From positions 532,001 to 596,000 of the forward strand of contig CP014609.1 in NCBI GenBank assembly GCA_001586195.1: a stretch of DNA of 64,000 bases, read 5' to 3'. The notes beneath the pieces were generated by a model, which was not told the origin of the DNA, ran no database searches, and saw only the letters and a list, made by a program, of their open reading frames with translations. Shown here in pieces: positions 1 through 64,000 of this stretch. Every line of letters starts with the position of its first letter. Position 1 is the stretch's first letter. The stretch comes from Solibacillus silvestris. Its GTDB lineage: Bacteria > Bacillota > Bacilli > Bacillales_A > Planococcaceae. Made by a program: the position numbers and the translations under genes.

Positions 1-185
1 GTGCTCACATCACCTAGGCCATTTAGCGAACTAGATAGTGATTGTCCGTCTAAAATGTCGCTCATTAAATCGGAAAATAAAGTCGACGAAGATGATGACA
101 ATACACTTGAGCTTGACTGATTGGATGTATTTAAATTTTGAATTGCCTGAAGTTCAAGCAATGTTCTCATCGATGAAATATCCAT
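1..185 (-). CDS. Putative lytic transglycosylase (YjbJ/CwlQ type), N-terminal part only
   Basis: This reading frame starts with ATG at 185 and runs off the left edge, so only about 61 residues are visible. They begin MDISSMRTLLELQAIQ and continue into a serine-rich, low-complexity stretch. No catalytic domain is in view. The call rests mainly on context: in Bacillus subtilis the gene next to the CYTH gene yjbK, in the same orientation, is yjbJ (cwlQ), a soluble lytic transglycosylase/muramidase whose N-terminus precedes an SLT domain. The start lies 9 nt beyond the yjbK stop, so the two are probably cotranscribed. The family assignment is inference from synteny. Confidence 0.5.
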   Translation of the reverse strand, partial: MDISSMRTLLELQAIQNLNTSNQSSSSVLSSSSSTLFSDLMSDILDGQSLSSSLNGLGDVS

Positions 186-193
186 CACAGCAC

Positions 194-781
194 CTAGCCT
201 TTCTGATTGTTTAAAGCCATCATAAAGCGCACAATTTTCTTTTGCGCAGGCTGTGGCTCAATTGCATGATGTGCTAAAAATTCAGAGAAAATTTCTTTTC
301 CTACTGCTTCATCATGTGTCTCATATTCTACCTCATAATCGTCGCAGTGCAAATAGAAAGAATGGTCAAACACGAGCAAACCGCCTTTGTATGGGATTTC
401 CACACGGTCGGTCGTCAATGATCCGTAACAGTGCAGCTCGCCTACCGGAATATTAAATAGCGCCAGTCTTTCGTTTACAGAATACGGGGGCACTCCTTCA
501 CCGGCCAGCATACGATCTGCTTCCTCACTTGTTAAGTAATCTGTCGTTTCTAAATGCTGGTGCTTGGAAGCTTTTTCTTTTAACGTAAATTCAATCGAAT
601 CTTCCACGACACGAATTCGAAGAGCACTGTGAATTTGTTTTAAATCGTTTTCTTTTGTATCAAAATAATGGTTAACCTGGCGAATAATTTGTTCGTTTTT
701 TATGGAGAATGCTTCAAGAAGCTGTTCATACTGTCGTTTTGTTAGCATATTCTTAAATTCTATTTCAATTTGCTGTGTCAT
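194..781 (-). CDS. yjbK: CYTH domain protein YjbK
   Basis: A CYTH-superfamily protein of about 195 residues. It carries the N-terminal ExExK signature (EIEFK), the mark of the triphosphate tunnel fold shared with class IV adenylate cyclases and thiamine triphosphatases. Alternating acidic and basic residues further on (for example LRIRVVEDSIEFTLKEK) would line the tunnel and bind metal and phosphates. The substrate is not known; related bacterial proteins act on tripolyphosphate. An ATG exists at 787, but it lies only 3 nt from the AAGG ribosome site. The ATG at 781 is better spaced and is chosen. The gene stands next to the alarmone synthetase/NAD kinase operon, as in Bacillus subtilis, but points the other way. 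Confidence 0.85.
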   Translation of the reverse strand: MTQQIEIEFKNMLTKRQYEQLLEAFSIKNEQIIRQVNHYFDTKENDLKQIHSALRIRVVEDSIEFTLKEKASKHQHLETTDYLTSEEADRMLAGEGVPPYSVNERLALFNIPVGELHCYGSLTTDRVEIPYKGGLLVFDHSFYLHCDDYEVEYETHDEAVGKEIFSEFLAHHAIEPQPAQKKIVRFMMALNNQKG

Positions 782-949
782 TGTCATCGTCCTTTTTGTT
801 AATAGTTTTCAATTAAATTCAACGGCTTAAAGAAGTCAAACGTTTCTGCACCAATCGAGTGTCCTATGGTAAAATGTGAAGGGTAGATGAATCATCAATT
901 TTATTATCGGACATTTTCCGGTTATGAAAAGAAAAAGGAGATTAATTCA

Positions 950-1333
950 TTGCGAAACGTATATATAATTGAACATGTTGAAGTAGTACATAATGAAATC
1001 TATTTTATTTTAAATGAAAAGAAACAACTTAGCCAATTGCAATCGACAGGGCAAGTTATCGTCGATTCGGATAATGAGGCGTTTCTATATATCATAGAAG
1101 AAAATGAGGCATACAGTTATTTAAGCTTTTCAAAAAGTGTATGGCCGCAACTATTACAGCTGTTATTGGCAGAGCAGAAAGCATACTTGAAAGTGGAAGA
1201 CGGTTTGCTGCCGCTACAACAATTTGCTGATGAATTACAAGGATTACTTTATAATATTGAAGGCAACAGCAACTATGGAGATCAATTTGTTGAAAATATC
1301 GAAAAGGCATTTGCCGAATTCTTAAATAAATAG
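950..1333 (+). CDS. yjbL: UPF0738 family protein YjbL
   Basis: A small soluble protein of about 127 residues and unknown function, matching Bacillus subtilis YjbL (UPF0738) in size and position between yjbK and yjbM. The frame is open from ATG 887, but the good ribosome site AAAAAGGAG at 934-940 sits 9 nt before an in-frame TTG at 950. That TTG gives MRNVYIIEHVEV and a family-typical length, so it is preferred. There is no signal peptide, membrane segment or recognisable catalytic motif. The composition is acidic and rich in Leu and Gln in the C-terminal half. Confidence 0.75.
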   Translation: MRNVYIIEHVEVVHNEIYFILNEKKQLSQLQSTGQVIVDSDNEAFLYIIEENEAYSYLSFSKSVWPQLLQLLLAEQKAYLKVEDGLLPLQQFADELQGLLYNIEGNSNYGDQFVENIEKAFAEFLNK

Positions 1334-1488
1334 CATTTAACTTAATTATTACAAGAAAAAGAATCATTTCACGCGATTTAGGTGTGAAATGTGTATTTCT
1401 CGTTCACAAGAAGTATAATTGTTTGAAACAACGTGTTGATGAAATAGTGTGACAGAAATGAACTATTTCTAGTTGGGGGGTTTTTAAA

Positions 1489-2166
1489 TTGGGGCAGTGG
1501 GAAGTATTTTTGAGTCCATATCGACAAGCTGTGGATGAACTTAAAATTAAATTAAAAGGGATGCGTTCGCAATTTGGTATTATGAGTGCCAATTCGCCGA
1601 TTGAATTTGTTACAGGTCGTGTAAAACCACTTGCTAGTATATATGACAAATCGCTTGATAAAGAGATACCATTCGAACCGACTGCGCGTTTAGGAAATGA
1701 ATTGCAAGATATCGCCGGTGTACGGATTATGTGTCAGTTCGTTGATGATATTGCAACAGTAACCGAGCTAATCCGTCAGCGTAATGATATGAAAGTGATC
1801 GAGGAAAAAGATTACATTACACATAGTAAACCGAGCGGCTATCGCTCACACCATATGATTATTGAATATCCGGTAGAAACGATTCAAGGTCGCATCGTTG
1901 TCGTGGCAGAAATTCAAATTCGTACATTGGCGATGAACTTCTGGGCATCAATTGAGCATTCCATGAACTACAAGTATAAAGGGATTTTCCCGGAAGAAAT
2001 AAAAAATCGATTGCAAAGCGCAGCCGAAGCAGCATTTCGTTTAGATGAGGAAATGTCCTCAATTAGAAGTGAAATTCAAGAGGCGCAGGCATATTTCAGT
2101 GAAATAAAAGAAGCAACGAATACAGCTATCCATAAGTCAACTGACAAAGAGGAGCGTGACAACTAA
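1489..2166 (+). CDS. relQ: Small alarmone synthetase (RelQ/YjbM, GTP pyrophosphokinase)
   Basis: A 225-residue single-domain synthetase that transfers pyrophosphate from ATP to GDP or GTP to make (p)ppGpp. The RelA/SpoT synthetase core is visible: the [11 protein letters not shown] segment, then [15 protein letters not shown], and [17 protein letters not shown]. There is no HD hydrolase domain and no TGS or ACT regulatory domain, which defines the small SAS class; the length fits Bacillus subtilis YjbM (211 aa). The start is TTG 1489 behind a GGGGGG ribosome site at 1475-1480. Its stop overlaps the ATG of the NAD kinase by one base, so translation is probably coupled, as in other Bacilli. Confidence 0.93.
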
Positions 2167-2960
2167 TGAAGTTTTCAATACAATCACGCAGAGATGACCA
2201 ATCAAATGAATTGATGGAGCTCGCAAAATCTTATTTAATTGATTTCGGTTTACAATTTGATGAACAAGAGCCGGAAATTGTTCTTTCGATTGGTGGCGAT
2301 GGGACATTATTGCATGCGTTCCACCGCTATTTGCACCGTTTGGATAAAACAGCTTTTGTCGGCATCCACACAGGACACTTAGGCTTTTATGCCGATTGGA
2401 AACCTTCAGAGCTAGAAAAGTTAGTATTATCGATTGCCAAAAAGGAATACAATGTCGTGGAATACCCGTTATTGGAAGTTCAGGTTCATCGCCTGCATTC
2501 CGACTCCAGTACGTTTCTTGCGCTGAATGAAGCAACGATTAAATCACCGGACGTAACGCTTGTGATGGATGTGGAACTGAACGGTGAGCATTTTGAGCGT
2601 TTCCGTGGAGACGGTTTATGTATTTCAACACCGTCAGGCAGTACAGCATACAATAAAGCATTAGGCGGCGCGATTATTCATCCGACATTGCAGGCCTTGC
2701 AAATAACAGAAATGGCATCGATCAATAACCGCGTTTTCCGGACGGTCGGATCTTCTTTAGTATTGCCGGCACACCATAACTGTGTATTAAAACCCGTACA
2801 TGAGCAGCAATTTAATATGACGGTCGATCATATTAGCATGACGGAAACCGATGTAAAATCGATTACTTTTAATGTGGCAAATGAAAAAGTGCGGTTTGCA
2901 CGTTTCAGACCATTCCCGTTTTGGGAACGTGTGCACGATTCATTTATCTCGAATGAATAG
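2166..2960 (+). CDS. nadK: NAD kinase
   Basis: ATP-dependent kinase that phosphorylates NAD+ to NADP+ in the cytoplasm. The 264-residue protein carries the GGDGT nucleotide-binding motif at residues 43-47, the NE(A)TI motif near residue 121, and the glycine-rich segment [18 protein letters not shown]. Length and order match Bacillus subtilis YjbN (PpnKA). ATG 2166 overlaps the TAA of the alarmone synthetase (TAATG). The pseudouridine synthase starts 11 nt after its stop, giving a three-gene operon. Coupling of an alarmone enzyme to NADP supply is conserved across Bacilli. Confidence 0.96.
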
Positions 2961-2971
2961 AATGAGGGTAT

Positions 2972-3856
2972 ATGGATAAACGATTTCAATTACAATTTAC
3001 GAATAAGGTTGATCAAGAGCTTTTGCGTGATGCAATTGCTCAATGGGGCATTTCAAAGCGTGCATTGACTGCTATCAAATTTGATGGTGGGGCAATTTTG
3101 GTTAACGGCGAAGAAAGAAATGTACGGCATCGGCTGGCAGAAGGCGATGATGTGACGATTATTTTCCCGGTAGAAGAAGCAAGTGAAGGGCTGATTCCCG
3201 TACAAGGAGAATTAACGGTTGTGTACGAAGATGAGGCAGTGCTTCTTGTCGACAAACCGGCCTTTATGAGCTCAATTCCTTCCCGGGAACACCCCAATAA
3301 TACGCTTGCAAACCTTGTATATGGCTATTTTGAACAGCAGCAGCATGCTTCAACTGTTCATATTGTGACAAGGCTTGACCGTGATACGTCCGGGTTGATG
3401 CTTATAGCGAAGCACCGTCATATCCATCATTTAATGAGTGAACAGCAAAAAAAGGGACAAATTCACCGCGAATATGAAGCAGTTGCAGAAGGCATCATTG
3501 TACAAGATCAGCAATCCATCATCGCTCCGATTGGACGGAAAGATACGAGCATTATTGAACGTGAAGTCCGGCCAGACGGGCAATTCGCACATACGGATGT
3601 GACTGTGCTGACTCGTAAAAATAACATGACACATATTCGTCTGAAGCTTCATACTGGAAGAACCCATCAAATACGTGTTCATATGGCTTATATTGGCCAC
3701 CCATTAGTGGGGGATGAATTATATGGGGGTACTCATACATTCATTGATCGTCAGGCACTCCATTGCCGCTACATTGAATTTGAACATCCGTTAACGAAAG
3801 AAAGAGTGCACTTTGAAAGCAAGTTGCCAGAAGAGATTTCTACATTGATTTACTAA
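2972..3856 (+). CDS. RluA/RluD-family pseudouridine synthase (YjbO)
   Basis: A 294-residue RNA pseudouridine synthase. An N-terminal S4-like RNA-binding stretch (residues about 10-70, with VNGEERNVRHRLAEGDDV) precedes the catalytic domain. The catalytic motif HIVTRLDRDTSGLML holds the nucleophilic Asp, and KLHTGRTHQIRVHMAYIGHPLVGD is the conserved C-terminal motif. Members modify uridines in 23S rRNA; the exact target cannot be told from sequence. ATG 2972 follows GAGG at 2963-2966. It closes the alarmone synthetase-nadK operon and is followed by a strong terminator. Confidence 0.92.
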   Translation: MDKRFQLQFTNKVDQELLRDAIAQWGISKRALTAIKFDGGAILVNGEERNVRHRLAEGDDVTIIFPVEEASEGLIPVQGELTVVYEDEAVLLVDKPAFMSSIPSREHPNNTLANLVYGYFEQQQHASTVHIVTRLDRDTSGLMLIAKHRHIHHLMSEQQKKGQIHREYEAVAEGIIVQDQQSIIAPIGRKDTSIIEREVRPDGQFAHTDVTVLTRKNNMTHIRLKLHTGRTHQIRVHMAYIGHPLVGDELYGGTHTFIDRQALHCRYIEFEHPLTKERVHFESKLPEEISTLIY

Positions 3857-3860
3857 TGTA

Positions 3861-3894
3861 AGATGCCAAGATTTCATTGGCATCTTTTATTTTT
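3861..3894 (+). terminator. Rho-independent terminator after the pseudouridine synthase gene
   Basis: A 9-bp perfect stem, AGATGCCAA/TTGGCATCT, with a 7-nt loop is followed by TTTATTTTT. It lies 5 nt beyond the stop codon and ends the relQ-nadK operon. Confidence 0.9.
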
Positions 3895-3947
3895 AGGGAA
3901 AATGGGAATATACTGTTGAGAAGGAATTTGTGTTAGTCATTGGTCAA

Positions 3948-3965
3948 TTTTTGTATATACAAAAA
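3948..3965. promoter_or_regulatory. Perfect 18-bp palindrome upstream of mgtE
   Basis: TTTTTGTATATACAAAAA reads the same on both strands and lies about 90 nt before the mgtE start. It is an operator-like site for a dimeric regulator, but no consensus could be assigned. No M-box magnesium riboswitch was recognised in the 197-nt gap, although mgtE genes of Bacilli often have one. Confidence 0.4.
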
Positions 3966-4053
3966 AATAATGATAAAACGTAATTAGCCTTGACGAGAGT
4001 ATGAATTAATCATAAAATAACTCGTTATGAAATGTTGAAAGGAGGGGGCAAGC

Positions 4054-5424
4054 ATGATAGAGGAAAAAAATGATGAAGTCCAGTACGATGAAGCGTTTTT
4101 GCGAATGCTGCTTGATGAAGAAAATATCGAGTCGTTCCGTGAACATTTCCTAGTACTCCATCCATATGATCAAGCACAGTTTTATGAAGAGGTGGGCCCG
4201 GACATACGACAGATTATTTATCGTTACTTGTCTCCTCAAGAAATGGCAATCATTTTTGAAACAACTGAAATTGAAGATGATGAATACAAAACTTACTTAG
4301 ATGAGATGGATCCATCATACGGTGCAGCCATGTTCGGCTTCATGTATACCGACAATGCGGTAGATATTCTGAATGAATTGGATACCGAGCAACGGGAAAA
4401 TTACTTGGAAATGATGGATGAAGAAACGGTCGATGAAATTAATGAGCTTTTAGGCTATGAAGAATATACTGCCGGCGCCATTATGACGACGGAATATGTA
4501 TCGGTAGTAGAAAGTGCAACGGTTCGTGAGGCAATGCGTGTACTGCGTCAGGAAGCCCAAACAGCCGAAACGATTTACTATATTTTTGTCGTGGACCAGG
4601 CACATCGACTACTCGGTGTCATGTCTTTAAGGGAACTGATTGTTGCTGAAGGTGATTTATATATTCGCGACATTATGAGCGAACGTGTCGTATCGGTAAA
4701 AATAACGGATGACCAGGAAAATGTCGCAAACTTAATAAAGGACTATGACTTATTGGCAATTCCAGTTGTTAACGAGAACCGTGAACTTCAAGGGATTATT
4801 ACAGTCGATGATATTATTGACGTTATTGAAGAAGAAGCAGAGGACGACTATTCCAAGCTGGCAGGTATTGCAGATATGGATGATAATGATGCAGGTCCAT
4901 TACGTGCAGCGGGCAAGCGTTTGCCATGGCTCATTATTTTACTGTTCTTAGGAATGCTGACATCAGGACTTATGGGGATTTTTGAAGCAACGCTCGATAA
5001 AGTCGCCTTGCTAGCAACATTTATACCGCTTATTTCCGGCACATCCGGTAATAGTGGAACCCAGGCATTGGCTGTAGCGGTGCGAGGGATTGCAACAGGG
5101 GATATTGGCGGGAAAAGTAAATTCAGGCTGATCGTTCGGGAATTAAGTACAGGACTTATTATGGGAATTGTAAGTGGTGCTATTGTTGTCGGAATCATTT
5201 TCTTCTGGAAAGGTACATTAATGATCGGACTGCTCGTCGGCGCAGCGATTTGCTGTTCGATTATTGTCGCAACACTTGCTGGATCGTTCATTCCGATTTT
5301 AATGCATAAGCTGGGTGTTGACCCTGCCGTCGCATCAGGACCTTTTATCACAACATTGAATGACGTTACAAGTATTATTATTTATCTTGGCCTTGCAACG
5401 ACGTTTATTAGCCGGATTCTGTAA
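4054..5424 (+). CDS. mgtE: Magnesium transporter MgtE
   Basis: A 456-residue Mg2+ channel/transporter of the plasma membrane, full length for the family. The N-terminal acidic MgtE-N domain occupies about residues 10-125. Two CBS domains follow (about 135-265, including AGAIMTTEYVSV and DIMSERVVSVKI). The last 175 residues hold the membrane domain, with about five hydrophobic segments and the conserved stretch PLISGTSGNSGTQ that lines the pore. The acidic N-domain and CBS domains sense Mg2+ in known structures. The start ATG follows AAAGGAGG at the proper distance. It appears monocistronic or shares a transcript with cotO. Confidence 0.96.
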   Translation: MIEEKNDEVQYDEAFLRMLLDEENIESFREHFLVLHPYDQAQFYEEVGPDIRQIIYRYLSPQEMAIIFETTEIEDDEYKTYLDEMDPSYGAAMFGFMYTDNAVDILNELDTEQRENYLEMMDEETVDEINELLGYEEYTAGAIMTTEYVSVVESATVREAMRVLRQEAQTAETIYYIFVVDQAHRLLGVMSLRELIVAEGDLYIRDIMSERVVSVKITDDQENVANLIKDYDLLAIPVVNENRELQGIITVDDIIDVIEEEAEDDYSKLAGIADMDDNDAGPLRAAGKRLPWLIILLFLGMLTSGLMGIFEATLDKVALLATFIPLISGTSGNSGTQALAVAVRGIATGDIGGKSKFRLIVRELSTGLIMGIVSGAIVVGIIFFWKGTLMIGLLVGAAICCSIIVATLAGSFIPILMHKLGVDPAVASGPFITTLNDVTSIIIYLGLATTFISRIL

Positions 5425-5473
5425 GGAACGATTTGAAAAGACTTTGCATATTGTATGAAAAAGGATGTGGAAT

Positions 5474-5791
5474 GTGGAAATTCACCCATTACTTTTTATT
5501 GCAAGTCCTGTTTATATACAAGAAAAGCGGGTCGAAGTAGAAGAAGAAAGTACATCAATATATGTACGTCCTGCAACTGAAAAAATAGAAAATGCGCTTA
5601 TTGCCCGACAGCTCCATTATTTTTCGAAGCCGACGAAAGAGCCAAGGGTGTTGGTGTTTATTTTGAAATCTGGCGAAAAAATACACGGATCAATCGATAA
5701 AATCAGTGGTAGTCAAGTATTGTTGAATTGCTATGATACGAAACGCTGGATTAAAGCTAATGAGATTGTGTTAATTCATCATACTTTATAA
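5474..5791 (+). CDS. cotO: Spore coat protein CotO-like
   Basis: A protein of about 105 residues that resembles the CotO (YjbX) coat morphogenetic family. It has an N-terminal HPLLFIASPVYIQ segment, corresponding to the PLLYI motif of CotO, and a C-terminal beta-rich region (VFILKSGEKIHGSIDKIS) like the CotO C-terminal domain. It is shorter than Bacillus subtilis CotO because the acidic middle is reduced. An ATG lies at 5465 but directly abuts AAGG; the in-frame GTG at 5474 has 9-nt spacing and is preferred. Its convergent neighbour is a CotZ/ExsY-type gene, as expected from the cotO-cotZ linkage in Bacillus. The assignment depends on both motif and context. Confidence 0.7.
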   Translation: MEIHPLLFIASPVYIQEKRVEVEEESTSIYVRPATEKIENALIARQLHYFSKPTKEPRVLVFILKSGEKIHGSIDKISGSQVLLNCYDTKRWIKANEIVLIHHTL

Positions 5792-5826
5792 AAAAGAGGA
5801 GCCACGTTAATGGCTCCTCTTTTTTA
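5789..5826 (+). terminator. Terminator after cotO
   Basis: AAAAAGAGGAGCCA and TGGCTCCTCTTTTT form a 14-bp stem with a CGTTAA loop immediately after the cotO stop. The A-rich left flank and T-rich right flank make it bidirectional. Confidence 0.92.
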
Positions 5827-5846
5827 GTACGTTTCATAGAAAATAC

Positions 5847-5880
5847 ACCATCTCGCGCTATATGCGCGAGATGTATTTTT
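5847..5880 (-). terminator. Terminator of the cotZ-type gene
   Basis: CATCTCGCGC/GCGCGAGATG is a 10-bp GC-rich stem with a TATAT loop, flanked by A-rich and T-rich tracts. It lies 9 nt past the stop of the minus-strand coat gene. Confidence 0.8.
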
Positions 5881-5888
5881 CCTGTGAA

Positions 5889-6413
5889 TTAGTCACAAAT
5901 GCCAAGGTCTACGTCATCGATACATTGAACAGCACAGAAGCAATCTAAATCAACTGTGATACAGCTATCTGAAGCTTCAAATTGTGTTACTTTACATACT
6001 TGACGGAAATCAATAGCAGTTCCGTAGTCGTTTAGTAAATCAACTGTATGCCCATTGTCATCTTGCGGTACAAGAACACGTAGTGTTGCACAGCAGCCAT
6101 CAAATACATCTTCAACACGGAAATAAATTGATACACAATGACAAGAGCCATTTGGTGTATTGAATGTAGCGAAGAATGGTGATCCATCCTTGTTTAATAA
6201 TGTAAATACACGTGTGTCAACATTTGATCGCGCCGGGCTAACGATTCCACCAAGCGGCTCTAAGAAACAGTTTGTTGTACAACGGTTACATTCATCCTGT
6301 ACTGCTGCATTTTGAATTTCTAAAATTGCACGAACAACCTCACAGACACAACCACGTGAGTGATGATGTTCACCTGCTCCACCTACATCATTATTACCTC
6401 TTCCACAACCCAT
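5889..6413 (-). CDS. cotZ: Spore coat/exosporium crust protein, CotZ/CotY/ExsY family
   Basis: A 174-residue cysteine-rich outer spore layer protein. After MGCGRG and a His-rich patch it has the family core CVCEVVRAILEIQNAAV, followed by many paired cysteines (CNRCTTNC, CHCVS, DGCCATLRV, CFCAVQC). These residues support disulfide-linked two-dimensional assembly, as seen for CotY and ExsY. The ribosome site GGAGGTG at 6422-6428 on the minus strand is 8 nt before ATG. The gene converges on cotO. Expression in the mother cell late in sporulation is expected from the family. CotZ, CotY and ExsY cannot be separated from sequence alone. Confidence 0.9.
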   Translation of the reverse strand: MGCGRGNNDVGGAGEHHHSRGCVCEVVRAILEIQNAAVQDECNRCTTNCFLEPLGGIVSPARSNVDTRVFTLLNKDGSPFFATFNTPNGSCHCVSIYFRVEDVFDGCCATLRVLVPQDDNGHTVDLLNDYGTAIDFRQVCKVTQFEASDSCITVDLDCFCAVQCIDDVDLGICD

Positions 6414-6514
6414 AATTTTTCACCTCCGGTATTCTTAACTCTTACTAATAATATGAATCGGTTGTCAAAGGAATCGGGCGAATGAACAGGTTTCCCCAAA
6501 CTTCTATGCAAGAT

Positions 6515-6544
6515 GAATAATTCAAAATACGGACGGTTATACTT
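6515..6544 (+). promoter_or_regulatory. Putative SigG (forespore) promoter of the spoVA-type operon
   Basis: GAATA at 6515-6519 and TATACTT at 6538-6544 are separated by exactly 18 nt. This fits the SigG consensus GMATR-N18-CATWMTA with two changes in the -10. The transcript would start near 6551, just before the lipoprotein gene. SpoVA operons are known SigG targets. Confidence 0.6.
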
Positions 6545-6573
6545 GGAGAAAAATGGACAAAAGGGGGACTATT

Positions 6574-6975
6574 ATGCGGAAGGCATTCATGGCATTGAGT
6601 TTGCTTTTTATTCTTGCAGGCTGCAATGACCGAGAGAAAGTTGCAACGTATTCAATGACAGATAATGTACAAAATCAGCAGGAAGTAGAAAAGCTTTTAA
6701 AAGAAGATGATGCAATAGAACAGGCTAATCTTTTAGTATTTGAAGATGAATTATTTGTCGCTATGCAATTAAAACCATTTAAAAAATGGAATCGCGAAAA
6801 AATTGAAAAAGATTGGAAAAAAAAGTTGGAAGATAAATTTTCCGATAGTAAAGTCAACGTTTCATCAGATTTTAAAATGTTCTGGGAATCGACCAAATTA
6901 ATGGAGGAAAATAACCAGAAAAAAATGCTGAAAGAATTGCATGAGCTTAAAAAGCTTGCTAAGGAGGAAACGTAA
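6574..6975 (+). CDS. Sporulation lipoprotein, YhcN/YlaJ-like
   Basis: A predicted lipoprotein of about 133 residues. The signal peptide MRKAFMALSLLFILAGC ends in the lipobox LAGC, so it is anchored by lipid to the outer face of a membrane, probably the inner spore membrane. The mature part is charged and Lys-rich, with LLVFEDELFVAMQLK matching the beta-strand core of YhcN/YlaJ sporulation lipoproteins. The upstream ATG at 6553 lies almost on the predicted transcription start. The ATG at 6574 follows AAAGGGGG and is chosen. The gene is the first of a lipoprotein-spoVAC-AD-AE operon, an arrangement known from second spoVA operons. The family call is moderate because similarity is short. Confidence 0.7.
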   Translation: MRKAFMALSLLFILAGCNDREKVATYSMTDNVQNQQEVEKLLKEDDAIEQANLLVFEDELFVAMQLKPFKKWNREKIEKDWKKKLEDKFSDSKVNVSSDFKMFWESTKLMEENNQKKMLKELHELKKLAKEET

Positions 6976-6976
6976 C

Positions 6977-7432
6977 TTGAAAGAGCAACAATACAATACG
7001 TTAAAAGAACAAATTTCACCGAAAACACCTCTTGCCATTAATTGTCTAAAAGCATTTGTTGTTGGCGGTATTATTTGTTGTGTAGGACAAGCAATTTCCT
7101 TTTTTTATATGATGTTTTTTGATTTTACGGAAAAAACTGTAGGCAATCCAACAGTGGCAACAATGGTATTTCTCGCCATGCTCCTGACAGGGTTCGGACT
7201 ATATCGAAAACTTGGCCAATTTGCCGGAGCTGGTAGTGCCGTTCCCGTAACGGGGTTCGGTAATGCTGTTGTTTCTTCAGCTATTGAAGGGAAATCGGAA
7301 GGATTTGTATTAGGTGTCGGCGGTAATATGTTCAAACTTGCAGGTGCGGTTATTTTGTTTGGGGTCGTTTCGGCCTTTTTTGTGACATTGGTTAAATTAA
7401 TTCTGGTATCGGTAGGTGTCGTTTCGTGGTAA
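6977..7432 (+). CDS. spoVAC: Stage V sporulation protein AC
   Basis: A 151-residue integral membrane protein with about four transmembrane segments. SpoVAC forms part of the dipicolinic acid channel of the inner spore membrane and behaves as a mechanosensitive channel in Bacillus subtilis. The family pattern is clear: LAINCLKAFVVGGIICCVGQ, then GLYRKLGQFAGAGSAVPVTGFGN and the glycine-rich FVLGVGGNMFKLAG. The start is TTG 6977, behind AAGGAGG at 6961-6967 and one base after the lipoprotein stop; the upstream ATG at 6941 has no such site. It overlaps spoVAD by 7 nt, so translation is coupled. Confidence 0.95.
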   Translation: MKEQQYNTLKEQISPKTPLAINCLKAFVVGGIICCVGQAISFFYMMFFDFTEKTVGNPTVATMVFLAMLLTGFGLYRKLGQFAGAGSAVPVTGFGNAVVSSAIEGKSEGFVLGVGGNMFKLAGAVILFGVVSAFFVTLVKLILVSVGVVSW

Positions 7433-8421
7433 TAGTTTTTAAGTCAAAGCCATCCATTCTTTCTTCTGGTGTTGTAGTAGGACCTTTGGAAAAGCGGAGT
7501 GTCTTTCAAACGTATTTTGACAAAATATCGACCGACGAACGGTGGCAAAAAGTTTCGAATGAGAAAGGAAATGCCATGCTTATTTCTGAAGCATGTCAAA
7601 CCATTTTGAAAAAGTCGAACTTAAACAATTTGGATGTTGATTATTTATTGGGCGGGGATTTAGTTAATCAAATGACGCCTACAAACTTTGCCGCACGGGA
7701 ACTGGCGATTTCGTTTATCGGTCTATTTTCTGCCTGTGCAACATCGGTTTCTTCTATAGTTATTGCTTCATTATTGACAGAACTGGGTGCAAGTGAGTTT
7801 TCCATTGCCGGTGCATCTAGCCAGCACAACTCGGTCGAGCGCCAGTTTCGCTATCCGGTAGATTATGGAGGTCAAAAGCCTGCAACTGCTCAGTGGACCG
7901 TAACAGCAGCAGGATTTGTATTGGTTGGCAAACATCAGCCGAAGCTTCCGTATGTAGAAGCCGCAACAATCGGAAAAGTAATTGATTACGGAGCAACAGA
8001 TCCATTTCATATGGGTGGAGCAATGGCACCAGCAGCATTTGATACGATTCAGGCACATTTAAAAAAGCGTTCACAAACGGTTCAGGATTACGATGTCATT
8101 ATGACTGGTGATTTAGGGAAAATTGGTTTAAAAATTTTAATTGCGATGTTTGCCCAAAGTGGTGTAAAAAAAGAAGATTTATCAAGATTCCGTGATGCCG
8201 GGGCTGAATTTTACGGAGAAGATACAGCATTTTTGGCAGGAGCGAGTGGGGCAGGTTGTTCTGCAGCAGTCTATAGCGGCTATATGATGGAACAATTTAA
8301 AACTGGTCGTTACAAACGCGTATTATTGGTGGCGACAGGAGCACTTTTATCGCCGCTTTCTTTTCAACAAGGTGAGTCAATTCCGTGCACAGCACATGCA
8401 ATTGAAATCGGGATGGGGTGA
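7426..8421 (+). CDS. spoVAD: Stage V sporulation protein AD
   Basis: A 331-residue thiolase-fold protein required for dipicolinic acid uptake into the forespore; SpoVAD binds DPA directly in Bacillus subtilis. Diagnostic stretches include [49 protein letters not shown] and the C-terminal [14 protein letters not shown] followed by ESIPC. Length is close to the Bacillus subtilis protein (338 aa). The start is GTG 7426 inside the end of spoVAC. Its TGA overlaps the GTG start of spoVAE. As in the family, the thiolase catalytic set is not complete, so a binding role is likelier than catalysis. Confidence 0.96.
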
Positions 8422-8792
8422 TTACAATCGGCTTTACATTTTTAGTGGCATTTGTCGTAGGTGGATTAATTTGTGTAATTGGTCAGTTATTATTGGATGT
8501 AGGAAAGCTGACACCTGGTCATACATTGTCCATTTTAGTAGTAGTAGGTGCAATTTTAGATGGACTTAATTTATATGAACCCTTAATAAGTTTCGCTGGG
8601 GCCGGTGCGACAATTCCGATTACTTCGTTTGGGAACTCATTGACACATGGTGCAATGGTTGAAGTTGAAAAACATGGCTGGATTGGTCTGTTGACAGGTA
8701 TGTTCGAGGTGACGAGCTCCGGAATTAGCGCAGCAATATTGTTTGGCTTTATCGCGGCAGTAATATTTAAGCCTAAAGGAAAAGTAGATTAG
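8418..8792 (+). CDS. spoVAE: Stage V sporulation protein AE (SpoVAEb type)
   Basis: A 124-residue membrane protein with three to four hydrophobic segments, resembling SpoVAC in its repeated motif [21 protein letters not shown]. It is the third membrane or channel component for DPA transport. GTG 8418 overlaps the spoVAD stop (GTGA), so the operon is tightly coupled. There is no spoVAF, spoVAEa, spoVAA or spoVAB here, so this is a reduced spoVA2-like operon. Confidence 0.93.
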
Positions 8793-8855
8793 ACGAATAC
8801 CCTCCTTTTTTTTGAGTGTTTGCATACACTACAAAATAGAAAGGGGGGTATAAGT

Positions 8856-9008
8856 ATGTCTGGATATGGTTGGCAGCAACAAGGTTGGCAACAAGGTGGT
8901 TGCGATTATGGTTCCTCAGGCTATGGCGGGGGTAATAACAGTAGTACATTCGTATTGATCGTTGTACTATTTATTTTACTTATCATCGTTGGTAGCGTAT
9001 TTATTTAA
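8856..9008 (+). CDS. yjcZ: YjcZ-type small sporulation membrane protein
   Basis: A 50-residue protein, MSGYGWQQQGWQ followed by a Gly/Tyr-rich N-terminal half and a single C-terminal transmembrane segment (FVLIVVLFILLIIVGSVFI). This is the tiny-TM Bacillus sporulation family that includes YjcZ. ATG 8856 follows AAGGGGGG at 8841-8848. An in-frame upstream ATG at 8820 lacks a ribosome site. The function of the family is unknown. It stands between the spoVA operon and spoVIF. Confidence 0.88.
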   Translation: MSGYGWQQQGWQQGGCDYGSSGYGGGNNSSTFVLIVVLFILLIIVGSVFI

Positions 9009-9026
9009 GGGAGGTAAGCAAACAGT

Positions 9027-9275
9027 ATGGATCGTTCGTTTTTTAAAAAAGTGGAGCGCAAAACCGGCGTTGATTTCGATGAAATTATGACTCTTGCCAA
9101 TGCATTGACGTATGCAGATTTCTCGGATGAAAAACAAGTTCGGAAAATCGTGAAAAAGGTGAGCCGCCTTGCAAATAAACCGATTACGAGTGAACTCGAA
9201 GACAAAATTGTCCAATCAATCATTCAAGACGGTAAATCTTTGGATTTTTCAAAAATCGAGAAAATGATGAAGTAA
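9027..9275 (+). CDS. spoVIF: Stage VI sporulation protein F
   Basis: An 82-residue soluble, charged, mostly helical protein that matches SpoVIF (YjcC) in length and content (FFKKVERKTGVDFDEIM near the start, a K/R-rich middle, SKIEKMMK at the end). In Bacillus subtilis SpoVIF is needed for correct coat assembly in the mother cell and stabilises or activates GerE-dependent expression. AAGGGAGG at 9008-9015 is 11 nt from ATG. The location before yjcF-yjcG-yjcH is the same as in Bacillus subtilis. Confidence 0.88.
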   Translation: MDRSFFKKVERKTGVDFDEIMTLANALTYADFSDEKQVRKIVKKVSRLANKPITSELEDKIVQSIIQDGKSLDFSKIEKMMK

Positions 9276-9306
9276 ATCGGAACGTTAAAAGTGGCGTAAT
9301 AATACG

Positions 9307-9345
9307 AAAAACATCCATTTTCTCCGGCGGAAAATGGATGTTTTT
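9307..9345. terminator. Bidirectional terminator between spoVIF and yjcF
   Basis: AAAAACATCCATTTT/AAAATGGATGTTTTT is a perfect 15-bp stem with a 9-nt loop. It serves both convergent genes. Confidence 0.93.
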
Positions 9346-9368
9346 CTCCTTTTATGAGTTTTAAAGAA

Positions 9369-9797
9369 TTAGATTTTCTTTTCCATAGCGCGATGTGGAA
9401 TCCCTGCATCCATAAATTCCGGAGAAGTGACAGTGTAGTCCAGCTTTTCATAGAAAGGAATTGCATAGCTTTGGGCATTCAACTTAAGCTTTTCAAACGC
9501 AGCTTTTTTTGCATATTGTTCAACAGCTTCCATAATTAATGCGCCAAGTCGTTTACCGCGATAATTGTTCAATACGCAAACGCGCTCAACTTTTCCGACT
9601 TTCGGTTCGACTTCCCGAAGACGTGCTGTAGCAATTGAATTTTCACCTTCATTTACTAAAAAATGAGTGGCTGTTTCATCGTATTCATCTAATTCCAAAC
9701 TCAGTGGAACCCCTTGCTCTTTGACGAATACTTCTTTACGTAATTCAAATGCACGTTCGCGGTCTTCGTCGGTTGTAACTAGTTTTACTTCAAACAC
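9369..9797 (-). CDS. yjcF: GNAT family N-acetyltransferase YjcF
   Basis: A 142-residue acetyl-CoA-dependent acyltransferase. The GNAT motif A region reads RVCVLNNYRGKRLGALIMEA, with the R/Q-x-x-G-x-G/A-type pyrophosphate loop (YRGKRLG). The N-terminal ELRKEVFVKEQGVP is typical of the YjcF/ElaA group. The acceptor substrate is unknown. GTG 9797 is 3 nt after the yjcG stop, and GGAG lies about 11 nt upstream inside yjcG. The genes form an operon in the order yjcG-yjcF. Confidence 0.9.
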   Translation of the reverse strand: MFEVKLVTTDEDRERAFELRKEVFVKEQGVPLSLELDEYDETATHFLVNEGENSIATARLREVEPKVGKVERVCVLNNYRGKRLGALIMEAVEQYAKKAAFEKLKLNAQSYAIPFYEKLDYTVTSPEFMDAGIPHRAMEKKI

Positions 9798-9800
9798 GTA

Positions 9801-10322
9801 TTACTCAGCTCCAGTCAATTTGTATGTTTCATAGGTTGTCCATGAGCCGTCTTCCAATTGGTAAAGCAAGTGGAAACGATCGATCGAATCTTTTTCATCT
9901 ACTCCAACCATACGCAACTGGCCGTGAATATCATCATGCTCGGAAGCGCTCATTTTTTGTGCAATTGTAATATGTGGCACAAACACATGCTTTGGCGCAC
10001 CAAAATTAATTTTTTCCTGAATTGACTTTTGAATATTTTCCAATTGTGGTGTTGGCTCAACACGGAAGTAAATGGCATTCGTCGTTGGATAAAATGAACT
10101 GATTCGTGAGGCGTGAATTTGTAAAGGTGCAAACCTTGATGCCACTTCCTGCAAATGCTTGGAGATTTCTCCGATTTCAGCTTCATCCGCATCAAACGCA
10201 TCTTTGAGCGTAATATGAGGTGTGATTAAAGCATAGTGCGGGTCGTAGCGTTTGCGATAAGTGTTCGCTAAATCTTGTAATTTTTTAGATGGAAAAGCAA
10301 CAATACCATATTTCAAATTCAT
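9801..10322 (-). CDS. yjcG: 2'-5' RNA ligase/phosphoesterase superfamily protein YjcG
   Basis: A 173-residue 2H phosphoesterase. The two HxT motifs are visible: HITLKDA near residue 35 and HITIAQKM near residue 117. They supply the paired catalytic histidines that act on 2',3'-cyclic or 2'-5' phosphodiester ends. The length matches Bacillus subtilis YjcG (171 aa). The physiological substrate is unknown. ATG 10322 follows AGGGGGT at the right distance, and the gene is followed by yjcF. Confidence 0.93.
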   Translation of the reverse strand: MNLKYGIVAFPSKKLQDLANTYRKRYDPHYALITPHITLKDAFDADEAEIGEISKHLQEVASRFAPLQIHASRISSFYPTTNAIYFRVEPTPQLENIQKSIQEKINFGAPKHVFVPHITIAQKMSASEHDDIHGQLRMVGVDEKDSIDRFHLLYQLEDGSWTTYETYKLTGAE

Positions 10323-10505
10323 TACCCCCTAAAAATTTTATAATATCATTTAGCACCGTGCTAAATGAAGGTAAGACGTCCTGTAAATGGCATAGATTTT
10401 ATACAACTATTTATACTAACAAAAATCTAGATACAGCCACACCAAGGCGTAATTGTTATAAGTATAACAGAAAAATTTGTGAATAAACATTTCCAACATA
10501 CCGTA

Positions 10506-11225
10506 TTATCCGAAAATTTCAATTAGTGCACGTTTTAAATCAGGTTTCCAATAAGTCCATGTATGATTTCCATTGAATTCTTCATAGAATGTATCAATAC
10601 CATGTTGAACGAACAGTTGATGCAGCTCCCGGTTCGGTGTTAAGAGATCTTTGACCGTGCCGTCCTTTAATGAAACCTGATCTTCCTGTAGACCGATAAT
10701 ATGGTACAACGTAAGAATATCGACGTTTTTCGCAACCTTAACTCCCTGCAATACAAGCTCATCTACATAAGGTGATTGTAAAATGGCTTTCCCGAAAATA
10801 TTTGGATAATGGATTGCAGTCATTAATGAAATGGTTGCAGCCATAGAATCACCTATTAATGCACGTCCGCCGCCAACTTGTGTAGTTGAAAATTCGTCAT
10901 CCAAATAAGGCACGAGCTCATGTGCCAAAAACCGCATATACGCTTCAAATTGATCCCCTGCTGGTGTATACTTTCGCTTACGATCTTCGTAATTTTTGTA
11001 TGGCACACCAACAATGATTGTATTTTCGATTAGATAGCCATCAATCAGTTCATCAGCAAGGCGCGGAATGCCTCCTAGCTGAAAGTAATCTTTACCATCG
11101 GACGCAATTAGAATGTTATATTCATATAATGGGGAATAATTTGCTGGAATATAAATTAATAACTCCAGCTCCTCGTTTAATGCATTGCTAAAAAAAGCAA
11201 CGTCTTTTACTGTGCCTCTCTCCAA
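10506..11225 (-). CDS. yjcH: Alpha/beta-hydrolase esterase YjcH
   Basis: A protein of about 239 residues in the enterochelin esterase (Fes/IroE-like, esterase D) group. The nucleophile elbow GDSMAATISL (GxSxx) is clear, and the histidine near the end is in EFNGNHTWTYWKPDL. The function in Bacilli is unknown. The longest frame starts at ATG 11267, but AGGGGTG lies 6 nt before an in-frame TTG at 11225. That TTG gives MERGTVKDVAFF and a length near the family norm, so it is preferred. It has the same orientation as yjcG-yjcF but is separated from them by 183 nt. Confidence 0.85.
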   Translation of the reverse strand: MERGTVKDVAFFSNALNEELELLIYIPANYSPLYEYNILIASDGKDYFQLGGIPRLADELIDGYLIENTIIVGVPYKNYEDRKRKYTPAGDQFEAYMRFLAHELVPYLDDEFSTTQVGGGRALIGDSMAATISLMTAIHYPNIFGKAILQSPYVDELVLQGVKVAKNVDILTLYHIIGLQEDQVSLKDGTVKDLLTPNRELHQLFVQHGIDTFYEEFNGNHTWTYWKPDLKRALIEIFG

Positions 11226-11344
11226 TGTTGTCACCCCTGTATTTTGATGTATGTAAAATTGTATCATATAGGAAAATAAAGGTGTAATATATAGAAAGAA
11301 GACGAGAAATAAATACTTAAAATAAATAGAAGTGAGGATTTCTT

Positions 11345-11926
11345 ATGCATAATAAAAATATTCGCGTACACTCTGACGAAGTGACAAAAGCTACTTATAA
11401 CGCGTTGGAACGTCGTCATGTAACAATTGAAGATATTGCTGAAATCGTGTTTACGATGCAGTCACCATATAATGAAGGTTTAACGATCGAACACTGCATT
11501 CAATCGGTTGTTCGTGTATTAAATAAACGTGAAGTGCAACATGCTGTGCTAGTCGGAATTGAGCTTGATGAACTGGCAGAGAAAAGAATGCTGTCGGCAC
11601 CGCTACAAGCAATTATCGAGGCTGATGAAGGGCTGTTTGGCGTTGATGAAACATTGGCATTGGGGTCAGTATTTACGTATGGAAGTATTGCCGTAACAAC
11701 TTTCGGTCATTTGGATAAGCAAAAAATTGGAATCATTGAAAAGCTTGATACAAAAGCGGGCGAATCGGTAAATACATTTCTAGACGATCTAGTTGGAAGT
11801 ATCGCGGCTTGTGCAGCATCTCGCCTGGCACACCGAATGCGTGATCTGGAAGAAGAAGGAGGAACATTTGCAGATATCCCACCGATCGTGCTGGGGCCGA
11901 ACCCAAAGGCAAATAAAGAAATCTAA
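11345..11926 (+). CDS. pgpA: Phosphatidylglycerophosphatase A family protein
   Basis: A 193-residue PgpA/YutG-type protein. The domain removes the phosphate from phosphatidylglycerol phosphate in phospholipid synthesis. The soluble Gram-positive form, without the membrane segments of Escherichia coli PgpA, is seen here. The characteristic parts are DIAEIVFTMQSPYNEGLTIE and ESVNTFLDDLVGSIAACAASRLAHR. GTGAGGATTTCTT precedes ATG 11345. No operon partner is apparent. Enzyme activity is inferred from the family; YutG itself is annotated as phosphatidylglycerophosphatase by homology. Confidence 0.8.
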   Translation: MHNKNIRVHSDEVTKATYNALERRHVTIEDIAEIVFTMQSPYNEGLTIEHCIQSVVRVLNKREVQHAVLVGIELDELAEKRMLSAPLQAIIEADEGLFGVDETLALGSVFTYGSIAVTTFGHLDKQKIGIIEKLDTKAGESVNTFLDDLVGSIAACAASRLAHRMRDLEEEGGTFADIPPIVLGPNPKANKEI

Positions 11927-11951
11927 AAGAAGTAATTTAATAAAAAATTAC

Positions 11952-11983
11952 AATCTTCGGTTTTTTATGCTGAAGATTTTTTT
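11952..11983 (+). terminator. Terminator after pgpA
   Basis: AATCTTC/GAAGATT with a 13-nt loop is followed by seven T residues, about 25 nt past the stop. Confidence 0.7.
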
Positions 11984-12037
11984 ATGTGTTCAATAATGAT
12001 AAAATGGATTATACGTAATAGAAGAGAGGTACAGAAG

Positions 12038-12118
12038 ATGAGTGACAAAGATATTAAAACATTGATTACGAGTGGGACGATTATTTTAGCCGTTGTACTA
12101 TATTTAATATTTAGTTAA
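12038..12118 (+). CDS. Small single-span membrane peptide (26 aa)
   Basis: An open frame of 26 codons encoding MSDKDIKTLITSGTIILAV and a hydrophobic end LYLIFS. The N-terminal third is charged and the rest would span a membrane once. A ribosome site AGAGAGG at 12022-12029 precedes ATG. It lies alone between the pgpA terminator and the nuclease gene, with about 65 nt to the latter. No family was recognised. The clear ribosome site and sharp amphipathic layout support a real gene, but comparative evidence is lacking. Confidence 0.5.
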   Translation: MSDKDIKTLITSGTIILAVVLYLIFS

Positions 12119-12183
12119 GACTACAGTATGAATTGAACCGCCGTAGTTTATTTTATAGCAGGTTAAGAAAGCAGGATAGAGAT

Positions 12184-13002
12184 TTGAAAAAGATAATTAT
12201 GGCTTTGTTTTTTTCTGCACTACTAGTAAGTGGATGTACAGAGGAAACGAATACAGCTACTACTAGTGAAACCAATACAATTCAAGGAATTGCAGCTTCT
12301 TCGAAAGAGACTGCAACAAAATATGATATAAGCGATTTCGAAGAGTACGAACTGCAGGACATCATTGACGGTGATACAATACGGATTAAATATAACGGCA
12401 GTTCAGAAAAAGTACGTCTGCTTCTTATAGACGCCCCGGAAACAAATCATGAAACATTAGGTGAACAACCGTTTGGACCTGAAGCAAAAGAGTTTCTAAA
12501 GCAGTTATTAGCTGGACAAGATTCTGTTTATGTCGAATTTGATGTAACGTACCGGGATAAATACAAACGTTTGCTAGCCTATATTTATACGAAAGATGGC
12601 ATTAGCGTTCAAGAACAATTATTAGAAAACGGACTTGTAAGGGTAGCTTATATTTATGATCCAAATACGAAACATGTCGACTGGTTTAAATCCATTCAAA
12701 AAACAGCCCAACATAATGCAATCGGCATTTGGTCTGTTGAGGATTATGTAACGAATCGAGGCTACGATAAAGAGGTATATTATGCTGCGGTAAACGATGA
12801 AAATAAATCTACTGTAGAAGAAGATAAATTGAACATGTCAGAAAATAACGCAAGTTGTAAAATTAAAGGAAATATAAATTCCAAAGGTAATAAGATTTAC
12901 CATATGCCAGGACAGCGTGATTTTGAGAATACTGTAGCAGAGGAAATGTTCTGTACAGAAGAAGATGCCAAGGATGCCGGGTTTGTACCGGCAAAGCAGT
13001 AA
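12184..13002 (+). CDS. Thermonuclease-family lipoprotein with C-terminal sunset domain
   Basis: An extracellular nuclease of about 272 residues. The leader MKKIIMALFFSALLVSGC ends in a lipobox, so it is lipid-anchored. The staphylococcal nuclease fold follows at about residues 55-195: IIDGDTIRI (Asp ligands), VRLLLIDAPET with the catalytic Arg, and a segment with DKYKRLLAYIY (second Arg). The C-terminal 50 residues (CKIKGNINSKGNKIYH ... GQRDFENT ... MFCTEEDAKDAGF) match the sunset domain often fused to such nucleases. The frame is open from TTG 12133; TTG 12184 gives the proper signal peptide and is chosen. It is followed by a strong terminator. Confidence 0.9.
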   Translation: MKKIIMALFFSALLVSGCTEETNTATTSETNTIQGIAASSKETATKYDISDFEEYELQDIIDGDTIRIKYNGSSEKVRLLLIDAPETNHETLGEQPFGPEAKEFLKQLLAGQDSVYVEFDVTYRDKYKRLLAYIYTKDGISVQEQLLENGLVRVAYIYDPNTKHVDWFKSIQKTAQHNAIGIWSVEDYVTNRGYDKEVYYAAVNDENKSTVEEDKLNMSENNASCKIKGNINSKGNKIYHMPGQRDFENTVAEEMFCTEEDAKDAGFVPAKQ

Positions 13003-13013
13003 AATGCTGCAAG

Positions 13014-13039
13014 GTTAAAGGTTAAGGTTAAGGTTAAAT
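13014..13039. repeat. Short GGTTAA tandem repeat
   Basis: Four near-perfect copies of GGTTAA (the first with one extra A) follow the nuclease stop. It is a simple-sequence tract and no function is evident. Confidence 0.7.
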
Positions 13040-13059
13040 TAAATAGTCGCAGAATATGT

Positions 13060-13095
13060 GAAAAGCGCTTCCCTGAAAAGGGGAGCGCTTTTCGT
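13060..13095. terminator. Terminator after the nuclease gene
   Basis: GAAAAGCGCTTCCC and GGGGAGCGCTTTTC form a long stem around TGAAAA. One internal pair is mismatched (T opposite A is kept, C/G offset by one). It lies about 60 nt beyond the stop. Confidence 0.8.
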
Positions 13096-13230
13096 GTTTG
13101 AGCATGAAGTTTATAAAGTGGAACATATACACGCCCCATCAATTACTACTACTAGATTTACATTAATATTCGGGACTTTTTTATATTATAAAGGGCAGTA
13201 TAGATAGGAAAAAAACAGAATTATCTTATT

Positions 13231-13272
13231 TTGTATACAAAATTGACAAAAATGTATACAAAGTGATAATAT
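13231..13272 (+). promoter_or_regulatory. Promoter with twin GntR-type operators for the quinate/shikimate operon
   Basis: TTGACA at 13245-13250 and GATAAT at 13267-13272 are 16 nt apart. A perfect 14-bp palindrome TTTTGTATACAAAA (13231-13244) abuts the -35, and a second TGTATACA core (13255-13262) lies inside the spacer. The TTGTATACAA core is the known operator type of GntR/FadR-class repressors. Binding would block RNA polymerase. The FCD regulator at 19052-19690 is the obvious candidate. The other parts of 13096-13471 show no gene. Confidence 0.75.
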
Positions 13273-13471
13273 GAAGTTGTTCCAGAGGAAGCTGGTTGGT
13301 AATAGCTATTCGAATCAAAAGTATAAAATCTATAAGAAATAAAATAATAAAGAGAAGCCGATTAGTAAGATTAACTTTTCATATTCAGGTAAATACTGGG
13401 GATGATTTCAATCACTCTATTAGCAGCGACTTTTTAATAAATATCCTGAAAATATGTAAGAGAGGTAAAAG

Positions 13472-14671
13472 ATGAAAAATCCATATTTAAAAATGGGTAC
13501 AGGCATTTACATGAGCTATTTATTACTTGGAATGGTGAATATTATTCTAGCATCTAATATGGGCTTTCTAACTGAACAAATGCATGTTGACCGGACAGAT
13601 ATTAGTTTACTAATTTCCGTAATTGGTATTGGACATCTATTAACTGTCAATATTTCAGGGAAACTTTCTGATCGCTACGGGAGAAAACCATTAATACTGG
13701 TTGCAGCGGTTCTTTACGTTGTTTTTTTAGTTGGAATGCCCCTTACAAATTCATTTTCTATTGCAATAGGGCTTGCATTTATCGCAGGGACATGTAACTC
13801 ATTATTAGACTCGGGATCATATCCGGCATTAAATGAGGCTTTTCCTAAGCGGGCAGGTAGCGCTACTGTATTAATCAAAGCCTTTGTATCAATAGGCGCA
13901 ATACTTCTCCCTATGATGATTGCCTTATTTATTGCAAAGGGTTTATTTTTTGGATACGCATTCTTTGTACCAGCAGCATTATTTTTAGGTGTGGCATTTA
14001 TTGTTCTTAAATCTGCATTTCCAAAAAATAAAGAAGATGAATACGATCATTATTTGGTCGATTATTCTGCAGTGAAAGTACAATTTTCTATTAAGCCGAA
14101 ATTCATGAAAGAAGGAGCAGCCTTGATTTTATTTGGCTTTACCTCTATATCTCTTTCAATGATTGTACAAACTTGGATGCCAACTTATGCCATAGAAGTC
14201 CTAGGTTATGGAGAGATTGAAGCAGTGAGTCTGATAAGTTTTTTTAGTGCTGGCGGCTTACTATCCGTAATCCTATTAACTGTTTTTCTTAACCGTTGGA
14301 TTAAACCGGTTACAGCGATGATCATATATCCGTTTATGGCAGCAGTTTTTCTAGTTCTCTTTTTAACAAATTCGACTCAAGGTTTAACCGCTTTTCTAAT
14401 CTTCTTCTTAGGTTTATTTATGTCTGGAATATTCCAACTAGCAATGACTGTTATGGTTGAGCTATTCCCTGAAAACAAAGGAACAAGTGTGGCGTACGTC
14501 AGTGCAGCAGCAAGTGTAGCTTTTATGGTGATTCCCTACGGAACAGGATTATTAAGAGAGTACGTTAATATTACATCTGTATTTGTATTTGATTTCGCTC
14601 TCGCTCTAGTGAGTATTTTGCTTGCTACCTACATTTTTATAAAATACAAAAAAATTAAAGTTGTGCATTAG
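13472..14671 (+). CDS. MFS transporter, probable quinate/shikimate-type carrier (paralogue 1)
   Basis: A 399-residue major facilitator with about 12 transmembrane segments. The loop 2-3 signature GKLSDRYGRKP is intact and a central hydrophilic loop (about residues 185-210) separates the halves. It is clearly paralogous to the next gene: both start MKNP, share ISLL.S.IGIG, NSLLDSG.YPAL and SGIFQLA. Context with quinate/shikimate dehydrogenase and dehydroquinase suggests that it imports cyclohexane carboxylates, but the substrate is inferred. RBS AAGAGAGG precedes ATG. It is the first gene after the GntR-regulated promoter. Confidence 0.85.
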   Translation: MKNPYLKMGTGIYMSYLLLGMVNIILASNMGFLTEQMHVDRTDISLLISVIGIGHLLTVNISGKLSDRYGRKPLILVAAVLYVVFLVGMPLTNSFSIAIGLAFIAGTCNSLLDSGSYPALNEAFPKRAGSATVLIKAFVSIGAILLPMMIALFIAKGLFFGYAFFVPAALFLGVAFIVLKSAFPKNKEDEYDHYLVDYSAVKVQFSIKPKFMKEGAALILFGFTSISLSMIVQTWMPTYAIEVLGYGEIEAVSLISFFSAGGLLSVILLTVFLNRWIKPVTAMIIYPFMAAVFLVLFLTNSTQGLTAFLIFFLGLFMSGIFQLAMTVMVELFPENKGTSVAYVSAAASVAFMVIPYGTGLLREYVNITSVFVFDFALALVSILLATYIFIKYKKIKVVH

Positions 14672-14682
14672 ATTCTTCTTGA

Positions 14683-14716
14683 AATACGAGGAGAATACTC
14701 TAAAATCTCTCGTATT
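14683..14716 (+). other. Intercistronic hairpin between the two MFS genes
   Basis: AATACGAGGAGA and TCTCTCGTATT form an 11-bp stem with one bulged G and an 11-nt loop. No T-run follows, so it is more likely an RNA processing or stability element than a terminator. Confidence 0.45.
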
Positions 14717-14773
14717 CGAGATATATGAATTAGGAATATATTAGATCCAGCACAAATATTTAGGAGTGAAAAC

Positions 14774-15988
14774 ATGAAAAACCCGTTTCTTAAAACATCT
14801 CTTGGGATGTATCTTAACTATTTCATGCTTGGGATGATTAATATTATTATCGCTTCAAACATGGACAACTTATCTGATCGATATGGCGTAACGATTGCAC
14901 AAATCAGTTTACTTGTATCAGCTATTGGTATCGGTAAATTAGGGGCATTATTCTTCGTAGGACGTCTTTCGGATGGCTTAGGTCGTAAGCCAGTTATTAT
15001 CACGGCTTGTTTCCTATATTTAGTATTCTTAATTGGTATTCCAACAACGACAAGTTATGTAATCGCATTCATTTTTGCAATTTCTGCAGGTATTGCGAAC
15101 TCACTACTTGATTCAGGGACATATCCTGCGTTGACAGAATCCTTCCCGAAAAAAGCAAGTTCAGCTAACGTTTTAGTAAAAGCATCTGTTTCAATCGGTG
15201 CTACATTATTACCATTTATTTTAGCTGTATTAATTGCTAATGATATTTTCTGGGGCTGGGCATTCTTTGGCCTAGGTGCTCTATATTTAGTTAGCGGTAT
15301 TTACTTAATGTTCATGCCATTCCCTGATCATAAAGCTGCACCAGCTAAAGATGAAAAAGGTGAAGAAACAGTTGAAACAAACTTTAAACAAGAGCCAAAA
15401 ATCTTTGGTGAAGGTTTAGCCATTATTTTAATTGGTTTCACTTCAACGGCGTTATTCGTTGTTTGGCAAACATGGTTACCTAAACTGGGTACAGATTTCA
15501 TTGGTTTAGAGTCCAGCCAGGCAGTTCAATTACTGTCTTACTTCAGTATCGGCGCACTTGTATCGGTATTATTGCTTGCAGTTGTGTTAGATAAATATAT
15601 TTCACCAATTATGGTCGCGATTATTTATCCAATTGGCGCTATCGTAGCGATGCTTTCACTATTTGTTGTGGAATCATACGGTCTTGTATTAGTAAGTACA
15701 TTCCTACTTGGTCTATTCACATCGGGTATTTTCCAATTAGCGTTAAGTGTTATGATGAAGCTTTTCCCCAAAAATAAAGCAACGTTCTCAGCGTACGTTA
15801 ATATCGCTGCAAGTTCAGCATTCATTTTAGTACCAATTATTACTAGTGCACTTGTAGACTCAGTTGGTATTTCGATGACACTTGTCTTTGATATTGTGAT
15901 TGCTGTAATTAGTGTTATTTTAGCGGTTTATGTACTAAGTCGTTTAAATAAAGTCTTTGGTAAAACAGACAAAGCAACAGTGAAATAA
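14774..15988 (+). CDS. MFS transporter, probable quinate/shikimate-type carrier (paralogue 2)
   Basis: A 404-residue 12-segment major facilitator, paralogous to its upstream neighbour. It has GRLSDGLGRKP at the loop 2-3 motif, a central loop near residues 190-215 rich in charged residues, and SGIFQLALSVM late in the protein. Codon use here and in the next two genes leans strongly to GGT, CGT, GTA and TTA, which suggests higher expression than the first carrier. AGGAG is placed 8 nt before ATG. The adjacent YdiB-type dehydrogenase suggests quinate, shikimate or a related acid as cargo; this is inference. Confidence 0.85.
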   Translation: MKNPFLKTSLGMYLNYFMLGMINIIIASNMDNLSDRYGVTIAQISLLVSAIGIGKLGALFFVGRLSDGLGRKPVIITACFLYLVFLIGIPTTTSYVIAFIFAISAGIANSLLDSGTYPALTESFPKKASSANVLVKASVSIGATLLPFILAVLIANDIFWGWAFFGLGALYLVSGIYLMFMPFPDHKAAPAKDEKGEETVETNFKQEPKIFGEGLAIILIGFTSTALFVVWQTWLPKLGTDFIGLESSQAVQLLSYFSIGALVSVLLLAVVLDKYISPIMVAIIYPIGAIVAMLSLFVVESYGLVLVSTFLLGLFTSGIFQLALSVMMKLFPKNKATFSAYVNIAASSAFILVPIITSALVDSVGISMTLVFDIVIAVISVILAVYVLSRLNKVFGKTDKATVK

Positions 15989-16024
15989 AACATCTGAATT
16001 TATACAATAAAAGGAGCGTTTCGA

Positions 16025-16924
16025 ATGACAAATGTAAATGAGAAAAAAATCGACGGTAAAACAAAATTAGTAGGATTACTTGCAACACCGATTGGCCATA
16101 GCCTATCACCACGTATGCATAACTTAGGTTATTCATTAAAAGGTTTAAACTATGCTTACCTTGCATTTGAAGTAGGTAACGAAGAATTAGAAGAAACAGT
16201 TAAAGGTTTCAAAGCGGCAGGTGTAGCAGGCTTCAACGTATCGATGCCTAACAAAATGAAAGTTCTTGATTATCTAGATGAATTAGATGATTCAGCTAAA
16301 TATTCTCGTGCATCTAACACTGTAGTTAACCGCGATGGTAAATTAATCGGTTACAACACGGACGGTCTTGGTTATATCCGCAACTTAATCGAGCATGGTG
16401 TAGAGCTTAAAGGTCAAAAAGTTACCCTTGTGGGTTCTGGTGGCGCTGCAACTCCTATCGCTATTCAATTTGCTCAATCAGGTATCCGTGAAATTTCAAT
16501 TTTCGCACGTAACGACCAATTCTTCGGACAAGCAGAAGAAAATGTGAACTACATTAACAATGAAATGAAAGAGTTTGGCGTAAAAGCGAACATTTTCCCA
16601 TTGGAAGATAAAGAATCATTCCGTCGTGAAGTTGCTGAATCTGCTATTTTAGCGAACGGTACAAGCCTTGGTATGAAACCGCTTGATCATTTATCGATTG
16701 TGGATGAAACGTTAGATGTGTTACGTAAAGATTTAGTTGTGACTGACGTAGTTTATAACCCGCAAAAATCAAAATTATTAACTCAAGCTGAAGAGGCAGG
16801 TTGTACAGTAATCAACGGTCTTGGTATGATGTTATGGCAAGGTGCTTTAGGCTTTAAATTATTCACTGGCGAAGATATGCCAATTGAGGAAATTAAAGAA
16901 ATTATGTTTGGTGAACATAAATAA
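16025..16924 (+). CDS. Quinate/shikimate dehydrogenase (YdiB type)
   Basis: A 299-residue oxidoreductase of the AroE/YdiB superfamily that interconverts quinate with 3-dehydroquinate, or shikimate with 3-dehydroshikimate. Substrate motifs are GHSLSPRMHN near residue 25 and NVSMPNK near residue 76. The SMPNK form and the C-terminal VYNPQKSKLLTQAE and GMMLWQGALGF resemble Escherichia coli YdiB rather than biosynthetic AroE (usually NVTxPxK). The nucleotide loop is GSGGAATP. AAAAGGAGCG precedes ATG. With two carriers and a dehydroquinase it forms a quinate/shikimate assimilation operon. It is likely distinct from the housekeeping aroE. Confidence 0.9.
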   Translation: MTNVNEKKIDGKTKLVGLLATPIGHSLSPRMHNLGYSLKGLNYAYLAFEVGNEELEETVKGFKAAGVAGFNVSMPNKMKVLDYLDELDDSAKYSRASNTVVNRDGKLIGYNTDGLGYIRNLIEHGVELKGQKVTLVGSGGAATPIAIQFAQSGIREISIFARNDQFFGQAEENVNYINNEMKEFGVKANIFPLEDKESFRREVAESAILANGTSLGMKPLDHLSIVDETLDVLRKDLVVTDVVYNPQKSKLLTQAEEAGCTVINGLGMMLWQGALGFKLFTGEDMPIEEIKEIMFGEHK

Positions 16925-17041
16925 TTTCAATATTATTATATATTCATATCACACGCTCCTTTATATACGGTATGGATAATGAAATGTTTACAAATACTAA
17001 AACACTATATTCTATATAACAATTTATTTTAAGGAGTATGG

Positions 17042-17485
17042 ATGATGACAAAAATATTAATGTTACATGGTGTTAACCACAACATGTTCGGTAAACGTAA
17101 TCCTGAACATTATGGCACAATTACTTTAGATCAAATTAACAACAACATTCAAGAACTGGCAAAAGAATTAAATGTAGAAGTAGAAACTTTTCAAACGAAT
17201 CATGAAGGTGAATTCGTAGAAAAAATTCACGAAGCGTTCCTGGCAGGTGTTGACGGCATTGTTCTGAATGCAGGTGCATGGACTCACTATAGCTATGCAA
17301 TTCGAGATGCTTTAGCTATTTTTACAGGCCCAATCGTTGAAATGCACATGTCAAATATTCATGCACGTGAGAGCTTCCGTGAAAAATCAGTATTCGCTGA
17401 TATTGTGACAGGTCAAATTTCCGGTTTTGGTGAAGAGAGCTACTTATTAGGAATTCGTGCGGCAGTACAAGCAATAAGAAAATAA
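17042..17485 (+). CDS. aroQ: Type II 3-dehydroquinate dehydratase, divergent
   Basis: A 147-residue dodecameric-type dehydroquinase that interconverts 3-dehydroquinate and 3-dehydroshikimate. The catalytic Arg and Tyr are kept in GKRNPEHYGTITL. The active-site NAGAWTHYSYAIRDAL and MHMSNIHARESFR are typical. The usual N-terminal ILxxNGPNLN loop is altered to LMLHGVNHN, so the family Asn-Gly-Pro-Asn-Leu-Asn is largely replaced. This sets it apart from ordinary biosynthetic enzymes. AAGGAG lies 5 nt before ATG 17042; an adjacent ATG at 17045 is also possible. It follows the YdiB-type gene by 117 nt. Confidence 0.9.
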   Translation: MMTKILMLHGVNHNMFGKRNPEHYGTITLDQINNNIQELAKELNVEVETFQTNHEGEFVEKIHEAFLAGVDGIVLNAGAWTHYSYAIRDALAIFTGPIVEMHMSNIHARESFREKSVFADIVTGQISGFGEESYLLGIRAAVQAIRK

Positions 17486-17598
17486 TTATTTATATATTTT
17501 AATTCATAATGTTGGTTGTACTTAACTAAATAGGGTAGATTAATAAGCGATTTCTTTGATTAGAAGTCGCTTATTGTTGGATTGGAGGGAAGTAATAT

Positions 17599-18240
17599 AT
17601 GTTTTTTAAAGGAAAAGTAAAGGAAGAAAATCCAGTGAAACTTGCTATTATTTATTACAGTTCAACAGGGACTAATTATCAAATGGCGAAGTGGGCCGAA
17701 GCTGCTGCAATTGAAGCCGGTGCAGATGTGAAATTATTAAGAATTCAGGAAACAGCTCCACAAGAAGCAATTAATTCAAATCCGGCATGGAAAGCGTTTA
17801 TGGAAAAATCGAAAGATGTGCCAGAAGTACAATTAAGCGACTTAGTATGGGCAGATGCATTTATATTTAGCATCCCTACACGTTTTGGAAATGTGCCGGG
17901 TCAAGTTAAACAATTTATCGATACAGCAGGCGGGCTTTGGTACAATGGGAAATTGGCTAACAAAGTAGCAAGTGCAATGACTTCTGCACAAAATGTGCAT
18001 GGTGGTCAGGAACAAACATTATTGCAAATTTACACAACAATGTATCACTGGGGTGTAATTGTAGCAACTCCAGGTTATACGGATCCAAGTGTTTTTACGG
18101 CAGGTGGTAATCCGTTTGGTACAAGTGTAACGGTAGGAAAAGATGGCCAGATCATTGAGGATGCAAAAGCAGCAGTTGAATATCAAGCACGGAGAACGAT
18201 TCAAGTAGGCAGTTGGATTAAAGCAGGAATACAAGATTAA
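17599..18240 (+). CDS. wrbA: WrbA-family NAD(P)H:quinone oxidoreductase
   Basis: A 213-residue flavodoxin-like enzyme that reduces quinones by two electrons. The FMN phosphate loop YYSSTGTNYQMA is near residue 20, and the WrbA signature follows: FSIPTRFGNVPGQVKQFID, GGLWYNGKLANK, and SAQNVHGGQEQTLL. The N-terminus has about 12 extra residues before the first strand. GGAGGG precedes ATG. A quinone reductase beside quinate/shikimate metabolism may deal with aromatic or quinone by-products; this role is inferred. Confidence 0.9.
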   Translation: MFFKGKVKEENPVKLAIIYYSSTGTNYQMAKWAEAAAIEAGADVKLLRIQETAPQEAINSNPAWKAFMEKSKDVPEVQLSDLVWADAFIFSIPTRFGNVPGQVKQFIDTAGGLWYNGKLANKVASAMTSAQNVHGGQEQTLLQIYTTMYHWGVIVATPGYTDPSVFTAGGNPFGTSVTVGKDGQIIEDAKAAVEYQARRTIQVGSWIKAGIQD

Positions 18241-18272
18241 GATTTCCTACTTAAAAGGAGAAACTAGATAAT

Positions 18273-18938
18273 ATGATAAAAGCAATTTTATTTGACTTCG
18301 ATCGAACAATAATGGATCGGGATACAGCGCTAAATAACTATATTCATGAGCAGTATGAGCGTTTGTTTCAATTAGAAAATATTCAGAAGCAGCCCTTCAT
18401 TGATCGATTCATTGAACTCGATGCACAGGGATATGTTTGGAAAGATGTTGTCTATTCAACATTAATAAAAGAATGGAACTTACCCTATTCAATGGAAGAG
18501 CTCGTAAAAGAGTATGAAGATAACTTCCAAAAATTCGCAGTTGGTTTTCCGGATATCGAGATGGTTTTAAAAAAACTAAAGGAACAAGGATACCTCTTAG
18601 GTCTAGTAACTAACGGCCGTGTTGGTCATCAGCGTAATAATGTTATTAAGCTTGGTATTGATTCGCTATTTGACTGCATCGTTGTATCGGATGAAGTAGG
18701 GATGAGAAAACCCGATGCAAATATATTCAATTATGCATTGGATATACTGAATGTACTTCCAAATGAAGCAATTTACGTTGGTGATCATTTAATAAATGAT
18801 GTTCAAGCTTCAAATGACGTTGGGATGATTAGCGTATGGATAAAAGATCCGTCTTACAAAGAAGATTCAAAAGCTGATTATGTAATTAATCAGTTCGATG
18901 AAGTATTCGATGTAGTAAGAACGATTGAAAACAATTGA
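18273..18938 (+). CDS. HAD-family hydrolase
   Basis: A 221-residue haloacid dehalogenase-type phosphatase, subfamily I with a helical cap. Motif I is DFDRTIMDRD (nucleophile Asp, with R in place of the common G or L). Motif II is VTNGR, and motifs III/IV are KPDANIF and YVGDHLINDVQAS. It resembles the YjjG/phosphoglycolate phosphatase-like group. The substrate is unknown. AAAAGGAG precedes ATG at proper spacing. It is the last gene of the quinate/shikimate operon and is followed by a terminator. Confidence 0.88.
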   Translation: MIKAILFDFDRTIMDRDTALNNYIHEQYERLFQLENIQKQPFIDRFIELDAQGYVWKDVVYSTLIKEWNLPYSMEELVKEYEDNFQKFAVGFPDIEMVLKKLKEQGYLLGLVTNGRVGHQRNNVIKLGIDSLFDCIVVSDEVGMRKPDANIFNYALDILNVLPNEAIYVGDHLINDVQASNDVGMISVWIKDPSYKEDSKADYVINQFDEVFDVVRTIENN

Positions 18939-18954
18939 ATCCCATAACATTTTA

Positions 18955-18990
18955 GCACTAATTCCCGGTTGGAAGAATTAGTGCCTTTTT
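18955..18990 (+). terminator. Terminator of the quinate/shikimate operon
   Basis: GCACTAATTC/GAATTAGTGC, a 10-bp stem with a 10-nt loop, is followed by CTTTTT. Confidence 0.9.
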
Positions 18991-19051
18991 ATATGTTATG
19001 GAATAGACGATTCCAAAAGTTTATGTTCGGACATCAATTATATAATTGAAC

Positions 19052-19690
19052 TTAATATTGACCTCGTCTACCGATATATTCCAGTGTAAAATTCATATCT
19101 TTTTGTAAATGGTTGGCCATCAGTTCGCCGGCAAGTTCTTCATTTTTGTCTTTAATTGCATTGTAAATTTCTTCATGCTCTTCAATAATATTCGGTCGAC
19201 TATATAGATCGAACCTTAAACTAAACAAGTGAAAAATCGTACGAGCTTCTTCTAATTTTTCAATAATCAGCGGGTTTTGGCATTCATTAATAATTAATTC
19301 GTGAAAATGCTGGTTAGAATTGTACATTTCTTTTGACTGCCCTTCGAGAAATGAACTGCGGGATTTCGTGATAGTACTTTCAAGCTCTTTAATCTTATCT
19401 GGAGTCATATACTTTGCTGCTCTTTTTGCGGAAAAACCTTCAAGTAATATACGTATGTCATATAGGTATATTAAATCTTGAGCAGTCGGATTAACAACTT
19501 GCTTTTTTTTAATCAAACCTTCCTGTTCAAGTGTTTTAATTGCTTCCCGAATCGGTGTTCGACTAACGCCAATTTCATCTGCCAGGCGTTCTTCCACAAG
19601 TTTCATGCCACCACTATAGGTCCCGTTTAAAATTCGTTCTCGTATATATTCATAAGCAAATTTTTGTGCATTCTTTTTATCTAAAATCAT
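19052..19690 (-). CDS. GntR-family transcriptional regulator with FCD domain
   Basis: A 212-residue repressor-type regulator. The N-terminal winged helix (about residues 8-75) has LADEIGVSRTPIREAIKTLE as the recognition motif. The all-helical FCD ligand domain follows (about 80-205), with metal or ligand residues in DIRILLEGFSA, NQHFHELII and EEHEEIYNAI. The gene converges on the HAD gene. TTGTATACAA-type sites at 13231-13262 fit this regulator class, so it probably controls the operon upstream, with quinate or shikimate as a likely effector. AGGGG precedes ATG. No similar site was seen before its own gene. Confidence 0.9.
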   Translation of the reverse strand: MILDKKNAQKFAYEYIRERILNGTYSGGMKLVEERLADEIGVSRTPIREAIKTLEQEGLIKKKQVVNPTAQDLIYLYDIRILLEGFSAKRAAKYMTPDKIKELESTITKSRSSFLEGQSKEMYNSNQHFHELIINECQNPLIIEKLEEARTIFHLFSLRFDLYSRPNIIEEHEEIYNAIKDKNEELAGELMANHLQKDMNFTLEYIGRRGQY

Positions 19691-20009
19691 AACGTAACCC
19701 CTAGAAATTATTTTAATTATACTCCCTATTATACTTTATTTAACTAATTTTTTGAAGAAGACTCCAACCTTCCTAGTATTCCTCATAAACAACTTTTTAG
19801 TATAAAAATAAGTAATCGATAGGTCGGAAAATACGAGTACTTGTAGATTATTCCCCTTTTCTGTAAATAACTGAACTTCTATGAAAAAGAGTCAAGCTGT
19901 AATTGCGACAAATTCATGAATTTTTAAAGGATTGGCCGAAATTTAATGGAAAAGGGGAATGTTGCCATTTGAGAATCAACCATTTTTATGGCATGCTATA
20001 TAGTGGAAT

Positions 20010-20024
20010 TGAGAAATATTCTCT
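20010..20024. promoter_or_regulatory. Putative Fur box upstream of the haem uptake locus
   Basis: TGAGAAATATTCTCT matches the Bacillus 7-1-7 Fur consensus TGATAATNATTATCA at 11 of 14 fixed positions and is an inverted repeat. It lies 43 nt before the first NEAT gene. The rest of the 376-nt gap (19691-20066) shows no gene. Confidence 0.6.
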
Positions 20025-20066
20025 ATTAGAAACTTTGATATTATATAGAAAAGGAGGAGAAATAGT

Positions 20067-20843
20067 GTGAGAAAAGGTTTCTTCATATTTTTTGCTGCTC
20101 TTTTTTTGGTAGCGTTTACTTTACCGAATAATTCATCTGCAGCAATTGCTGATGGTACATATGATGTTAGTTATCAAGTAAATAAACCCGGGAGCAATTC
20201 GGCTTCAATGGCAAATGACTATTTTTTAAAGCCAGCCAAGTTAATCGTAAACAACGGAAAAATGACAATGCAGATTACGATTAAAAACAGCAGTTGGGTG
20301 ACACAGTTTAATCCTCCAGGCGGAGCGAAAGTAATCAGCTCAAATGAATCCTCAGACCACCGTACAGTGCAATTTTCTGTTTCCAATGCAAATTTAGTGA
20401 CAGTAGCGATGAAAATCGACATTGATGATATCGATTACCATCATAGCTATAGCGTAGATTTTGTATTTAATAGCGGGGGGTTACCTGAAGCAAAAATCGA
20501 GGAACCTAAAGAAACGGTAAAGCAGGAACCTGCAAAAACAACTCCAGCACCTAAGGAAACACCGACAAAGTCGTCAGGAAGTAATACTTCTTCAAATACA
20601 CCAGCACCATCAACTGAAAAGCAGAATACAGATTCATCCGAACAGCAAGCGACAACAGAAACTACAGAGACAGATGATTCTACAAAATCAGATGAAGAAA
20701 TTGCATCTGAAACGAAGCAAGCTGAAGATTCTGAGGTAGTAGAAAATCCAGAGACGAGCGATGAATTACCGTTAATGGCAGTTATTTTATTTATCATAGC
20801 AGCCGTTGTATTCATTCGCACAAAGAAAACAAAAACTATATAA
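20067..20843 (+). CDS. isdC: NEAT-domain haem-binding protein, sortase-anchored (IsdC-like)
   Basis: A 258-residue cell-wall haem relay protein. A signal peptide ends near residue 26 (SSAA). One NEAT domain covers about 28-145 with ADGTYDVSYQV at its start and the haem-iron motif YHHSY (YxxxY), so the ligand tyrosine is intact. A Pro/Thr/Ser-rich spacer (about 150-225) leads to NPETSDELP, a hydrophobic segment, and a KTKKT-type positive tail. NPETS resembles the NPQTN/NPKTG signals of sortase B, whose gene lies in the same cluster. GTG 20067 follows AAGGAGGAG. A Fur-like box is upstream. Confidence 0.87.
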   Translation: MRKGFFIFFAALFLVAFTLPNNSSAAIADGTYDVSYQVNKPGSNSASMANDYFLKPAKLIVNNGKMTMQITIKNSSWVTQFNPPGGAKVISSNESSDHRTVQFSVSNANLVTVAMKIDIDDIDYHHSYSVDFVFNSGGLPEAKIEEPKETVKQEPAKTTPAPKETPTKSSGSNTSSNTPAPSTEKQNTDSSEQQATTETTETDDSTKSDEEIASETKQAEDSEVVENPETSDELPLMAVILFIIAAVVFIRTKKTKTI

Positions 20844-20863
20844 ACAGACAGGGGAAATAAAGA

Positions 20864-22663
20864 ATGGCTAACAAATCAAAAGCAACTAAAGCAGTATTAG
20901 CATCATTGCTTGCTACATCAGCAATCGTACCAGCAATGGCAGTATCTGCTGACACGACTACAGAAACAAAGGCAACGGATGCAGCAACATCGACAGCATC
21001 AAAAACAATTGACTTTAAAGTTGACGCGGATGAAGCACTAAAAGGTTTTATTCCAACTACAGGCAAGTTAGTTGAACGTAATGGTCAGCAATTTATCAAT
21101 ATTGAATTATCAGATGCGGTATTAGCAATGGTAAATAGCGTAACAGTAGCAGGACAACCTGCAATGGCTGAATATAACGGGAAAAAGCACATCAATATTC
21201 CAGTAACTGCAGATTATGCTCCTGTAGAAGCTACTCTTAATATGACAATTCCTTTCGTTGGCAAAGATCCAGTTGATTATAAAGTTACATTAACACCTGA
21301 TGCAAAATCAATTAAAGAAGTAACGGAAACAACAAAGCCGGTTGAAGAAGTGAAAGAAGAGAAAGTTTATACACCAGGCAAAACTTTCGATTCAGTAGCG
21401 GATGGTACTTACGATATTGTTTGGGATGCATATAATTCAGAAAAAGTAGGTAACTACAAAGCAATTACAAACCACTTCACACCTAAAGCGAAATTAATCG
21501 TAAAAGACGGTAAATATTCTGTAGAAGTATCTGTAGCGGCAACTTCAAAAGAAATGGTAGCTGGATTTAAAATTGCGGGTAAAGAAGCAACTGAAAAAGA
21601 TGGCGTTTATACAGTAGAAATTCCTTCAATTAGTGAATTACATGAAGCAGGTGTACATGTTGTTGTTCCTGCAGCGAAGATGGATAAATGGTATGACTTT
21701 GGTTTCGCTATCGAAACAGCTGACCTGGAGTTACCAAAAGCTGAAGTAAAACCTGCGCCTGTTGAATCTGTAAAAATGGATGTTACAGCATTAAAGAACG
21801 GATCTCAGGAATTGTCTATTATGCACAATAAATATTTAGACGATGAGGTAACAGTGACAACAACTGAAGGTGGCTATGATGTAGAATTAACATTCCCTGA
21901 AGGTCAACACTTATTAGGCTTCGATGTTGAGGGCGCAACAGTTGCATTAAAGTCAGAAGAAAAAGTTGGCAATAATACAGTAAAAATCTACACGTTATCA
22001 GTTAAAGATTTAGAAAAAATCTATACAGCAACAGCAGATTTAAAAGTAGTTCTTAATGGGAATGTATTATATGAAACTGCACATGACTTCCAAATGAAGT
22101 TTAGCGATAAGAACTCAACAACTGTTCCATTTAAAGATATCGCAAACAACGGTAACAAAGATGCGATCATTAACCTTTATAACAAAGGGATTTTCAAAGC
22201 TGCAGACAAGTTCAACCCTGGAAACAACTTGAAACGCTCTCAATTCGCATTAATGCTAAACCGTGCATTAAAATTGGATGTACCAGCAAAAGCGAATTTC
22301 TCTGATATCGCAAAATATGATGCTGAAACAAAAACAGCAATCAATGCATTAAACGGTTACGGTATTATTAACGGTAAAACAGCTACTACATTTGCACCTG
22401 GACAAGATATAACTCGTAAACAAGCGGCGTTAATGATTTACCGTCTATTAGAGAAAAACGGCTATAAAGCATCAGGAGAAGCAGCAAAATTCTCTGATAT
22501 GCCAAAAGAAGTTGAAGCATCAAAAGCAATTTCTGAATTAAATAAATTAGGTATTATCTCTGGTTTTGAAGGAAAATTCAATCCGGAAAACAAATTAACA
22601 CGCTCTCAAATGGCAAAAATCTTAAACAATACGTTAACAGTTGTTGATGGTCTAAAGAAATAA
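20864..22663 (+). CDS. S-layer-anchored multi-NEAT haem-binding protein
   Basis: A 599-residue secreted surface protein. A signal peptide (cleavage near residue 28, SADT) is followed by three NEAT-like domains at about 48-150, 177-290 and 300-418, then three SLH domains (about 425-595; FNPGNNLKRSQFALML, FAPGQDITRKQAALMI, FNPENKLTRSQMAKIL) that bind secondary cell-wall polymer. It should scavenge haem at the surface, like BslK of Bacillus anthracis. The YxxxY ligand motif varies: NEAT1 DPVDY, NEAT2 MDKWY, NEAT3 YETAH. GGGGAAATAAAG precedes ATG. A strong terminator follows. Confidence 0.9.
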   Translation: MANKSKATKAVLASLLATSAIVPAMAVSADTTTETKATDAATSTASKTIDFKVDADEALKGFIPTTGKLVERNGQQFINIELSDAVLAMVNSVTVAGQPAMAEYNGKKHINIPVTADYAPVEATLNMTIPFVGKDPVDYKVTLTPDAKSIKEVTETTKPVEEVKEEKVYTPGKTFDSVADGTYDIVWDAYNSEKVGNYKAITNHFTPKAKLIVKDGKYSVEVSVAATSKEMVAGFKIAGKEATEKDGVYTVEIPSISELHEAGVHVVVPAAKMDKWYDFGFAIETADLELPKAEVKPAPVESVKMDVTALKNGSQELSIMHNKYLDDEVTVTTTEGGYDVELTFPEGQHLLGFDVEGATVALKSEEKVGNNTVKIYTLSVKDLEKIYTATADLKVVLNGNVLYETAHDFQMKFSDKNSTTVPFKDIANNGNKDAIINLYNKGIFKAADKFNPGNNLKRSQFALMLNRALKLDVPAKANFSDIAKYDAETKTAINALNGYGIINGKTATTFAPGQDITRKQAALMIYRLLEKNGYKASGEAAKFSDMPKEVEASKAISELNKLGIISGFEGKFNPENKLTRSQMAKILNNTLTVVDGLKK

Positions 22664-22723
22664 TTCAATGAAACGTAAATGGCTTATTACAAATAGCCGT
22701 TAGCTAATATGAGTTTAGGTAGG

Positions 22724-22770
22724 GTTGTGTTGAAAGCTGCGGCTTTTAATACAGCCCCAATCCTATTTTT
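22724..22770 (+). terminator. Terminator after the SLH-NEAT gene
   Basis: GTTGTGTTGAAAGC and GCTTTTAATACAGC pair over 14 bp (with G-U pairs) around TGCG. The sequence CCCAATCCTATTTTT follows. Confidence 0.75.
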
Positions 22771-22870
22771 AAGTAAGGAAAGTGGAGATGCTACGCTTAA
22801 ATTGAACTAAACTTCCATCCTGGATGTGATGAAATTTTACTTCAGTTTAAACAGCTAGGAGGAAAAGGAA

Positions 22871-23776
22871 ATGAAGAAGTGGTTAATCGGTCTCACGCTG
22901 AGTATCGCCGTACTTGCGGGATGCGGAAATAGTGAACAGAAAGCAGAGTCATCCAATACCGGCGATGACAATACTTCATCAGAACAGGCTTCGGCAGTTG
23001 AAGAGGAGCATCGCATTATTGCGGGAACGGTTGTCATTGCACAAATATTAGATAGACTTAATCTTGATGCTGTCGCAATTCCGGATACGGTAAAGGATTT
23101 GCCTGCTCGTTTTGATGATCTGCCGAATATCGGGAATGCAATGGATCCGGATGCGGAAATAATCAAATCGCTCAATCCAACTGAAGTATTGTCTGTTTCA
23201 ACATTGGAATACGATTTAAAGGATAAATTTGAACAATTGAAAATTCCGGTCAATTTTGTTGATTTAACAAGTATTGAATCAATGATGGGTGAAATTACAG
23301 CACTTGGCGAACGTTACAGCCGTGTGGACGAGGCAAAGGCTTTAAATGATGAGCTACAGGCTGAAATTGATGCGGTAGAGGTTGCAGCAAATAATGAAGA
23401 GAAGCCGAGGGTACTCATTTTACTAGGTGTACCAGGCAGTTATTTAGTGGCGACCGAAAATTCCTATGCGGGAGATTTAGTACGTCTTGCAGGCGGGGAG
23501 AATGTCATGGCTGGACAGGATGCTGAATATTTGCCATCCAATACGGAGCATTTATATTCATCGAACCCTGATATCATTTTACGTTTATCGCACGGTATGC
23601 CGGATGAGGTAATTAAAATGTTTGACGAGGAATTTGCAAAAAATGATGTTTGGAAACATTTTAATGCCGTGAAAAATGGACAAGTATATGATTTAGAGGA
23701 AGAACTATTTGGTACGACAGCAGCATTGAATGTACCGGAAGCACTCAATCAGTTAGTAGAAATATTTTATCCCTAA
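22871..23776 (+). CDS. isdE: Haem ABC transporter substrate-binding lipoprotein
   Basis: A 301-residue lipoprotein (leader MKKWLIGLTLSIAVLAGC) of the class III periplasmic-binding fold. It has EEHRIIAGTVVIAQILDRL, DLPNIGNAMDPDAEIIKSLNP-type segments and DIILRLSHGMP, typical of IsdE, which takes haem from NEAT proteins and passes it to the permease. The IsdE haem ligands are Met and His; several Met and His residues occur in the right regions but alignment is needed. AGGAGGAAAAGG precedes ATG. It starts a new transcription unit after the terminator at 22770. Confidence 0.88.
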   Translation: MKKWLIGLTLSIAVLAGCGNSEQKAESSNTGDDNTSSEQASAVEEEHRIIAGTVVIAQILDRLNLDAVAIPDTVKDLPARFDDLPNIGNAMDPDAEIIKSLNPTEVLSVSTLEYDLKDKFEQLKIPVNFVDLTSIESMMGEITALGERYSRVDEAKALNDELQAEIDAVEVAANNEEKPRVLILLGVPGSYLVATENSYAGDLVRLAGGENVMAGQDAEYLPSNTEHLYSSNPDIILRLSHGMPDEVIKMFDEEFAKNDVWKHFNAVKNGQVYDLEEELFGTTAALNVPEALNQLVEIFYP

Positions 23777-23839
23777 TTAACGGGTAGTAAATTATTTGCT
23801 CCACTGATTGAAGTTTCACTATCTCAATAATAATGTTGG

Positions 23840-23871
23840 AAAAGCAAAGTCTTGAGGGAGGTTTTGCTTTT
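23840..23871 (+). terminator. Hairpin between isdE and the permease gene
   Basis: AAAAGCAAA/TTTGCTTTT pair around a 14-nt loop that contains GAGGGAGG. The T-run is short, so it may only partly terminate or tune expression of the permease. Confidence 0.45.
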
Positions 23872-23893
23872 CATCATATAAAGGATGTTTTCT

Positions 23894-24847
23894 GTGACAA
23901 AAAAAATTATAAGCTTTATCGCTGTCACTGTATTGCTTGTTATGACAATTATTTATGCAGCGACAACAGGCAGTATACAGATGTCATTTATCGACTTTAT
24001 AACGAATTTCTTCAATGCCGATAATGCGGATATGGCTGCGATTAAGGATTTGCGTTTTCCAAGAATCATCGTTGCGATCTTTGCCGGAGCTGCTTTATCG
24101 GTTGCCGGTGTACTATTGCAGGCAATTATGCGAAATCCATTGGCAGATGCCGGATTTATCGGAATATCCGCGGGAGCTGCATTTACAAAATTATTTATCG
24201 TAAGCTTTGTACCGACATTATTTTTCTTCACCCCAATTGCAGCATTTATCGGGGGTGCACTTGCATGTTTCTTCGTTTTCCTGCTTTCCTGGAAGTCAGG
24301 GCTGAATCCATTAAAGTTAATTTTAGTCGGGATTGCAATCAATGCGATGTTCTCGGGACTAACGGAAGCGATGATCAGTTTTGGCGCATCGGCAACAGGC
24401 GCAATTACATCGAACCTGTCCTTAAAAACATGGGATGATGTATCGTTAATTGTTACATATGGCTCAATCGGTTTACTTCTTGCTTTTATTTTATACGCTT
24501 CCTGCAATGTGCTCGTGTTATCCGATAAAACTGCCAAAAGTGTCGGTTTTAATGTTACAGGTGCACGCATCCTTATTGCAGCGGTGGCCGTGCTGCTAGC
24601 TGCAGCATCCGTCGTGGTGGCAGGGGTCATTTCATTTGTCGGAATTTTAGTGCCGCATATTGCGCGTCGACTTGTTGGTTATGATCATAAAGTGTTGATT
24701 CCATTTACGGCACTGCTAGGTGCATTTATTATTTTATTGGCAGATACACTTGGGCGTACAATGTTCAGCCCGATGGAAGTACCGGCTTCAACGATTATGG
24801 CCATTATCGGAGGACCTTTCCTCATATTCCTACTTAGAAAAGAGTGA
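23894..24847 (+). CDS. isdF: Haem/iron ABC transporter permease, FecCD family
   Basis: A permease of about 317 residues with some ten membrane segments. FecCD signatures are RFPRIIVAIFAGAALSVAG, then GVLLQAIMRNPLADAGFIGISAGA, and GVISFVGILVPHIARRLVG, which holds the coupling region for the ATPase. The frame opens at ATG 23885, but AAAGGA lies 8 nt before GTG 23894, so that start is preferred. It overlaps the ATPase gene by a few bases. It imports haem delivered by the IsdE-like lipoprotein. Confidence 0.9.
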   Translation: MTKKIISFIAVTVLLVMTIIYAATTGSIQMSFIDFITNFFNADNADMAAIKDLRFPRIIVAIFAGAALSVAGVLLQAIMRNPLADAGFIGISAGAAFTKLFIVSFVPTLFFFTPIAAFIGGALACFFVFLLSWKSGLNPLKLILVGIAINAMFSGLTEAMISFGASATGAITSNLSLKTWDDVSLIVTYGSIGLLLAFILYASCNVLVLSDKTAKSVGFNVTGARILIAAVAVLLAAASVVVAGVISFVGILVPHIARRLVGYDHKVLIPFTALLGAFIILLADTLGRTMFSPMEVPASTIMAIIGGPFLIFLLRKE

Positions 24848-25626
24848 CAACCAATATGGAAATTAAACAAGTAGTCGTTTCCCATGATGGGGCGACCCGC
24901 CATTTAAATACAGTTTCGACCGCCATTCCAAAAGGGAAAGTGACGACAATCATAGGGCCGAATGGCTGCGGGAAATCCACATTGCTAAGTGTTATGTCAC
25001 GGAACAAAAAACCGCTTGAAGGTCAGGCAACGCTCGAAAATCGGGATTTAGTGGAATATAAGTCGAAAGAGTTTGCAAAGAAATTGGCGATTGTCTATCA
25101 GCAAAACGATATTCCTTCAGATTTGACGGTGGAGAAGCTTGTTATGTACGGTCGGATGCCGCATACTTCATTATTCAAGAAGCGAGCTGAAGAGGATGAG
25201 GAGGCCGTTACATGGGCGCTTACATGTACGAATCTGCTTGAAAAACGGCATAATGATTTGTCGGCACTTTCCGGCGGAGAACGGCAGCGTGTATGGATTG
25301 CAATGGCACTTGCACAAAAATCGGAAATATTGTGCCTGGACGAGCCGACAACGTATTTGGATATATACTATCAGCTGGAACTGCTGGAGCTCGTTAAGCA
25401 ACTGAATGAACAGTATGGCTTGACGATAGTCATGGTACTCCACGACATTAATCAGGCAATCCGCTATAGTGACCACATTATTTTGATGAAAGCCGGTAAA
25501 ATCATTGCTGAAGGTGCACCGCGCGATGTTATTACAAAAGAAGTAATTAAGGAAGTATACGGGGTCAATTCCGTGTTTCATGAAGATGAGCAGCTCGGGT
25601 TATATATGATGCCGTTAAGTATTTAA
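24844..25626 (+). CDS. Haem/iron ABC transporter ATP-binding protein
   Basis: A 260-residue ATPase of the FepC/BtuD class. Walker A is GPNGCGKST, Q-loop is YQQND, the signature is LSGGERQR, and Walker B is ILCLDEPTTYLD, followed by a switch His in MVLHDINQAIRYSD. GTG 24844 overlaps the permease stop (GTGA). An ATG at 24856 is an alternative start. It energises the permease encoded upstream. Confidence 0.92.
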   Translation: MTTNMEIKQVVVSHDGATRHLNTVSTAIPKGKVTTIIGPNGCGKSTLLSVMSRNKKPLEGQATLENRDLVEYKSKEFAKKLAIVYQQNDIPSDLTVEKLVMYGRMPHTSLFKKRAEEDEEAVTWALTCTNLLEKRHNDLSALSGGERQRVWIAMALAQKSEILCLDEPTTYLDIYYQLELLELVKQLNEQYGLTIVMVLHDINQAIRYSDHIILMKAGKIIAEGAPRDVITKEVIKEVYGVNSVFHEDEQLGLYMMPLSI

Positions 25627-25627
25627 A

Positions 25628-26311
25628 ATGCGTAAAATTATTCAAATTGTAAGCGGCATTGTTATGATTATTTGCGCGGCGATTATTATCCGGTTTTTTT
25701 TCAGCTATCAGGAAGTGGAAAACAAGCTGGAAGATGCGCGGCAAATTGTCGAACAAAGTGAGCTTGCCGCAATTCAACAGCAAAACGATCATATCATCGG
25801 CTGGCTCACATTGGAAAATACCCGTCTTAATAACCCTGTTATGCAAAGGGATAATAATGAATTTTACTTAAAACATAATTATTTAGACGAGAAAAGTCGT
25901 GGCGGAAGCATATTTGCCGATTTTCGCAATGAGGTAATGGAAGATCGTCATACGATTTTTTACGGGCATGTTTTACGCAATGGTACGATGTTCGGAGATT
26001 TACCTAAGTTTAGCGAGCAGGTATACGCAGAAGCCCATCCTGTATTTTATTATGAAACGAATGACAAGCGCTTTGCATTGCAAGTGTTTGCCGCATATGA
26101 AACGACAACCGACTTTTATTATATTGAAACACAATTTACAGACAACACGTATACGCAGTTTTTAGAGAAAATACAGCAACGTTCCAATATAAAATTGCCG
26201 GTTCATATAACGGCTGCTGATAAAATAGTTACATTGTCAACATGCACGACATCACAAAACGATAAGGAACGTTTCGTCGTTCATGCAAAAGTAGTCGAAC
26301 TAGAAAAATAA
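25628..26311 (+). CDS. srtB: Class B sortase
   Basis: A 227-residue membrane-anchored transpeptidase. An N-terminal anchor (about residues 5-25) precedes the sortase barrel. The active site is seen as the His in FYGHVLRNG and the Cys in TLSTC, followed by the late Arg in DKERFVVHAK. Class B enzymes attach haem-relay proteins such as IsdC to peptidoglycan at NPQTN-like motifs. The NEAT protein at 20067 carries NPETS. ATG 25628 follows the ATPase stop by one base and has only a weak ribosome site, so it probably depends on translational coupling. Confidence 0.93.
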   Translation: MRKIIQIVSGIVMIICAAIIIRFFFSYQEVENKLEDARQIVEQSELAAIQQQNDHIIGWLTLENTRLNNPVMQRDNNEFYLKHNYLDEKSRGGSIFADFRNEVMEDRHTIFYGHVLRNGTMFGDLPKFSEQVYAEAHPVFYYETNDKRFALQVFAAYETTTDFYYIETQFTDNTYTQFLEKIQQRSNIKLPVHITAADKIVTLSTCTTSQNDKERFVVHAKVVELEK

Positions 26312-26324
26312 GAGGTGAAGTAAG

Positions 26325-27149
26325 ATGAAAAACAGTAAAAAAATAATGATGGCATTACTTGCTGTTTCCGTATTGGCAGCATGTGGGCAAAAAGAAGAAG
26401 AACAGAAAGCAGAGCCTGTGGAACAGCAGGAAGCAGTAATCGATGTGAGTGCAGAAGCAGAGCAGTTCAAATCACTTTTAGCAGGGGAAATGGACAGCTT
26501 TGTAACAGATACCGAACTTTTAGCGACTGCTATTAACGAAGGAAAGCTGGAAGACGCACAGAAACTGTATCCGCTAGTAACGATGTATTATGAACGATTA
26601 CAGCCGCTTGCCCCGAGTTTCCAGGAGCTTGACGAAAAAATAAACGGTGATATTGTTGAAGGTAAAGAAACGGACACGACAGGTTTTCAGCGTATAGCAT
26701 ATGGATTATTTGGTGAGAAGAAGACAGCAGGTTACGAAGGAATTGCTGAGGAACTTGTTGGTGATGTGAAGTCACTTCAAGCCGATTTTGCGACAATTGA
26801 CGTTTCTGAAACTAATGTACTTGCTTCAGCAGTAACAATGTTTCAGGATATGGCAAATAACCGATTAACATCGCCGGGCATTGCTGGAAATGAAGTATAT
26901 GCAGTGAAAGCACAAACAGATGCAGCAGAAGATTTAATGGAAGTGTTTGTTCCACGTGTTTCTGATGAAAGTGCCGAAGCTGCATCAAATGCTATTACAA
27001 AACTAAACGAAATTGTCGCGTACTACGAAGTGGGAAAAGAAGATTACGTAAACTATAATCTCTTCACGACAAAACAAGAACAAGAGCTAATTACAGCGGT
27101 AACAAATGTGGAAGCGGCATTACAGCAAATGAATGAATCAATAAAATAG
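26325..27149 (+). CDS. EfeO/imelysin (M75)-like lipoprotein lacking the HxxE motif
   Basis: A 274-residue lipoprotein with leader MKNSKKIMMALLAVSVLAAC (lipobox LAAC). The mature part is helical and follows the imelysin/EfeO pattern: KLYPLVTMYYERLQPLA, FQRIAYGLF, then DLMEVFVPR and late helices. EfeO proteins bind ferrous iron, with a conserved H-x-x-E in the region aligned here with FQRIAYGLF; this copy has Gln and Ala at those places. It may have lost metal binding or bind another ligand, for example haem. GAGGTG precedes ATG. It is the last gene of the haem locus and ends at a terminator. Confidence 0.8.
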   Translation: MKNSKKIMMALLAVSVLAACGQKEEEQKAEPVEQQEAVIDVSAEAEQFKSLLAGEMDSFVTDTELLATAINEGKLEDAQKLYPLVTMYYERLQPLAPSFQELDEKINGDIVEGKETDTTGFQRIAYGLFGEKKTAGYEGIAEELVGDVKSLQADFATIDVSETNVLASAVTMFQDMANNRLTSPGIAGNEVYAVKAQTDAAEDLMEVFVPRVSDESAEAASNAITKLNEIVAYYEVGKEDYVNYNLFTTKQEQELITAVTNVEAALQQMNESIK

Positions 27150-27220
27150 CTATGCTGATGAATAAACGGAAAAATTTTATTTGCATAAGCAAGTTACAGA
27201 TAAATCATGAGACATAAATT

Positions 27221-27268
27221 AAAGCGGTTCAAATTCTACGACACGTAAAGTTTGAACCGCTTTTTATT
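27221..27268. terminator. Terminator of the haem locus
   Basis: AAAGCGGTTCAAA/TTTGAACCGCTTT is a perfect 13-bp stem with a 17-nt loop and a T-rich tail. It also serves the convergent gene that ends at 27282. Confidence 0.93.
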
Positions 27269-27281
27269 TAGTAAATGGACT

Positions 27282-27791
27282 TTAATCTAAATGTTCATGC
27301 TTTATATATTGAGTGGCTGCTTGAGGAATGTCTTTATACGAAATTTCGTGGATAGCAGCCAACGCCTCGTCATCAAAAGTGACAGTGAGAATTTCAGTAT
27401 TATTGTTCTTTACAGGCATAAACCACTTTAATGTAATATCATTTATTTCTTCCACATGCTGAATTTCTTTTAATAAGTTGTAGCTATCTTTCAAGAGTGT
27501 ACTTTCTTTAAGAAATTCTGATGCCCGCAATGAGACGATGACATTTTGCTTGTCGTCAACCGGTACGATTTCGATATTCAGCATTATATTTTCGACAAAC
27601 TGCTTCAGCACAATTTCTGTCATCATAAGCATAGTGTGAGTTTTCAATTGTTCCTGGGTCATTGATGCCTTAGCTTCAATGAGAGTTTCTTCCTCTTCGG
27701 AATTCTGCATTTTTATAATATATTGTACTGAAACGACGCAAACAAAAATAAGTAAGGCGATTAACATAAATTTCAGTAATTTATTTAAAAT
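27282..27791 (-). CDS. Membrane-anchored protein of unknown function
   Basis: A protein of about 169 residues with one N-terminal membrane segment (LIALLIFVCVVSVQYII) and an external or cytoplasmic domain of about 135 residues without a recognised family. The first in-frame ATG is 27767, but it has no ribosome site. A perfect AGGAGG at 27805-27800 is 8 nt before an in-frame ATT at 27791, which gives MLNKLLKF before the membrane segment. An AUU start is therefore proposed. A TadE-like or pilus-like topology is possible but not supported by motifs. Confidence 0.6.
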   Translation of the reverse strand: MLNKLLKFMLIALLIFVCVVSVQYIIKMQNSEEEETLIEAKASMTQEQLKTHTMLMMTEIVLKQFVENIMLNIEIVPVDDKQNVIVSLRASEFLKESTLLKDSYNLLKEIQHVEEINDITLKWFMPVKNNNTEILTVTFDDEALAAIHEISYKDIPQAATQYIKHEHLD

Positions 27792-27861
27792 AAGGATAAC
27801 CTCCTATGAACCTAGCGTAATAATCACTATTATATAGTCATTATGCCACAAAAAAATACAA

Positions 27862-27891
27862 AAAAGGACTGCCAATTGTGACAGTCCTTTT
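27862..27891. terminator. Bidirectional terminator
   Basis: AAAAGGACTG/CAGTCCTTTT, a 10-bp stem with a 10-nt loop, lies just past the stop of the small minus-strand gene at 27897. Confidence 0.88.
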
Positions 27892-27896
27892 AAAAA

Positions 27897-28049
27897 TTAA
27901 GTATTTTGTTCTTCATTAGGAATTGTAGCAACAAATTCGTCAAAGTATAAAAATGATTCATCCTCAAGTTGTTTAACCTTCTGTTCGTTTAATCCAATAG
28001 ATAATGGCCCCGAAAAAATCTCGCCCCACCAAGTTTCAGTAATAATCAT
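27897..28049 (-). CDS. Small acidic protein of unknown function (50 aa)
   Basis: A 50-codon frame encoding MIITETWWGEIFSGPLSIGL and an acidic C-terminal half ending PNEEQNT. It has a strong ribosome site AAGGAGG at 28058-28064 (minus strand) and a terminator directly downstream. There is no signal peptide or membrane segment. Two adjacent Trp residues and a Phe/Tyr-rich middle suggest a folded or peptide-like product. No family was recognised. Confidence 0.65.
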   Translation of the reverse strand: MIITETWWGEIFSGPLSIGLNEQKVKQLEDESFLYFDEFVATIPNEEQNT

Positions 28050-28203
28050 TTTATATAGCCTCCTTGTACGATTGTTTTACATTACTTATTATGTTCGATT
28101 ATTTATTTAATTATGAAATTCCCATATGCCTTTATTTATAAACCTTTCTTTAAAAATTAAGACAAATTTATCATCAAGCCTCCTTTTATTAGCAGGAAAA
28201 TTT

Positions 28204-28236
28204 ATTAACTTTGTAGTAGTTATTACTATAGTTAAT
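28204..28236. promoter_or_regulatory. Inverted repeat upstream of the aldehyde dehydrogenase gene
   Basis: ATTAACTTTGTAGTA and TACTATAGTTAAT are near-perfect inverted arms around GTTAT, centred about 150 nt before the start. This looks like an operator for a dimeric regulator. The rest of 28050-28368 shows no gene. Confidence 0.45.
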
Positions 28237-28368
28237 ATGTGTGAACAGCTATAATTTATGCATACATTTATCTTCATTCAGAAAAAATGGCCATTTTCTT
28301 TAGTCGTGATGAATGAAGCTGAATCACTGTATATGTCACGGATATTAATTTTGGGAAGGATGAAAAAA

Positions 28369-29757
28369 ATGAATTTTACTGCAAATGATGTTGAAGTAAT
28401 GATTGAGAATCAGCGCGCTTTTTATTTTACTGGCGCAACAAAAGATGTAGAATTTCGTAAAGAACAGCTCTTAAAATTAAAGGACACAATAAAAAAATAC
28501 GAAGAACAAGTAATAGAAGCTCTAGCATTGGATTTAAGAAAAAGTGAGTTTGAAGCATTTACGACTGAAATCGGTATTGTATATGATAGTATTTCTTACT
28601 TTTTAAAAAATATAAATAGCTGGATGGAACCGCAGCCTGTCAAAACACCGCTTCATTTCCAGCCTGCAAAAAGCTATGTTGTGCGTGAACCATATGGAGT
28701 GGCATTAATCATTGGGCCGTTCAATTATCCATTCCAATTAATTATGGAGCCACTGATCGGAGCGATTATCGGAGGAAATACGGCGATCGTAAAACCATCG
28801 GAATCCGCAGAACATACAGCATTTATTGTGAAAAAAATTCTCGGAGAAGTATTCCAGCCTGAATATGTACGTGTTGTAGAGGGAGAAAAGGATGAAGTTA
28901 CGGCTTTAATCCATGCATCTTTTGATTATATTTTCTTCACGGGAAGTGTCGCGGTAGGGAAGGTTGTTGCAAAAGCGGCAGCAGAACGTCTTACGCCGAT
29001 TGCGTTGGAATTGGGTGGAAAAAGTCCGGCGATTGTCGACCAAACAGCAGATTTGGATGTAGCAGCGAAGCGAATCGTGTGGGGGAAATTCAACAATACA
29101 GGGCAAACATGTGTGGCGCCTGATTATGTTCTTGTCCATACAAGTGTTGCGAAAAAATTTACGCGTCTCCTAAAGAAAGCAATCAAAGAATTTTATGGTC
29201 ATGATCCACAGCAAAGTCAGGACTACGGGCGTATTATTAATGAACGCCAATTCGACCGTCTGCAGACGATTTTAGATAAGGAACGGGATACTGTCACATT
29301 TGGCGGGCGAACTGACCGTGAGGATTTATATATGGAACCGACAGTGCTGGAAAGTATTACGTGGGATCGACCTTCGATGGAAGATGAGCTGTTTGGACCG
29401 ATTTTGCCGATTATGACGTATGAAAATTTACCAAAAGCAATTCATGAAATTCGTCAATTGCCAAAACCATTAAGTGCGTATTTGTTCTCCGAAAATGAAA
29501 AAGCCATCGCGTACTTTTTAGAGGAACTTCCGTTTGGCGGGGGCTGTATAAATGACGTCATTACACATGTCGGCAATACGCATTTACCGTTTGGCGGAGT
29601 GGGGCCTTCAGGTGTGAAGGCATATCACGGGAAAGCAAGTTTCGAAAACTTCACACATCCGAAATCAATTATGCATCGTTCTAATAAACTGGCAAATAGT
29701 TTGCTATACCCACCATATAAACAAAAAGTAAAGCTTGTTCGAACAATAATGAAATAA
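28369..29757 (+). CDS. Aldehyde dehydrogenase (class 3-like, YwdH type)
   Basis: An NAD(P)-dependent aldehyde dehydrogenase of about 462 residues. The nucleotide-binding FFTGSVAVGKVV, the general-base Glu in LELGGKSPAIVD, and the catalytic Cys in NNTGQTCVAPDYV are all present. The short class 3 form and the C-terminal FENFTHPKSIMHR fit YwdH/long-chain aldehyde enzymes. The frame is open from 28258, but GGGAAGGA is 8 nt before ATG 28369, where similarity begins. It is monocistronic between the palindrome at 28204 and a terminator. Confidence 0.93.
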   Translation: MNFTANDVEVMIENQRAFYFTGATKDVEFRKEQLLKLKDTIKKYEEQVIEALALDLRKSEFEAFTTEIGIVYDSISYFLKNINSWMEPQPVKTPLHFQPAKSYVVREPYGVALIIGPFNYPFQLIMEPLIGAIIGGNTAIVKPSESAEHTAFIVKKILGEVFQPEYVRVVEGEKDEVTALIHASFDYIFFTGSVAVGKVVAKAAAERLTPIALELGGKSPAIVDQTADLDVAAKRIVWGKFNNTGQTCVAPDYVLVHTSVAKKFTRLLKKAIKEFYGHDPQQSQDYGRIINERQFDRLQTILDKERDTVTFGGRTDREDLYMEPTVLESITWDRPSMEDELFGPILPIMTYENLPKAIHEIRQLPKPLSAYLFSENEKAIAYFLEELPFGGGCINDVITHVGNTHLPFGGVGPSGVKAYHGKASFENFTHPKSIMHRSNKLANSLLYPPYKQKVKLVRTIMK

Positions 29758-29761
29758 AATA

Positions 29762-29801
29762 AGAAGAAGGCTTTCCGCAAAATTCAGGAAAGCCTTCTTC
29801 T
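29762..29801. terminator. Bidirectional terminator between aldH and the kinase gene
   Basis: AGAAGAAGGCTTTCC/GGAAAGCCTTCTTCT is a perfect 15-bp stem with a 10-nt loop. Confidence 0.93.
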
Positions 29802-29802
29802 A

Positions 29803-31380
29803 TTATTCTGTCATTATCGGGAATGTTAATAAGATTTCAGTACCGACATGCTGCTTGCTTTTAATTTGGATGGATCCTTGATGATCTTGCACAATTTTAT
29901 TGATAATCATCATGCCGAGCCCGGTCCCTTTTGTTTTCGTCGTATAGAAAGGTTCAAATATCCGCTCCAGTACATGTGGCGGAATACCGCATCCCGTATC
30001 AATCATCTGGATATAGATTTCCTTCCCATCCTTACTTTTGCATACTTGCAATGTAATTGAACCGTCTTCATTAATTGCTTCAATTGCATTTTTAAATAAA
30101 TTGATGAAAACTTGCTTCAGTTGATTTTTGTTACCTAAAATTGTAATGTTCAAAAATTCATTAATAATATTCAAGGAAATCGCTTTTGACTGGAACTCAT
30201 ATTGAAGAAACTGGACGACTTCCGATAATGCTTCCGCCAAATTAATCGGAGCATACTGATTTGCTTGAGGTTTAGATAATACAAGAAACTCCGATAAAAT
30301 TAATTCGATACGCTCTGTTTCATTTTGAATAAGCTTTGTATACTCATAGTAAGGTGAATTTGGGTCTTCATTCATCATTTGTACATAGCCGGAAATGACC
30401 GTCATCGGATTGCGGATTTCATGGGCTACACCCGCAGCAAGCTCTCCAACAAGCTTTAGTTTTTCCGATTGCAATATTAGATTTTCATTTTCTTTAATAT
30501 AGGAAATGTCCCGTGAAATTACGGACGATCCGATAATTTCGCCATGCGGGCTCAAAATAGGCGATAACGAAAGTTGTGCATCAAAAAATGTGCCGTCTTT
30601 TCTCATATCGATCGTTTCATGAAGATGATATTTCTTTCCAAGCTTTAAATCTTCTATTCTTTTTTTTGACTCTTCCACTCTTTCCGGGGGAATGAGCGGT
30701 AAAATACGCCCTAATGCTTCCTCTTTGGACCAACCATACAATTTTTCGAATGCAGGATTGACCGCAATGACACGGTCCTCCAAATCAAATACAGCAATTG
30801 CATCATTAGCCTGCTCGAAAAACAAATGTAAATATGCATGCTTGGAATTCAAATAGTACTCCCGGTCAATTGCATTTTTTTCTAACTTTAACCAAATCTG
30901 TTTTATAAAAAGACTTTGACCAATACTCATGATGATAACGGTAATTAAAAAACTGAAAAGTAAAAGGTGATCTTCTGATTTAAAGCTATGGTAGGGAATC
31001 ATTGATAATTTATTTAAAATAAAAATTTCAATAAATACAAGGCAAATATTGATTAAAGTAATAATATATGAACGGTAAATGGTTAAAATCGCTATAAGCC
31101 ATATAAAAGTATAAAACGAAATTATATTTACATTTTGATAATTAAAAAGGAATACGATTAAATGCCATGTACAAATCAAAATAATTTGAAGCATTTTTGG
31201 AGGCGTTTTTAAATAATACAAAGCTATGAGTATAAAGAAACTTCCAATATTAATGACTAAAAATGAATAAGGATGCTTGAACAGCTGTGTAACAATGACA
31301 GTAGTAAAAATAAGCGTTGAGAAAAAATAAGTAATAATCATAAGCAGGTTTCGCTTATTTAAAATTTCATGTTGCTGCAT
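29803..31380 (-). CDS. Membrane PAS sensor histidine kinase (sporulation-kinase type)
   Basis: A sensor kinase of about 525 residues. Five to six membrane segments fill the first 190 residues with almost no external loops. A PAS domain follows (about 220-335; DLEDRVIAVNPAFEKLYG), then the dimerisation domain with the phospho-acceptor in AHEIRNPMTVISGY, and the ATPase with GTGLGMMIINKIV. The architecture and H-box resemble the Bacillus KinB/KinD-type kinases that feed Spo0F. No response regulator gene is adjacent, as expected for such orphan kinases. GAGGTG precedes ATG 31380; the upstream extension to 31530 has no ribosome site. Confidence 0.9.
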   Translation of the reverse strand: MQQHEILNKRNLLMIITYFFSTLIFTTVIVTQLFKHPYSFLVINIGSFFILIALYYLKTPPKMLQIILICTWHLIVFLFNYQNVNIISFYTFIWLIAILTIYRSYIITLINICLVFIEIFILNKLSMIPYHSFKSEDHLLLFSFLITVIIMSIGQSLFIKQIWLKLEKNAIDREYYLNSKHAYLHLFFEQANDAIAVFDLEDRVIAVNPAFEKLYGWSKEEALGRILPLIPPERVEESKKRIEDLKLGKKYHLHETIDMRKDGTFFDAQLSLSPILSPHGEIIGSSVISRDISYIKENENLILQSEKLKLVGELAAGVAHEIRNPMTVISGYVQMMNEDPNSPYYEYTKLIQNETERIELILSEFLVLSKPQANQYAPINLAEALSEVVQFLQYEFQSKAISLNIINEFLNITILGNKNQLKQVFINLFKNAIEAINEDGSITLQVCKSKDGKEIYIQMIDTGCGIPPHVLERIFEPFYTTKTKGTGLGMMIINKIVQDHQGSIQIKSKQHVGTEILLTFPIMTE

Positions 31381-31727
31381 AAAACACCTCGGATAAGTAA
31401 TATTAACTATAATGATACAGTAATTCATGATGTCGATAAATGGCGAATTTTGATATGATAGATATATCGTATAAATAAAAAAATAAGTAAACAAAAGTGG
31501 AGTCTTTATCTTAATATAATTTAAGTTCATTTATTGATTTAATATTGAGAAAAATGAACTTATGTATTATATGTCCAAAGTCCTTATTTTGCAAACAAGT
31601 TTATTTTATACGGAAACATTACAGTTAATGAAAAGCGTGGAAATTTTAATCTATGCACAGTATGATGATTAGTACATAGAAGGAAATTATCATTCGCAAT
31701 TATATTGCAAGTGTGGGGGAAAGAATT

Positions 31728-33197
31728 ATGTATGCAGAAGAACTTTTAAGTACACTGATGCAAAAAAAAGTTGTAGGTCAACTACCGAAATTGATTACCG
31801 ATATTGCGATTGACTCGCGCAGTGTACAGCCAAACAGTTTATTTATTTGTATAAAAGGTTTTACGGTGGACGGGCATGATTATGCTCAAAAGGCAGTTGA
31901 TGCTGGTGCAACTGTAATCGTTACAGAACGTCTTTTACAGTTAGATGGGGAAATTGCACAAGTAATCGTAAAAAATACAACACGTACACTTGGCATTTTA
32001 GCGGCAAAGTTTTTTGATTATCCATCAAAGGATATTATGATGATCGGGGTAACAGGTACAAACGGCAAAACAAGTGTATCTGGAATTATCCACAATATAT
32101 TAATCGGGCTTGGCGAAAAATCGGCATTGTCCGGAACAATCGGTTTTAATTTAAATGGTGTGTTATACGAGTCGGCAAATACAACAAGTGATTCATTGAA
32201 TACACAACAGATGATTTTCCGTGCGAAAAGCGAAGGCTGCCGTGCAATGGTGATGGAAGTGTCATCACACGGGTTAGCGTTAGGCCGTTTAGCAGGTGTC
32301 GACTATGATGTGGCGGTATTTACGAATTTAACACATGATCATTTAGATTTCCATGGCACGATGGAAAACTATGGTAATACAAAAGGTTTACTGTTTTCTC
32401 AACTTGGACAAGACTTGGAAAAGAACAAGCATGTCGTTTTAAATGCGGATGATCCTTGGTCTGAGCGCTATGCGGGAATGACACCATATCCAATTTGGAC
32501 TTACGGATTGCATAATAATGCAATTTTCCGGGCAGTAAACTGCAATTATGATAATGGAATGACGCAATTTGATATGGAAACGCCGGAGGGTACATTCCCC
32601 GTATCAATGCATTTACTTGGTGAATTTAATATTTACAACGTCCTTGCAGCAACAGCCGTATTCTATGCACGCGGTTTCCCGATTGAAGTCATTATTGAAC
32701 AAATTGAAATGCTGCCACCGGTGAAAGGTCGTATGGAGAAAGTAGATTCGGATTTACCGATTCAAATATTCATCGACTATGCACATACACCGGATGCTAT
32801 CGAAAAAGCGATCAATGCGGCAATGCCCTATAAAAAACCGGAAAATAAACTGATTTTCCTTGTTGGAACAGGTGGCGGTCGCGATAAAACGAAACGCCCG
32901 ACGATGGCAGAGAAAGCATCTGTTGCCGATTATGTTATCTTGACGACAGATGATCCTCGCTTTGAAGAGTTCGACAGTATTACGGGTGATTTGGCAAAAG
33001 GCATGAAACATAAAAATTATGCCTGCATCGGTGACCGTGCAGAAGCGGTTAGACATGCGGTAAGCGTTGCAAATCCTGGCGATATTATTATTTTCGCAGG
33101 TAAAGGTCATGAAGATTACCAAATTATCGAAAATACGAAATACCCGCATAGTGATGCGAAAATTGCGATTGAAGCTGGAAAGTTAAAATTTGTATAG
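31728..33197 (+). CDS. murE: UDP-N-acetylmuramyl-tripeptide synthetase
   Basis: A 489-residue Mur ligase that adds the third residue of the peptidoglycan stem peptide, using ATP. The ATP loop is GVTGTNGKTSVSG, the central part has SSHGLALGR and NLTHDHLDFHG, and the C-terminal GTGGGRDKTKRP is typical. The residue-3 selection motif reads TDDPR rather than the DNPR of diaminopimelate enzymes. That fits an L-lysine wall, as known in this family of organisms. GGGGGA is placed 9 nt before ATG 31728. murE stands outside the division cluster and close to prfC, as in staphylococci. Confidence 0.93.
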   Translation: MYAEELLSTLMQKKVVGQLPKLITDIAIDSRSVQPNSLFICIKGFTVDGHDYAQKAVDAGATVIVTERLLQLDGEIAQVIVKNTTRTLGILAAKFFDYPSKDIMMIGVTGTNGKTSVSGIIHNILIGLGEKSALSGTIGFNLNGVLYESANTTSDSLNTQQMIFRAKSEGCRAMVMEVSSHGLALGRLAGVDYDVAVFTNLTHDHLDFHGTMENYGNTKGLLFSQLGQDLEKNKHVVLNADDPWSERYAGMTPYPIWTYGLHNNAIFRAVNCNYDNGMTQFDMETPEGTFPVSMHLLGEFNIYNVLAATAVFYARGFPIEVIIEQIEMLPPVKGRMEKVDSDLPIQIFIDYAHTPDAIEKAINAAMPYKKPENKLIFLVGTGGGRDKTKRPTMAEKASVADYVILTTDDPRFEEFDSITGDLAKGMKHKNYACIGDRAEAVRHAVSVANPGDIIIFAGKGHEDYQIIENTKYPHSDAKIAIEAGKLKFV

Positions 33198-33216
33198 ATT
33201 ATGCTATAATTTTTTC

Positions 33217-33259
33217 AAATCCACCGTGTTAGCGTAATAGCGTTAACGGTGGATTTTTT
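33217..33259 (+). terminator. Terminator after murE
   Basis: AAATCCACCGT/ACGGTGGATTT forms an 11-bp stem, extended inward by GTTAGCG/CGTTAAC, and is followed by TTTT. The ribosome site of the next gene begins right after it. Confidence 0.88.
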
Positions 33260-33273
33260 TGGAGGTGACAAAA

Positions 33274-33834
33274 ATGATCCATTCATTTTTACTTAGTATG
33301 ATTGCTTATTGCACTGTGAGCTTCCCGATTTATTGCATATTGCGAATGTTTTATATGAAAAATAAAACAAAAAGTGCAAGGCGCGAGTTGGTGATGCTCC
33401 TATTCTTCTTTTACAGTATCAGTATTTTTTCACAAACGATTATCCCAAGCTTCCAAATCTCAAATGGACAGATCATTTTTGATACTTCCAGCGCATATGT
33501 GCGCAGTAATTTCACCCCATTACAAACAATTATGCTGTATTATGATCAATTGAATGGACCATTGGCAAATATCGCATTTTATAATTTGGCAGGCAATATT
33601 GTCCTGTTTATTCCTTTTGGCTTCTTTATTCCGCTGTTATGGAAAAAATTTAGAGGATGGCGCATCATGCATATCGTTGCATTCGCAATTCCCTTATTTA
33701 TTGAAAGTACCCAATATTTTATTGGTCGTAGTATAGATGTCGATGATGTATTATTAAATGCAATTGCCATCGTGATAGGATTTGTGCTCTTCAAAATATT
33801 CCGGAGATTACGTAAAATGAGCGCGCCAAAGTAA
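33274..33834 (+). CDS. VanZ-like family membrane protein
   Basis: A 186-residue membrane protein with four to five hydrophobic segments. The VanZ-like core is recognisable in NLAGNIVLFIPFGFFIPLLW and the later FIESTQYFIGRSIDVDDVLLNAIAIVIGF. VanZ confers low teicoplanin resistance, but most relatives have no known role. GGAGGTG precedes ATG 33274; a further ATG at 33259 overlaps this site. It lies between murE and prfC. Confidence 0.88.
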   Translation: MIHSFLLSMIAYCTVSFPIYCILRMFYMKNKTKSARRELVMLLFFFYSISIFSQTIIPSFQISNGQIIFDTSSAYVRSNFTPLQTIMLYYDQLNGPLANIAFYNLAGNIVLFIPFGFFIPLLWKKFRGWRIMHIVAFAIPLFIESTQYFIGRSIDVDDVLLNAIAIVIGFVLFKIFRRLRKMSAPK

Positions 33835-33900
33835 AAAAGGTTGTAACAACTGACTGTTGTCTTTTAAAATAAGAAAGTATGAAAAAAGGAGACGAAATTA

Positions 33901-35472
33901 ATGACTTTAGAACAAGATATATTAGCGCGTCGTACATTCGCCATCATCAGTCACCCGGATGCCGGTAAAACGACGATTACAGAAAAGCTACTATTATTCG
34001 GTGGTGCGATTCGTGACGCAGGAACAGTAAAAGGTAAAAAATCAGGAAAGTTTGCAACATCTGACTGGATGGAAATCGAGAAACAACGTGGGATTTCGGT
34101 TACATCTTCTGTAATGCAGTTCGATTATTCAGATTGCCGTGTAAATATTCTGGATACACCTGGGCACCAAGACTTCTCGGAAGATACGTACCGTACGTTA
34201 ATGGCTGTAGACTCGGCTGTCATGGTAGTCGATGCAGCTAAAGGGATCGAGGCACAAACATTAAAGCTATTCAAAGTTTGTAAAATGCGCGGTATTCCTA
34301 TTTTTACGTTTATCAACAAATTGGACCGTCAAGGGAAAGAGCCATTAGAGCTTATCGAAGAATTAGAAGAAGTGCTTGGCATTAACGCGTACCCAATGAA
34401 CTGGCCAATTGGTATGGGGAAAGAATTCCTTGGAATTTACGACCGTTACAACAAACGTATCGAACAGTTCCGTGTAGAAGAAGGTGACCGCTACTTACCA
34501 CTTGATGAAGACGGGCATTTAGCCATTGACAACGATATGAAAAAAACATCGTACTATTCACAAGCTATCGATGATATCGAACTTTTAAATGAAGCTGGTA
34601 ATGCGTATTCAGAGGATAAAATTGCACGTGGTGAATTGACACCTGTATTTTTCGGTTCTGCATTAACGAACTTCGGTGTTCAGACATTCCTTGATACGTA
34701 TTTAAAATTTGCACCGATTCCTCAGCCTCGTATTACAGAAGATGAGCAATTTATCGATCCTGTAGAGCATGGCGAGTTTTCTGGCTTCATTTTTAAAATT
34801 CAAGCGAATATGAATCCGGCTCACCGTGACCGTATCGCATTCGTGCGTATCGTATCGGGTAAATTTGAGCGCGGTATGAATATGACACTTTCACGTACAG
34901 GTAAATCTTTCAAAGTAACACAGTCAACACAGTTCCTTGCAGATGATCGTGAAACAGTAAATGAAGCGGTTGCAGGTGACATTATCGGTCTTTATGATAC
35001 AGGGACGTATCAAATCGGGGATACAGTAGTCGGCGGTAAGAAAACATTTAACTTTGAAAAACTACCTCAATTCACACCTGAAATTTTCATGAAAGTTTCG
35101 GCGAAAAACGTAATGAAAGGGAAGCAATTCCAAAAAGGTGTGCTTCAATTAGTACAAGAAGGTGCAATTCAGTATTTCAAAACAATGCATACTGAAGAAG
35201 TAATCCTTGGTGCGGTTGGTCAATTACAGTTTGAAGTATTCCAGCACCGAATGATTAACGAATACAACGTGGAAGTAATTATGCAGCCGATTGGCAGTAA
35301 GATTGCACGTTGGATTGAAAATGAAGAAGATGTGAAAGATTCAATGCACTCTCAACGTTCAATGCTTGTAAAAGACCGTTTCGATAATAAAGTATTCTTA
35401 TTCGAAAATGAATTTGCAATGCGTTGGTTCTCAGAGAAGAACGAAAACATTCAGTTATACAGCTTGTTATAA
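33901..35472 (+). CDS. prfC: Peptide chain release factor 3
   Basis: A 523-residue translational GTPase that removes release factors 1 and 2 from the ribosome after termination. G1 is SHPDAGKTT (about residue 17), the switch region shows [18 protein letters not shown]3 is DTPGHQDF, and G4 is NKLDRQ. Domain 3 ends with [15 protein letters not shown]. The length is close to Escherichia coli RF3 (529 aa). AAAAAGGAGACG precedes ATG. It is followed by a terminator and then by the first 21-bp repeat array. Confidence 0.96.
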
Positions 35473-35488
35473 TTTGATATTAAAAGCC

Positions 35489-35526
35489 CCGGTAATTTTC
35501 TGCGAAGGAAAATTGCCGGTTTTTTT
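35489..35526 (+). terminator. Terminator after prfC
   Basis: CCGGTAATTTTC/GAAAATTGCCGG is a 12-bp stem (one G-U) with a 7-nt loop and a run of seven T. Confidence 0.93.
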
Positions 35527-35559
35527 GTGTTTGGAGCTGTGATGTGATGCGGGGGTGCT

Positions 35560-36067
35560 GAGTTGGGCTGGGCGTGGTGTTTATTAGAAGTTTAGAGCTG
35601 AAATGTAGAACGGTGGACGGGGGAAGTAGAACATTTCCGGGAGAAAGTAGAACGAATCATTGGGAAAGTGGAAAGAAAGCGGGAGAAAGGAGAACCCGGA
35701 AATTAATTAGAAGTTTCGGGTTGAAATGTAGAAACTAGAACGAGAAAAGTAGAACATTTCCGGGAGAAAGTATAACGAATCATTGGGAAAGTGGAAAGAA
35801 AGCGCGAGAAAGTAGAACCCGGAAATTAATTAGAACTTTCGTGCTAAAATGTAGAAATTAGAACGAGAAAAGTAGAATATTTCCGGGAGAAAGTAGAACA
35901 AATCACCCGGAATGTAGAACAAAAGCGGGAGAAAAGTAGAACCCGGGAAATTAATTAGAACTTTCCAGCTGAAATGTAGAAATTAGAACGAGAAAAGTAG
36001 AACATTTCCGGGAGAAAGTAGAAAGAATCACCCGGAATGTTGAAAGAAAGCGCAAGAAAGTAGAACT
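35560..36067. repeat. 21-bp-periodic TAGAA array, four higher-order copies of about 123 bp
   Basis: After a GAGTTGGGCTGGG leader, about 23 TAGAA(C)-type units start at 35585, 35606, 35627, 35648, 35669, 35690, 35708, 35729, 35750 and so on to 36061. Nearly all steps are 21 nt. One short step of 18 or 19 nt at TTAATTAG closes each block of six. Blocks begin near 35581, 35703, 35826 and 35951. Common words are GTAGAAC, TTCCGGGAGAAAG, GAATCA and AACGAGAAAAG. Stops occur in the repeated frames, so it is probably not coding. It lies between the prfC terminator and the convergent NRDE gene. Confidence 0.9.
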
Positions 36068-36098
36068 TATCGCCATCCCCAAACTCCTCTTCATATGC

Positions 36099-36863
36099 TC
36101 ATTCCTCCGCATCAATATGGTAAGACCGGTCAAATTTATAATTACCGTTCTCATATGTACGTTCAAGAAAATCGATCTCCCCATTATTGTGATAAACAAT
36201 GGCTGTCGAGCAGCGAGTACCATAATTAGGAATTTTAACAAATTGAGCGGATAAGGACCTTTCTAGATGGATACCTACACCAGTATTTGGCAATACTTCA
36301 TCTTGTGCGATTTCATCATTTGCCAATAACGGTATTAAACTGTTTACTTCAATTGTGTCTTTATCGGTTGCTTTTTCCAATATGTGCTTTGCGGTTTCTA
36401 CTTTTGGCCATGGTGTATTGAAAGTAGCGTTACTGACACCGTGAATGCCGCTTTCTACAATGCGGTGTTCATCGTAAATATTATTGTAATGATGCATGTC
36501 TTCGCCGTCGTAAAGCAGGACATTAAAGCCGCCGTACAAATCTCTTTTTGAACGAAGAGACTGAATAAATGAGTCTGTCGATTCCGTTGAAGTTAAAAAC
36601 AGCCGTACAATTTCGCCGCGTGACAATTGGCCGGTTTCAGGAAGGCGCGGGTCACGGTAATTTGTAATTGCAGCAAAACGACCACTTTTCGACAGCCCCA
36701 TCCAGCTTCCTTGCTGACGTAAATCCCGTCCGGCTAATATGTCAGATTCATCTTCCCAAAAATGGGCGGCGGCTGTCGGACGGTCATAAAATTCGTCACG
36801 ATTTGCAACAATGATGAGCGGATATGCTGGATGAACTTTATAAGAAAATGCAATTAAACACAT
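36099..36863 (-). CDS. NRDE family (TANGO2-like) protein
   Basis: A 254-residue member of the NRDE/TANGO2 family. The name-giving motif is IIVANRDEFYDRP near residue 15, with the free N-terminal Cys2 (MCLIAF) typical of N-terminal nucleophile-like folds. Other family blocks are LAGRDLRQQGSWMGLSKSGRFAAITNYRDP and GVHGVSNATFNTPWPK-like sequence. TANGO2 relatives are linked with haem trafficking and Golgi organisation; the bacterial role is unclear. The start is ATG 36863 after CGGGG; the longer frame to 36905 would displace Cys2. The gene converges on prfC across the repeat array. Confidence 0.88.
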   Translation of the reverse strand: MCLIAFSYKVHPAYPLIIVANRDEFYDRPTAAAHFWEDESDILAGRDLRQQGSWMGLSKSGRFAAITNYRDPRLPETGQLSRGEIVRLFLTSTESTDSFIQSLRSKRDLYGGFNVLLYDGEDMHHYNNIYDEHRIVESGIHGVSNATFNTPWPKVETAKHILEKATDKDTIEVNSLIPLLANDEIAQDEVLPNTGVGIHLERSLSAQFVKIPNYGTRCSTAIVYHNNGEIDFLERTYENGNYKFDRSYHIDAEE

Positions 36864-37065
36864 AGATAGACCCCGTTTCTTGAATAGCAGGCAAGAAAAA
36901 TTCACTGGAATTCACTAGATCGAGTGCTTAACTCCTGCCTACCTTGTATGATTTTTTGTAACATTTTGCTGTAGTAACATAGTTTCTGTCAAATATTAAA
37001 GGGAAATAGATAGCTCTACACGAATTTTAATTAATATGAAGATAAATTGAAAGGACTTTCCACCG

Positions 37066-40000
37066 ATGAATATAAGTAAGTTTTCTATAAAACGCCCGGT
37101 TTTTACAATTGTTTCAATGATTTTTGTATTAATACTCGGTGCAGTTTCATTATTTAAAATTCCAGTTACGTTAATACCTGATTTAAATCCGCCGATTGGA
37201 GTTGTTGTGACAAGCTATCCGGGTGCAAGTCCGATTGAAGTAAACGAAAAAGTGACAAAGCCGCTTGAAGCTTCGCTGGCGACATTGCCGGGGATTAAAC
37301 GAGTGCAGTCGACATCGCTGGAAAGCTCGAACCTGATTATTTTGGAATTTGATTGGTCAACAAGTATGGATGATGTGCAAACCGACATATTACAGCGAAT
37401 TGATCTTGTTCCACTTCCTGAAGATGCGGGGAAACCAAGCTTTTTGAAATTTGATCCTTCGCAATTTCCGGTCATCCAAATGGCGCTCGCAGCAGAAAAT
37501 GAAGAAGTCGATATCCGTCAAATCGCTGAATCACTTGAACAGGAATTGCAGCGGACTGAAGGGGTGGCAAGTGTAACCGTTTCAGGTGAAATTGTAGAAG
37601 AAGTACAGATTGAGCTTGATGCCGGGAAGCTTGAGGAGAATAATTTGACGCAAAATGATGTGATGCAAATTATCCAGGCAAGCAATATTTCGATGCCGGG
37701 AGCTGAGCTAAGTACAAATGAGAATCAGCTGTTAACGACTCGAGTAGTCAGTTTATTTACAAGTCCGGAAGAAATAGCGAATGTTGCGCTTTCGGTCAAC
37801 CCATTAACAGGTGAAGCAATAAAAGTTAAGGATATAGCGACTGTAGAACGCAAAGAACAGGAAACGAATACAATTACTCGAGCAAATGACCAACAGGCTG
37901 TCCTCATTTCGGTTTTGCAGGAGTCCGGGGCAAATACTGCAAATGTTTCCGAAACTTTTCAGAAGGAACTTGGTCAATTATTGGATGAGCCCCAGTATGA
38001 TGGAGTTGATGCAACAATTTTATTTGATCAAGGGGATTATGTTCGCTTAGCAATTGGTAATATTAGCTCCTCGCTTATTTTTGGCGGGCTATTTGCGATG
38101 CTTGTGCTTTTCGTCTTTTTATCCGGAATAAAAAGTCCGCTTATTATTGGCATTGCGATTCCGTATTCGGTTATCGTAACCTTTGTACTTATGTTTTTTG
38201 CGGACTTTTCTTTGAACATTATGACACTTGGTGCCCTTGCCCTTGGAATCGGGATGCTAGTGGATAATGCCATTGTTGTTATAGAAAATATTGAGCGACA
38301 TTTAGAGCTTGGTGAGAATCCGAAAGAAGCGGCAGCCAATGGAACGAAGGAAGTAGCTTTAGCCATTACCGCTTCTACTGTCACGACGATTGCAGTTTTC
38401 GTACCGGTCATTTTTATAAGTGGGTTAATTGGTCAAATTTTTGTGGAATTCGCGTTAACGATTTCATTTAGCTTAATTGCCTCACTATTTGTGGCACTGA
38501 CGGTTGTACCGATGCTGGCAAGCCGCTTCTTACGTACAAAGCCTTCGAATGTAGTAAAGAAGCGTCAAGATTCATGGCTGTACCGAAATTATACGAAAAT
38601 ACTTAAATGGGGCTTATCGAGACGAGCCCTTATTTTATCAATTACCATCGTCTTAGTCGGTATATCCGGCTTTATGGTATATAAAACAGGTACAGAGTTT
38701 TTGCCGCCGACTGATGAAGGATTCGTATCTTTGTCCGTTGAGCTTCCAAACAGTGCAACAGTTGAAAAAACAGAACAAATTGTTTCAGAAATCGAGGAGA
38801 TGGCAAAGCAATATGAAGAAGTTGATGTAGTGGTCAGTTTAATTGGAGGGAATCAGCAATCTTTATCGCGGGGTACTAGTGAACAAAATGAAGGGGAGAT
38901 TTCAGTTAAGCTCGTTGAATTATCGGAACGAGATCGCTCCATATTCGAGTTTGTTGAGCTTTTTGAAAAACAAGTGCAACAGCAGATCGGAGAGCGTGCA
39001 GAAGTGAATTTCTCGCTTTCATCTTCTTCAGGTTCAACACCGAACTCATTAACATTTCGCGTGACAGACAGCAATGAGTCTCAGCTGAAAGAAACGGTCG
39101 CTTCCATCCAGCAACGTATTGCAAAGATTGATTCGGTTACCGAGGTAACGACTGATTTGGATGAAGTTCAAGAGGAAATACAAATTGAAGTAAATCGTGA
39201 TAATGCACTTCAATATGGGTTAATGCCCGCACAAATTGCTCAAACCGTCAATATGATGACACGAGGCGCATTTACAACACAGATCATTGCCGAAGATGGT
39301 GAAGTGCTAGGTGTATATACTGGATTCGGAAAAGCATACCGTGAAGATGTAGAAGCACTTAAAACGATGAAGCTTAGAACAAATGCGGGGGTGTTTGTCG
39401 AACTGCAGCAGCTGGCATCGGTTGAAATAAAAGAAACCCAAACGGCTATTCGAAGATCGGATCAGGCATCGGCCGTAGCCGTGTTTGTAAAATACAATAC
39501 ATCGGAGTCCCTTAGCGGCATTTCTAAGAAAGTGGATAATGCGATTGAAGAAGAAGGTATTCCTGCAACATCGAAAGTTGTTTTTGGTGGCGACCGTGAG
39601 CTTTTCGACAGTGCAAAACAAGATATGATACTGGCCATTCTGCTGGCTGTTATTCTTATTTATCTAGTAATGGGCGCTCAATTTGAATCCTTTAAGCTAC
39701 CGTTTGTGATGATGTTCAGTGTTCCGCTTACGGTTATCGGTGTCGCTGTTTCTCTGTTTGTAACTAATACATTGCTCGGTGTTACAGCCATTATCGGCAT
39801 CCTTATATTAGTGGGGATTGTTGTAAATAACGGCATTGTTCTTATTGATTATATTAATCAGAAACGACAGCTAGGATTAAATATAACCGAGGCCATTATT
39901 ACGGGTGCCCAGGATCGAATGAGACCAATTTTGATGACGGCTTTAACGACTATTTTAGGTTTGGTACCATTGGCATTGGGAATTGGTGAAGGTACAGAAA

Positions 40001-40113
40001 TGAATCAGCCAATGGCCATTGTCGTTATTGGAGGGCTGGTTAGTTCAACAGTTTTAACATTATTTATCGTACCGATCATTTACAGCCTGATTGAAAAGGA
40101 AGCAAAAGAATAG
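37066..40113 (+). CDS. RND efflux transporter (AcrB/SwrC-like)
   Basis: A 1015-residue inner membrane proton-driven exporter with 12 membrane segments and two large external loops. It begins KFSIKRPVFTIVSMI, has the proton-relay region GIGMLVDNAIVVIENIERH in TM4, then the second external domain, and GILILVGIVVNNGIVLIDY in TM10. Gram-positive relatives include SwrC (YerP) of Bacillus subtilis, which exports surfactin and aids swarming. No adaptor protein or TetR regulator gene is adjacent. A weak GAAAGGA precedes ATG 37066. The substrate is unknown. Confidence 0.92.
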   Translation: MNISKFSIKRPVFTIVSMIFVLILGAVSLFKIPVTLIPDLNPPIGVVVTSYPGASPIEVNEKVTKPLEASLATLPGIKRVQSTSLESSNLIILEFDWSTSMDDVQTDILQRIDLVPLPEDAGKPSFLKFDPSQFPVIQMALAAENEEVDIRQIAESLEQELQRTEGVASVTVSGEIVEEVQIELDAGKLEENNLTQNDVMQIIQASNISMPGAELSTNENQLLTTRVVSLFTSPEEIANVALSVNPLTGEAIKVKDIATVERKEQETNTITRANDQQAVLISVLQESGANTANVSETFQKELGQLLDEPQYDGVDATILFDQGDYVRLAIGNISSSLIFGGLFAMLVLFVFLSGIKSPLIIGIAIPYSVIVTFVLMFFADFSLNIMTLGALALGIGMLVDNAIVVIENIERHLELGENPKEAAANGTKEVALAITASTVTTIAVFVPVIFISGLIGQIFVEFALTISFSLIASLFVALTVVPMLASRFLRTKPSNVVKKRQDSWLYRNYTKILKWGLSRRALILSITIVLVGISGFMVYKTGTEFLPPTDEGFVSLSVELPNSATVEKTEQIVSEIEEMAKQYEEVDVVVSLIGGNQQSLSRGTSEQNEGEISVKLVELSERDRSIFEFVELFEKQVQQQIGERAEVNFSLSSSSGSTPNSLTFRVTDSNESQLKETVASIQQRIAKIDSVTEVTTDLDEVQEEIQIEVNRDNALQYGLMPAQIAQTVNMMTRGAFTTQIIAEDGEVLGVYTGFGKAYREDVEALKTMKLRTNAGVFVELQQLASVEIKETQTAIRRSDQASAVAVFVKYNTSESLSGISKKVDNAIEEEGIPATSKVVFGGDRELFDSAKQDMILAILLAVILIYLVMGAQFESFKLPFVMMFSVPLTVIGVAVSLFVTNTLLGVTAIIGILILVGIVVNNGIVLIDYINQKRQLGLNITEAIITGAQDRMRPILMTALTTILGLVPLALGIGEGTEMNQPMAIVVIGGLVSSTVLTLFIVPIIYSLIEKEAKE

Positions 40114-40237
40114 ATTGAAAAAACTATTTACCGCACGACAATGTAAAATTTTGATGAATTATAAAAGAATGTTTGATTTTTCGGGACGTTATCGGTAAAA
40201 TAGCAATATAATTGAATTGAATATCCAATTGACATTT

Positions 40238-40416
40238 GTCAAAGGGGAGTAGCTATAAGAGATTTAAGTAGCAGCCTGTCATTTTAGATAAGCGCTATTT
40301 TTAAATGTACTTACTTCACATTCGTCATTACATGGTTAGGAGCCATCGGGTGTGATAGCATTATGTGCTTAGCAAGACCTTTGCCTATTTACATAGGCAG
40401 AGGTCTTTTCTTTTTT
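40238..40416 (+). promoter_or_regulatory. yybP-ykoY manganese riboswitch with terminator
   Basis: The aptamer shows the conserved AAAGGGGAGTAGC at its 5' side and GGTTAGGAGCC further on. The 3' part AGCAAGACCTTTGCC is typical of the motif and pairs into a terminator: AGACCTTTGCCTAT (40375-40388) with ATAGGCAGAGGTCT (40393-40406), followed by TTTTCTTTTTT. In this class Mn2+ binding prevents termination. It controls the TerC-family gene that starts at 40500. It fills most of the 386-nt gap after the RND gene. Confidence 0.93.
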
Positions 40417-40499
40417 GGCCAAAAAGGGTATTTTTTCAAATTCACATTATTAACGCCTAATTTATTGGGTACAAGTAAATAATAAGGAGGAGAAATTTC

Positions 40500-41264
40500 A
40501 TGGAAGCAATTTTATTAGAATATGCATGGGTCTTACTTGTATTAGTTTTCCTTGAAGGGCTGTTAGCTGCAGATAATGCAGTTGTAATGGCAGTAATGGT
40601 TAAACACTTACCGAAAGAACAACAGAAAAAGGCATTATTTTACGGATTATTCGGTGCGTTCGTATTCCGATTCATCGCGCTGTTCCTAATTACATTCTTA
40701 GCGAAATACTGGGAAATTCAGGCGCTTGGTGCGGCTTATCTATTATTCATATCCATAAAACATCTATACGATAATCACTTTAAAAAGCAGGATGAAGATT
40801 TGGAATTGAAAGAGAGCAAAGGTTCTGGTTTCTGGATGACGGTATTAAAAGTAGAGCTTGCGGATATTGCGTTTGCAATCGACTCAATGCTTGCAGCCGT
40901 AGCTATTGCTATGACATTACCGCACATTAGTGATTACCATATCGGCGGAATTAATGCCGGTCCATTTGCTGTTATGTTCCTTGGTGGCTTTATAGGGCTT
41001 GTCATTATGCGTTTTGCGGCCCAAATGTTTGTTAAGCTGTTAAACGACTATCCAACATTGGAAACTGCAGCCTTTTTAATTGTAGGCTGGGTAGGTGTCA
41101 AATTGGCGGTATTGGCGTTAGGACATGAGAACTTGGCCATTATCGACCCGCATTTCCCGCATTCGACAACATGGAAAACCATCTTCTGGGTAGTACTGCT
41201 TGGACTTGCAGTAGGCGGCTATTTAGTAAGTGTATACAAAAACAAAAAAGCAAAAGCAGAATAA
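40500..41264 (+). CDS. TerC-family membrane protein, probable manganese exporter
   Basis: A 254-residue membrane protein with about seven segments. The family acidic motifs are seen in EGLLAADNAVVMAVM in TM1-2 and VELADIAFAIDSMLAAVA in the middle; the Asp residues are proposed metal ligands. A yybP-ykoY riboswitch stands in front, as for YkoY (MeeY) of Bacillus subtilis, which exports Mn2+ and helps metalate secreted enzymes. AAGGAGGAG precedes ATG. A modest terminator follows. Confidence 0.92.
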   Translation: MEAILLEYAWVLLVLVFLEGLLAADNAVVMAVMVKHLPKEQQKKALFYGLFGAFVFRFIALFLITFLAKYWEIQALGAAYLLFISIKHLYDNHFKKQDEDLELKESKGSGFWMTVLKVELADIAFAIDSMLAAVAIAMTLPHISDYHIGGINAGPFAVMFLGGFIGLVIMRFAAQMFVKLLNDYPTLETAAFLIVGWVGVKLAVLALGHENLAIIDPHFPHSTTWKTIFWVVLLGLAVGGYLVSVYKNKKAKAE

Positions 41265-41277
41265 TATATGTTTTAGG

Positions 41278-41310
41278 AGATACTTCAACTATTAGAAGTA
41301 TCTTCTTTTC
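41278..41310 (+). terminator. Terminator after the TerC-family gene
   Basis: AGATACTTC/GAAGTATCT, a 9-bp stem with an 8-nt loop, is followed by TCTTTTC. Confidence 0.75.
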
Positions 41311-41368
41311 ATTTTCCATGATATTCATTATACTAGTAAAAATGTAATCAATTATCGGAGGCCAATCT

Positions 41369-42718
41369 ATGCCTTTTAAAAAATTCGAAAAGCGTAAAAT
41401 TACGCCTTTCCAAATTTTAATCACTTATTATTCTGTAGCCATTTTAATTTCGTTTTTATTGCTGCGACTTCCGGGAGTCCATTTGGAAGGTGTACACGTA
41501 TCATTTTTAGACAGTCTATTTACGGCGGTCAGTGCGGTTAGTGTAACGGGTTTAACGACCGTTACTGTTGCAGAAACATACAGTAGCTTTGGACTTGCCA
41601 TGATTTTGCTTATTCTGCAATTCGGTGCGATTGGGATTATGTCCATCGGTACGTTTTTATGGCTGCTGTTTGGAAAGAAAATCGGCATGCGTGAACGTCA
41701 GCTTATTATGATTGACCATAATCAATATAATTTATCGGGTGTTGTTGCTTTGATTCGTCAAATAGCCAAGCTGCTGTTTATCATTGAATTTACAGGTGCC
41801 CTTATATTAACGGTACATTTTAAGCGTTATTTTGCGACATGGGAAGAATCGGCGATTAATGGATTGTTTGCGTCTATTTCTGCGACAACAAATGGAGGCT
41901 TTGATATTACGGGAATGAGTTTGCAGCCGTTTCATCACGACTATTTCATACAATTTGTTTGTATGATTTTAATCTTCCTCGGAGCGATCGGTTTTCCCGT
42001 ATTAATTGAAGTGAAGGCCTATTTAACGAAAAAGGATCCGGCATTTCGCTTTAGCTTATTTACAAAGGTTACGACGTTTACGTATGTTGCCTTATTTGTT
42101 TTTGGTTCGGTCGTAATTTTTATTATCGAATCTTTTCAGTCCTTTAAAGGGATGCGATGGCATGAGGCTGCTTTTTCGGCTATGTTCCAATCGATTTCCA
42201 CGAGGTCGGCTGGTTTAACAACCTATGATGTTACTTCATTCAACGAGGCGACACAGCTCTTTATGAGTGCACTAATGTTTATTGGGGCATCACCAAGCTC
42301 TGTCGGTGGGGGAATTCGTACCACGACATTTGCGATCGTTATTTTGTTTTTAATTGCATTTTCCCGCGGGCAGTCGGAAATTCAAATTTTTAACCGGGAG
42401 ATTCATTTAATCGATGTATACCGTTCGTTTGCGGTGCTTATTTTTGCGATTATTATGGTGCTCGGCGCTGCGATGGTGCTGTTTATCACAGAATCCAGCG
42501 CCTCTATGATGGAAGTCATATTTGAAATTACATCAGCTTTCGGAACGTGCGGGATGTCGCTCGGCATAACGGGGGACTTAACGGCATTCGGAAAAATGGT
42601 CATTATGGTGCTCATGTTTGTAGGGCGAGTAGGGCTCATTTCTTTCCTGTATTCAATCGGAGGATCTGCCAAGAAGAAGAAGTACCATTACCCGAAGGAA
42701 CGGATCATTATTGGGTAG
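41369..42718 (+). CDS. TrkH/Ktr-family potassium uptake membrane subunit (paralogue 1)
   Basis: A 449-residue K+ translocating subunit with four M1-P-M2 repeats. Filter-region segments are TAVSAVSVTGLTTV, SATTNGGFDITG, FQSISTRSAGLTT and TSAFGTCGMSLG. GASPSSVGGGIRTTTFA forms the broken M2C gate region, and GRVGLISFLYSIG marks the end. A cytosolic RCK partner is not encoded next to it. It could use the KtrA/C-type subunit at 44639. ATCGGAGG precedes ATG. It ends before a terminator and is not downstream of the c-di-AMP riboswitch. Confidence 0.9.
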   Translation: MPFKKFEKRKITPFQILITYYSVAILISFLLLRLPGVHLEGVHVSFLDSLFTAVSAVSVTGLTTVTVAETYSSFGLAMILLILQFGAIGIMSIGTFLWLLFGKKIGMRERQLIMIDHNQYNLSGVVALIRQIAKLLFIIEFTGALILTVHFKRYFATWEESAINGLFASISATTNGGFDITGMSLQPFHHDYFIQFVCMILIFLGAIGFPVLIEVKAYLTKKDPAFRFSLFTKVTTFTYVALFVFGSVVIFIIESFQSFKGMRWHEAAFSAMFQSISTRSAGLTTYDVTSFNEATQLFMSALMFIGASPSSVGGGIRTTTFAIVILFLIAFSRGQSEIQIFNREIHLIDVYRSFAVLIFAIIMVLGAAMVLFITESSASMMEVIFEITSAFGTCGMSLGITGDLTAFGKMVIMVLMFVGRVGLISFLYSIGGSAKKKKYHYPKERIIIG

Positions 42719-42762
42719 TTTTTCAAAAGTGTCTTAAAACAAGGCTTTATAAGGGTTTTCGA

Positions 42763-42789
42763 GGGGGTGAAGTTATTTCACCCCCTTTT
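42763..42789 (+). terminator. Terminator after the first TrkH/Ktr gene
   Basis: GGGGGTGAA/TTCACCCCC is a perfect 9-bp stem with a 5-nt loop followed by TTTT. Confidence 0.92.
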
Positions 42790-42956
42790 AGATCCTCTAA
42801 GTCTAATTTTGAGGAAGTTTATAAATTTATTGAATGATTTATGTTCTTGAGTCGTTTTGACATTACAAACAAACTTATAAATAAATTTTTTTAACCAGTT
42901 TACAAGTGTTATGCACAGGAGTAAAATAAGCTCGTAATTAAGAAAACTAACAAAGC

Positions 42957-43165
42957 CAAATCTCAATCATTGAGAACGGAGGACCCGATCTTTTGGGGTT
43001 AATTCTGCATTGCAGAAGGGATGATATATACTCTTTCGCCATCCTAACCCGTCAGCTAACTTCGTCGGCTAATGCGGAGGAGGTCATATAACAGACCGCC
43101 TTATTCAAGTATTCCTTTTGTCGTTTACCGCAAAGTTAATGCTTGTTTAAATCGGTCTTTTTGCG
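42957..43165 (+). promoter_or_regulatory. ydaO-yuaA type c-di-AMP riboswitch
   Basis: The aptamer contains the consensus blocks: GAACGGAGGACCCGATCTTTT, then GGGGTTAATTCTGCATTGCAG, CCATCCTAACCCGTCAGCTA and the AATGCGGAGGAGG end. Then AGACCG (43093-43098) pairs at long range with CGGTCT (about 43153-43158), followed by TTTTT, giving the terminator of the expression platform. c-di-AMP binding turns off K+ and osmolyte uptake genes in Bacillus subtilis (ktrAB). A TTGACA at 42857 may be part of its promoter. Confidence 0.88.
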
Positions 43166-43277
43166 TTCATAAAACTTTATTAATTTTAGAATAAGAGTTT
43201 TGTATAGGTGAAAATATGCCCAAACTTGGAACAATTGTATGGGTAAATAACTTTTAACTTATTGTTAGGAGGGAGCA

Positions 43278-44615
43278 ATGAAAATTTTCAAAGAGAGCCT
43301 TAATCCATCAAAAATACTTGTTATGGGATTTGCCATTTTAATCCTTGTAGGTGCATTTTTGTTGACTTTCCCGGTAGCTACAGCAGATGGTAAAGGACTT
43401 CCATTCCTAGATGCGTTATTTACAGCTACTTCTGCTACCTGCGTTACAGGTCTAGTGGTTGTAGATACCGAGGAGGCATTTTCACTGTTTGGTGAATTAG
43501 TGATCTTGTCGCTTATTCAAATTGGCGGTTTAGGATTTATGACGTTTGCAACCTTTTTATTTACTCTATTAGGAAAAAAAATCTCTTTAAAAGAAAGAAT
43601 TTTATTAAAAGAAGCTTTTAATGCTGCTTCGACTCTTGATATCGTCAAAATAGTTAAAAGAATACTAATTTTTACTGTGATAGTAGAGGGTATTGGAGCT
43701 ATCATATTATCGATTAGATTTTCATTTGATATGACGATTGGCAAAGCAATTTATTTTGGTTTTTTTCATTCAATTTCAATTTTTAATAATGCAGGCTTTG
43801 ATTTAATGGGGGGATTTAAAAGTCTTACTGAATACGTTGACGATCCATTTGTAGTATTAACTGTTTGCTCTCTGATCGTTATAGGTGGCTTAGGTTTCAT
43901 TGTCATACATGAATTATATGAATACCCTGTTACACATAAAATTTCATTACATTCAAAAGTTGTATTGTTTACAACACTAATGCTTATCGTTGGAGCATCC
44001 ATCTTAATTTTCCTGTTTGAATATAGTAATGATAAAACATTGGGACCGTTGTCTTCCACAGGAAAAGCTCTAGGTGCCTTGTTCCATAGTATAACGCCAA
44101 GAACGGCGGGAGCAAATACATTACCAATGGCAGATTTGACTCATGCCACGCTATTTTTAACCATTTTCCTAATGTTTATCGGGGGAGGTTCAGGCTCGAC
44201 TGCTGGAGGTATTAAAGTATCTACTTTTGCAGTTTTAATGGCAACAGCTTTTTCCCAGCTTAAAGGGAGAGAAGATGTGGTTTTATTTAAACGTCGTATT
44301 GTTATGCAAAGTATTCTAAAGGCACTTACTGTTGCGATGAGCGGCATCATGATCGTTGTAAGCGTCACCTTTTTGCTAAGCATCACAGAACCAGGTCATG
44401 ACTTTATTCTATATTTATTTGAAGCAACTTCAGCATTTGGTACCGTGGGACTTTCTATGGGATTAACACCAGAGCTATCTCCATTTGGACGCGTTCTAAT
44501 TATCTTAACAATGTTCGTAGGGAGATTAGGTCCGTTAACACTTGGATTTGCTATTTCCAAACGACGTAAAAAAGAAGCATATCACTATATAAAAGGGAAC
44601 ATAATGATTGGTTAA
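43278..44615 (+). CDS. ktrB: Potassium uptake membrane subunit KtrB-like (paralogue 2)
   Basis: A 445-residue K+ channel-like subunit with four M1-P-M2 units. Pore segments are TATSATCVTGLVVV, SIFNNAGFDLMGG, FHSITPRTAGANT and TSAFGTVGLSMG. GGGSGSTAGGIKVSTFAVL is the M2C gate segment. The AGGAGG ribosome site is 8 nt before ATG. It is directly controlled by the c-di-AMP riboswitch and followed 23 nt later by the RCK subunit gene, so this is the KtrAB-type system of the organism. Confidence 0.94.
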   Translation: MKIFKESLNPSKILVMGFAILILVGAFLLTFPVATADGKGLPFLDALFTATSATCVTGLVVVDTEEAFSLFGELVILSLIQIGGLGFMTFATFLFTLLGKKISLKERILLKEAFNAASTLDIVKIVKRILIFTVIVEGIGAIILSIRFSFDMTIGKAIYFGFFHSISIFNNAGFDLMGGFKSLTEYVDDPFVVLTVCSLIVIGGLGFIVIHELYEYPVTHKISLHSKVVLFTTLMLIVGASILIFLFEYSNDKTLGPLSSTGKALGALFHSITPRTAGANTLPMADLTHATLFLTIFLMFIGGGSGSTAGGIKVSTFAVLMATAFSQLKGREDVVLFKRRIVMQSILKALTVAMSGIMIVVSVTFLLSITEPGHDFILYLFEATSAFGTVGLSMGLTPELSPFGRVLIILTMFVGRLGPLTLGFAISKRRKKEAYHYIKGNIMIG

Positions 44616-44638
44616 TTAACAAAGGAAAGGGATACAAA

Positions 44639-45295
44639 ATGGCAATAAAACAATATGCTGTGATAGGTTTAGGGAGATTTGGAACGAGTGTTGCTAGAAG
44701 ACTGCATGAAGCTGGGCAAGAAGTATTAGGAATCGATTTAGTTGAAGAAAAAGTCGAAGCTGCTGAAGGTTACGTAACAGATGCAGTGATTGCTGATTCG
44801 ACGGAAGAAAAGGCTCTTACTTCATTAGGTATCACAGACTTTGATTGTGTAATTGTAGCAATAGGAAATGATATTCAATCCAGTATTTTAACGGTGGTAC
44901 TCCTAAAAAATTTAGGAATTCAAAAAATTATTGCTAAGGCACTTGGTAAAAGGCATGGCCAGGTATTAGAGGCGATCGGCGCTGATTGGGTCATTTATCC
45001 GGAAAGAGATATGGGGGAACGAGTAGCCAATCAACTCCTCTCACCAAAGTTACTTAACTATATTGAACTCTCGAAAAATTACAATATTGAGGAAATTACA
45101 ATTCCTTTAAGGATGGCCGGTAAAAATCTAAAAGAACTTGATATTCGTGCTAAATTTAATGTCAGTATTATTGCGATTGTTAGGAATGATGATATCATTG
45201 TTTCTCCTTCTCCAGAAGAGTTGCTTCAACCAGAAGATTTACTGGTCACCATAGGGAGTAGAAAAGACCTGGCAAAATTCTCAAGTTTAGAATGA
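44639..45295 (+). CDS. ktrA: Potassium uptake regulatory subunit KtrA/KtrC (RCK)
   Basis: A 218-residue cytosolic ring subunit that gates the KtrB-like channel. The N-terminal RCK domain has the Rossmann loop GLGRFGTSVARRL and the acidic end of strand 2 (GIDLVEEKVEAA), which bind NAD(H) or ATP/ADP. A TrkA-C domain (about 135-218) could bind c-di-AMP in homologues. AAGGAAAGGG precedes ATG. It is cotranscribed with the KtrB-like gene, so c-di-AMP may act both on the RNA and on the protein. Confidence 0.94.
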   Translation: MAIKQYAVIGLGRFGTSVARRLHEAGQEVLGIDLVEEKVEAAEGYVTDAVIADSTEEKALTSLGITDFDCVIVAIGNDIQSSILTVVLLKNLGIQKIIAKALGKRHGQVLEAIGADWVIYPERDMGERVANQLLSPKLLNYIELSKNYNIEEITIPLRMAGKNLKELDIRAKFNVSIIAIVRNDDIIVSPSPEELLQPEDLLVTIGSRKDLAKFSSLE

Positions 45296-45356
45296 GTGTA
45301 TAAATGATTCTTTTTATTCTCTATTATTGCACAAACTAAATCACATAAATACATTA

Positions 45357-45695
45357 ATGAGGCTGGGACAGAAGTAGAAATTTCATAAACTATGTAGAAA
45401 AACCTTATTAAGAAACGGATATTTTATAAAATTGATTGGAATGGAGGGCGAGTGTAGCTGACGGCTATGCCTTTCGCTACAAGCAAGCTTCCTGCGGGAA
45501 TAGCGTGACGCCTGAGACTAGGAACAAAAGCTAAGAACGCCACGTCCTGTGGCAATGCTTTTGTGACCAACATCCTGTTGGCCTCACGCCTGCGGAAAGC
45601 GTCCCGGAATGGAAATCAATTTTTACGCTCAGCAAAAAAATGCCACTTTTCTCTAAGAGAAAAATGGCATTTTTGGGTTATTTCCCACCCTCTTT
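45357..45695. repeat. Bacillaceae-type intergenic repeat element with inverted ends
   Basis: The block starts with GAGGCTGGGACAGAAG and ends with TCCCACCCTC, which are imperfect inverted ends. Inside are ATTGGAATGGAGGGCGAG, then CTTCCTGCGGGAATAGCG, GACGCCTGAGAC, CTGCGGAAAGCGTCC and GGAATGGAAATCAA. This order is known to me as a dispersed intergenic repeat of Bacillaceae genomes. It likely folds into a branched RNA. It fills the 634-nt gap 45296-45929, in which no gene is seen. Confidence 0.65.
45634..45676. terminator. Terminator-like hairpin at the end of the repeat element
   Basis: AAAAATGCCACTTTTCTCT and AGAGAAAAATGGCATTTTT form an almost perfect stem of 18-19 bp with a minimal loop, and T-rich flanks on both strands. 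Confidence 0.85.
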
Positions 45696-45929
45696 TTTTT
45701 CATACGTAGTATTGTAATAAAACACCTTCTCGGAAATGTTAACCAACGGATTTTTAATCGGATTAGCTATATACGAATTTTACCCTTTATTGGGATCGGT
45801 ACAAGAATCGGGGAGACCAACTTTTTGAGGATAGGAAGGACTTCAAACCACATAACACCCCAAAATCTCGCCAAAAGGTTAGTTGAGCTGCTGGTATCAT
45901 GGAAGAATAGGTTGGCTTATTTATATGGC

Positions 45930-46352
45930 TTAATAATGGGTCATGAAATATAAAAACCAGACTGCGTGATTTTGTTCATCTGATGCATTGGATTGAAATT
46001 GATGTGCTATATAGGAATTCCCAGCTTGTCTCGCAGCAAGATGGTAAAATTCAACAGCTTCTTGTTCATCTTTAAATGCACCTAATACACCTTGTTTAAA
46101 GTTATTTGGCATTTCTTCTGTAATTTGAGGCGTTGGATAATGGCCGGTAATGGAGAAGTAGGAATTAGAAAAGCCTTGAAAGTGTCTCATTTCATCATTT
46201 CGAATTTCAAGAATTCTGTTTTGAATTTCTTGAGTTGGTGCGAGTTTAGCTAAGTGCTCATAAAAATGGATTGCCGTGAATTCACCATTGATCGCTTTTG
46301 TTAAATTACTAATTAAGTTTGAGGTTGGTGAAGGAAAAGCAGAGTTTTGCAA
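45930..46352 (-). CDS. Ferritin-like/rubrerythrin-type diiron protein
   Basis: A 140-residue four-helix protein. The carboxylate-bridged diiron pattern is visible: E in NGEFTAIHFYEHLA, EIRNDEMRHF (ExxxxxxH), DEQEAVEFYHLA, and the last helix SDEQNHAVWFLY. A short proline-containing loop (TGHYPTP) links the helix pairs. Related small ferritin-like proteins of Bacilli are linked with sporulation or oxidative stress. TTG 46352 follows AAGGAGTG. It lies with two other small minus-strand genes but has its own upstream region. Confidence 0.8.
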   Translation of the reverse strand: MQNSAFPSPTSNLISNLTKAINGEFTAIHFYEHLAKLAPTQEIQNRILEIRNDEMRHFQGFSNSYFSITGHYPTPQITEEMPNNFKQGVLGAFKDEQEAVEFYHLAARQAGNSYIAHQFQSNASDEQNHAVWFLYFMTHY

Positions 46353-46468
46353 AAATACACTCCTTTTTAACCAATATATTCGATTAAAATTAGAACGAAA
46401 CTTGTCTTGAAGTTTTAGGCATAAAAATTCGTATTGTATCTACTTGGCTCTAATTAATACAAATAAAC

Positions 46469-46726
46469 TTATTTCATCATTTTTTTAATCTGTTTCAATT
46501 CATTAATTAAATAGTCAAGCTGTTTTTGCATGTCTTTTGACTGTGGAGATGAATCGGATTTTTGAGTGCCTTGGTTACTTGAGTTTTCTAATGCCTCCAA
46601 CGCTAGACCGGCAGCAATCGCAGCTATACCATCACCTAATGTAGCGATGGATGCACCAATAAAAGCAAGCCTGGCAATTTGAATTTCTTGAGAGTCTGGA
46701 GACTGTTCTTTTTTATTGGCATTCAC
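46469..46726 (-). CDS. Small protein of unknown function
   Basis: About 85 residues from GTG 46726 (MNANKKEQSPDSQ), which has AAGGAGG 9 nt upstream on the minus strand. The middle (LAFIGASIATLGDGIAAIAAGLALEAL) is Gly/Ala-rich and hydrophobic enough for one membrane helix or hairpin. The C-terminal part (QLDYLINELKQIKKMMK) is a probable coiled coil. No family was recognised. An upstream in-frame ATG at 46768 lacks a ribosome site. Confidence 0.65.
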   Translation of the reverse strand: MNANKKEQSPDSQEIQIARLAFIGASIATLGDGIAAIAAGLALEALENSSNQGTQKSDSSPQSKDMQKQLDYLINELKQIKKMMK

Positions 46727-46876
46727 TTTTAATATCCTCCTTACTAAAAAGAATGGCTCTAATTGCATAATATGTATTTTTTAAATATTAGTGAGTTAGA
46801 AATAATAATAATGCTTAAATAACAACACTTTCTTACGGAGTAATAATGGTATTTAAAGAAGAACGGGCAATACGTA

Positions 46877-46911
46877 AAAACGTCCATTTCCTTTTAGGGA
46901 ATGGGCGTTCT
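46877..46911. terminator. Terminator (minus-strand gene at 46932)
   Basis: AACGTCCATTTCC/GGAATGGGCGTT forms a 12-bp stem with G-U pairs. Read on the minus strand it ends in a TTTTTA tail. Confidence 0.75.
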
Positions 46912-46931
46912 TTAATGTATTTAAAACATAA

Positions 46932-47219
46932 CTACTTTTCAAGCAATGTGAGAATCATAAGTCTGTAAATAGTAAATACTCCGATATATGCGCCGGAAAT
47001 TAAGAAGAGTTCATTTAAAAAAAGACCATGAATTTTTGTCATAAAGACAGCATCGTCAATAATAATCTGATAAATTGAAGTGGATGCAATACTGCCGAAA
47101 ATGATGACAAAAATAACAGCCAATATATTAAAAATAAAGGCTGACTTGCTGATTTTCTTTCTTAGAAGGACCATAATAAGCGGAACAACAATGCTTGAAA
47201 TAACCAATAAAAATTTCAA
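46932..47219 (-). CDS. Small membrane protein, three predicted spans
   Basis: About 95 residues with three hydrophobic segments (FLLVISSIVVPLIMVLL, IFNILAVIFVIIFGSIA, and ELFLISGAYIGVFTIY). It is followed by a terminator. The longest frame begins at GTG 47228, which is part of the AAGGAGTG ribosome site. The TTG at 47219 has normal 8-nt spacing and is chosen. No family was recognised. Size and topology resemble small holin-like or cell-envelope proteins, but no motif supports this. Confidence 0.6.
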   Translation of the reverse strand: MKFLLVISSIVVPLIMVLLRKKISKSAFIFNILAVIFVIIFGSIASTSIYQIIIDDAVFMTKIHGLFLNELFLISGAYIGVFTIYRLMILTLLEK

Positions 47220-47344
47220 AAATAGCACTCCTTTCTATTAATTGAATTATGCCCTCTTTTTTGGGGTATAAAACGAGTAGGCCGACTGCAATCAGCAGAA
47301 TAGATTATAGCTAATTGGTTAATTTATGAATGGAGGTGATCATT

Positions 47345-47512
47345 ATGGAAAAGAAGAAAGGCAATGACCGACAAAATATGAAAGAAGAGGTTGGACCGGA
47401 GTTAAACCCGGATGATCTGGATCTTCGTGAAGACAATGATTTAACGGAAGAGCAATATAAAAATGGACCTCAAAAGAAACAATCGGATGGTTCTAAATCA
47501 AATAATCGATAA
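47345..47512 (+). CDS. Small hydrophilic acidic protein (55 aa)
   Basis: A 55-residue protein without hydrophobic segments: MEKKKGNDRQNMKEEVG, then an acidic middle (LNPDDLDLREDNDLTEEQ) and a Ser/Lys/Asn tail. It is probably unfolded. GGAGGTGATC is ideally placed before ATG 47345, and a strong terminator follows, so expression is likely. No family was recognised; the composition resembles small acid- or stress-associated proteins of Bacilli. Confidence 0.65.
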   Translation: MEKKKGNDRQNMKEEVGPELNPDDLDLREDNDLTEEQYKNGPQKKQSDGSKSNNR

Positions 47513-47524
47513 CTTTTTCAATTT

Positions 47525-47570
47525 GAAAAAAACGCTGCACACTCTATATTAAGAGTTTGCAGCGTTTTTG
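47525..47570. terminator. Bidirectional terminator
   Basis: AAAAACGCTGCA/TGCAGCGTTTTT, extended inward by ACTCT/AGAGT, lies between the small acidic gene and the convergent radical SAM gene. Confidence 0.92.
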
Positions 47571-47572
47571 AA

Positions 47573-49306
47573 TTAATTGAATGTGTTGAAGTAAGGCTGT
47601 TGTCCATTGCGGAAGTATGTGAATAAATAGCCTGTTTTCTTTTCTGGTGTACCGACTTCGTAATTTTCTAAATCGATGTGGAACGGAATAATTAATGAAT
47701 GCTTGAATAATTCGCGTTCAGTAATTTGCATTGCTTCAAATTCCTCACCTACAAGGGAAGGGCCTTCTTTAATACGCGTATAGACATCTTTCATCTCTTC
47801 ATCAGAGAGACGGTCATCCCACCAAAGTTTACGCGGCTGGAACTGTTGACCTTGCAGGAAATCGTACTTCATTAAGCTTGTAATCACTTCTAAGTCAGCA
47901 TGCTCGACCGTTTGAAGGAATTCTAGTAAACGGCGGAATAAATCTTCTAGCTGATGTCCAATACGTGACCAGCCTTTTGTTTCCCAGTATGTGCCGAAAC
48001 TTTGGAAGAAATCGAATGGCGTTTCAAATACTTTTGTTACTAAATATTCAATCGTATTGTCCATACGATGTGCATTCCAATACTTTTCCAGTACGTCTTC
48101 CGCATGTTTAATACGAACAATATCATCGAATGTTAATACATTATTTGAAAAAATTTCATAAGGCGAAATATCAACATATGTGTAGCCGTACTTTTCGGCT
48201 TCCAACCGTAAGCCTGTCCCGCGCAGCAGTTTCAAGAAGCCAAGCTGCAGCTCTTCTGGACGCATCGCAAATACATCATTAAATGTTTTGCGGAAAGACG
48301 AATAATCCTCTTCAGGCAATCCGGCAATTAAATCCAGGTGCTGGTCAATTTTGCCGCCTTCTTTTACCATTGTGACAGTACGAGTAAGTTTTTCGAAGTT
48401 TTGACGACGCTTTACAAGATCGTTTGTTAGGTCATTAGTTGACTGGACACCGATTTCAAAACGGAACAGCCCTTTCGGTGCGTTGTCATTTAAAAATTGA
48501 ATGACCTCAGGACGCATAATGTCCGCTGTAATTTCAAACTGGAATACGACACCTGGCTGATGTTCATCAATTAAAAATTGGAACATTTCCATCGCATAGC
48601 TGCGGCTAATATTAAAGGTACGGTCTACGAATTTAATCGTTTTTGCCCCGTTATTCATTAAGTAACGAATATCTTCTTTAATCTTCTCACGATTGAAATA
48701 ACGAACCCCGACTTCTATAGATGATAAGCAGAATTGACAGCTGAAAGGACAGCCGCGGCTTGTTTCAATATATTGAATCCGTTTACCTAGATGAGGTAAA
48801 TCTTCTTCAAATCGGAAAGGGGTAGCAATTTCTCGCAAATCGATTTTCGGTGGCTGTGCATGAATTTTTAATTTTCCTTCTTCTAAATAGCAAATACCCG
48901 GCACCTTTTCGAGTGGGATCTCACCATTGAAGTAGCGAAGCATTTCTTTAAATGAAACTTCGCCTTCACCCATAATAATGAAGTCGATTTCTTCATGTTT
49001 ACGAATCCATTCATGGACATCATAGGAAACTTCCGGACCGCCTAATACAATTTTGACATTAGGCAATACCGTTTTTAGCATACGAATTACCGCAATCGTC
49101 TCATTAATATTCCAAATATAACAGCTGAATCCGACAACATCCGGTTTCTTTTGGAAAAGGTCTGATACAATGTTGAAAGCGGGGTCTTTAATAGTATATT
49201 CAGCAAGCTCACAGTCGAATTCAGGTAGTGCTGCTGCTTTTAAATAGCGGATCGCTAAATTTGTATGAATATATTTTGCATTGAGTGTACTTAATATAAT
49301 TTTCAT
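47573..49306 (-). CDS. B12-binding domain radical SAM protein (DUF4080 type)
   Basis: A protein of about 577 residues. A cobalamin-binding-like Rossmann domain (about 1-150) contains NAKYIHTNLAIRYLK and IVLGGPEVSYD. The radical SAM barrel (about 175-380) carries the 4Fe-4S motif CPFSCQFC. The C-terminal 190 residues fit DUF4080. Such proteins are widespread in Bacilli; the reaction is unknown, possibly methylation or a tRNA/cofactor modification. GAGGAG precedes ATG 49306. The longer frame to 49483 includes a Cys-rich hydrophobic stretch without a ribosome site and overlaps the divergent kinase gene, so it is rejected. Confidence 0.9.
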   Translation of the reverse strand: MKIILSTLNAKYIHTNLAIRYLKAAALPEFDCELAEYTIKDPAFNIVSDLFQKKPDVVGFSCYIWNINETIAVIRMLKTVLPNVKIVLGGPEVSYDVHEWIRKHEEIDFIIMGEGEVSFKEMLRYFNGEIPLEKVPGICYLEEGKLKIHAQPPKIDLREIATPFRFEEDLPHLGKRIQYIETSRGCPFSCQFCLSSIEVGVRYFNREKIKEDIRYLMNNGAKTIKFVDRTFNISRSYAMEMFQFLIDEHQPGVVFQFEITADIMRPEVIQFLNDNAPKGLFRFEIGVQSTNDLTNDLVKRRQNFEKLTRTVTMVKEGGKIDQHLDLIAGLPEEDYSSFRKTFNDVFAMRPEELQLGFLKLLRGTGLRLEAEKYGYTYVDISPYEIFSNNVLTFDDIVRIKHAEDVLEKYWNAHRMDNTIEYLVTKVFETPFDFFQSFGTYWETKGWSRIGHQLEDLFRRLLEFLQTVEHADLEVITSLMKYDFLQGQQFQPRKLWWDDRLSDEEMKDVYTRIKEGPSLVGEEFEAMQITERELFKHSLIIPFHIDLENYEVGTPEKKTGYLFTYFRNGQQPYFNTFN

Positions 49307-49471
49307 AATTTTATTCTCCTCTTCATAAAGTATATTGTAGCAGTGTAAACAGATACAAACAATATGGGAGAATTTGCCCATTTTATTCCAAATAGTAATG
49401 TGAAATAATATACCATAAGTATACAATTCTGAAAATTCTATAATATCTAAAAATGGGGGGTTGTAATTGTA

Positions 49472-50932
49472 GTGGAAGGTCAATTGAATTTTATGTTAGA
49501 AGATCTCTTTCAGCAATCCAATGAACAAATTATTATATTAAACCGCCAAGGTAAGATTGAATTTATGAATAGTAAAGCAGAGGAAATATTACAGTCAACC
49601 CATTTACCTAAATGTTTTTGGGAAAGTACGGACAAACTTAGTGGTGAGTGGGAGAGGTTTATCCATTCCGTCAATGAAAAATCACCATCTACTACTACAT
49701 TTGTATTAATTAATAAATATCATCAGAAAATACCGGTCCAGGTTTGGGGGCATTTTCTTGAACATAAACAACTGATCTTTACTAGAATACAAGTTAACCC
49801 ATCCAATGTTATTTCATTTGAAGAAAAAAGCAAAACACTTATGTTTCAGAATTTAATTGATGGAATGGCACAAGGGGTAATATTAACAACGTTGAACGGA
49901 AAAATATTATCCGGCAATGCAATGGCATTGCATTTACTTGATCGAAAAGCCGCTCAAATAGAAAATAGAAGCTATGATTATCTATTTGAAGATTGCCAGT
50001 ACGATTCTGAAGTCATCATCCAATATTATAAAAAAATTTCAAATCGGGAAATGGCGAGTATTTTTGTTAAAAGAGAAAACGGAGATGGCACTCCGGTCTA
50101 TTTAAACTTCATTAGTAAAGTAGATGAAAATTTAGGGATATTAGTAACAACGATTATTGATCAGACGGAAGAGATGATGTTGCTAAAAAGGATTGAGCAT
50201 CAGCAATCTTTGTCGTTTATTGGTCAAAATATTGCGTCGATTGCCCATGAAATACGCAATCCTATGACATCGATCCAAGGCTTTATTCAGATGATTAAAA
50301 GCAGCTTAAATGAGCAGGAATATCCTTACTTCAAAATTCTAGAATCTGAGTTAAAACGTATGGATGATTTGCTTGGAGACCTTCTGAACATTTCAAAACC
50401 AAAGAAACAAGTATTTCAAATGCTTGATTTGAAGGATGTTGTAGACCAGTCAATTCAGCGTATGCAGCCTCTCGCAATGAAAACAAATGCAATGATTTTG
50501 TTTGAATATGACGAACAAGTAGAATACAGAATTAATGGGGACTATAATCGCCTGATGCAAATGATCATTAACTTGCTGAAAAATGCTATCGAAGCCATGG
50601 ATACGAATAATTACATTGTTGTACGTTTACTTAACCGCGGCAAAAATACGCTGCAGCTTTCAGTTCAGGATAGTGGAAAAGGGATGAATGCGGTTGATAT
50701 TGAAAATGCGTTAAACCCTTTTTATACAACGAAAGAAACAGGATCTGGACTGGGACTATTGCTTGTACAATCTGTCATTAAAGAACATAATGGGACTCTT
50801 CACATTGAAAGTGAGCAAGGTGCAGGATCTAAGTTTTTAATTGATTTTGATTTAAGAAATGAAATTGAATATTTAAATTCTTCTCCTTCTTATTCAATGA
50901 GAGTTGCAAGAATGGCGGCAATTTCGAAGTGA
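49472..50932 (+). CDS. Cytosolic PAS sensor histidine kinase
   Basis: A 486-residue kinase without membrane segments. Two PAS domains occupy about residues 10-110 (IILNRQGKIEFMNSKAEEIL) and 125-240 (GVILTTLNGKILSGNAMAL). The H-box is AHEIRNPMTSIQGF, and the ATPase has NLLKNAIEAMD and GSGLGLLLVQSVI. This layout is like KinA/KinE-type sporulation kinases. No response regulator is adjacent. GTG 49472 lies 11 nt after GGGGGG; ATG 49493 (MLEDLFQQ) is an alternative. Confidence 0.9.
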   Translation: MEGQLNFMLEDLFQQSNEQIIILNRQGKIEFMNSKAEEILQSTHLPKCFWESTDKLSGEWERFIHSVNEKSPSTTTFVLINKYHQKIPVQVWGHFLEHKQLIFTRIQVNPSNVISFEEKSKTLMFQNLIDGMAQGVILTTLNGKILSGNAMALHLLDRKAAQIENRSYDYLFEDCQYDSEVIIQYYKKISNREMASIFVKRENGDGTPVYLNFISKVDENLGILVTTIIDQTEEMMLLKRIEHQQSLSFIGQNIASIAHEIRNPMTSIQGFIQMIKSSLNEQEYPYFKILESELKRMDDLLGDLLNISKPKKQVFQMLDLKDVVDQSIQRMQPLAMKTNAMILFEYDEQVEYRINGDYNRLMQMIINLLKNAIEAMDTNNYIVVRLLNRGKNTLQLSVQDSGKGMNAVDIENALNPFYTTKETGSGLGLLLVQSVIKEHNGTLHIESEQGAGSKFLIDFDLRNEIEYLNSSPSYSMRVARMAAISK

Positions 50933-50934
50933 TT

Positions 50935-50964
50935 TTGACAAAACTTCCAATCCATCGCTATAAT
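50935..50964 (+). promoter_or_regulatory. Consensus SigA promoter
   Basis: TTGACA (50935-50940) and TATAAT (50959-50964) are both perfect consensus hexamers, 18 nt apart. The predicted start near 50971 would give a leader of about 270 nt before the MarR gene. Confidence 0.85.
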
Positions 50965-50970
50965 ATGTAC

Positions 50971-51230
50971 ATCTTCATTTAGCAGATTTAGCAAACACTA
51001 GCTGAAATCTTAGCAAATCAGTGTAAGAGCACCGCTTCCATGAAGTAATGAATGAGTACGAATCTCGTGTGAGCCAAGCTTCTTGCAGATGTCACAGATT
51101 ATTAAAGGGGATTTAAAGAGGAAGTTAGCTTAAAGTGTTCCATTATGGACAACAGAAGTCTGTCCCGTCTTGTGGGCCTCCTTAAATCCTACGCAATTGC
51201 GCACAGCGTAATTGATTATTTAAAATAGAG
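50971..51230 (+). ncRNA. Long structured leader RNA or small RNA before the MarR gene
   Basis: A 260-nt untranslated region lies between a consensus promoter and the MarR ribosome site. GGATTTAAAGAGG (51109-51121) pairs with CCTCCTTAAATCC (51177-51189) over 13 positions with one A-C mismatch. It encloses GGACAACAG/TCTGTCC-type arms. CGCAATTGCG and GTAATTG-type repeats near 51192-51215 could form alternative hairpins. No known T-box, SAM or other class was recognised. It could be a regulatory leader or an independent RNA. Confidence 0.5.
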
Positions 51231-51240
51231 GATGGTTTTT

Positions 51241-51687
51241 ATGGCTTCAGAGGAAGTAAAGCAATCGTTGAAATTATTTATCGTTTTATCAAGAGCACAT
51301 AAAGCGATAAGTGAAGCTACGAATCAATTTATACAAACAAATGGTTTAAATCCCACAGAATTCGCGGTTTTAGAACTTTTATATCATAAAGGTCGCCAGC
51401 CACTGCAGCAAATCGGAAACAAAATTCTGTTAGCAAGCGGATCGATTACTTATGTAGTTGATAAGTTGGAAAAACGGAATTTTTTAGCGCGTGTTTCGTG
51501 CCCAACCGATCGTCGTGTCACATATGCGGAAATTACCGATCTAGGTTCCGAATTTATGGACAAGCTGTTTCCTGAGCATGAACAGAAAATTCATGATCTT
51601 TTAGGGGCATTATCAGCCGAAGAAAAACAGACAGCAATAGAGTTATTAAAAAAATTAGGATTATCTATTAAAGATTTATCCTATTAA
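51241..51687 (+). CDS. MarR-family regulator, MhqR/YkvE-like
   Basis: A 148-residue winged-helix regulator. The DNA-binding core reads LNPTEFAVLELLYHKG, QIGNKILLASGSITYVVDKLEKR (recognition helix) and the wing RVSCPTDRRVTYAEIT. It resembles MhqR (YkvE) of Bacillus subtilis, which represses hydroquinone/catechol-response dioxygenase and azoreductase genes; no such targets are adjacent here. ATG 51241 is preferred over ATG 51232, which touches the GAGG ribosome site. It is preceded by an unusually long structured leader and followed by a bidirectional terminator. Confidence 0.85.
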   Translation: MASEEVKQSLKLFIVLSRAHKAISEATNQFIQTNGLNPTEFAVLELLYHKGRQPLQQIGNKILLASGSITYVVDKLEKRNFLARVSCPTDRRVTYAEITDLGSEFMDKLFPEHEQKIHDLLGALSAEEKQTAIELLKKLGLSIKDLSY

Positions 51688-51692
51688 TCAAG

Positions 51693-51726
51693 AAAAGGAC
51701 GCCCAAAATTTACGGGCGTCCTTTTT
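51693..51726. terminator. Bidirectional terminator after the MarR gene
   Basis: AAAAGGACGCCC/GGGCGTCCTTTT is a 12-bp stem with a 9-nt loop and a T-run. Confidence 0.93.
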
Positions 51727-51731
51727 GCTCA

Positions 51732-52460
51732 TTATTGAATTGTTAAACCCATTTGTAAAAAGGCATCTGTTAGGTCTGCTTGGACATTATCGTAAATTGT
51801 TAACGTAACAAACAGGTTTTCGCGCTCAATTACAACTTTTACAACCTTTTCATCTTCTAATAAAGCTTCATATCCAACAATATTTAAAATTTCTTTACGC
51901 TCTGTCAAAGTCGAAGCTAAATCCAGATCTTTCGTGTTTTCAGGAGCAATGGCAGAAATTGTTTCCTTTGCAGCTTCTTTTAACTGATCAAAAGTTACAT
52001 CTTCTTTTTTTACAACTTCAATTTGCATTGACGTTGCTTCATCAGCATTATTTAGTAAACTGTCGACACCTGGTTCTTCTGAAGTCAGTGTATAGTTTTC
52101 TAAATGTTGAATCGTGTAATTCATTTCATCACTTTTTGAAGTTACTACTTTTTCTTCAAACGGCTGGCCATTTGAAATGTATGTCAATGTAGTAGTATCA
52201 CTTTTATCTTCTTGTTCAGCTTTTGTTTCTTCTGATGACTCAGTAGTTTCCTCTTGCTGAGCTGAAGCAGATTCATCGGCCTCGCTTGTCTCGCTCGTTT
52301 CGTTTGTTTCTTGTTCTTCCTCATTTTGCACTTCTTCTGTTTCAGTAGGCTCTTCTTTTGCTGCATTTGTTGTTGTAGGCTCGTCTGTATCCGTATTACA
52401 AGCTGCTAAAAATGCAGATAAAATAACTACGGCACCGACTTGATAAATTGTTTTCTTCAT
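51732..52460 (-). CDS. Lipoprotein with acidic low-complexity linker
   Basis: A 242-residue lipoprotein. The leader ends in the lipobox LAAC at about residue 21. Residues 22-95 are a Glu/Thr/Ser-rich, probably unfolded linker. The C-terminal domain (about 95-242) mixes strands and helices (ISNGQPFEEKVVTSKSDEMN, LLNNADEATSMQIEVVKKED) and has no recognised family. It may act at the cell surface. GGGGGATCC precedes ATG. Confidence 0.8.
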   Translation of the reverse strand: MKKTIYQVGAVVILSAFLAACNTDTDEPTTTNAAKEEPTETEEVQNEEEQETNETSETSEADESASAQQEETTESSEETKAEQEDKSDTTTLTYISNGQPFEEKVVTSKSDEMNYTIQHLENYTLTSEEPGVDSLLNNADEATSMQIEVVKKEDVTFDQLKEAAKETISAIAPENTKDLDLASTLTERKEILNIVGYEALLEDEKVVKVVIERENLFVTLTIYDNVQADLTDAFLQMGLTIQ

Positions 52461-52523
52461 ATGGATCCCCCTTTAACATGTATAGACGAAAATTTAGAAA
52501 GATAAGTTTCTGCTTTAATTGTA

Positions 52524-53135
52524 TCAGAATAATGGTAAAACTAAAAATAATAGTAAAACAAAGACAATATGGGTAACGATAATTAACGGTAAACTTTTTT
52601 TCCATTCATATAACGCTCCCCAAAGCAAACCAGCGATAATAGCTGCAAGTGCACCTGGCAGGAACCCGCTAATTGCTAGAGACAGTGAAAATAGCATAGA
52701 AGTGATTACGACAGCCCAGAAAGGCGTTGTGTATTGTTTTAACTGCTGCTGAACATAGCCTCGCCAAAACATTTCTTCTCCTACAACTACGATAAAAATG
52801 AGCATTAAATAATGGAAAATATTTTGTGGACCATATACATCTAAAAATTTCGATATATCCTTTGATGCGTTTTTATCGAGATAAGGCATTATCATATAAC
52901 CGAGTTTTACAATTCCATACGTAATTGTCCCGTACCCAATTCCGTATATCAAATATTGCCATGTCGGAATACGGTCTTCAAATTTACCTGCCACTAAGCT
53001 GATGGCAATTCCAACTAGTAAGGTAAAGGCATATAAATACCAGAATATCGTCTTTTCATAAAATGTAAAAAACATCATGCTGAAAATAAAAACTAATGCC
53101 AGAAGGAGTGTAATGATTTGTTTTTTGTTTTTCAA
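52524..53135 (-). CDS. CPBP-family intramembrane metalloprotease (CAAX/Abi type)
   Basis: A membrane protein of about 203 residues with six hydrophobic segments. The catalytic motif EExxxR is seen in VVGEEMFWRGYVQQQL, with later family helices LPGALAAIIAGLLWGALYEW and the distal His in IVTHIVFV. Members cleave prenylated or other membrane substrates, or are linked with bacteriocin self-immunity. GGGGAGG is 9 nt before TTG 53135, which is preferred over the longer frame from 53216 because that part lies over the ribosome site. Confidence 0.85.
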   Translation of the reverse strand: MKNKKQIITLLLALVFIFSMMFFTFYEKTIFWYLYAFTLLVGIAISLVAGKFEDRIPTWQYLIYGIGYGTITYGIVKLGYMIMPYLDKNASKDISKFLDVYGPQNIFHYLMLIFIVVVGEEMFWRGYVQQQLKQYTTPFWAVVITSMLFSLSLAISGFLPGALAAIIAGLLWGALYEWKKSLPLIIVTHIVFVLLLFLVLPLF

Positions 53136-53220
53136 TAGCTTCAACCTCCCCTTACGTATCGTAACAAAAATTACCCTTTTTATCATCATCTCAATGTTAA
53201 AAAGGGTAATTTGCATTAAA

Positions 53221-53406
53221 TTATTCGTTATTAGCTAATATTTTATACCGTTTGTGATTAACAACTGTTTTTTCTTCCATTTCTAAATCATGAAAATTAT
53301 CCATAATCGTTATATCAACGATAACGGAATTCTCATTCACTTTTTCAACGACTCCTTTTAAGCCGTCTTTAAACTCGATTATATTTCCAACTTCCGCAAT
53401 TTTCAT
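53221..53406 (-). CDS. ykvS: DUF2187 family protein YkvS
   Basis: A 61-residue soluble protein. It consists of a KOW/SH3-like small barrel (VGNIIEFKDGLKGVVEKVNE, then a hydrophobic strand SVIVDITIM) and a C-terminal VNHKRYKIL. It matches DUF2187/YkvS in size and sequence pattern. The function is unknown; the fold suggests nucleic-acid or protein binding. AAGGGACTG precedes ATG. Confidence 0.85.
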   Translation of the reverse strand: MKIAEVGNIIEFKDGLKGVVEKVNENSVIVDITIMDNFHDLEMEEKTVVNHKRYKILANNE

Positions 53407-53590
53407 ACACAGTCAGTCCCTTCATCGACTACTAATTAACAGTTTGCTTGAAATTATACTACAAAATTCAATTAGTTTGAATAATTTTATTAATTTACTA
53501 GGACATATTTGGAATATATTTAATTTTCCTTTTCAATTAATAGTCTGATATATTGGATTTATACATATAAAAATGGAAAGAGGGTACCAT

Positions 53591-53779
53591 ATGACAGACT
53601 ATAAAACAGTTCTCGATCAATTACGCAATGGCGAATTACAATCTGTGATTATAAAGAAGGAGGAATTTCTTCAGTTTCGTGAACACCTTATTAAGGATGA
53701 ACAATTTAAAAACTTCCGTGGTGAGGCAAAACAAGGTGGGGATGTAGTGTATACATTTTCGGAAAATTCAAGAGCATAA
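53591..53779 (+). CDS. Small conserved-type hypothetical protein (62 aa)
   Basis: A 62-residue protein, MTDYKTVLDQLRNGEL at the start and GEAKQGGDVVYTFSENSRA at the end. It is hydrophilic with no membrane segment. It contains one helix-rich part (EEFLQFREHLIKDEQF) and a glycine-containing strand. No family name was recognised. AGAGGG is placed 8 nt before ATG 53591; the upstream ATG at 53573 has no such site. It stands between ykvS and a spo0E-type gene. Confidence 0.7.
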   Translation: MTDYKTVLDQLRNGELQSVIIKKEEFLQFREHLIKDEQFKNFRGEAKQGGDVVYTFSENSRA

Positions 53780-53869
53780 TTATTGTCGAATTTTGAATGA
53801 TGAAATTTTTGTAAGAAGATTACAAAATGGGTATAATAATGGTAAATGGCTAAAAAAGGAGGAAACAGT

Positions 53870-54055
53870 TTGGGTAGACCTATCTCGAATGAGGCACTAC
53901 TATTGGAAATTGAAGAAAAGCGCAAACAAATGATTCAATCAGGTTTAGAAAATGGTTTACGAAGTGCTAAAACGATACAGCTAAGCGTCCAAGTAGACAA
54001 TCTAATGAATGCTTTTAATCAATCGAGAAGTGCACATCTGTTATTTAAACATTAA
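53870..54055 (+). CDS. Spo0E-like aspartyl-phosphate phosphatase
   Basis: A 61-residue helical-hairpin protein of the Spo0E family, which removes phosphate from Spo0A~P and so delays sporulation. The pattern is LLLEIEEKRKQMIQSGLENG followed by IQLSVQVDNLMNAFNQ, where the family usually has SxELD; here it is SVQVD, with Ser and Asp kept. TTG 53870 lies 7 nt after AAGGAGG, which is itself inside an upstream open frame from 53846. The protein is a little longer at the C-terminus than the minimal family. Confidence 0.8.
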   Translation: MGRPISNEALLLEIEEKRKQMIQSGLENGLRSAKTIQLSVQVDNLMNAFNQSRSAHLLFKH

Positions 54056-54144
54056 ATTGAAAATAATTATAAATTTTATGTTTAAAACAGTGATGAGAAG
54101 GGAAGAGTAATTTTGAACACAGCAACATTCTCATTTCCCCCTTT

Positions 54145-54182
54145 AGAGTAGAAGCGGACCAACGCTACTGCTCTCTTTTTTT
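54145..54182 (+). terminator. Terminator after the Spo0E-like gene
   Basis: GAGTAGAAGCG/CGCTACTGCTC forms an imperfect 11-bp stem with a 6-nt loop and a run of seven T. The rest of 54056-54401 shows no gene. Confidence 0.75.
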
Positions 54183-54401
54183 ATATATGCAGGAAATTTT
54201 AATTTATTCATACACTTTCTTAAATCCAACTAATAAAATATATCATTAGAAGATCTTTCTTTAAGAGGCCACTCCTATGGGATAAGCATATTGGAAACTA
54301 TCCTAGTGAGGGTGTTATTTTTAGAATTATTAAAAAACACTGACATTGAAGTTCTCCCTGAGTTTGTTAAAATAAAAAGAAAATACTAAAGGGGCATACA
54401 T

Positions 54402-55268
54402 ATGGAATCAAAAAAAATAGGGTTTATCGGTACTGGTGTAATGGGGGCAAGCATTGTTATGCATTTGCTGAATGCCGGACATGATGTAACAATTTATACA
54501 AGAACTAAAAGCAAAGCGGCAGATCTTATTTCTGCAGGCGCGAAATGGGCGGAAACACCAGCAGAAGCAAGTAAAGAGCAGGAGATTATCTTTACAATGG
54601 TTGGCTACCCAAAAGATGTTGAAGAAGTTTACATTGGTGAGAAAGGTATTTTTTCTGCTGCGAAAGAAGGTGCAATTGTCATCGATATGACGACATCTGA
54701 ACCGACGCTTGCTAAAAAGCTTTATCATGAAGCAAGGGAACGTGGTTTGCATAGTCTTGATGCACCAGTATCTGGAGGAGACATTGGTGCAAAAAATGGT
54801 ACATTATCGCTTATGATTGGCGGCGACAAAGATGTATTTGAAAAACTGTATCCTATTTTCGAACTGTTTGGACAAAACATTGTTTACCAAGGTGTTGCGG
54901 GCAGTGGGCAACATACGAAAATGTGCAATCAGATTGCGATCGCATCCGGCATGATCGGTGTTTGCGAATCGATGGCTTATGGTTTAAAAGCTGGGTTGAC
55001 GATGGAGGAAGTTCTTCGTTCGATTACAGCAGGGGCAGCAGGGTCCTGGTCGCTATCCAATCTTGCTCCACGTATGTTGAAGGGGAATCTGGAGCCTGGC
55101 TTTTACATTAAACATATTATTAAAGATATAAAGATTGCGCTTGATGAAGCAGAGCGTATGAATCTCCAATTGCCAGGCTTAACTTTAGCGAAATCTATGT
55201 ACGATCAGTTACTTGCAGAAGGCTATGGGGACAATGGGACACAAGCATTAATCAAGTATTACGAGTAA
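54402..55268 (+). CDS. ykwC: Beta-hydroxyacid dehydrogenase (YkwC-like)
   Basis: A 288-residue NAD(P)-dependent dehydrogenase of the 3-hydroxyisobutyrate/tartronate semialdehyde group. The dinucleotide loop GFIGTGVMGASIVMHLLNAGH is at the start; the substrate motif DAPVSGGDIGAKNGTLSLM and the catalytic Lys in GSGQHTKMCNQIA follow. The length equals Bacillus subtilis YkwC. The physiological substrate is uncertain (valine breakdown or short beta-hydroxyacids). AAAGGGG precedes ATG. It appears monocistronic. Confidence 0.9.
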   Translation: MESKKIGFIGTGVMGASIVMHLLNAGHDVTIYTRTKSKAADLISAGAKWAETPAEASKEQEIIFTMVGYPKDVEEVYIGEKGIFSAAKEGAIVIDMTTSEPTLAKKLYHEARERGLHSLDAPVSGGDIGAKNGTLSLMIGGDKDVFEKLYPIFELFGQNIVYQGVAGSGQHTKMCNQIAIASGMIGVCESMAYGLKAGLTMEEVLRSITAGAAGSWSLSNLAPRMLKGNLEPGFYIKHIIKDIKIALDEAERMNLQLPGLTLAKSMYDQLLAEGYGDNGTQALIKYYE

Positions 55269-55361
55269 GTACAAAGGGCACAATAATAGATAGTAGTTAA
55301 ATAGTTCTTATGATACAATGGGATTATTGTAAGCGTGGCAGTTTGGAAGGAGAGACAAGTA

Positions 55362-56267
55362 GTGGAAAATCAGAAAGGGATTTTACTAGAAAGTGGAACA
55401 AATGAGCTTGAGATTGTTGAATTTGAGGTTGCGAATAATAAGTTCGGTATAAATGTAATTAAAGTAAAAGAGATTATTCAGCCAATACCAGTGACATTTA
55501 TTCCACATGTACATCCACACGTTGAAGGTATTATTCAATTACGTGGGGAAGTATTGCCGGTTGTAGATATGTTAAAAGTATTAGGAATCCCTACAGAAAA
55601 CCGAAACCCACAGCAAAAATACATCGTGGCAGAATTTAATAAGCAACGTGTTGTATTCCATGTGGATAATGTTACACAAATTCACCGTATTTCCTGGGAT
55701 CAGATTGAAAAACCTTCAGATATGTATCAAGGCGGATCATCTCAGGTGATTGGCGTCATCAAGTCTCAAGATGAAATGATTCTACTACTGGACTTTGAAC
55801 GAATCATGGTTGACATTAATCCTGAATCCAGCATAAGTGTGGACGATGTTAAAAAGCTTGGCAAGCGTGAACGTACCGAAAAAAAAGTAATTATTGCGGA
55901 AGATTCGCCATTATTGCGCAAATTGTTATTCGATACGATGAATGAAGCAGGCTATGCAAATACGGAGTTTTTTGAAAACGGCCGTGATGCATACGATTAT
56001 CTGGAAGCGCTGGCTAAAGCAGATAAACAGATCGAAAACCATGTACAGCTCGTGATTACAGATATTGAAATGCCCCAAATGGACGGTCATCACTTAACTA
56101 AGAAAATTAAATCACATCCTGATCTTAAAAAACTTCCGGTCATTATTTTCTCTAGTCTAATTACCGATGATTTACGTCATAAAGGTGAGCAGGTAGGAGC
56201 GGAAGAGCAAATTTCGAAACCTGAAATTGCGGAATTAATTTTACAGATGGATAAGTTGATTCTGTAA
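55362..56267 (+). CDS. cheV: Chemotaxis coupling/response protein CheV
   Basis: A protein of about 301 residues that links chemoreceptors to CheA. The CheW-like domain (about 1-150) holds GTNELEIVEFEVANNKFGINV and HPHVEGIIQLRGEVLPVVD. A receiver domain (about 168-300) has the phosphorylated Asp in VITDIEMPQMDG, the Lys in QISKPE and an acidic pair EDSPL. The long frame begins at 55335, but GGAAGGAGAG is 7 nt before GTG 55362, where similarity to Bacillus CheV begins. It sits outside any chemotaxis operon. Confidence 0.93.
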   Translation: MENQKGILLESGTNELEIVEFEVANNKFGINVIKVKEIIQPIPVTFIPHVHPHVEGIIQLRGEVLPVVDMLKVLGIPTENRNPQQKYIVAEFNKQRVVFHVDNVTQIHRISWDQIEKPSDMYQGGSSQVIGVIKSQDEMILLLDFERIMVDINPESSISVDDVKKLGKRERTEKKVIIAEDSPLLRKLLFDTMNEAGYANTEFFENGRDAYDYLEALAKADKQIENHVQLVITDIEMPQMDGHHLTKKIKSHPDLKKLPVIIFSSLITDDLRHKGEQVGAEEQISKPEIAELILQMDKLIL

Positions 56268-56321
56268 AAAAACTTATCTAATAATTGATGCATCGTTTTA
56301 AATTGTATAGAATAATGGGGA

Positions 56322-56357
56322 AGTCGGATACTTGAAAAAGTAATTCCGGCTTTTTTT
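56322..56357 (+). terminator. Terminator after cheV
   Basis: AGTCGGATACTT/AAGTAATTCCGGCT forms an interrupted stem with a GAAA loop followed by TTTTTT. Confidence 0.75.
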
Positions 56358-56457
56358 GTAAACTGAAAATGAAATGATGTATTATGCAAATTTTCTTGAA
56401 GGCGCTTAAAAGAGTGTAATCGAATACAAAGGTATTCAGAAGGAAGTGAAGCGTATT

Positions 56458-57999
56458 ATGAAAAAAATTAAGACAGCCATCATTGATATTGGTTCTAACA
56501 CGATTCGACTTGTACTATATTCCTATAATAAAAACGAAGGGCTAAAGGAATTTGGAAATATTAAAACCGTTGCTCGCCTGCGCACATACTTATTGCCAAA
56601 CGGAGAAATGTCCGAAGAGGGCATTCAGCTACTTGGTGAGACGTTAAGATCGTTCCGCTTAATATTGGCGGACTATCATGTAACAGACGTAAAAGCGGCC
56701 GCAACTGCTGCCGTACGACAAGCGATCAATAATGATAAAATCATCGCCCGTATGAAAGAAGAAACAGGTATTCTGATTGATATTTTAACGGAAGAAGAAG
56801 AGGCATACTACGGCTTTGTTGCAGTAGCCCATTCAATGGATACCCCGTCTGCAGTAACGATAGATATTGGTGGTGGTTCAACTGAAATTACATTATTCAT
56901 CAACAAAAAACTCCAAAAAACGATCAGTTTCCCATTCGGTACGGTTTCTTTAAAGCAAAAGTTTGTAAGCGGTCCGATTATTGATAAAATCGAACGTGAA
57001 AAGCTACGTACGTTTGTAAAGGAACAATTTTCGTCACTAAAATGGATAGTTGATGTAGGATTACCGGTTATTGCAATTGGAGGAAGTGCACGTAATATCG
57101 CACAAGTTCATCAGCAAAAAGTTGGCTATCCGCTATCGGGTGTTCATCAATACGAAATGACTGTGAGCGACTTACAACAATTGCGCGACTATTTGACGGA
57201 ATTTTCGTACGATAATTTGAGACAGCTAGATGGTCTTTCGTCAGACCGGGCAGATATTATCGTTCCGGCATTGGAAGTATTTATGGAGCTTCTGTCTACT
57301 GTAAATTCGAATTCTTTCCAGGTCAGTAAAAAAGGGTTGCGGGAAGGGCTCATTATTAGCCGTGTCTTACAAGGAAATCCCCAGGCCTATGATAAATACA
57401 ACGTTTTTGAAGAAAGTGGCCGGCAGCTTGCGTTAGCTTATGGACGTACGGAGGAGGAAGTACACACACTGGAATCATTGACAGAACAGTTATACCAGGG
57501 CTGCATTAATTTAAAGCTATTTGAATATAGTGAAGTAGATTTACAGCTATTAAAGAAAGCCGCAAAAGTTTATGGAATCGGGGAATATATTGAGCTGGAT
57601 TCCTCCAGCCAGCATACATTTTATTTAATTTCCAATCAATCAATACCGGGCTTGTCCCATATAGATCGGGTTAAACTGGCTCTGCTGGCATCGTATAAAA
57701 ACCGTGACTACTTTTTGCGTTTCGCACGACCATTCGATTCATGGATTTCAAAAGAAGAATTCAAAAAGCTGCGTGATTTTGGCGCAATTTTAAAATTTGT
57801 TTACGCCTTAAATATGACAAAGCGCAATGTCGTAAAAAATATTGCGCTTGAAAAAGTAAACAATCATTTTCAAATAGAAGTACTGACTTCTGAACGGGCA
57901 ATATCGGAACTGGCTCAGGCAGAAAAACAAAAAAAGCATATTGAACGTGTTTTCAAAGGCGAGGTAAAACTTAAGTTCAACGAAGAAAGGCAGGGTTGA
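56458..57999 (+). CDS. ppx: Exopolyphosphatase (Ppx/GppA family)
   Basis: A 513-residue phosphatase that removes terminal phosphates from polyphosphate, and in some members hydrolyses pppGpp. The ASKHA-fold motifs are AIIDIGSNTIRLVLY and VTIDIGGGSTEITLF, with the catalytic Glu in the EEEEAYYGF segment. The C-terminal half is a helical HD-like region (about 300-500). The frame opens at GTG 56446; ATG 56458 follows AAGGAAGTG and is chosen. Its TGA overlaps the start of ppk (TGATATG), so synthesis of both polyphosphate enzymes is coupled. Confidence 0.93.
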   Translation: MKKIKTAIIDIGSNTIRLVLYSYNKNEGLKEFGNIKTVARLRTYLLPNGEMSEEGIQLLGETLRSFRLILADYHVTDVKAAATAAVRQAINNDKIIARMKEETGILIDILTEEEEAYYGFVAVAHSMDTPSAVTIDIGGGSTEITLFINKKLQKTISFPFGTVSLKQKFVSGPIIDKIEREKLRTFVKEQFSSLKWIVDVGLPVIAIGGSARNIAQVHQQKVGYPLSGVHQYEMTVSDLQQLRDYLTEFSYDNLRQLDGLSSDRADIIVPALEVFMELLSTVNSNSFQVSKKGLREGLIISRVLQGNPQAYDKYNVFEESGRQLALAYGRTEEEVHTLESLTEQLYQGCINLKLFEYSEVDLQLLKKAAKVYGIGEYIELDSSSQHTFYLISNQSIPGLSHIDRVKLALLASYKNRDYFLRFARPFDSWISKEEFKKLRDFGAILKFVYALNMTKRNVVKNIALEKVNNHFQIEVLTSERAISELAQAEKQKKHIERVFKGEVKLKFNEERQG

Positions 58000-58000
58000 T

Positions 58001-60175
58001 ATGACAATGAATATGGAAAAGGATCCGTTTTTTGATCCGGAACATGAGGAATTCGAAAATAGTACAAGTTACAGCAACGAGCTGCTTGAGGAAATCGCAA
58101 AGCCCCAGTACTACAATAACCGTGAACTGAGCTGGCTCGCTTTTAATGAACGGGTATTGGAAGAAGCGGAAGATACAAATAACCCGTTGTTGGAACGGAT
58201 GAAATTTTTGGCAATATTCAGTTCCAATTTGGATGAATTTTTTATGGTCCGGGTTGCGGGTTTGCAAGACCAAATTCGTGCTGGCTATCATAAACCCGAA
58301 AATAAATCGGGTTTAACACCGAAAGAGCAGCTTGCTAAAATTGCTGAACGTACGCAAGCATTGGTAAGACGCCAAACAGAAGTATATCGCCATTTAGTGT
58401 ATGAACTTTTACCGAAAGAAAGCGTGCATATACTTGATTTGAAAATGCTGAATGAGCAAGAAAAAAGTTATATTAATGAATTCTTTGAAGAAACGATTTT
58501 TCCTGTCCTTACACCTGTTGCGGTCGATGCCTACCGTCCGTTTCCTACATTATTAGGCCGTACGCTCAATTTATTTGTCATGCTGGAAAACAGCAATGAG
58601 GATTTAGAAAATACTCTGGATAAGGTCGCAATTGTTCAAGTGCCTTCTGTATTGAATCGTTTTATTAAAATACCATCAAAAAGTAAGGAAACGTTGTTTG
58701 TATTATTGGAAGATGTCATTTCAAGTAATATCGACCGTTTATTTTTAGGTTATAAAGTGAAATCGACACAAGCTTTCCGGTTAACGAGAAATGCAGATTT
58801 GACCATTCATGAGGAAGGTGCCCAAGACCTGTTAGTGGAAATTGAAAAGGAGCTGAAAAAGCGCAAATGGGGCGTCGGTTCACGTTTGGAAGTGCGAGAC
58901 GGTGAGATGAATGACGACGTGCTGGATTATTTACTAAATGAATTTGAACTGGGAGAGTCCGATGTTTTCAAAATTGATGGCCCGCTCGACTTAACGGCAA
59001 TGTTCGGCTTTGTCAAAGAGATTTCCGTAGGGCGGGAACATTTGGAATATGAAAGTTTTATTCCGCAGCCGCCTCATGATTTACAGTCGGACGAAAATAT
59101 TTTTGAAAAAGCGTTAACCCAAGATTTATTTTTCCATCATCCTTATGAATCATTTGGCCCGATTGTTGATTTTATTGCAGAAGCAGCGGAAGATCCGAGC
59201 GTTTTGGCCATTAAGCAAACACTGTACAGGGTGAGCGGAAATTCGCCGATTATTCAAGCTTTAAAGCAGGCCGCGGAGAATGGTAAACAGGTGACGGTTT
59301 TAGTAGAGTTAAAAGCACGCTTTGATGAGGAAAATAATGTGCATTGGGCGAAACAGCTTGAACAAGCTGGTTGCCTCGTCATTTATGGGATGAATAATTT
59401 AAAAACCCATTCCAAAATTACACTAGTTGTACGCCGACGCAATGGGAAAATTGAACGCTTTGTTCATTTAGGGACGGGCAATTACAATGATGCAACGGCA
59501 AAGATTTATACGGATATGGGGATTATTACATCGCATAAGGAATTCGGAATTGATGCGACAAATTTCTTTAATTATTTAAGCGGTTATACTGAAAAACCTG
59601 AATTTCATCATATTGTAGTCGCGCCTTTTGATATTCGGGATGAATTCCTAGATTTAATCGATAAGGAAATTGCGTTACATAAAAAATATGGAAACGGGTT
59701 TATCCGGGCAAAAATGAATTCTTTAACCGACAAGGAATTAATGATGAAACTGTATGAAGCGTCGATTGCAGGGGTGAAAATCGAGCTGATTATTCGTGGT
59801 ATTTGCTGTCTGCGTCCAGGCATCCCGGGGATTTCAGAAAATATAACTGTTTTGAGCATTGTTGGCCGTTTCCTGGAGCATTCCCGGATTTTCTGGTTCC
59901 ATCATAACGGGGAGGATAATCTATACTTATCTTCTGCAGATATGATGACCCGGAATATGATTAAACGTGTGGAGATACTGTTTCCCATCTATTCAACGGA
60001 AATAAAATACCGCATCAAGCGTATTATGCTGCTCCAAATTAAAGATAATCAAAAAGTGCGCATTCAGGATTCCAATGGAAAATACCACTATAAAGAAGGC
60101 CATCAAAGTGATCCCCGAATCAACAGTCAGGAAATTTTTTTAGCTGAATCACTCGGTCCGATTATTGAAGAATAG
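58001..60175 (+). CDS. ppk: Polyphosphate kinase 1
   Basis: A 724-residue enzyme that builds polyphosphate from ATP. N-terminal NRELSWLAFNERVLEEA, the head domain with FPTLLGRTLN, and the two phospholipase-D-like catalytic domains are all present. The autophosphorylated His lies in LKTHSKITLVVRR, and VHLGTGNYND and RGICCLRPG are typical. It starts two bases after the ppx stop. A terminator and then the second 21-bp repeat array follow. Confidence 0.96.
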   Translation: MTMNMEKDPFFDPEHEEFENSTSYSNELLEEIAKPQYYNNRELSWLAFNERVLEEAEDTNNPLLERMKFLAIFSSNLDEFFMVRVAGLQDQIRAGYHKPENKSGLTPKEQLAKIAERTQALVRRQTEVYRHLVYELLPKESVHILDLKMLNEQEKSYINEFFEETIFPVLTPVAVDAYRPFPTLLGRTLNLFVMLENSNEDLENTLDKVAIVQVPSVLNRFIKIPSKSKETLFVLLEDVISSNIDRLFLGYKVKSTQAFRLTRNADLTIHEEGAQDLLVEIEKELKKRKWGVGSRLEVRDGEMNDDVLDYLLNEFELGESDVFKIDGPLDLTAMFGFVKEISVGREHLEYESFIPQPPHDLQSDENIFEKALTQDLFFHHPYESFGPIVDFIAEAAEDPSVLAIKQTLYRVSGNSPIIQALKQAAENGKQVTVLVELKARFDEENNVHWAKQLEQAGCLVIYGMNNLKTHSKITLVVRRRNGKIERFVHLGTGNYNDATAKIYTDMGIITSHKEFGIDATNFFNYLSGYTEKPEFHHIVVAPFDIRDEFLDLIDKEIALHKKYGNGFIRAKMNSLTDKELMMKLYEASIAGVKIELIIRGICCLRPGIPGISENITVLSIVGRFLEHSRIFWFHHNGEDNLYLSSADMMTRNMIKRVEILFPIYSTEIKYRIKRIMLLQIKDNQKVRIQDSNGKYHYKEGHQSDPRINSQEIFLAESLGPIIEE

Positions 60176-60178
60176 TAG

Positions 60179-60224
60179 AAAAATTAAAGCTATGGACGAA
60201 ATGTTCAAAGCTTTTTAATTTTGC
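60179..60224 (+). terminator. Terminator after ppk
   Basis: AAAATTAAAGCT/AGCTTTTTAATTTT forms a stem of 10-12 bp with a small asymmetry and a 17-nt loop, within 5 nt of the stop. Confidence 0.7.
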
Positions 60225-60227
60225 CTA

Positions 60228-60440
60228 GAGCTGGGCTAGGGACGGTGGGATTTTATTAGAACAATTATGTAGGATATTAGAATAAAGAACTATGATTTTA
60301 GAAGATCTGAAGGTGATATTAGAACAAAGCGCATACATTTTAGAACATGTTGAAGATATATTAGAACATCATAATTTTATTAGAACAAATAAATTTATAT
60401 TAGACGATTAAATGATATATTAGAAAATCAGAATTTATCG
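60228..60440. repeat. 21-bp-periodic TTAGAA array (second copy of the element family)
   Basis: After the leader GAGCTGGGCTAGGGACGG, nine TTAGAA-type units start at 60256, 60277, 60298, 60319, 60340, 60361, 60380, 60400 and 60420. Steps are 21, 21, 21, 21, 21, 19, 20 and 20 nt. The spacers differ and are AT-rich, unlike the GC-richer spacers of the array at 35560. The leader matches that array. It lies between the ppk terminator and fadH; no gene is seen here. Confidence 0.85.
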
Positions 60441-60559
60441 CTCACTCCATTCCCTTTTAATAAGAAAAAACACTATAAAATCATTTAAAATTACGTGTAA
60501 GTGAGAAATATTTTATATTTTAGTATTTATTTCCCTCCTGTTATAGTAAACTCTATTTA

Positions 60560-60577
60560 TGAATGACTGTTCATTTT
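60560..60577. promoter_or_regulatory. FadR-type operator upstream of fadH
   Basis: TGAATGACTGTTCATTTT agrees with the Bacillus FadR consensus TGAATGAMTANTCATTCA at 15 of 18 positions. It lies 22 nt before the fadH start. FadR represses fatty acid breakdown genes until long-chain acyl-CoA is present. Confidence 0.75.
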
Positions 60578-60599
60578 ATATGCAAAGGGGATGTATGGA

Positions 60600-61367
60600 A
60601 TGTTACAAGGCAAAACGATTATTATTACAGGCGGCTCTAGCGGGATGGGGCTTGGTATGGCAAAGCAGTTCGTGAAAGAAGGAGCGAATGTTGTCATTAC
60701 CGGGCGTGACTTAGAGCGTTTGGCCAATGCAAAAAAGGAAATCGAGGAATTTGGGTCTTCAATCGAAACATTTCAAATGGATGTTCGAGAACCGGAACAT
60801 GCTCAGGCAATGGTGGCATATGCAGCTGAAAAATTTGGTCAAGTAGATGGCTTAGTGAACAATGCGGCAGGGAACTTTTTAGTGCATGCAGAAAAATTGT
60901 CGCCGAATGGATGGAAGGCCGTTATTGATATTGTGTTGAATGGAACATTTTATTGTACTTCTGCAATTGGTCGCTATTGGATTGAAAACGGTATAAAAGG
61001 TTCGATTATCAATATGGTGGCTACATATGCTTGGGGCGCAGGAGCAGGTGTCATTCATTCAGCTGCAGCAAAAGCCGGCGTGCTCTCGTTGACACGTTCG
61101 CTTGCGGTTGAATGGGGCGGTCAATATGGCATTCGCGTAAATGCCGTTGCACCAGGGCCGATTGAGCGAACAGGCGGAGCAGATAAACTATGGGAATCCG
61201 AAGAACAAGCGAAACGCACATTGGATTCTGTTCCGTTAAAGCGTCTTGGCACACCTGAGGAAATAGCTGATCTTGCTGCATTTATGCTATCGGATAAGGC
61301 AGGCTATTTAAACGGGGAATGTATTACTTTAGATGGCGGACAATGGCTAAATCAGCATCCGTTCTAA
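60600..61367 (+). CDS. fadH: 2,4-dienoyl-CoA reductase (FadH/YkuF type SDR)
   Basis: A 255-residue short-chain dehydrogenase that reduces 2,4-dienoyl-CoA with NADPH in unsaturated fatty acid breakdown. The nucleotide loop is TGGSSGMGLGMA, then NNAAGNFLV. Instead of the usual YxxxK, Tyr in ATYAWG and Lys in HSAAAKAGV are 15 residues apart, the spacing used by mitochondrial dienoyl-CoA reductase. This supports the specific call. ATG 60600 lies 9 nt after AAAGGGG; ATG 60591 is closer and less likely. A FadR-type operator is present upstream. Confidence 0.93.
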   Translation: MLQGKTIIITGGSSGMGLGMAKQFVKEGANVVITGRDLERLANAKKEIEEFGSSIETFQMDVREPEHAQAMVAYAAEKFGQVDGLVNNAAGNFLVHAEKLSPNGWKAVIDIVLNGTFYCTSAIGRYWIENGIKGSIINMVATYAWGAGAGVIHSAAAKAGVLSLTRSLAVEWGGQYGIRVNAVAPGPIERTGGADKLWESEEQAKRTLDSVPLKRLGTPEEIADLAAFMLSDKAGYLNGECITLDGGQWLNQHPF

Positions 61368-61449
61368 CTTTGTCAAATGATATCAAAAAAGAATAAATTC
61401 CAAATTATTGCTGCATACTATCGCTAACTGTTTAAAGGAGGCGATTGCA

Positions 61450-61686
61450 ATCGGAATTTGGCTTTATCCAACAATTTTTGTTGTCATCCTACTATGTTTT
61501 ATAGGTTATTATCTAACTGTACGCGTTGGACATAATATAGAGGACAGCGGTCAGGAACGTGATTCGGAAGTGCCTGAAGAAATTCAGGAGCATCCTTTCC
61601 TTCTTAATCCGATCATTTTATCGTATGCAGTTTTTGGAACATTTACGGGTATCATTATTTTTTATTATTGGGCAAGGGGTTACTGA
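61450..61686 (+). CDS. Small two-span membrane protein, possible AUC start
   Basis: About 78 residues with two hydrophobic segments (WLYPTIFVVILLCFIGYYLTV and PIILSYAVFGTFTGIIIFYYW) joined by an acidic loop with EERDSEVPEEIQEHP-type residues. The frame is open from TTG 61408, which has no ribosome site. A perfect AAGGAGG at 61435-61441 is 8 nt before an in-frame ATC at 61450, and no ATG, GTG or TTG start in this frame is well placed. An AUC start is therefore proposed, with low certainty; the frame itself is well supported. No family was recognised. Confidence 0.55.
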   Translation: MGIWLYPTIFVVILLCFIGYYLTVRVGHNIEDSGQERDSEVPEEIQEHPFLLNPIILSYAVFGTFTGIIIFYYWARGY

Positions 61687-61693
61687 AATTAAT

Positions 61694-61737
61694 GCATAAT
61701 GGGACGAATTTTCTCGTCTTATTATGCTTTTTCTTTT
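61694..61737 (+). terminator. Terminator before darB
   Basis: GCATAATGGGACGA/TCGTCTTATTATGC forms a 14-bp stem with two G-U pairs and a 6-nt loop, followed by TTTTTCTTTT. Confidence 0.92.
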
Positions 61738-61827
61738 GCAATCATAGGCGCCTTTCATAGTCAGAAAAATGCTCCATATGGTATTATAGAGATTAGAGAA
61801 ACTGTTTTGTCGAATGACAGAGCAAAG

Positions 61828-61876
61828 AATAACGGCAGTAAGTTTCGGCTTTTTTAGTATGGTGCTGCCCGTTATT
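61828..61876 (+). promoter_or_regulatory. Inverted repeat in the darB leader
   Basis: AATAACGGCAG and CTGCCCGTTATT pair with one bulged base around a 26-nt loop that contains a run of six T. The 3' arm ends 9 nt before the AAGGAG ribosome site, so it may affect translation. Confidence 0.4.
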
Positions 61877-61900
61877 AGCGGGATAAAGGAGTAGAATGTC

Positions 61901-62344
61901 ATGATTTCAACGAACAACAGAGCTTTACTAGATATGCCTATAAAAGATTTTATTATTTCATCTGAGAAGGTAGCCCATGTACAAAGTGGAAATAACGCTG
62001 AACATGCATTATTAGTTTTAACAAAAACGGGGTATTCTTCTATTCCTGTACTTGATGTAAAGTATCGTTTAAAAGGTTTGTTAAGTACCAAAATGATAAC
62101 AGAGTCTATTTTAGGCTTAGAGCGAATTGAATATGATAGATTAGCAGACATTCGTGTGGATGAGGTCATGAATCAGGAAGTTGTATATTTAAAAATTACG
62201 GATACATTCCAACGTGCACTCGATCTAGTAATTAACCATGCCTTTTTATGTGTAGTCGATGAAGAAGGCACTTTTGTCGGTATTATGACGCGAAGAATTA
62301 TTTTAAAACAATTAAAGAAATATATTTACCAACACAACGCTTAA
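61901..62344 (+). CDS. darB: CBS-domain c-di-AMP receptor DarB/CbpB (YkuL)
   Basis: A 147-residue protein made of two CBS domains (about 10-70 and 78-140). The content (MPIKDFIISSEKVAHVQ, GYSSIPVLDVKYRLKGLLS, RVDEVMNQEVVYLKI, VDEEGTFVGIMTRR) matches YkuL. In Bacillus subtilis DarB binds c-di-AMP and, without it, activates the stringent-response enzyme Rel and pyruvate carboxylase. The neighbours fadH, ccpC and dapH occur in the same region in Bacillus subtilis. AAAGGAG precedes ATG 61901. A strong terminator follows. Confidence 0.9.
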   Translation: MISTNNRALLDMPIKDFIISSEKVAHVQSGNNAEHALLVLTKTGYSSIPVLDVKYRLKGLLSTKMITESILGLERIEYDRLADIRVDEVMNQEVVYLKITDTFQRALDLVINHAFLCVVDEEGTFVGIMTRRIILKQLKKYIYQHNA

Positions 62345-62353
62345 AATAAAAGT

Positions 62354-62387
62354 CGACAAAGTCCTAAAGGGATTTTGTCGTTTTTTT
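62354..62387 (+). terminator. Terminator after darB
   Basis: CGACAAAGTCC/GGATTTTGTCG forms an 11-bp stem with a small loop and a run of seven T. Confidence 0.9.
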
Positions 62388-62417
62388 AACCGTTCGGTCG
62401 GAAAGGGAGGATTGTCA

Positions 62418-63317
62418 GTGACAATAACAGAAGCAGAAATTATTAAAGTGTTGGCAGAGGAAGGAAATATGCGAAAAGCGGCAGAGCGCCTTTTTTTAAC
62501 GCAGCCGGCACTGTCACAGCGACTTCAATCAATCGAAAAAGAGTGGGGTGTACAATTGTTTATTCGTTCCCAGAAAGGATTAACACCAACTCCCGCGGGT
62601 GAACTGGTCATTCAGTATTCGAACGATTTGCTTGTGAAGCGTGAAGAAATTTTTGAAACGATTCATTCGTTAAATACAAAAGTGCATGGCACATTAAAAA
62701 TTGCCTGTGCATCGATTGTCGGTCAAAATTGGCTTCCGAAAGTATTAAAAGACTATGTAACAAAATATCCGGATACGAAAATTTCATTAATTACTGGATG
62801 GAGCTCGGAAATCATTAAAGCCCTGTATGATGGGGAAGCGCATATTGGCATCGTCCGCGGGCAGGCAGAATGGAAGGGGAAGAAAATTCATTTGTTCCGC
62901 GATACGATGTATTTAGTTGATAAAGAAATTCAGGATATGGAAGATATATTGACATCAGACCGCCCATTTATCCAATTTAAAAGTGATTCAAATTATTATC
63001 AGGAAATTCAGCAATGGTGGCAACGTCATTTCAACTACAATCCAAGACACCAAATTATTGTGGATCAAATTGAGACATGCAAGCAGATGGCGGTAAATGG
63101 TATCGGATATGCGATTTTACCATCCATCACACTGAACGGTGAGGAAAATGTTCATAAAATACCATTGGCGAATAATGGAAATGACGATGGACTAACACGG
63201 GATACATGGCTGATCGGATATGAATCAACATTCGAATTACGCCAAGTGGAGGCTTTTGTCGATTTAGTACAGGATCATGCACGCTGTCTGTATGATTATT
63301 CGAACGAAACGAACTAA
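62418..63317 (+). CDS. ccpC: LysR-family regulator CcpC
   Basis: A 299-residue LysR-type regulator. The N-terminal helix-turn-helix (about 15-65; GNMRKAAERLFLTQPALSQRLQSIEKEW) is followed by a periplasmic-binding-like effector domain. CcpC controls citrate synthase and aconitase genes in Bacillus with citrate as effector; the location between darB (ykuL) and dapH (ykuQ) agrees with ykuM. GGGAGG is 7 nt before GTG 62418; the TTG at 62412 is too close to it. Confidence 0.9.
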   Translation: MTITEAEIIKVLAEEGNMRKAAERLFLTQPALSQRLQSIEKEWGVQLFIRSQKGLTPTPAGELVIQYSNDLLVKREEIFETIHSLNTKVHGTLKIACASIVGQNWLPKVLKDYVTKYPDTKISLITGWSSEIIKALYDGEAHIGIVRGQAEWKGKKIHLFRDTMYLVDKEIQDMEDILTSDRPFIQFKSDSNYYQEIQQWWQRHFNYNPRHQIIVDQIETCKQMAVNGIGYAILPSITLNGEENVHKIPLANNGNDDGLTRDTWLIGYESTFELRQVEAFVDLVQDHARCLYDYSNETN

Positions 63318-63392
63318 AAAATAGTTTTAATATTACTGAAAATTTAGTACAATTATTCATGTTAAAAAATCTAACACGCAGCGAGGTGTCAT

Positions 63393-64000
63393 ATGGAAAA
63401 ATTAAATGCACAGCAAATTATTGATTTTATTTCAGAAGCGAAAAAGGTTACACCAGTAAAAGTTTATGTAAAGGGAATTGGTGTTGCGGATTTATCATTT
63501 GGTACCGAAAGCAAAGTGTTTGGTGAAGGTAATAATGCGGTAGTGTTTGGCGAATGGTCGGAAATTGAAGCATCGTTGAAAAAATATGCAGATCTTATTG
63601 AAGACTATGTAGTAGAAAGTGATCGCCGTCATTCAGGTGTACCGCTCTTGGATACAAAAAAAGTAAATGCGCGAATCGAACCAGGTGCGATTATCCGTGA
63701 TCAAGTTACAATCGGTGACAATGCAGTCATTATGATGGGTGCCATTATTAATATTGGTGCTGAAATTGGTGCAAAATCAATGATTGATATGGGCGCGGTA
63801 TTAGGTGGTCGTGCAACAGTAGGAGAAAATTGCCATATTGGTGCGGGAACGGTTCTAGCAGGCGTAGTTGAGCCACCGAGTGCGTTGCCGGTTGTTGTGG
63901 AAGATGATGTTGTCATCGGTGCAAATGCTGTTGTATTGGAAGGTGTTCGCATCGGTAAAGGCGCGGTAGTAGCGGCCGGAGCAATCGTTATTAAAGATGT
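63393..64000 (+). CDS. dapH: 2,3,4,5-tetrahydropyridine-2,6-dicarboxylate N-acetyltransferase, partial
   Basis: The first about 202 residues are seen; the gene runs off the right edge. It acetylates tetrahydrodipicolinate in the acetyl branch of lysine/diaminopimelate synthesis. An N-terminal helical domain ([18 protein letters not shown]) is followed by a left-handed beta-helix of hexapeptide repeats ([55 protein letters not shown]). The extra loop ending in [12 protein letters not shown] is typical. GCGAGGTG precedes ATG. Confidence 0.95.

Follow-up and report, generated by a model that had tools for sequence, protein, structure and literature searches.

The window, a 64,000-nucleotide stretch of contig CP014609.1 of Solibacillus silvestris, contains two intergenic arrays of short direct repeats phased at 21 bp (Table 1). 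The first lies between prfC and a convergent gene of the TANGO2 (NRDE) family, and its first TAGAA stands 65 bases beyond the end of the prfC terminator. Beyond the convergent gene, positions 37066-40113 (+) encode an RND-type permease of 1015 aa whose best NCBIfam matches fall under the curated cut-offs. Direct reading gives TAGAA at 35585, 35606, 35627 and 35648, followed by TGGAA at 35669 and GAGAA at 35690. These positions agree with the unit starts in the initial annotation of this DNA, which had counted about 23 TAGAA units. A path search resolves 24 slots, separated by steps of 5x21+18, 5x21+18, 4x21+22, 19 and 5x21 bp. The four 123-bp blocks described earlier were recovered by TRF (35583-36066, period 123, 3.9 copies, 87% matches) and start at about 35585, 35708, 35831 and 35956.

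Table 1 Features at the two arrays of the window
Feature	Position	Strand	Evidence
prfC, peptide chain release factor 3, upstream of first array	33901..35472	+	NCBIfam equivalog, E 7e-244
prfC intrinsic terminator	35489..35526	+	stem 35489-35500 / 35508-35519, T run 35520-35526; sequence and terminator finder
First 21-bp array, GTAGAA flavour, 24 slots, four blocks	35585..36066	+	TRF, path search, shuffle test, genome-wide pattern
TANGO2 (NRDE) family gene, convergent, downstream of first array	36099..36905	-	PF05742, E 1e-71
Polyphosphate kinase gene (ppk), upstream of second array	58001..60175	+	NCBIfam NF003920, above cut-off
Second array, TATTAGAA flavour, one terminal module	60257..60425	+	lag-21 identity 0.487 vs 0.337+-0.036, 0/2000 shuffles at or above
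Short-chain dehydrogenase, 2,4-dienoyl-CoA reductase equivalog, downstream of second array	60591..61367	+	NF005811 above cut-off; PF13561

The comparison with shuffled sequence proposed in the initial annotation yielded a clear excess: lag-21 identity over 35560-36067 is 0.483, while dinucleotide shuffles average 0.298 (sd 0.020, maximum 0.380) and none of 2000 reaches the observed value. Since each of the four blocks is significant alone (0/1000 shuffles at or above in every block), this signal does not stem from block duplication. In the second array, TAGAA stands at 60257, 60278, 60299, 60320, 60341, 60362, 60381 and 60421. The sequence GAGYTGGGCT occurs at 35559 and 60227, 15 and 19 bases before the first TAGAA of the respective array, and the two arrays differ in flavour. 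It had been put forward as a leader; in 59 stretches of the same genome plus the window, the two window arrays are the only TAGAA rows that have it at a distance of 80 bases or less, and it is therefore not a general part of such arrays.

The array behind prfC, first described on its own, proved to be one of dozens in this genome, with the second array in the same window. The pattern TAGAA-N16-TAGAA-N16-TAGAA matches 73 times on the forward and 29 times on the reverse strand of the one contig covered (3,991,226 bp), and the reversed control pattern matches 0 and 0 times. Several flavours coexist in the genome, at least three by motif: GTAGAA, TATTAGAA and TGAGGATTA. The two prominent TAGAA flavours are AAAGTAGAA and TATTAGAA, the latter commoner than the GTAGAA type of the window, and the longest rows reach 29 slots by path search. 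The third flavour, TGAGGATTA, surfaced from a motif-blind scan and was found in 5 of 16 congeners (G000, G005, G006, G009 and G014). GTAGAA-flavour arrays crowd the region at 400-460 kb of the S. silvestris genome (L077-L082, L107), among surface-protein genes with S-layer homology domains; in G115, too, arrays lie beside similar surface-protein genes.

Within the TATTAGAA flavour, 23 of 29 terminal modules consist of five 21-bp steps, then 19, 20 and a closing step of 20 or 21 bp, and they keep the 19-then-20 order despite unrelated first spacers. The 123-bp block thus holds for the window array and fails in the TATTAGAA flavour. Breaks of 18 or 19 bp also split the GTAGAA arrays of this genome, which indicates that the module structure is partly shared between flavours. 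In these modules the positions of TATTAGAA mostly carry 1.2-2 bits of information, whereas the centres of the first five spacers carry little; the closing spacers are rich in A+T and show partial conservation. Spacer GC skew is about +0.4 in units 0-2 and about 0 in units 3-4. As a speculation, the mean of about 20.5-20.7 bp per unit might track a helical repeat of about 10.3 bp.

What persists between genera is the period, while the motif changes. A motif-blind scan of intergenic regions at lags 12-39, run on genomes picked for having arrays, placed the best lag at 21 in 7 of 9 periodic regions of the own-genome sample, which takes in both known window arrays, in 10 of 21 in G042 and in 22 of 25 in G019 (probably Bhargavaea cecembensis), with some rows weak or low-complexity (e.g. 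L320, L372). A scan at lags 10-60 with a coding mask placed 2 of 2, 10 of 16 and 17 of 21 noncoding matches, respectively, at lag 21; 14 masked 'coding' matches of G019 are also at lag 21. As many as 22 of the 137 intergenic regions of at least 100 bp in the G019 sample hold a 21-bp lattice, and their motifs vary (GAATGTTAAGCAAA, GAAACGTTAATTAGC, AAAGATAACG, GAGTGAGCCGC and GAATAGATAGAA, among others), while the arrays of G042 are built on CGATAAA and GACGGAWAGAA. In G042 there is also a second, distinct kind of intergenic repeat, in tandem with a period of 34-37 bp and of the GCGAAAGCGAAGCGGCAGCAACAAATGTTTT type (L364, L365, L372, L376). The 400 kb sampled from each of the congeners G012 and G015 gave 3 and 2 noncoding periodic matches, 0 of them at lag 21; the few lag-21 matches of these genomes are coding.

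Distances between intact cores reproduce a lattice, and not just a common helical face. Over 59 stretches of the S. silvestris genome they fall at 21 (207), 42 (144) and 63 bp (99), with 3 at 10-11 and 2 at 31-32; further distances correspond to the steps of 19 and 20 bp and to sums of these. The own-genome motif GAGGATTA and four Bhargavaea motifs have core distances of 21, 42 and 63 only; the motifs of G042 show breaks and their sums, 19 in GACGGA and, rarely, 20 and 22 in CGATAAA. The constraint on spacing that had been suspected from the degenerate units is supported.

The core itself is under selection, as between orthologous arrays spacers change 3.4 times as often as the TAGAA core. We compared 19 blocks of G000 and G005 aligned with their flanking genes, with slots defined on G000 (a mild bias) and with only non-overlapping alignments of at least 300 bp and 20 or more core bases retained. 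In the TTAGAA flavour, 46 of 925 core bases and 422 of 2490 spacer bases are changed (Fisher p 1e-22); in the GTAGAA flavour, 10 of 205 and 92 of 532 (p 4e-6), the sites in both tests being not fully independent. The DNA outside the arrays, mostly coding, has 4107 of 49,943 bases changed. These rates bear on a neutral minisatellite produced by replication slippage in two-turn steps, an origin that the plain block duplication in the window array would suit. We regard it as very improbable, for core and spacers differ in rate and one word turns up again at loci that are not linked and whose spacers bear no relation to each other.

Gene 3' ends are the favoured location of the arrays, though not without exception. 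In the blind sample they occupy 13 of 96 convergent, 22 of 278 tandem and 4 of 109 divergent regions (convergent versus divergent, p 0.012). The own-genome set of 42 loci, each with at least four chained cores and drawn from 39 stretches, divides under a crude ORF caller into 18 tandem sense, 14 convergent, 6 tandem antisense, 3 divergent and 1 unclassed. Among 60 loci of other flavours or genomes, ascertained by pattern, 18 are convergent, 12 tandem sense, 9 tandem antisense and 9 divergent; the remainder are possibly coding (8) or at contig ends (4). The sense bias at tandem loci is weak, 18:6 in the own genome (p 0.02) and 30:15 overall (p 0.04), and 15 of 45 tandem arrays are antisense to the upstream gene. 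By profile, the neighbours are ordinary genes (prfC, ppk, enolase, recA, RNase Y, SLH amidase). A replication-strand rule was discarded, since arrays beyond the terminus (about 1.55-1.6 Mb by skew over 20 sampled stretches) occupy both strands.

This placement could be explained at the RNA level, where the repeated word in read-through or antisense transcripts would be used by a protein or by Rho to stop or degrade stray RNA. The sense bias fits such a role, as do terminator-like sites, present on the same strand upstream at 23 of the 42 own loci and on the far side at 20, and the occurrence of Rho in all 16 congeners; yet Rho is also found in the array-free ones, the antisense arrays speak against it, and a helical lattice is of no obvious use in RNA. 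As RNA the arrays are largely unstructured. For the TATTAGAA flavour the plus strand gives z of 1.4 and 0.2 and the minus strand 0.2, with spacer-spacer pairing at or below chance, and a structured RNA is thereby rejected for this flavour. For the GTAGAA array of the window z is +1.1, -0.9 and -2.2 with the plus strand and reaches -3.9 with the minus strand in one stretch, folding that its duplicated CCGGG-bearing blocks may cause. The RNA role offered as an option in the initial annotation is therefore not supported as structured RNA in the TATTAGAA flavour and keeps one window stretch that folds beyond shuffles (-2.2/-3.9). Rfam returned nothing over the gathering score, either in 33800-37100, where one sub-threshold match lies over the terminator, or in 60100-60600, where one lies outside the array. 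Overall we hold an RNA-level function to be improbable.

A period of 21 nt also equals seven codons, and one TATTAGAA-flavour frame looks heptad-like by eye, with TTA GAA read as LExxxxI in a present or decayed coiled-coil sequence. Such coding is scarcely credible: stops are not depleted in this frame (21 against 14.3 expected in 23 TATTAGAA modules), and the 19-nt step breaks the frame while the DNA word is retained. CRISPR repeats measure about 23 nt or more and alternate with unique spacers of about 30 nt; here the period is 21 with a core of about 8 bp, in line with the earlier statement that the array is not a CRISPR. In TIGR-Tas systems the Tas protein carries a NOP domain. The NOP domain (PF01798) has 0 matches in the own genome, and TIGR-Tas was rejected on this ground; 4 of 16 congeners match it, 3 over the cut-off (frames of 413-440 aa).

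The arrays come and go between close relatives. By eye, 5 of 16 congeners have the prfC array (G000, G005 and G009, with partly degenerate copies in G006 and G014); the other 11 lack it, among them G010, whose PrfC is 99% identical. Matches to the triple pattern number 0 to 163 per congener, with at least one in 14 of 16, and of 261 genomes in the family, 147 match the triple and 85 the four-unit pattern, where single matches can be chance or coding; a search at the level of the order covered these same 261. The control pattern also matches in some genomes, at AAGAT-flavour arrays (G111, G115, G123, G019) and at a plain heptamer repeat (G047). The search for comparable arrays in related genomes, suggested at the outset, thus found them among congeners and across the family. 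The function of the arrays is not essential, as G012 and G015 live without them in the 400 kb sampled of each.

Such turnover raises the question of a selfish dispersed element of the REPIN type, multiplied by a cognate recombinase, vertically inherited and tolerated behind genes, with the core as its recognition site. REPs are described as short intergenic repeats with many copies and several families per genome, mostly downstream of genes or between convergent or co-directional ones (PMC3733652). The arrays share these several families, the 3'-end placement and a widely varying copy number, likewise described for REPs (PMC3733652), and the prfC array with its absence in G010 would suit an element of this kind. 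On the other hand, spacers are unrelated between loci, so that recent copying is not seen save for local block duplication, and the core is conserved at fixed orthologous places, unlike a dead insertion. Moreover, the TATTAGAA flavour is without palindromes or folding, and the Y1 (RAYT) transposase PF01797 has 0 matches both in the own genome and in G006, which is rich in arrays; 9 of 16 congeners have one. Inverted core pairs within 70 bp were not found for the own GAGGATTA, four Bhargavaea motifs and one G042 motif; raw counts, taken without a chance baseline, are 57 among 1286 [GT]TAGAA sites and 6 among 164 CGATAAA sites. A selfish origin is therefore unlikely in our view.

The reading we favour, tentatively and at a little under an even chance, is that the arrays are rows of asymmetric direct sites for cooperative DNA-binding proteins, forming a boundary behind transcription units. 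Short asymmetric sites every two helical turns would place proteins side by side on one face of the DNA and in contact, and the bound proteins could form a filament or a wrapped nucleoprotein tract. Cooperative binding along one face fits better than an RNA function because the word is asymmetric, the spacers are free, the ruler is two turns, the orientation is direct and 15 of 45 tandem arrays are antisense. A conserved core, free spacers and helical spacing are the marks of a cooperative array, and the arrays show all three; among the ideas of the initial annotation the cooperative DNA-binding array is the best reading of these features; its segregation protein, in the sense of parS, is unlikely given dozens of loci in several flavours. 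The location at gene 3' ends suggests a boundary, which may stop read-through or antisense polymerase or hold transcription-driven supercoils. Several observations fit this reading less well: no reader protein was found by profile or among the ORFs beside arrays, G012 and G015 do without arrays in the stretches sampled, the sense bias is not required of a pure DNA element, 12 divergent loci lie outside the blind sample (3 of 42 own, 9 of 60 others), and the 18-20 bp module breaks would rotate the face by up to a quarter turn.

Several flavours in one genome suggest several readers of one family. Each flavour might have its own reader, drawn from related proteins whose footprint stays at two turns as their preferred sequence shifts. 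A broader form of this proposal, possible rather than probable, is a class of chromosomal elements defined by period, in which two-turn lattices behind genes with an exchangeable word would serve related readers of the same footprint as parallel boundary or packaging systems within a genome. The profiles of NOP, Y1 transposase, Rho and the AraC family (PF12833, 4-10 per genome in all 16 congeners, with 7 in array-free G012 and 4 in array-free G015) were compared, and none separates array-rich from array-free congeners. Among 437 ORFs beside arrays, the only broad recurrent cluster is a surface-protein group (SLH, LysM, SH3) with 7 source labels, two of them from G115, which we read as a product of gene abundance and the S-layer region, and not as a reader.

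The arrays resemble several known systems in part. Plasmid iterons and AraC/XylS operators are direct asymmetric sites about two turns apart, with AraC half-sites at 21 bp, and to our knowledge AraC/XylS is the only family with 21-bp direct repeats. In contrast, the present rows reach 29 slots, occur at dozens of places on the chromosome after genes unrelated to one another, and lack the context of a promoter or replicon. BIMEs are placed at gene 3' ends, as are the arrays. E. coli BIME arrays are reported to be bound by gyrase and IHF (PMC2267715), and a similar role as protein-binding sites may apply here; BIMEs are built from palindromes, whereas in the arrays the word changes between and within genomes and the period stays. 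The REP/REPIN-RAYT systems (PMC3733652; see also PMC3116915 and PMC8049555) likewise comprise many short intergenic repeats in several families with 3'-side placement. Their units are palindromes of 20-40 bp mobilised by RAYT, unlike direct, non-palindromic rows on a strict 21-bp lattice in a genome without its own Y1 transposase. Nearer in taxonomy, the bcr1 repeat of the Bacillus cereus group is described as a dispersed intergenic repeat of 147-167 bp with a conserved stem-loop (PMC2267715); the arrays are also dispersed intergenic repeats in Bacillaceae, but have no common fold in the flavour tested.

The arrays as a phenomenon are solidly established. No title or abstract on 21-bp intergenic arrays was found in the searches, which covered mainly open-access literature. 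None of the repeat families compared with the arrays combines a fixed period with a changing word. If the proposed reading is true, some Bacillales chromosomes would carry a hidden layer of organisation, and the arrays would offer a system for studying gene-end insulation, the co-evolution of proteins and sites, and why close relatives manage without arrays. For annotation, array tracts yield spurious short ORFs.

A scan of named species returned at least 120 stretches, and of the 80 listed, 20 were inspected by eye. These comprise 14 Bacillales arrays (in Ureibacillus, Lysinibacillus, Bhargavaea, Bacillus, Sutcliffiella, Neobacillus, Rossellomorea and Salipaludibacillus), 1 Cellulosimicrobium array, 3 (TAGAACC)n heptamers, 1 coding stretch (Neobacillus massiliamazoniensis) and 1 from Xenorhabdus without clear class. 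The heptamer runs, in Shewanella and Pseudoalteromonas records (L146, L169, L180), fit the 21-bp pattern for the sole reason that 21 is a multiple of 7. The actinobacterium Cellulosimicrobium has 21-bp rows of GAGATAGAACC or GAGGTAGAACC (L171, L208), possibly the same class far beyond Bacillota. A plasmid search with the window array gave no match, and the Bhargavaea motif had 0 matches in viral contigs. The four-unit KTAGAA pattern matched 98 stretches of viral contigs; long or open-ended frames account for 39 of the 80 listed, and the other 41 fall outside such frames. Twelve of these 41 were viewed, and several are short-period or near-identical 21-bp tandem repeats. In some viral contigs (L402, L414, L415) the near-identical 21-bp tandem repeats end in TTAGAA.
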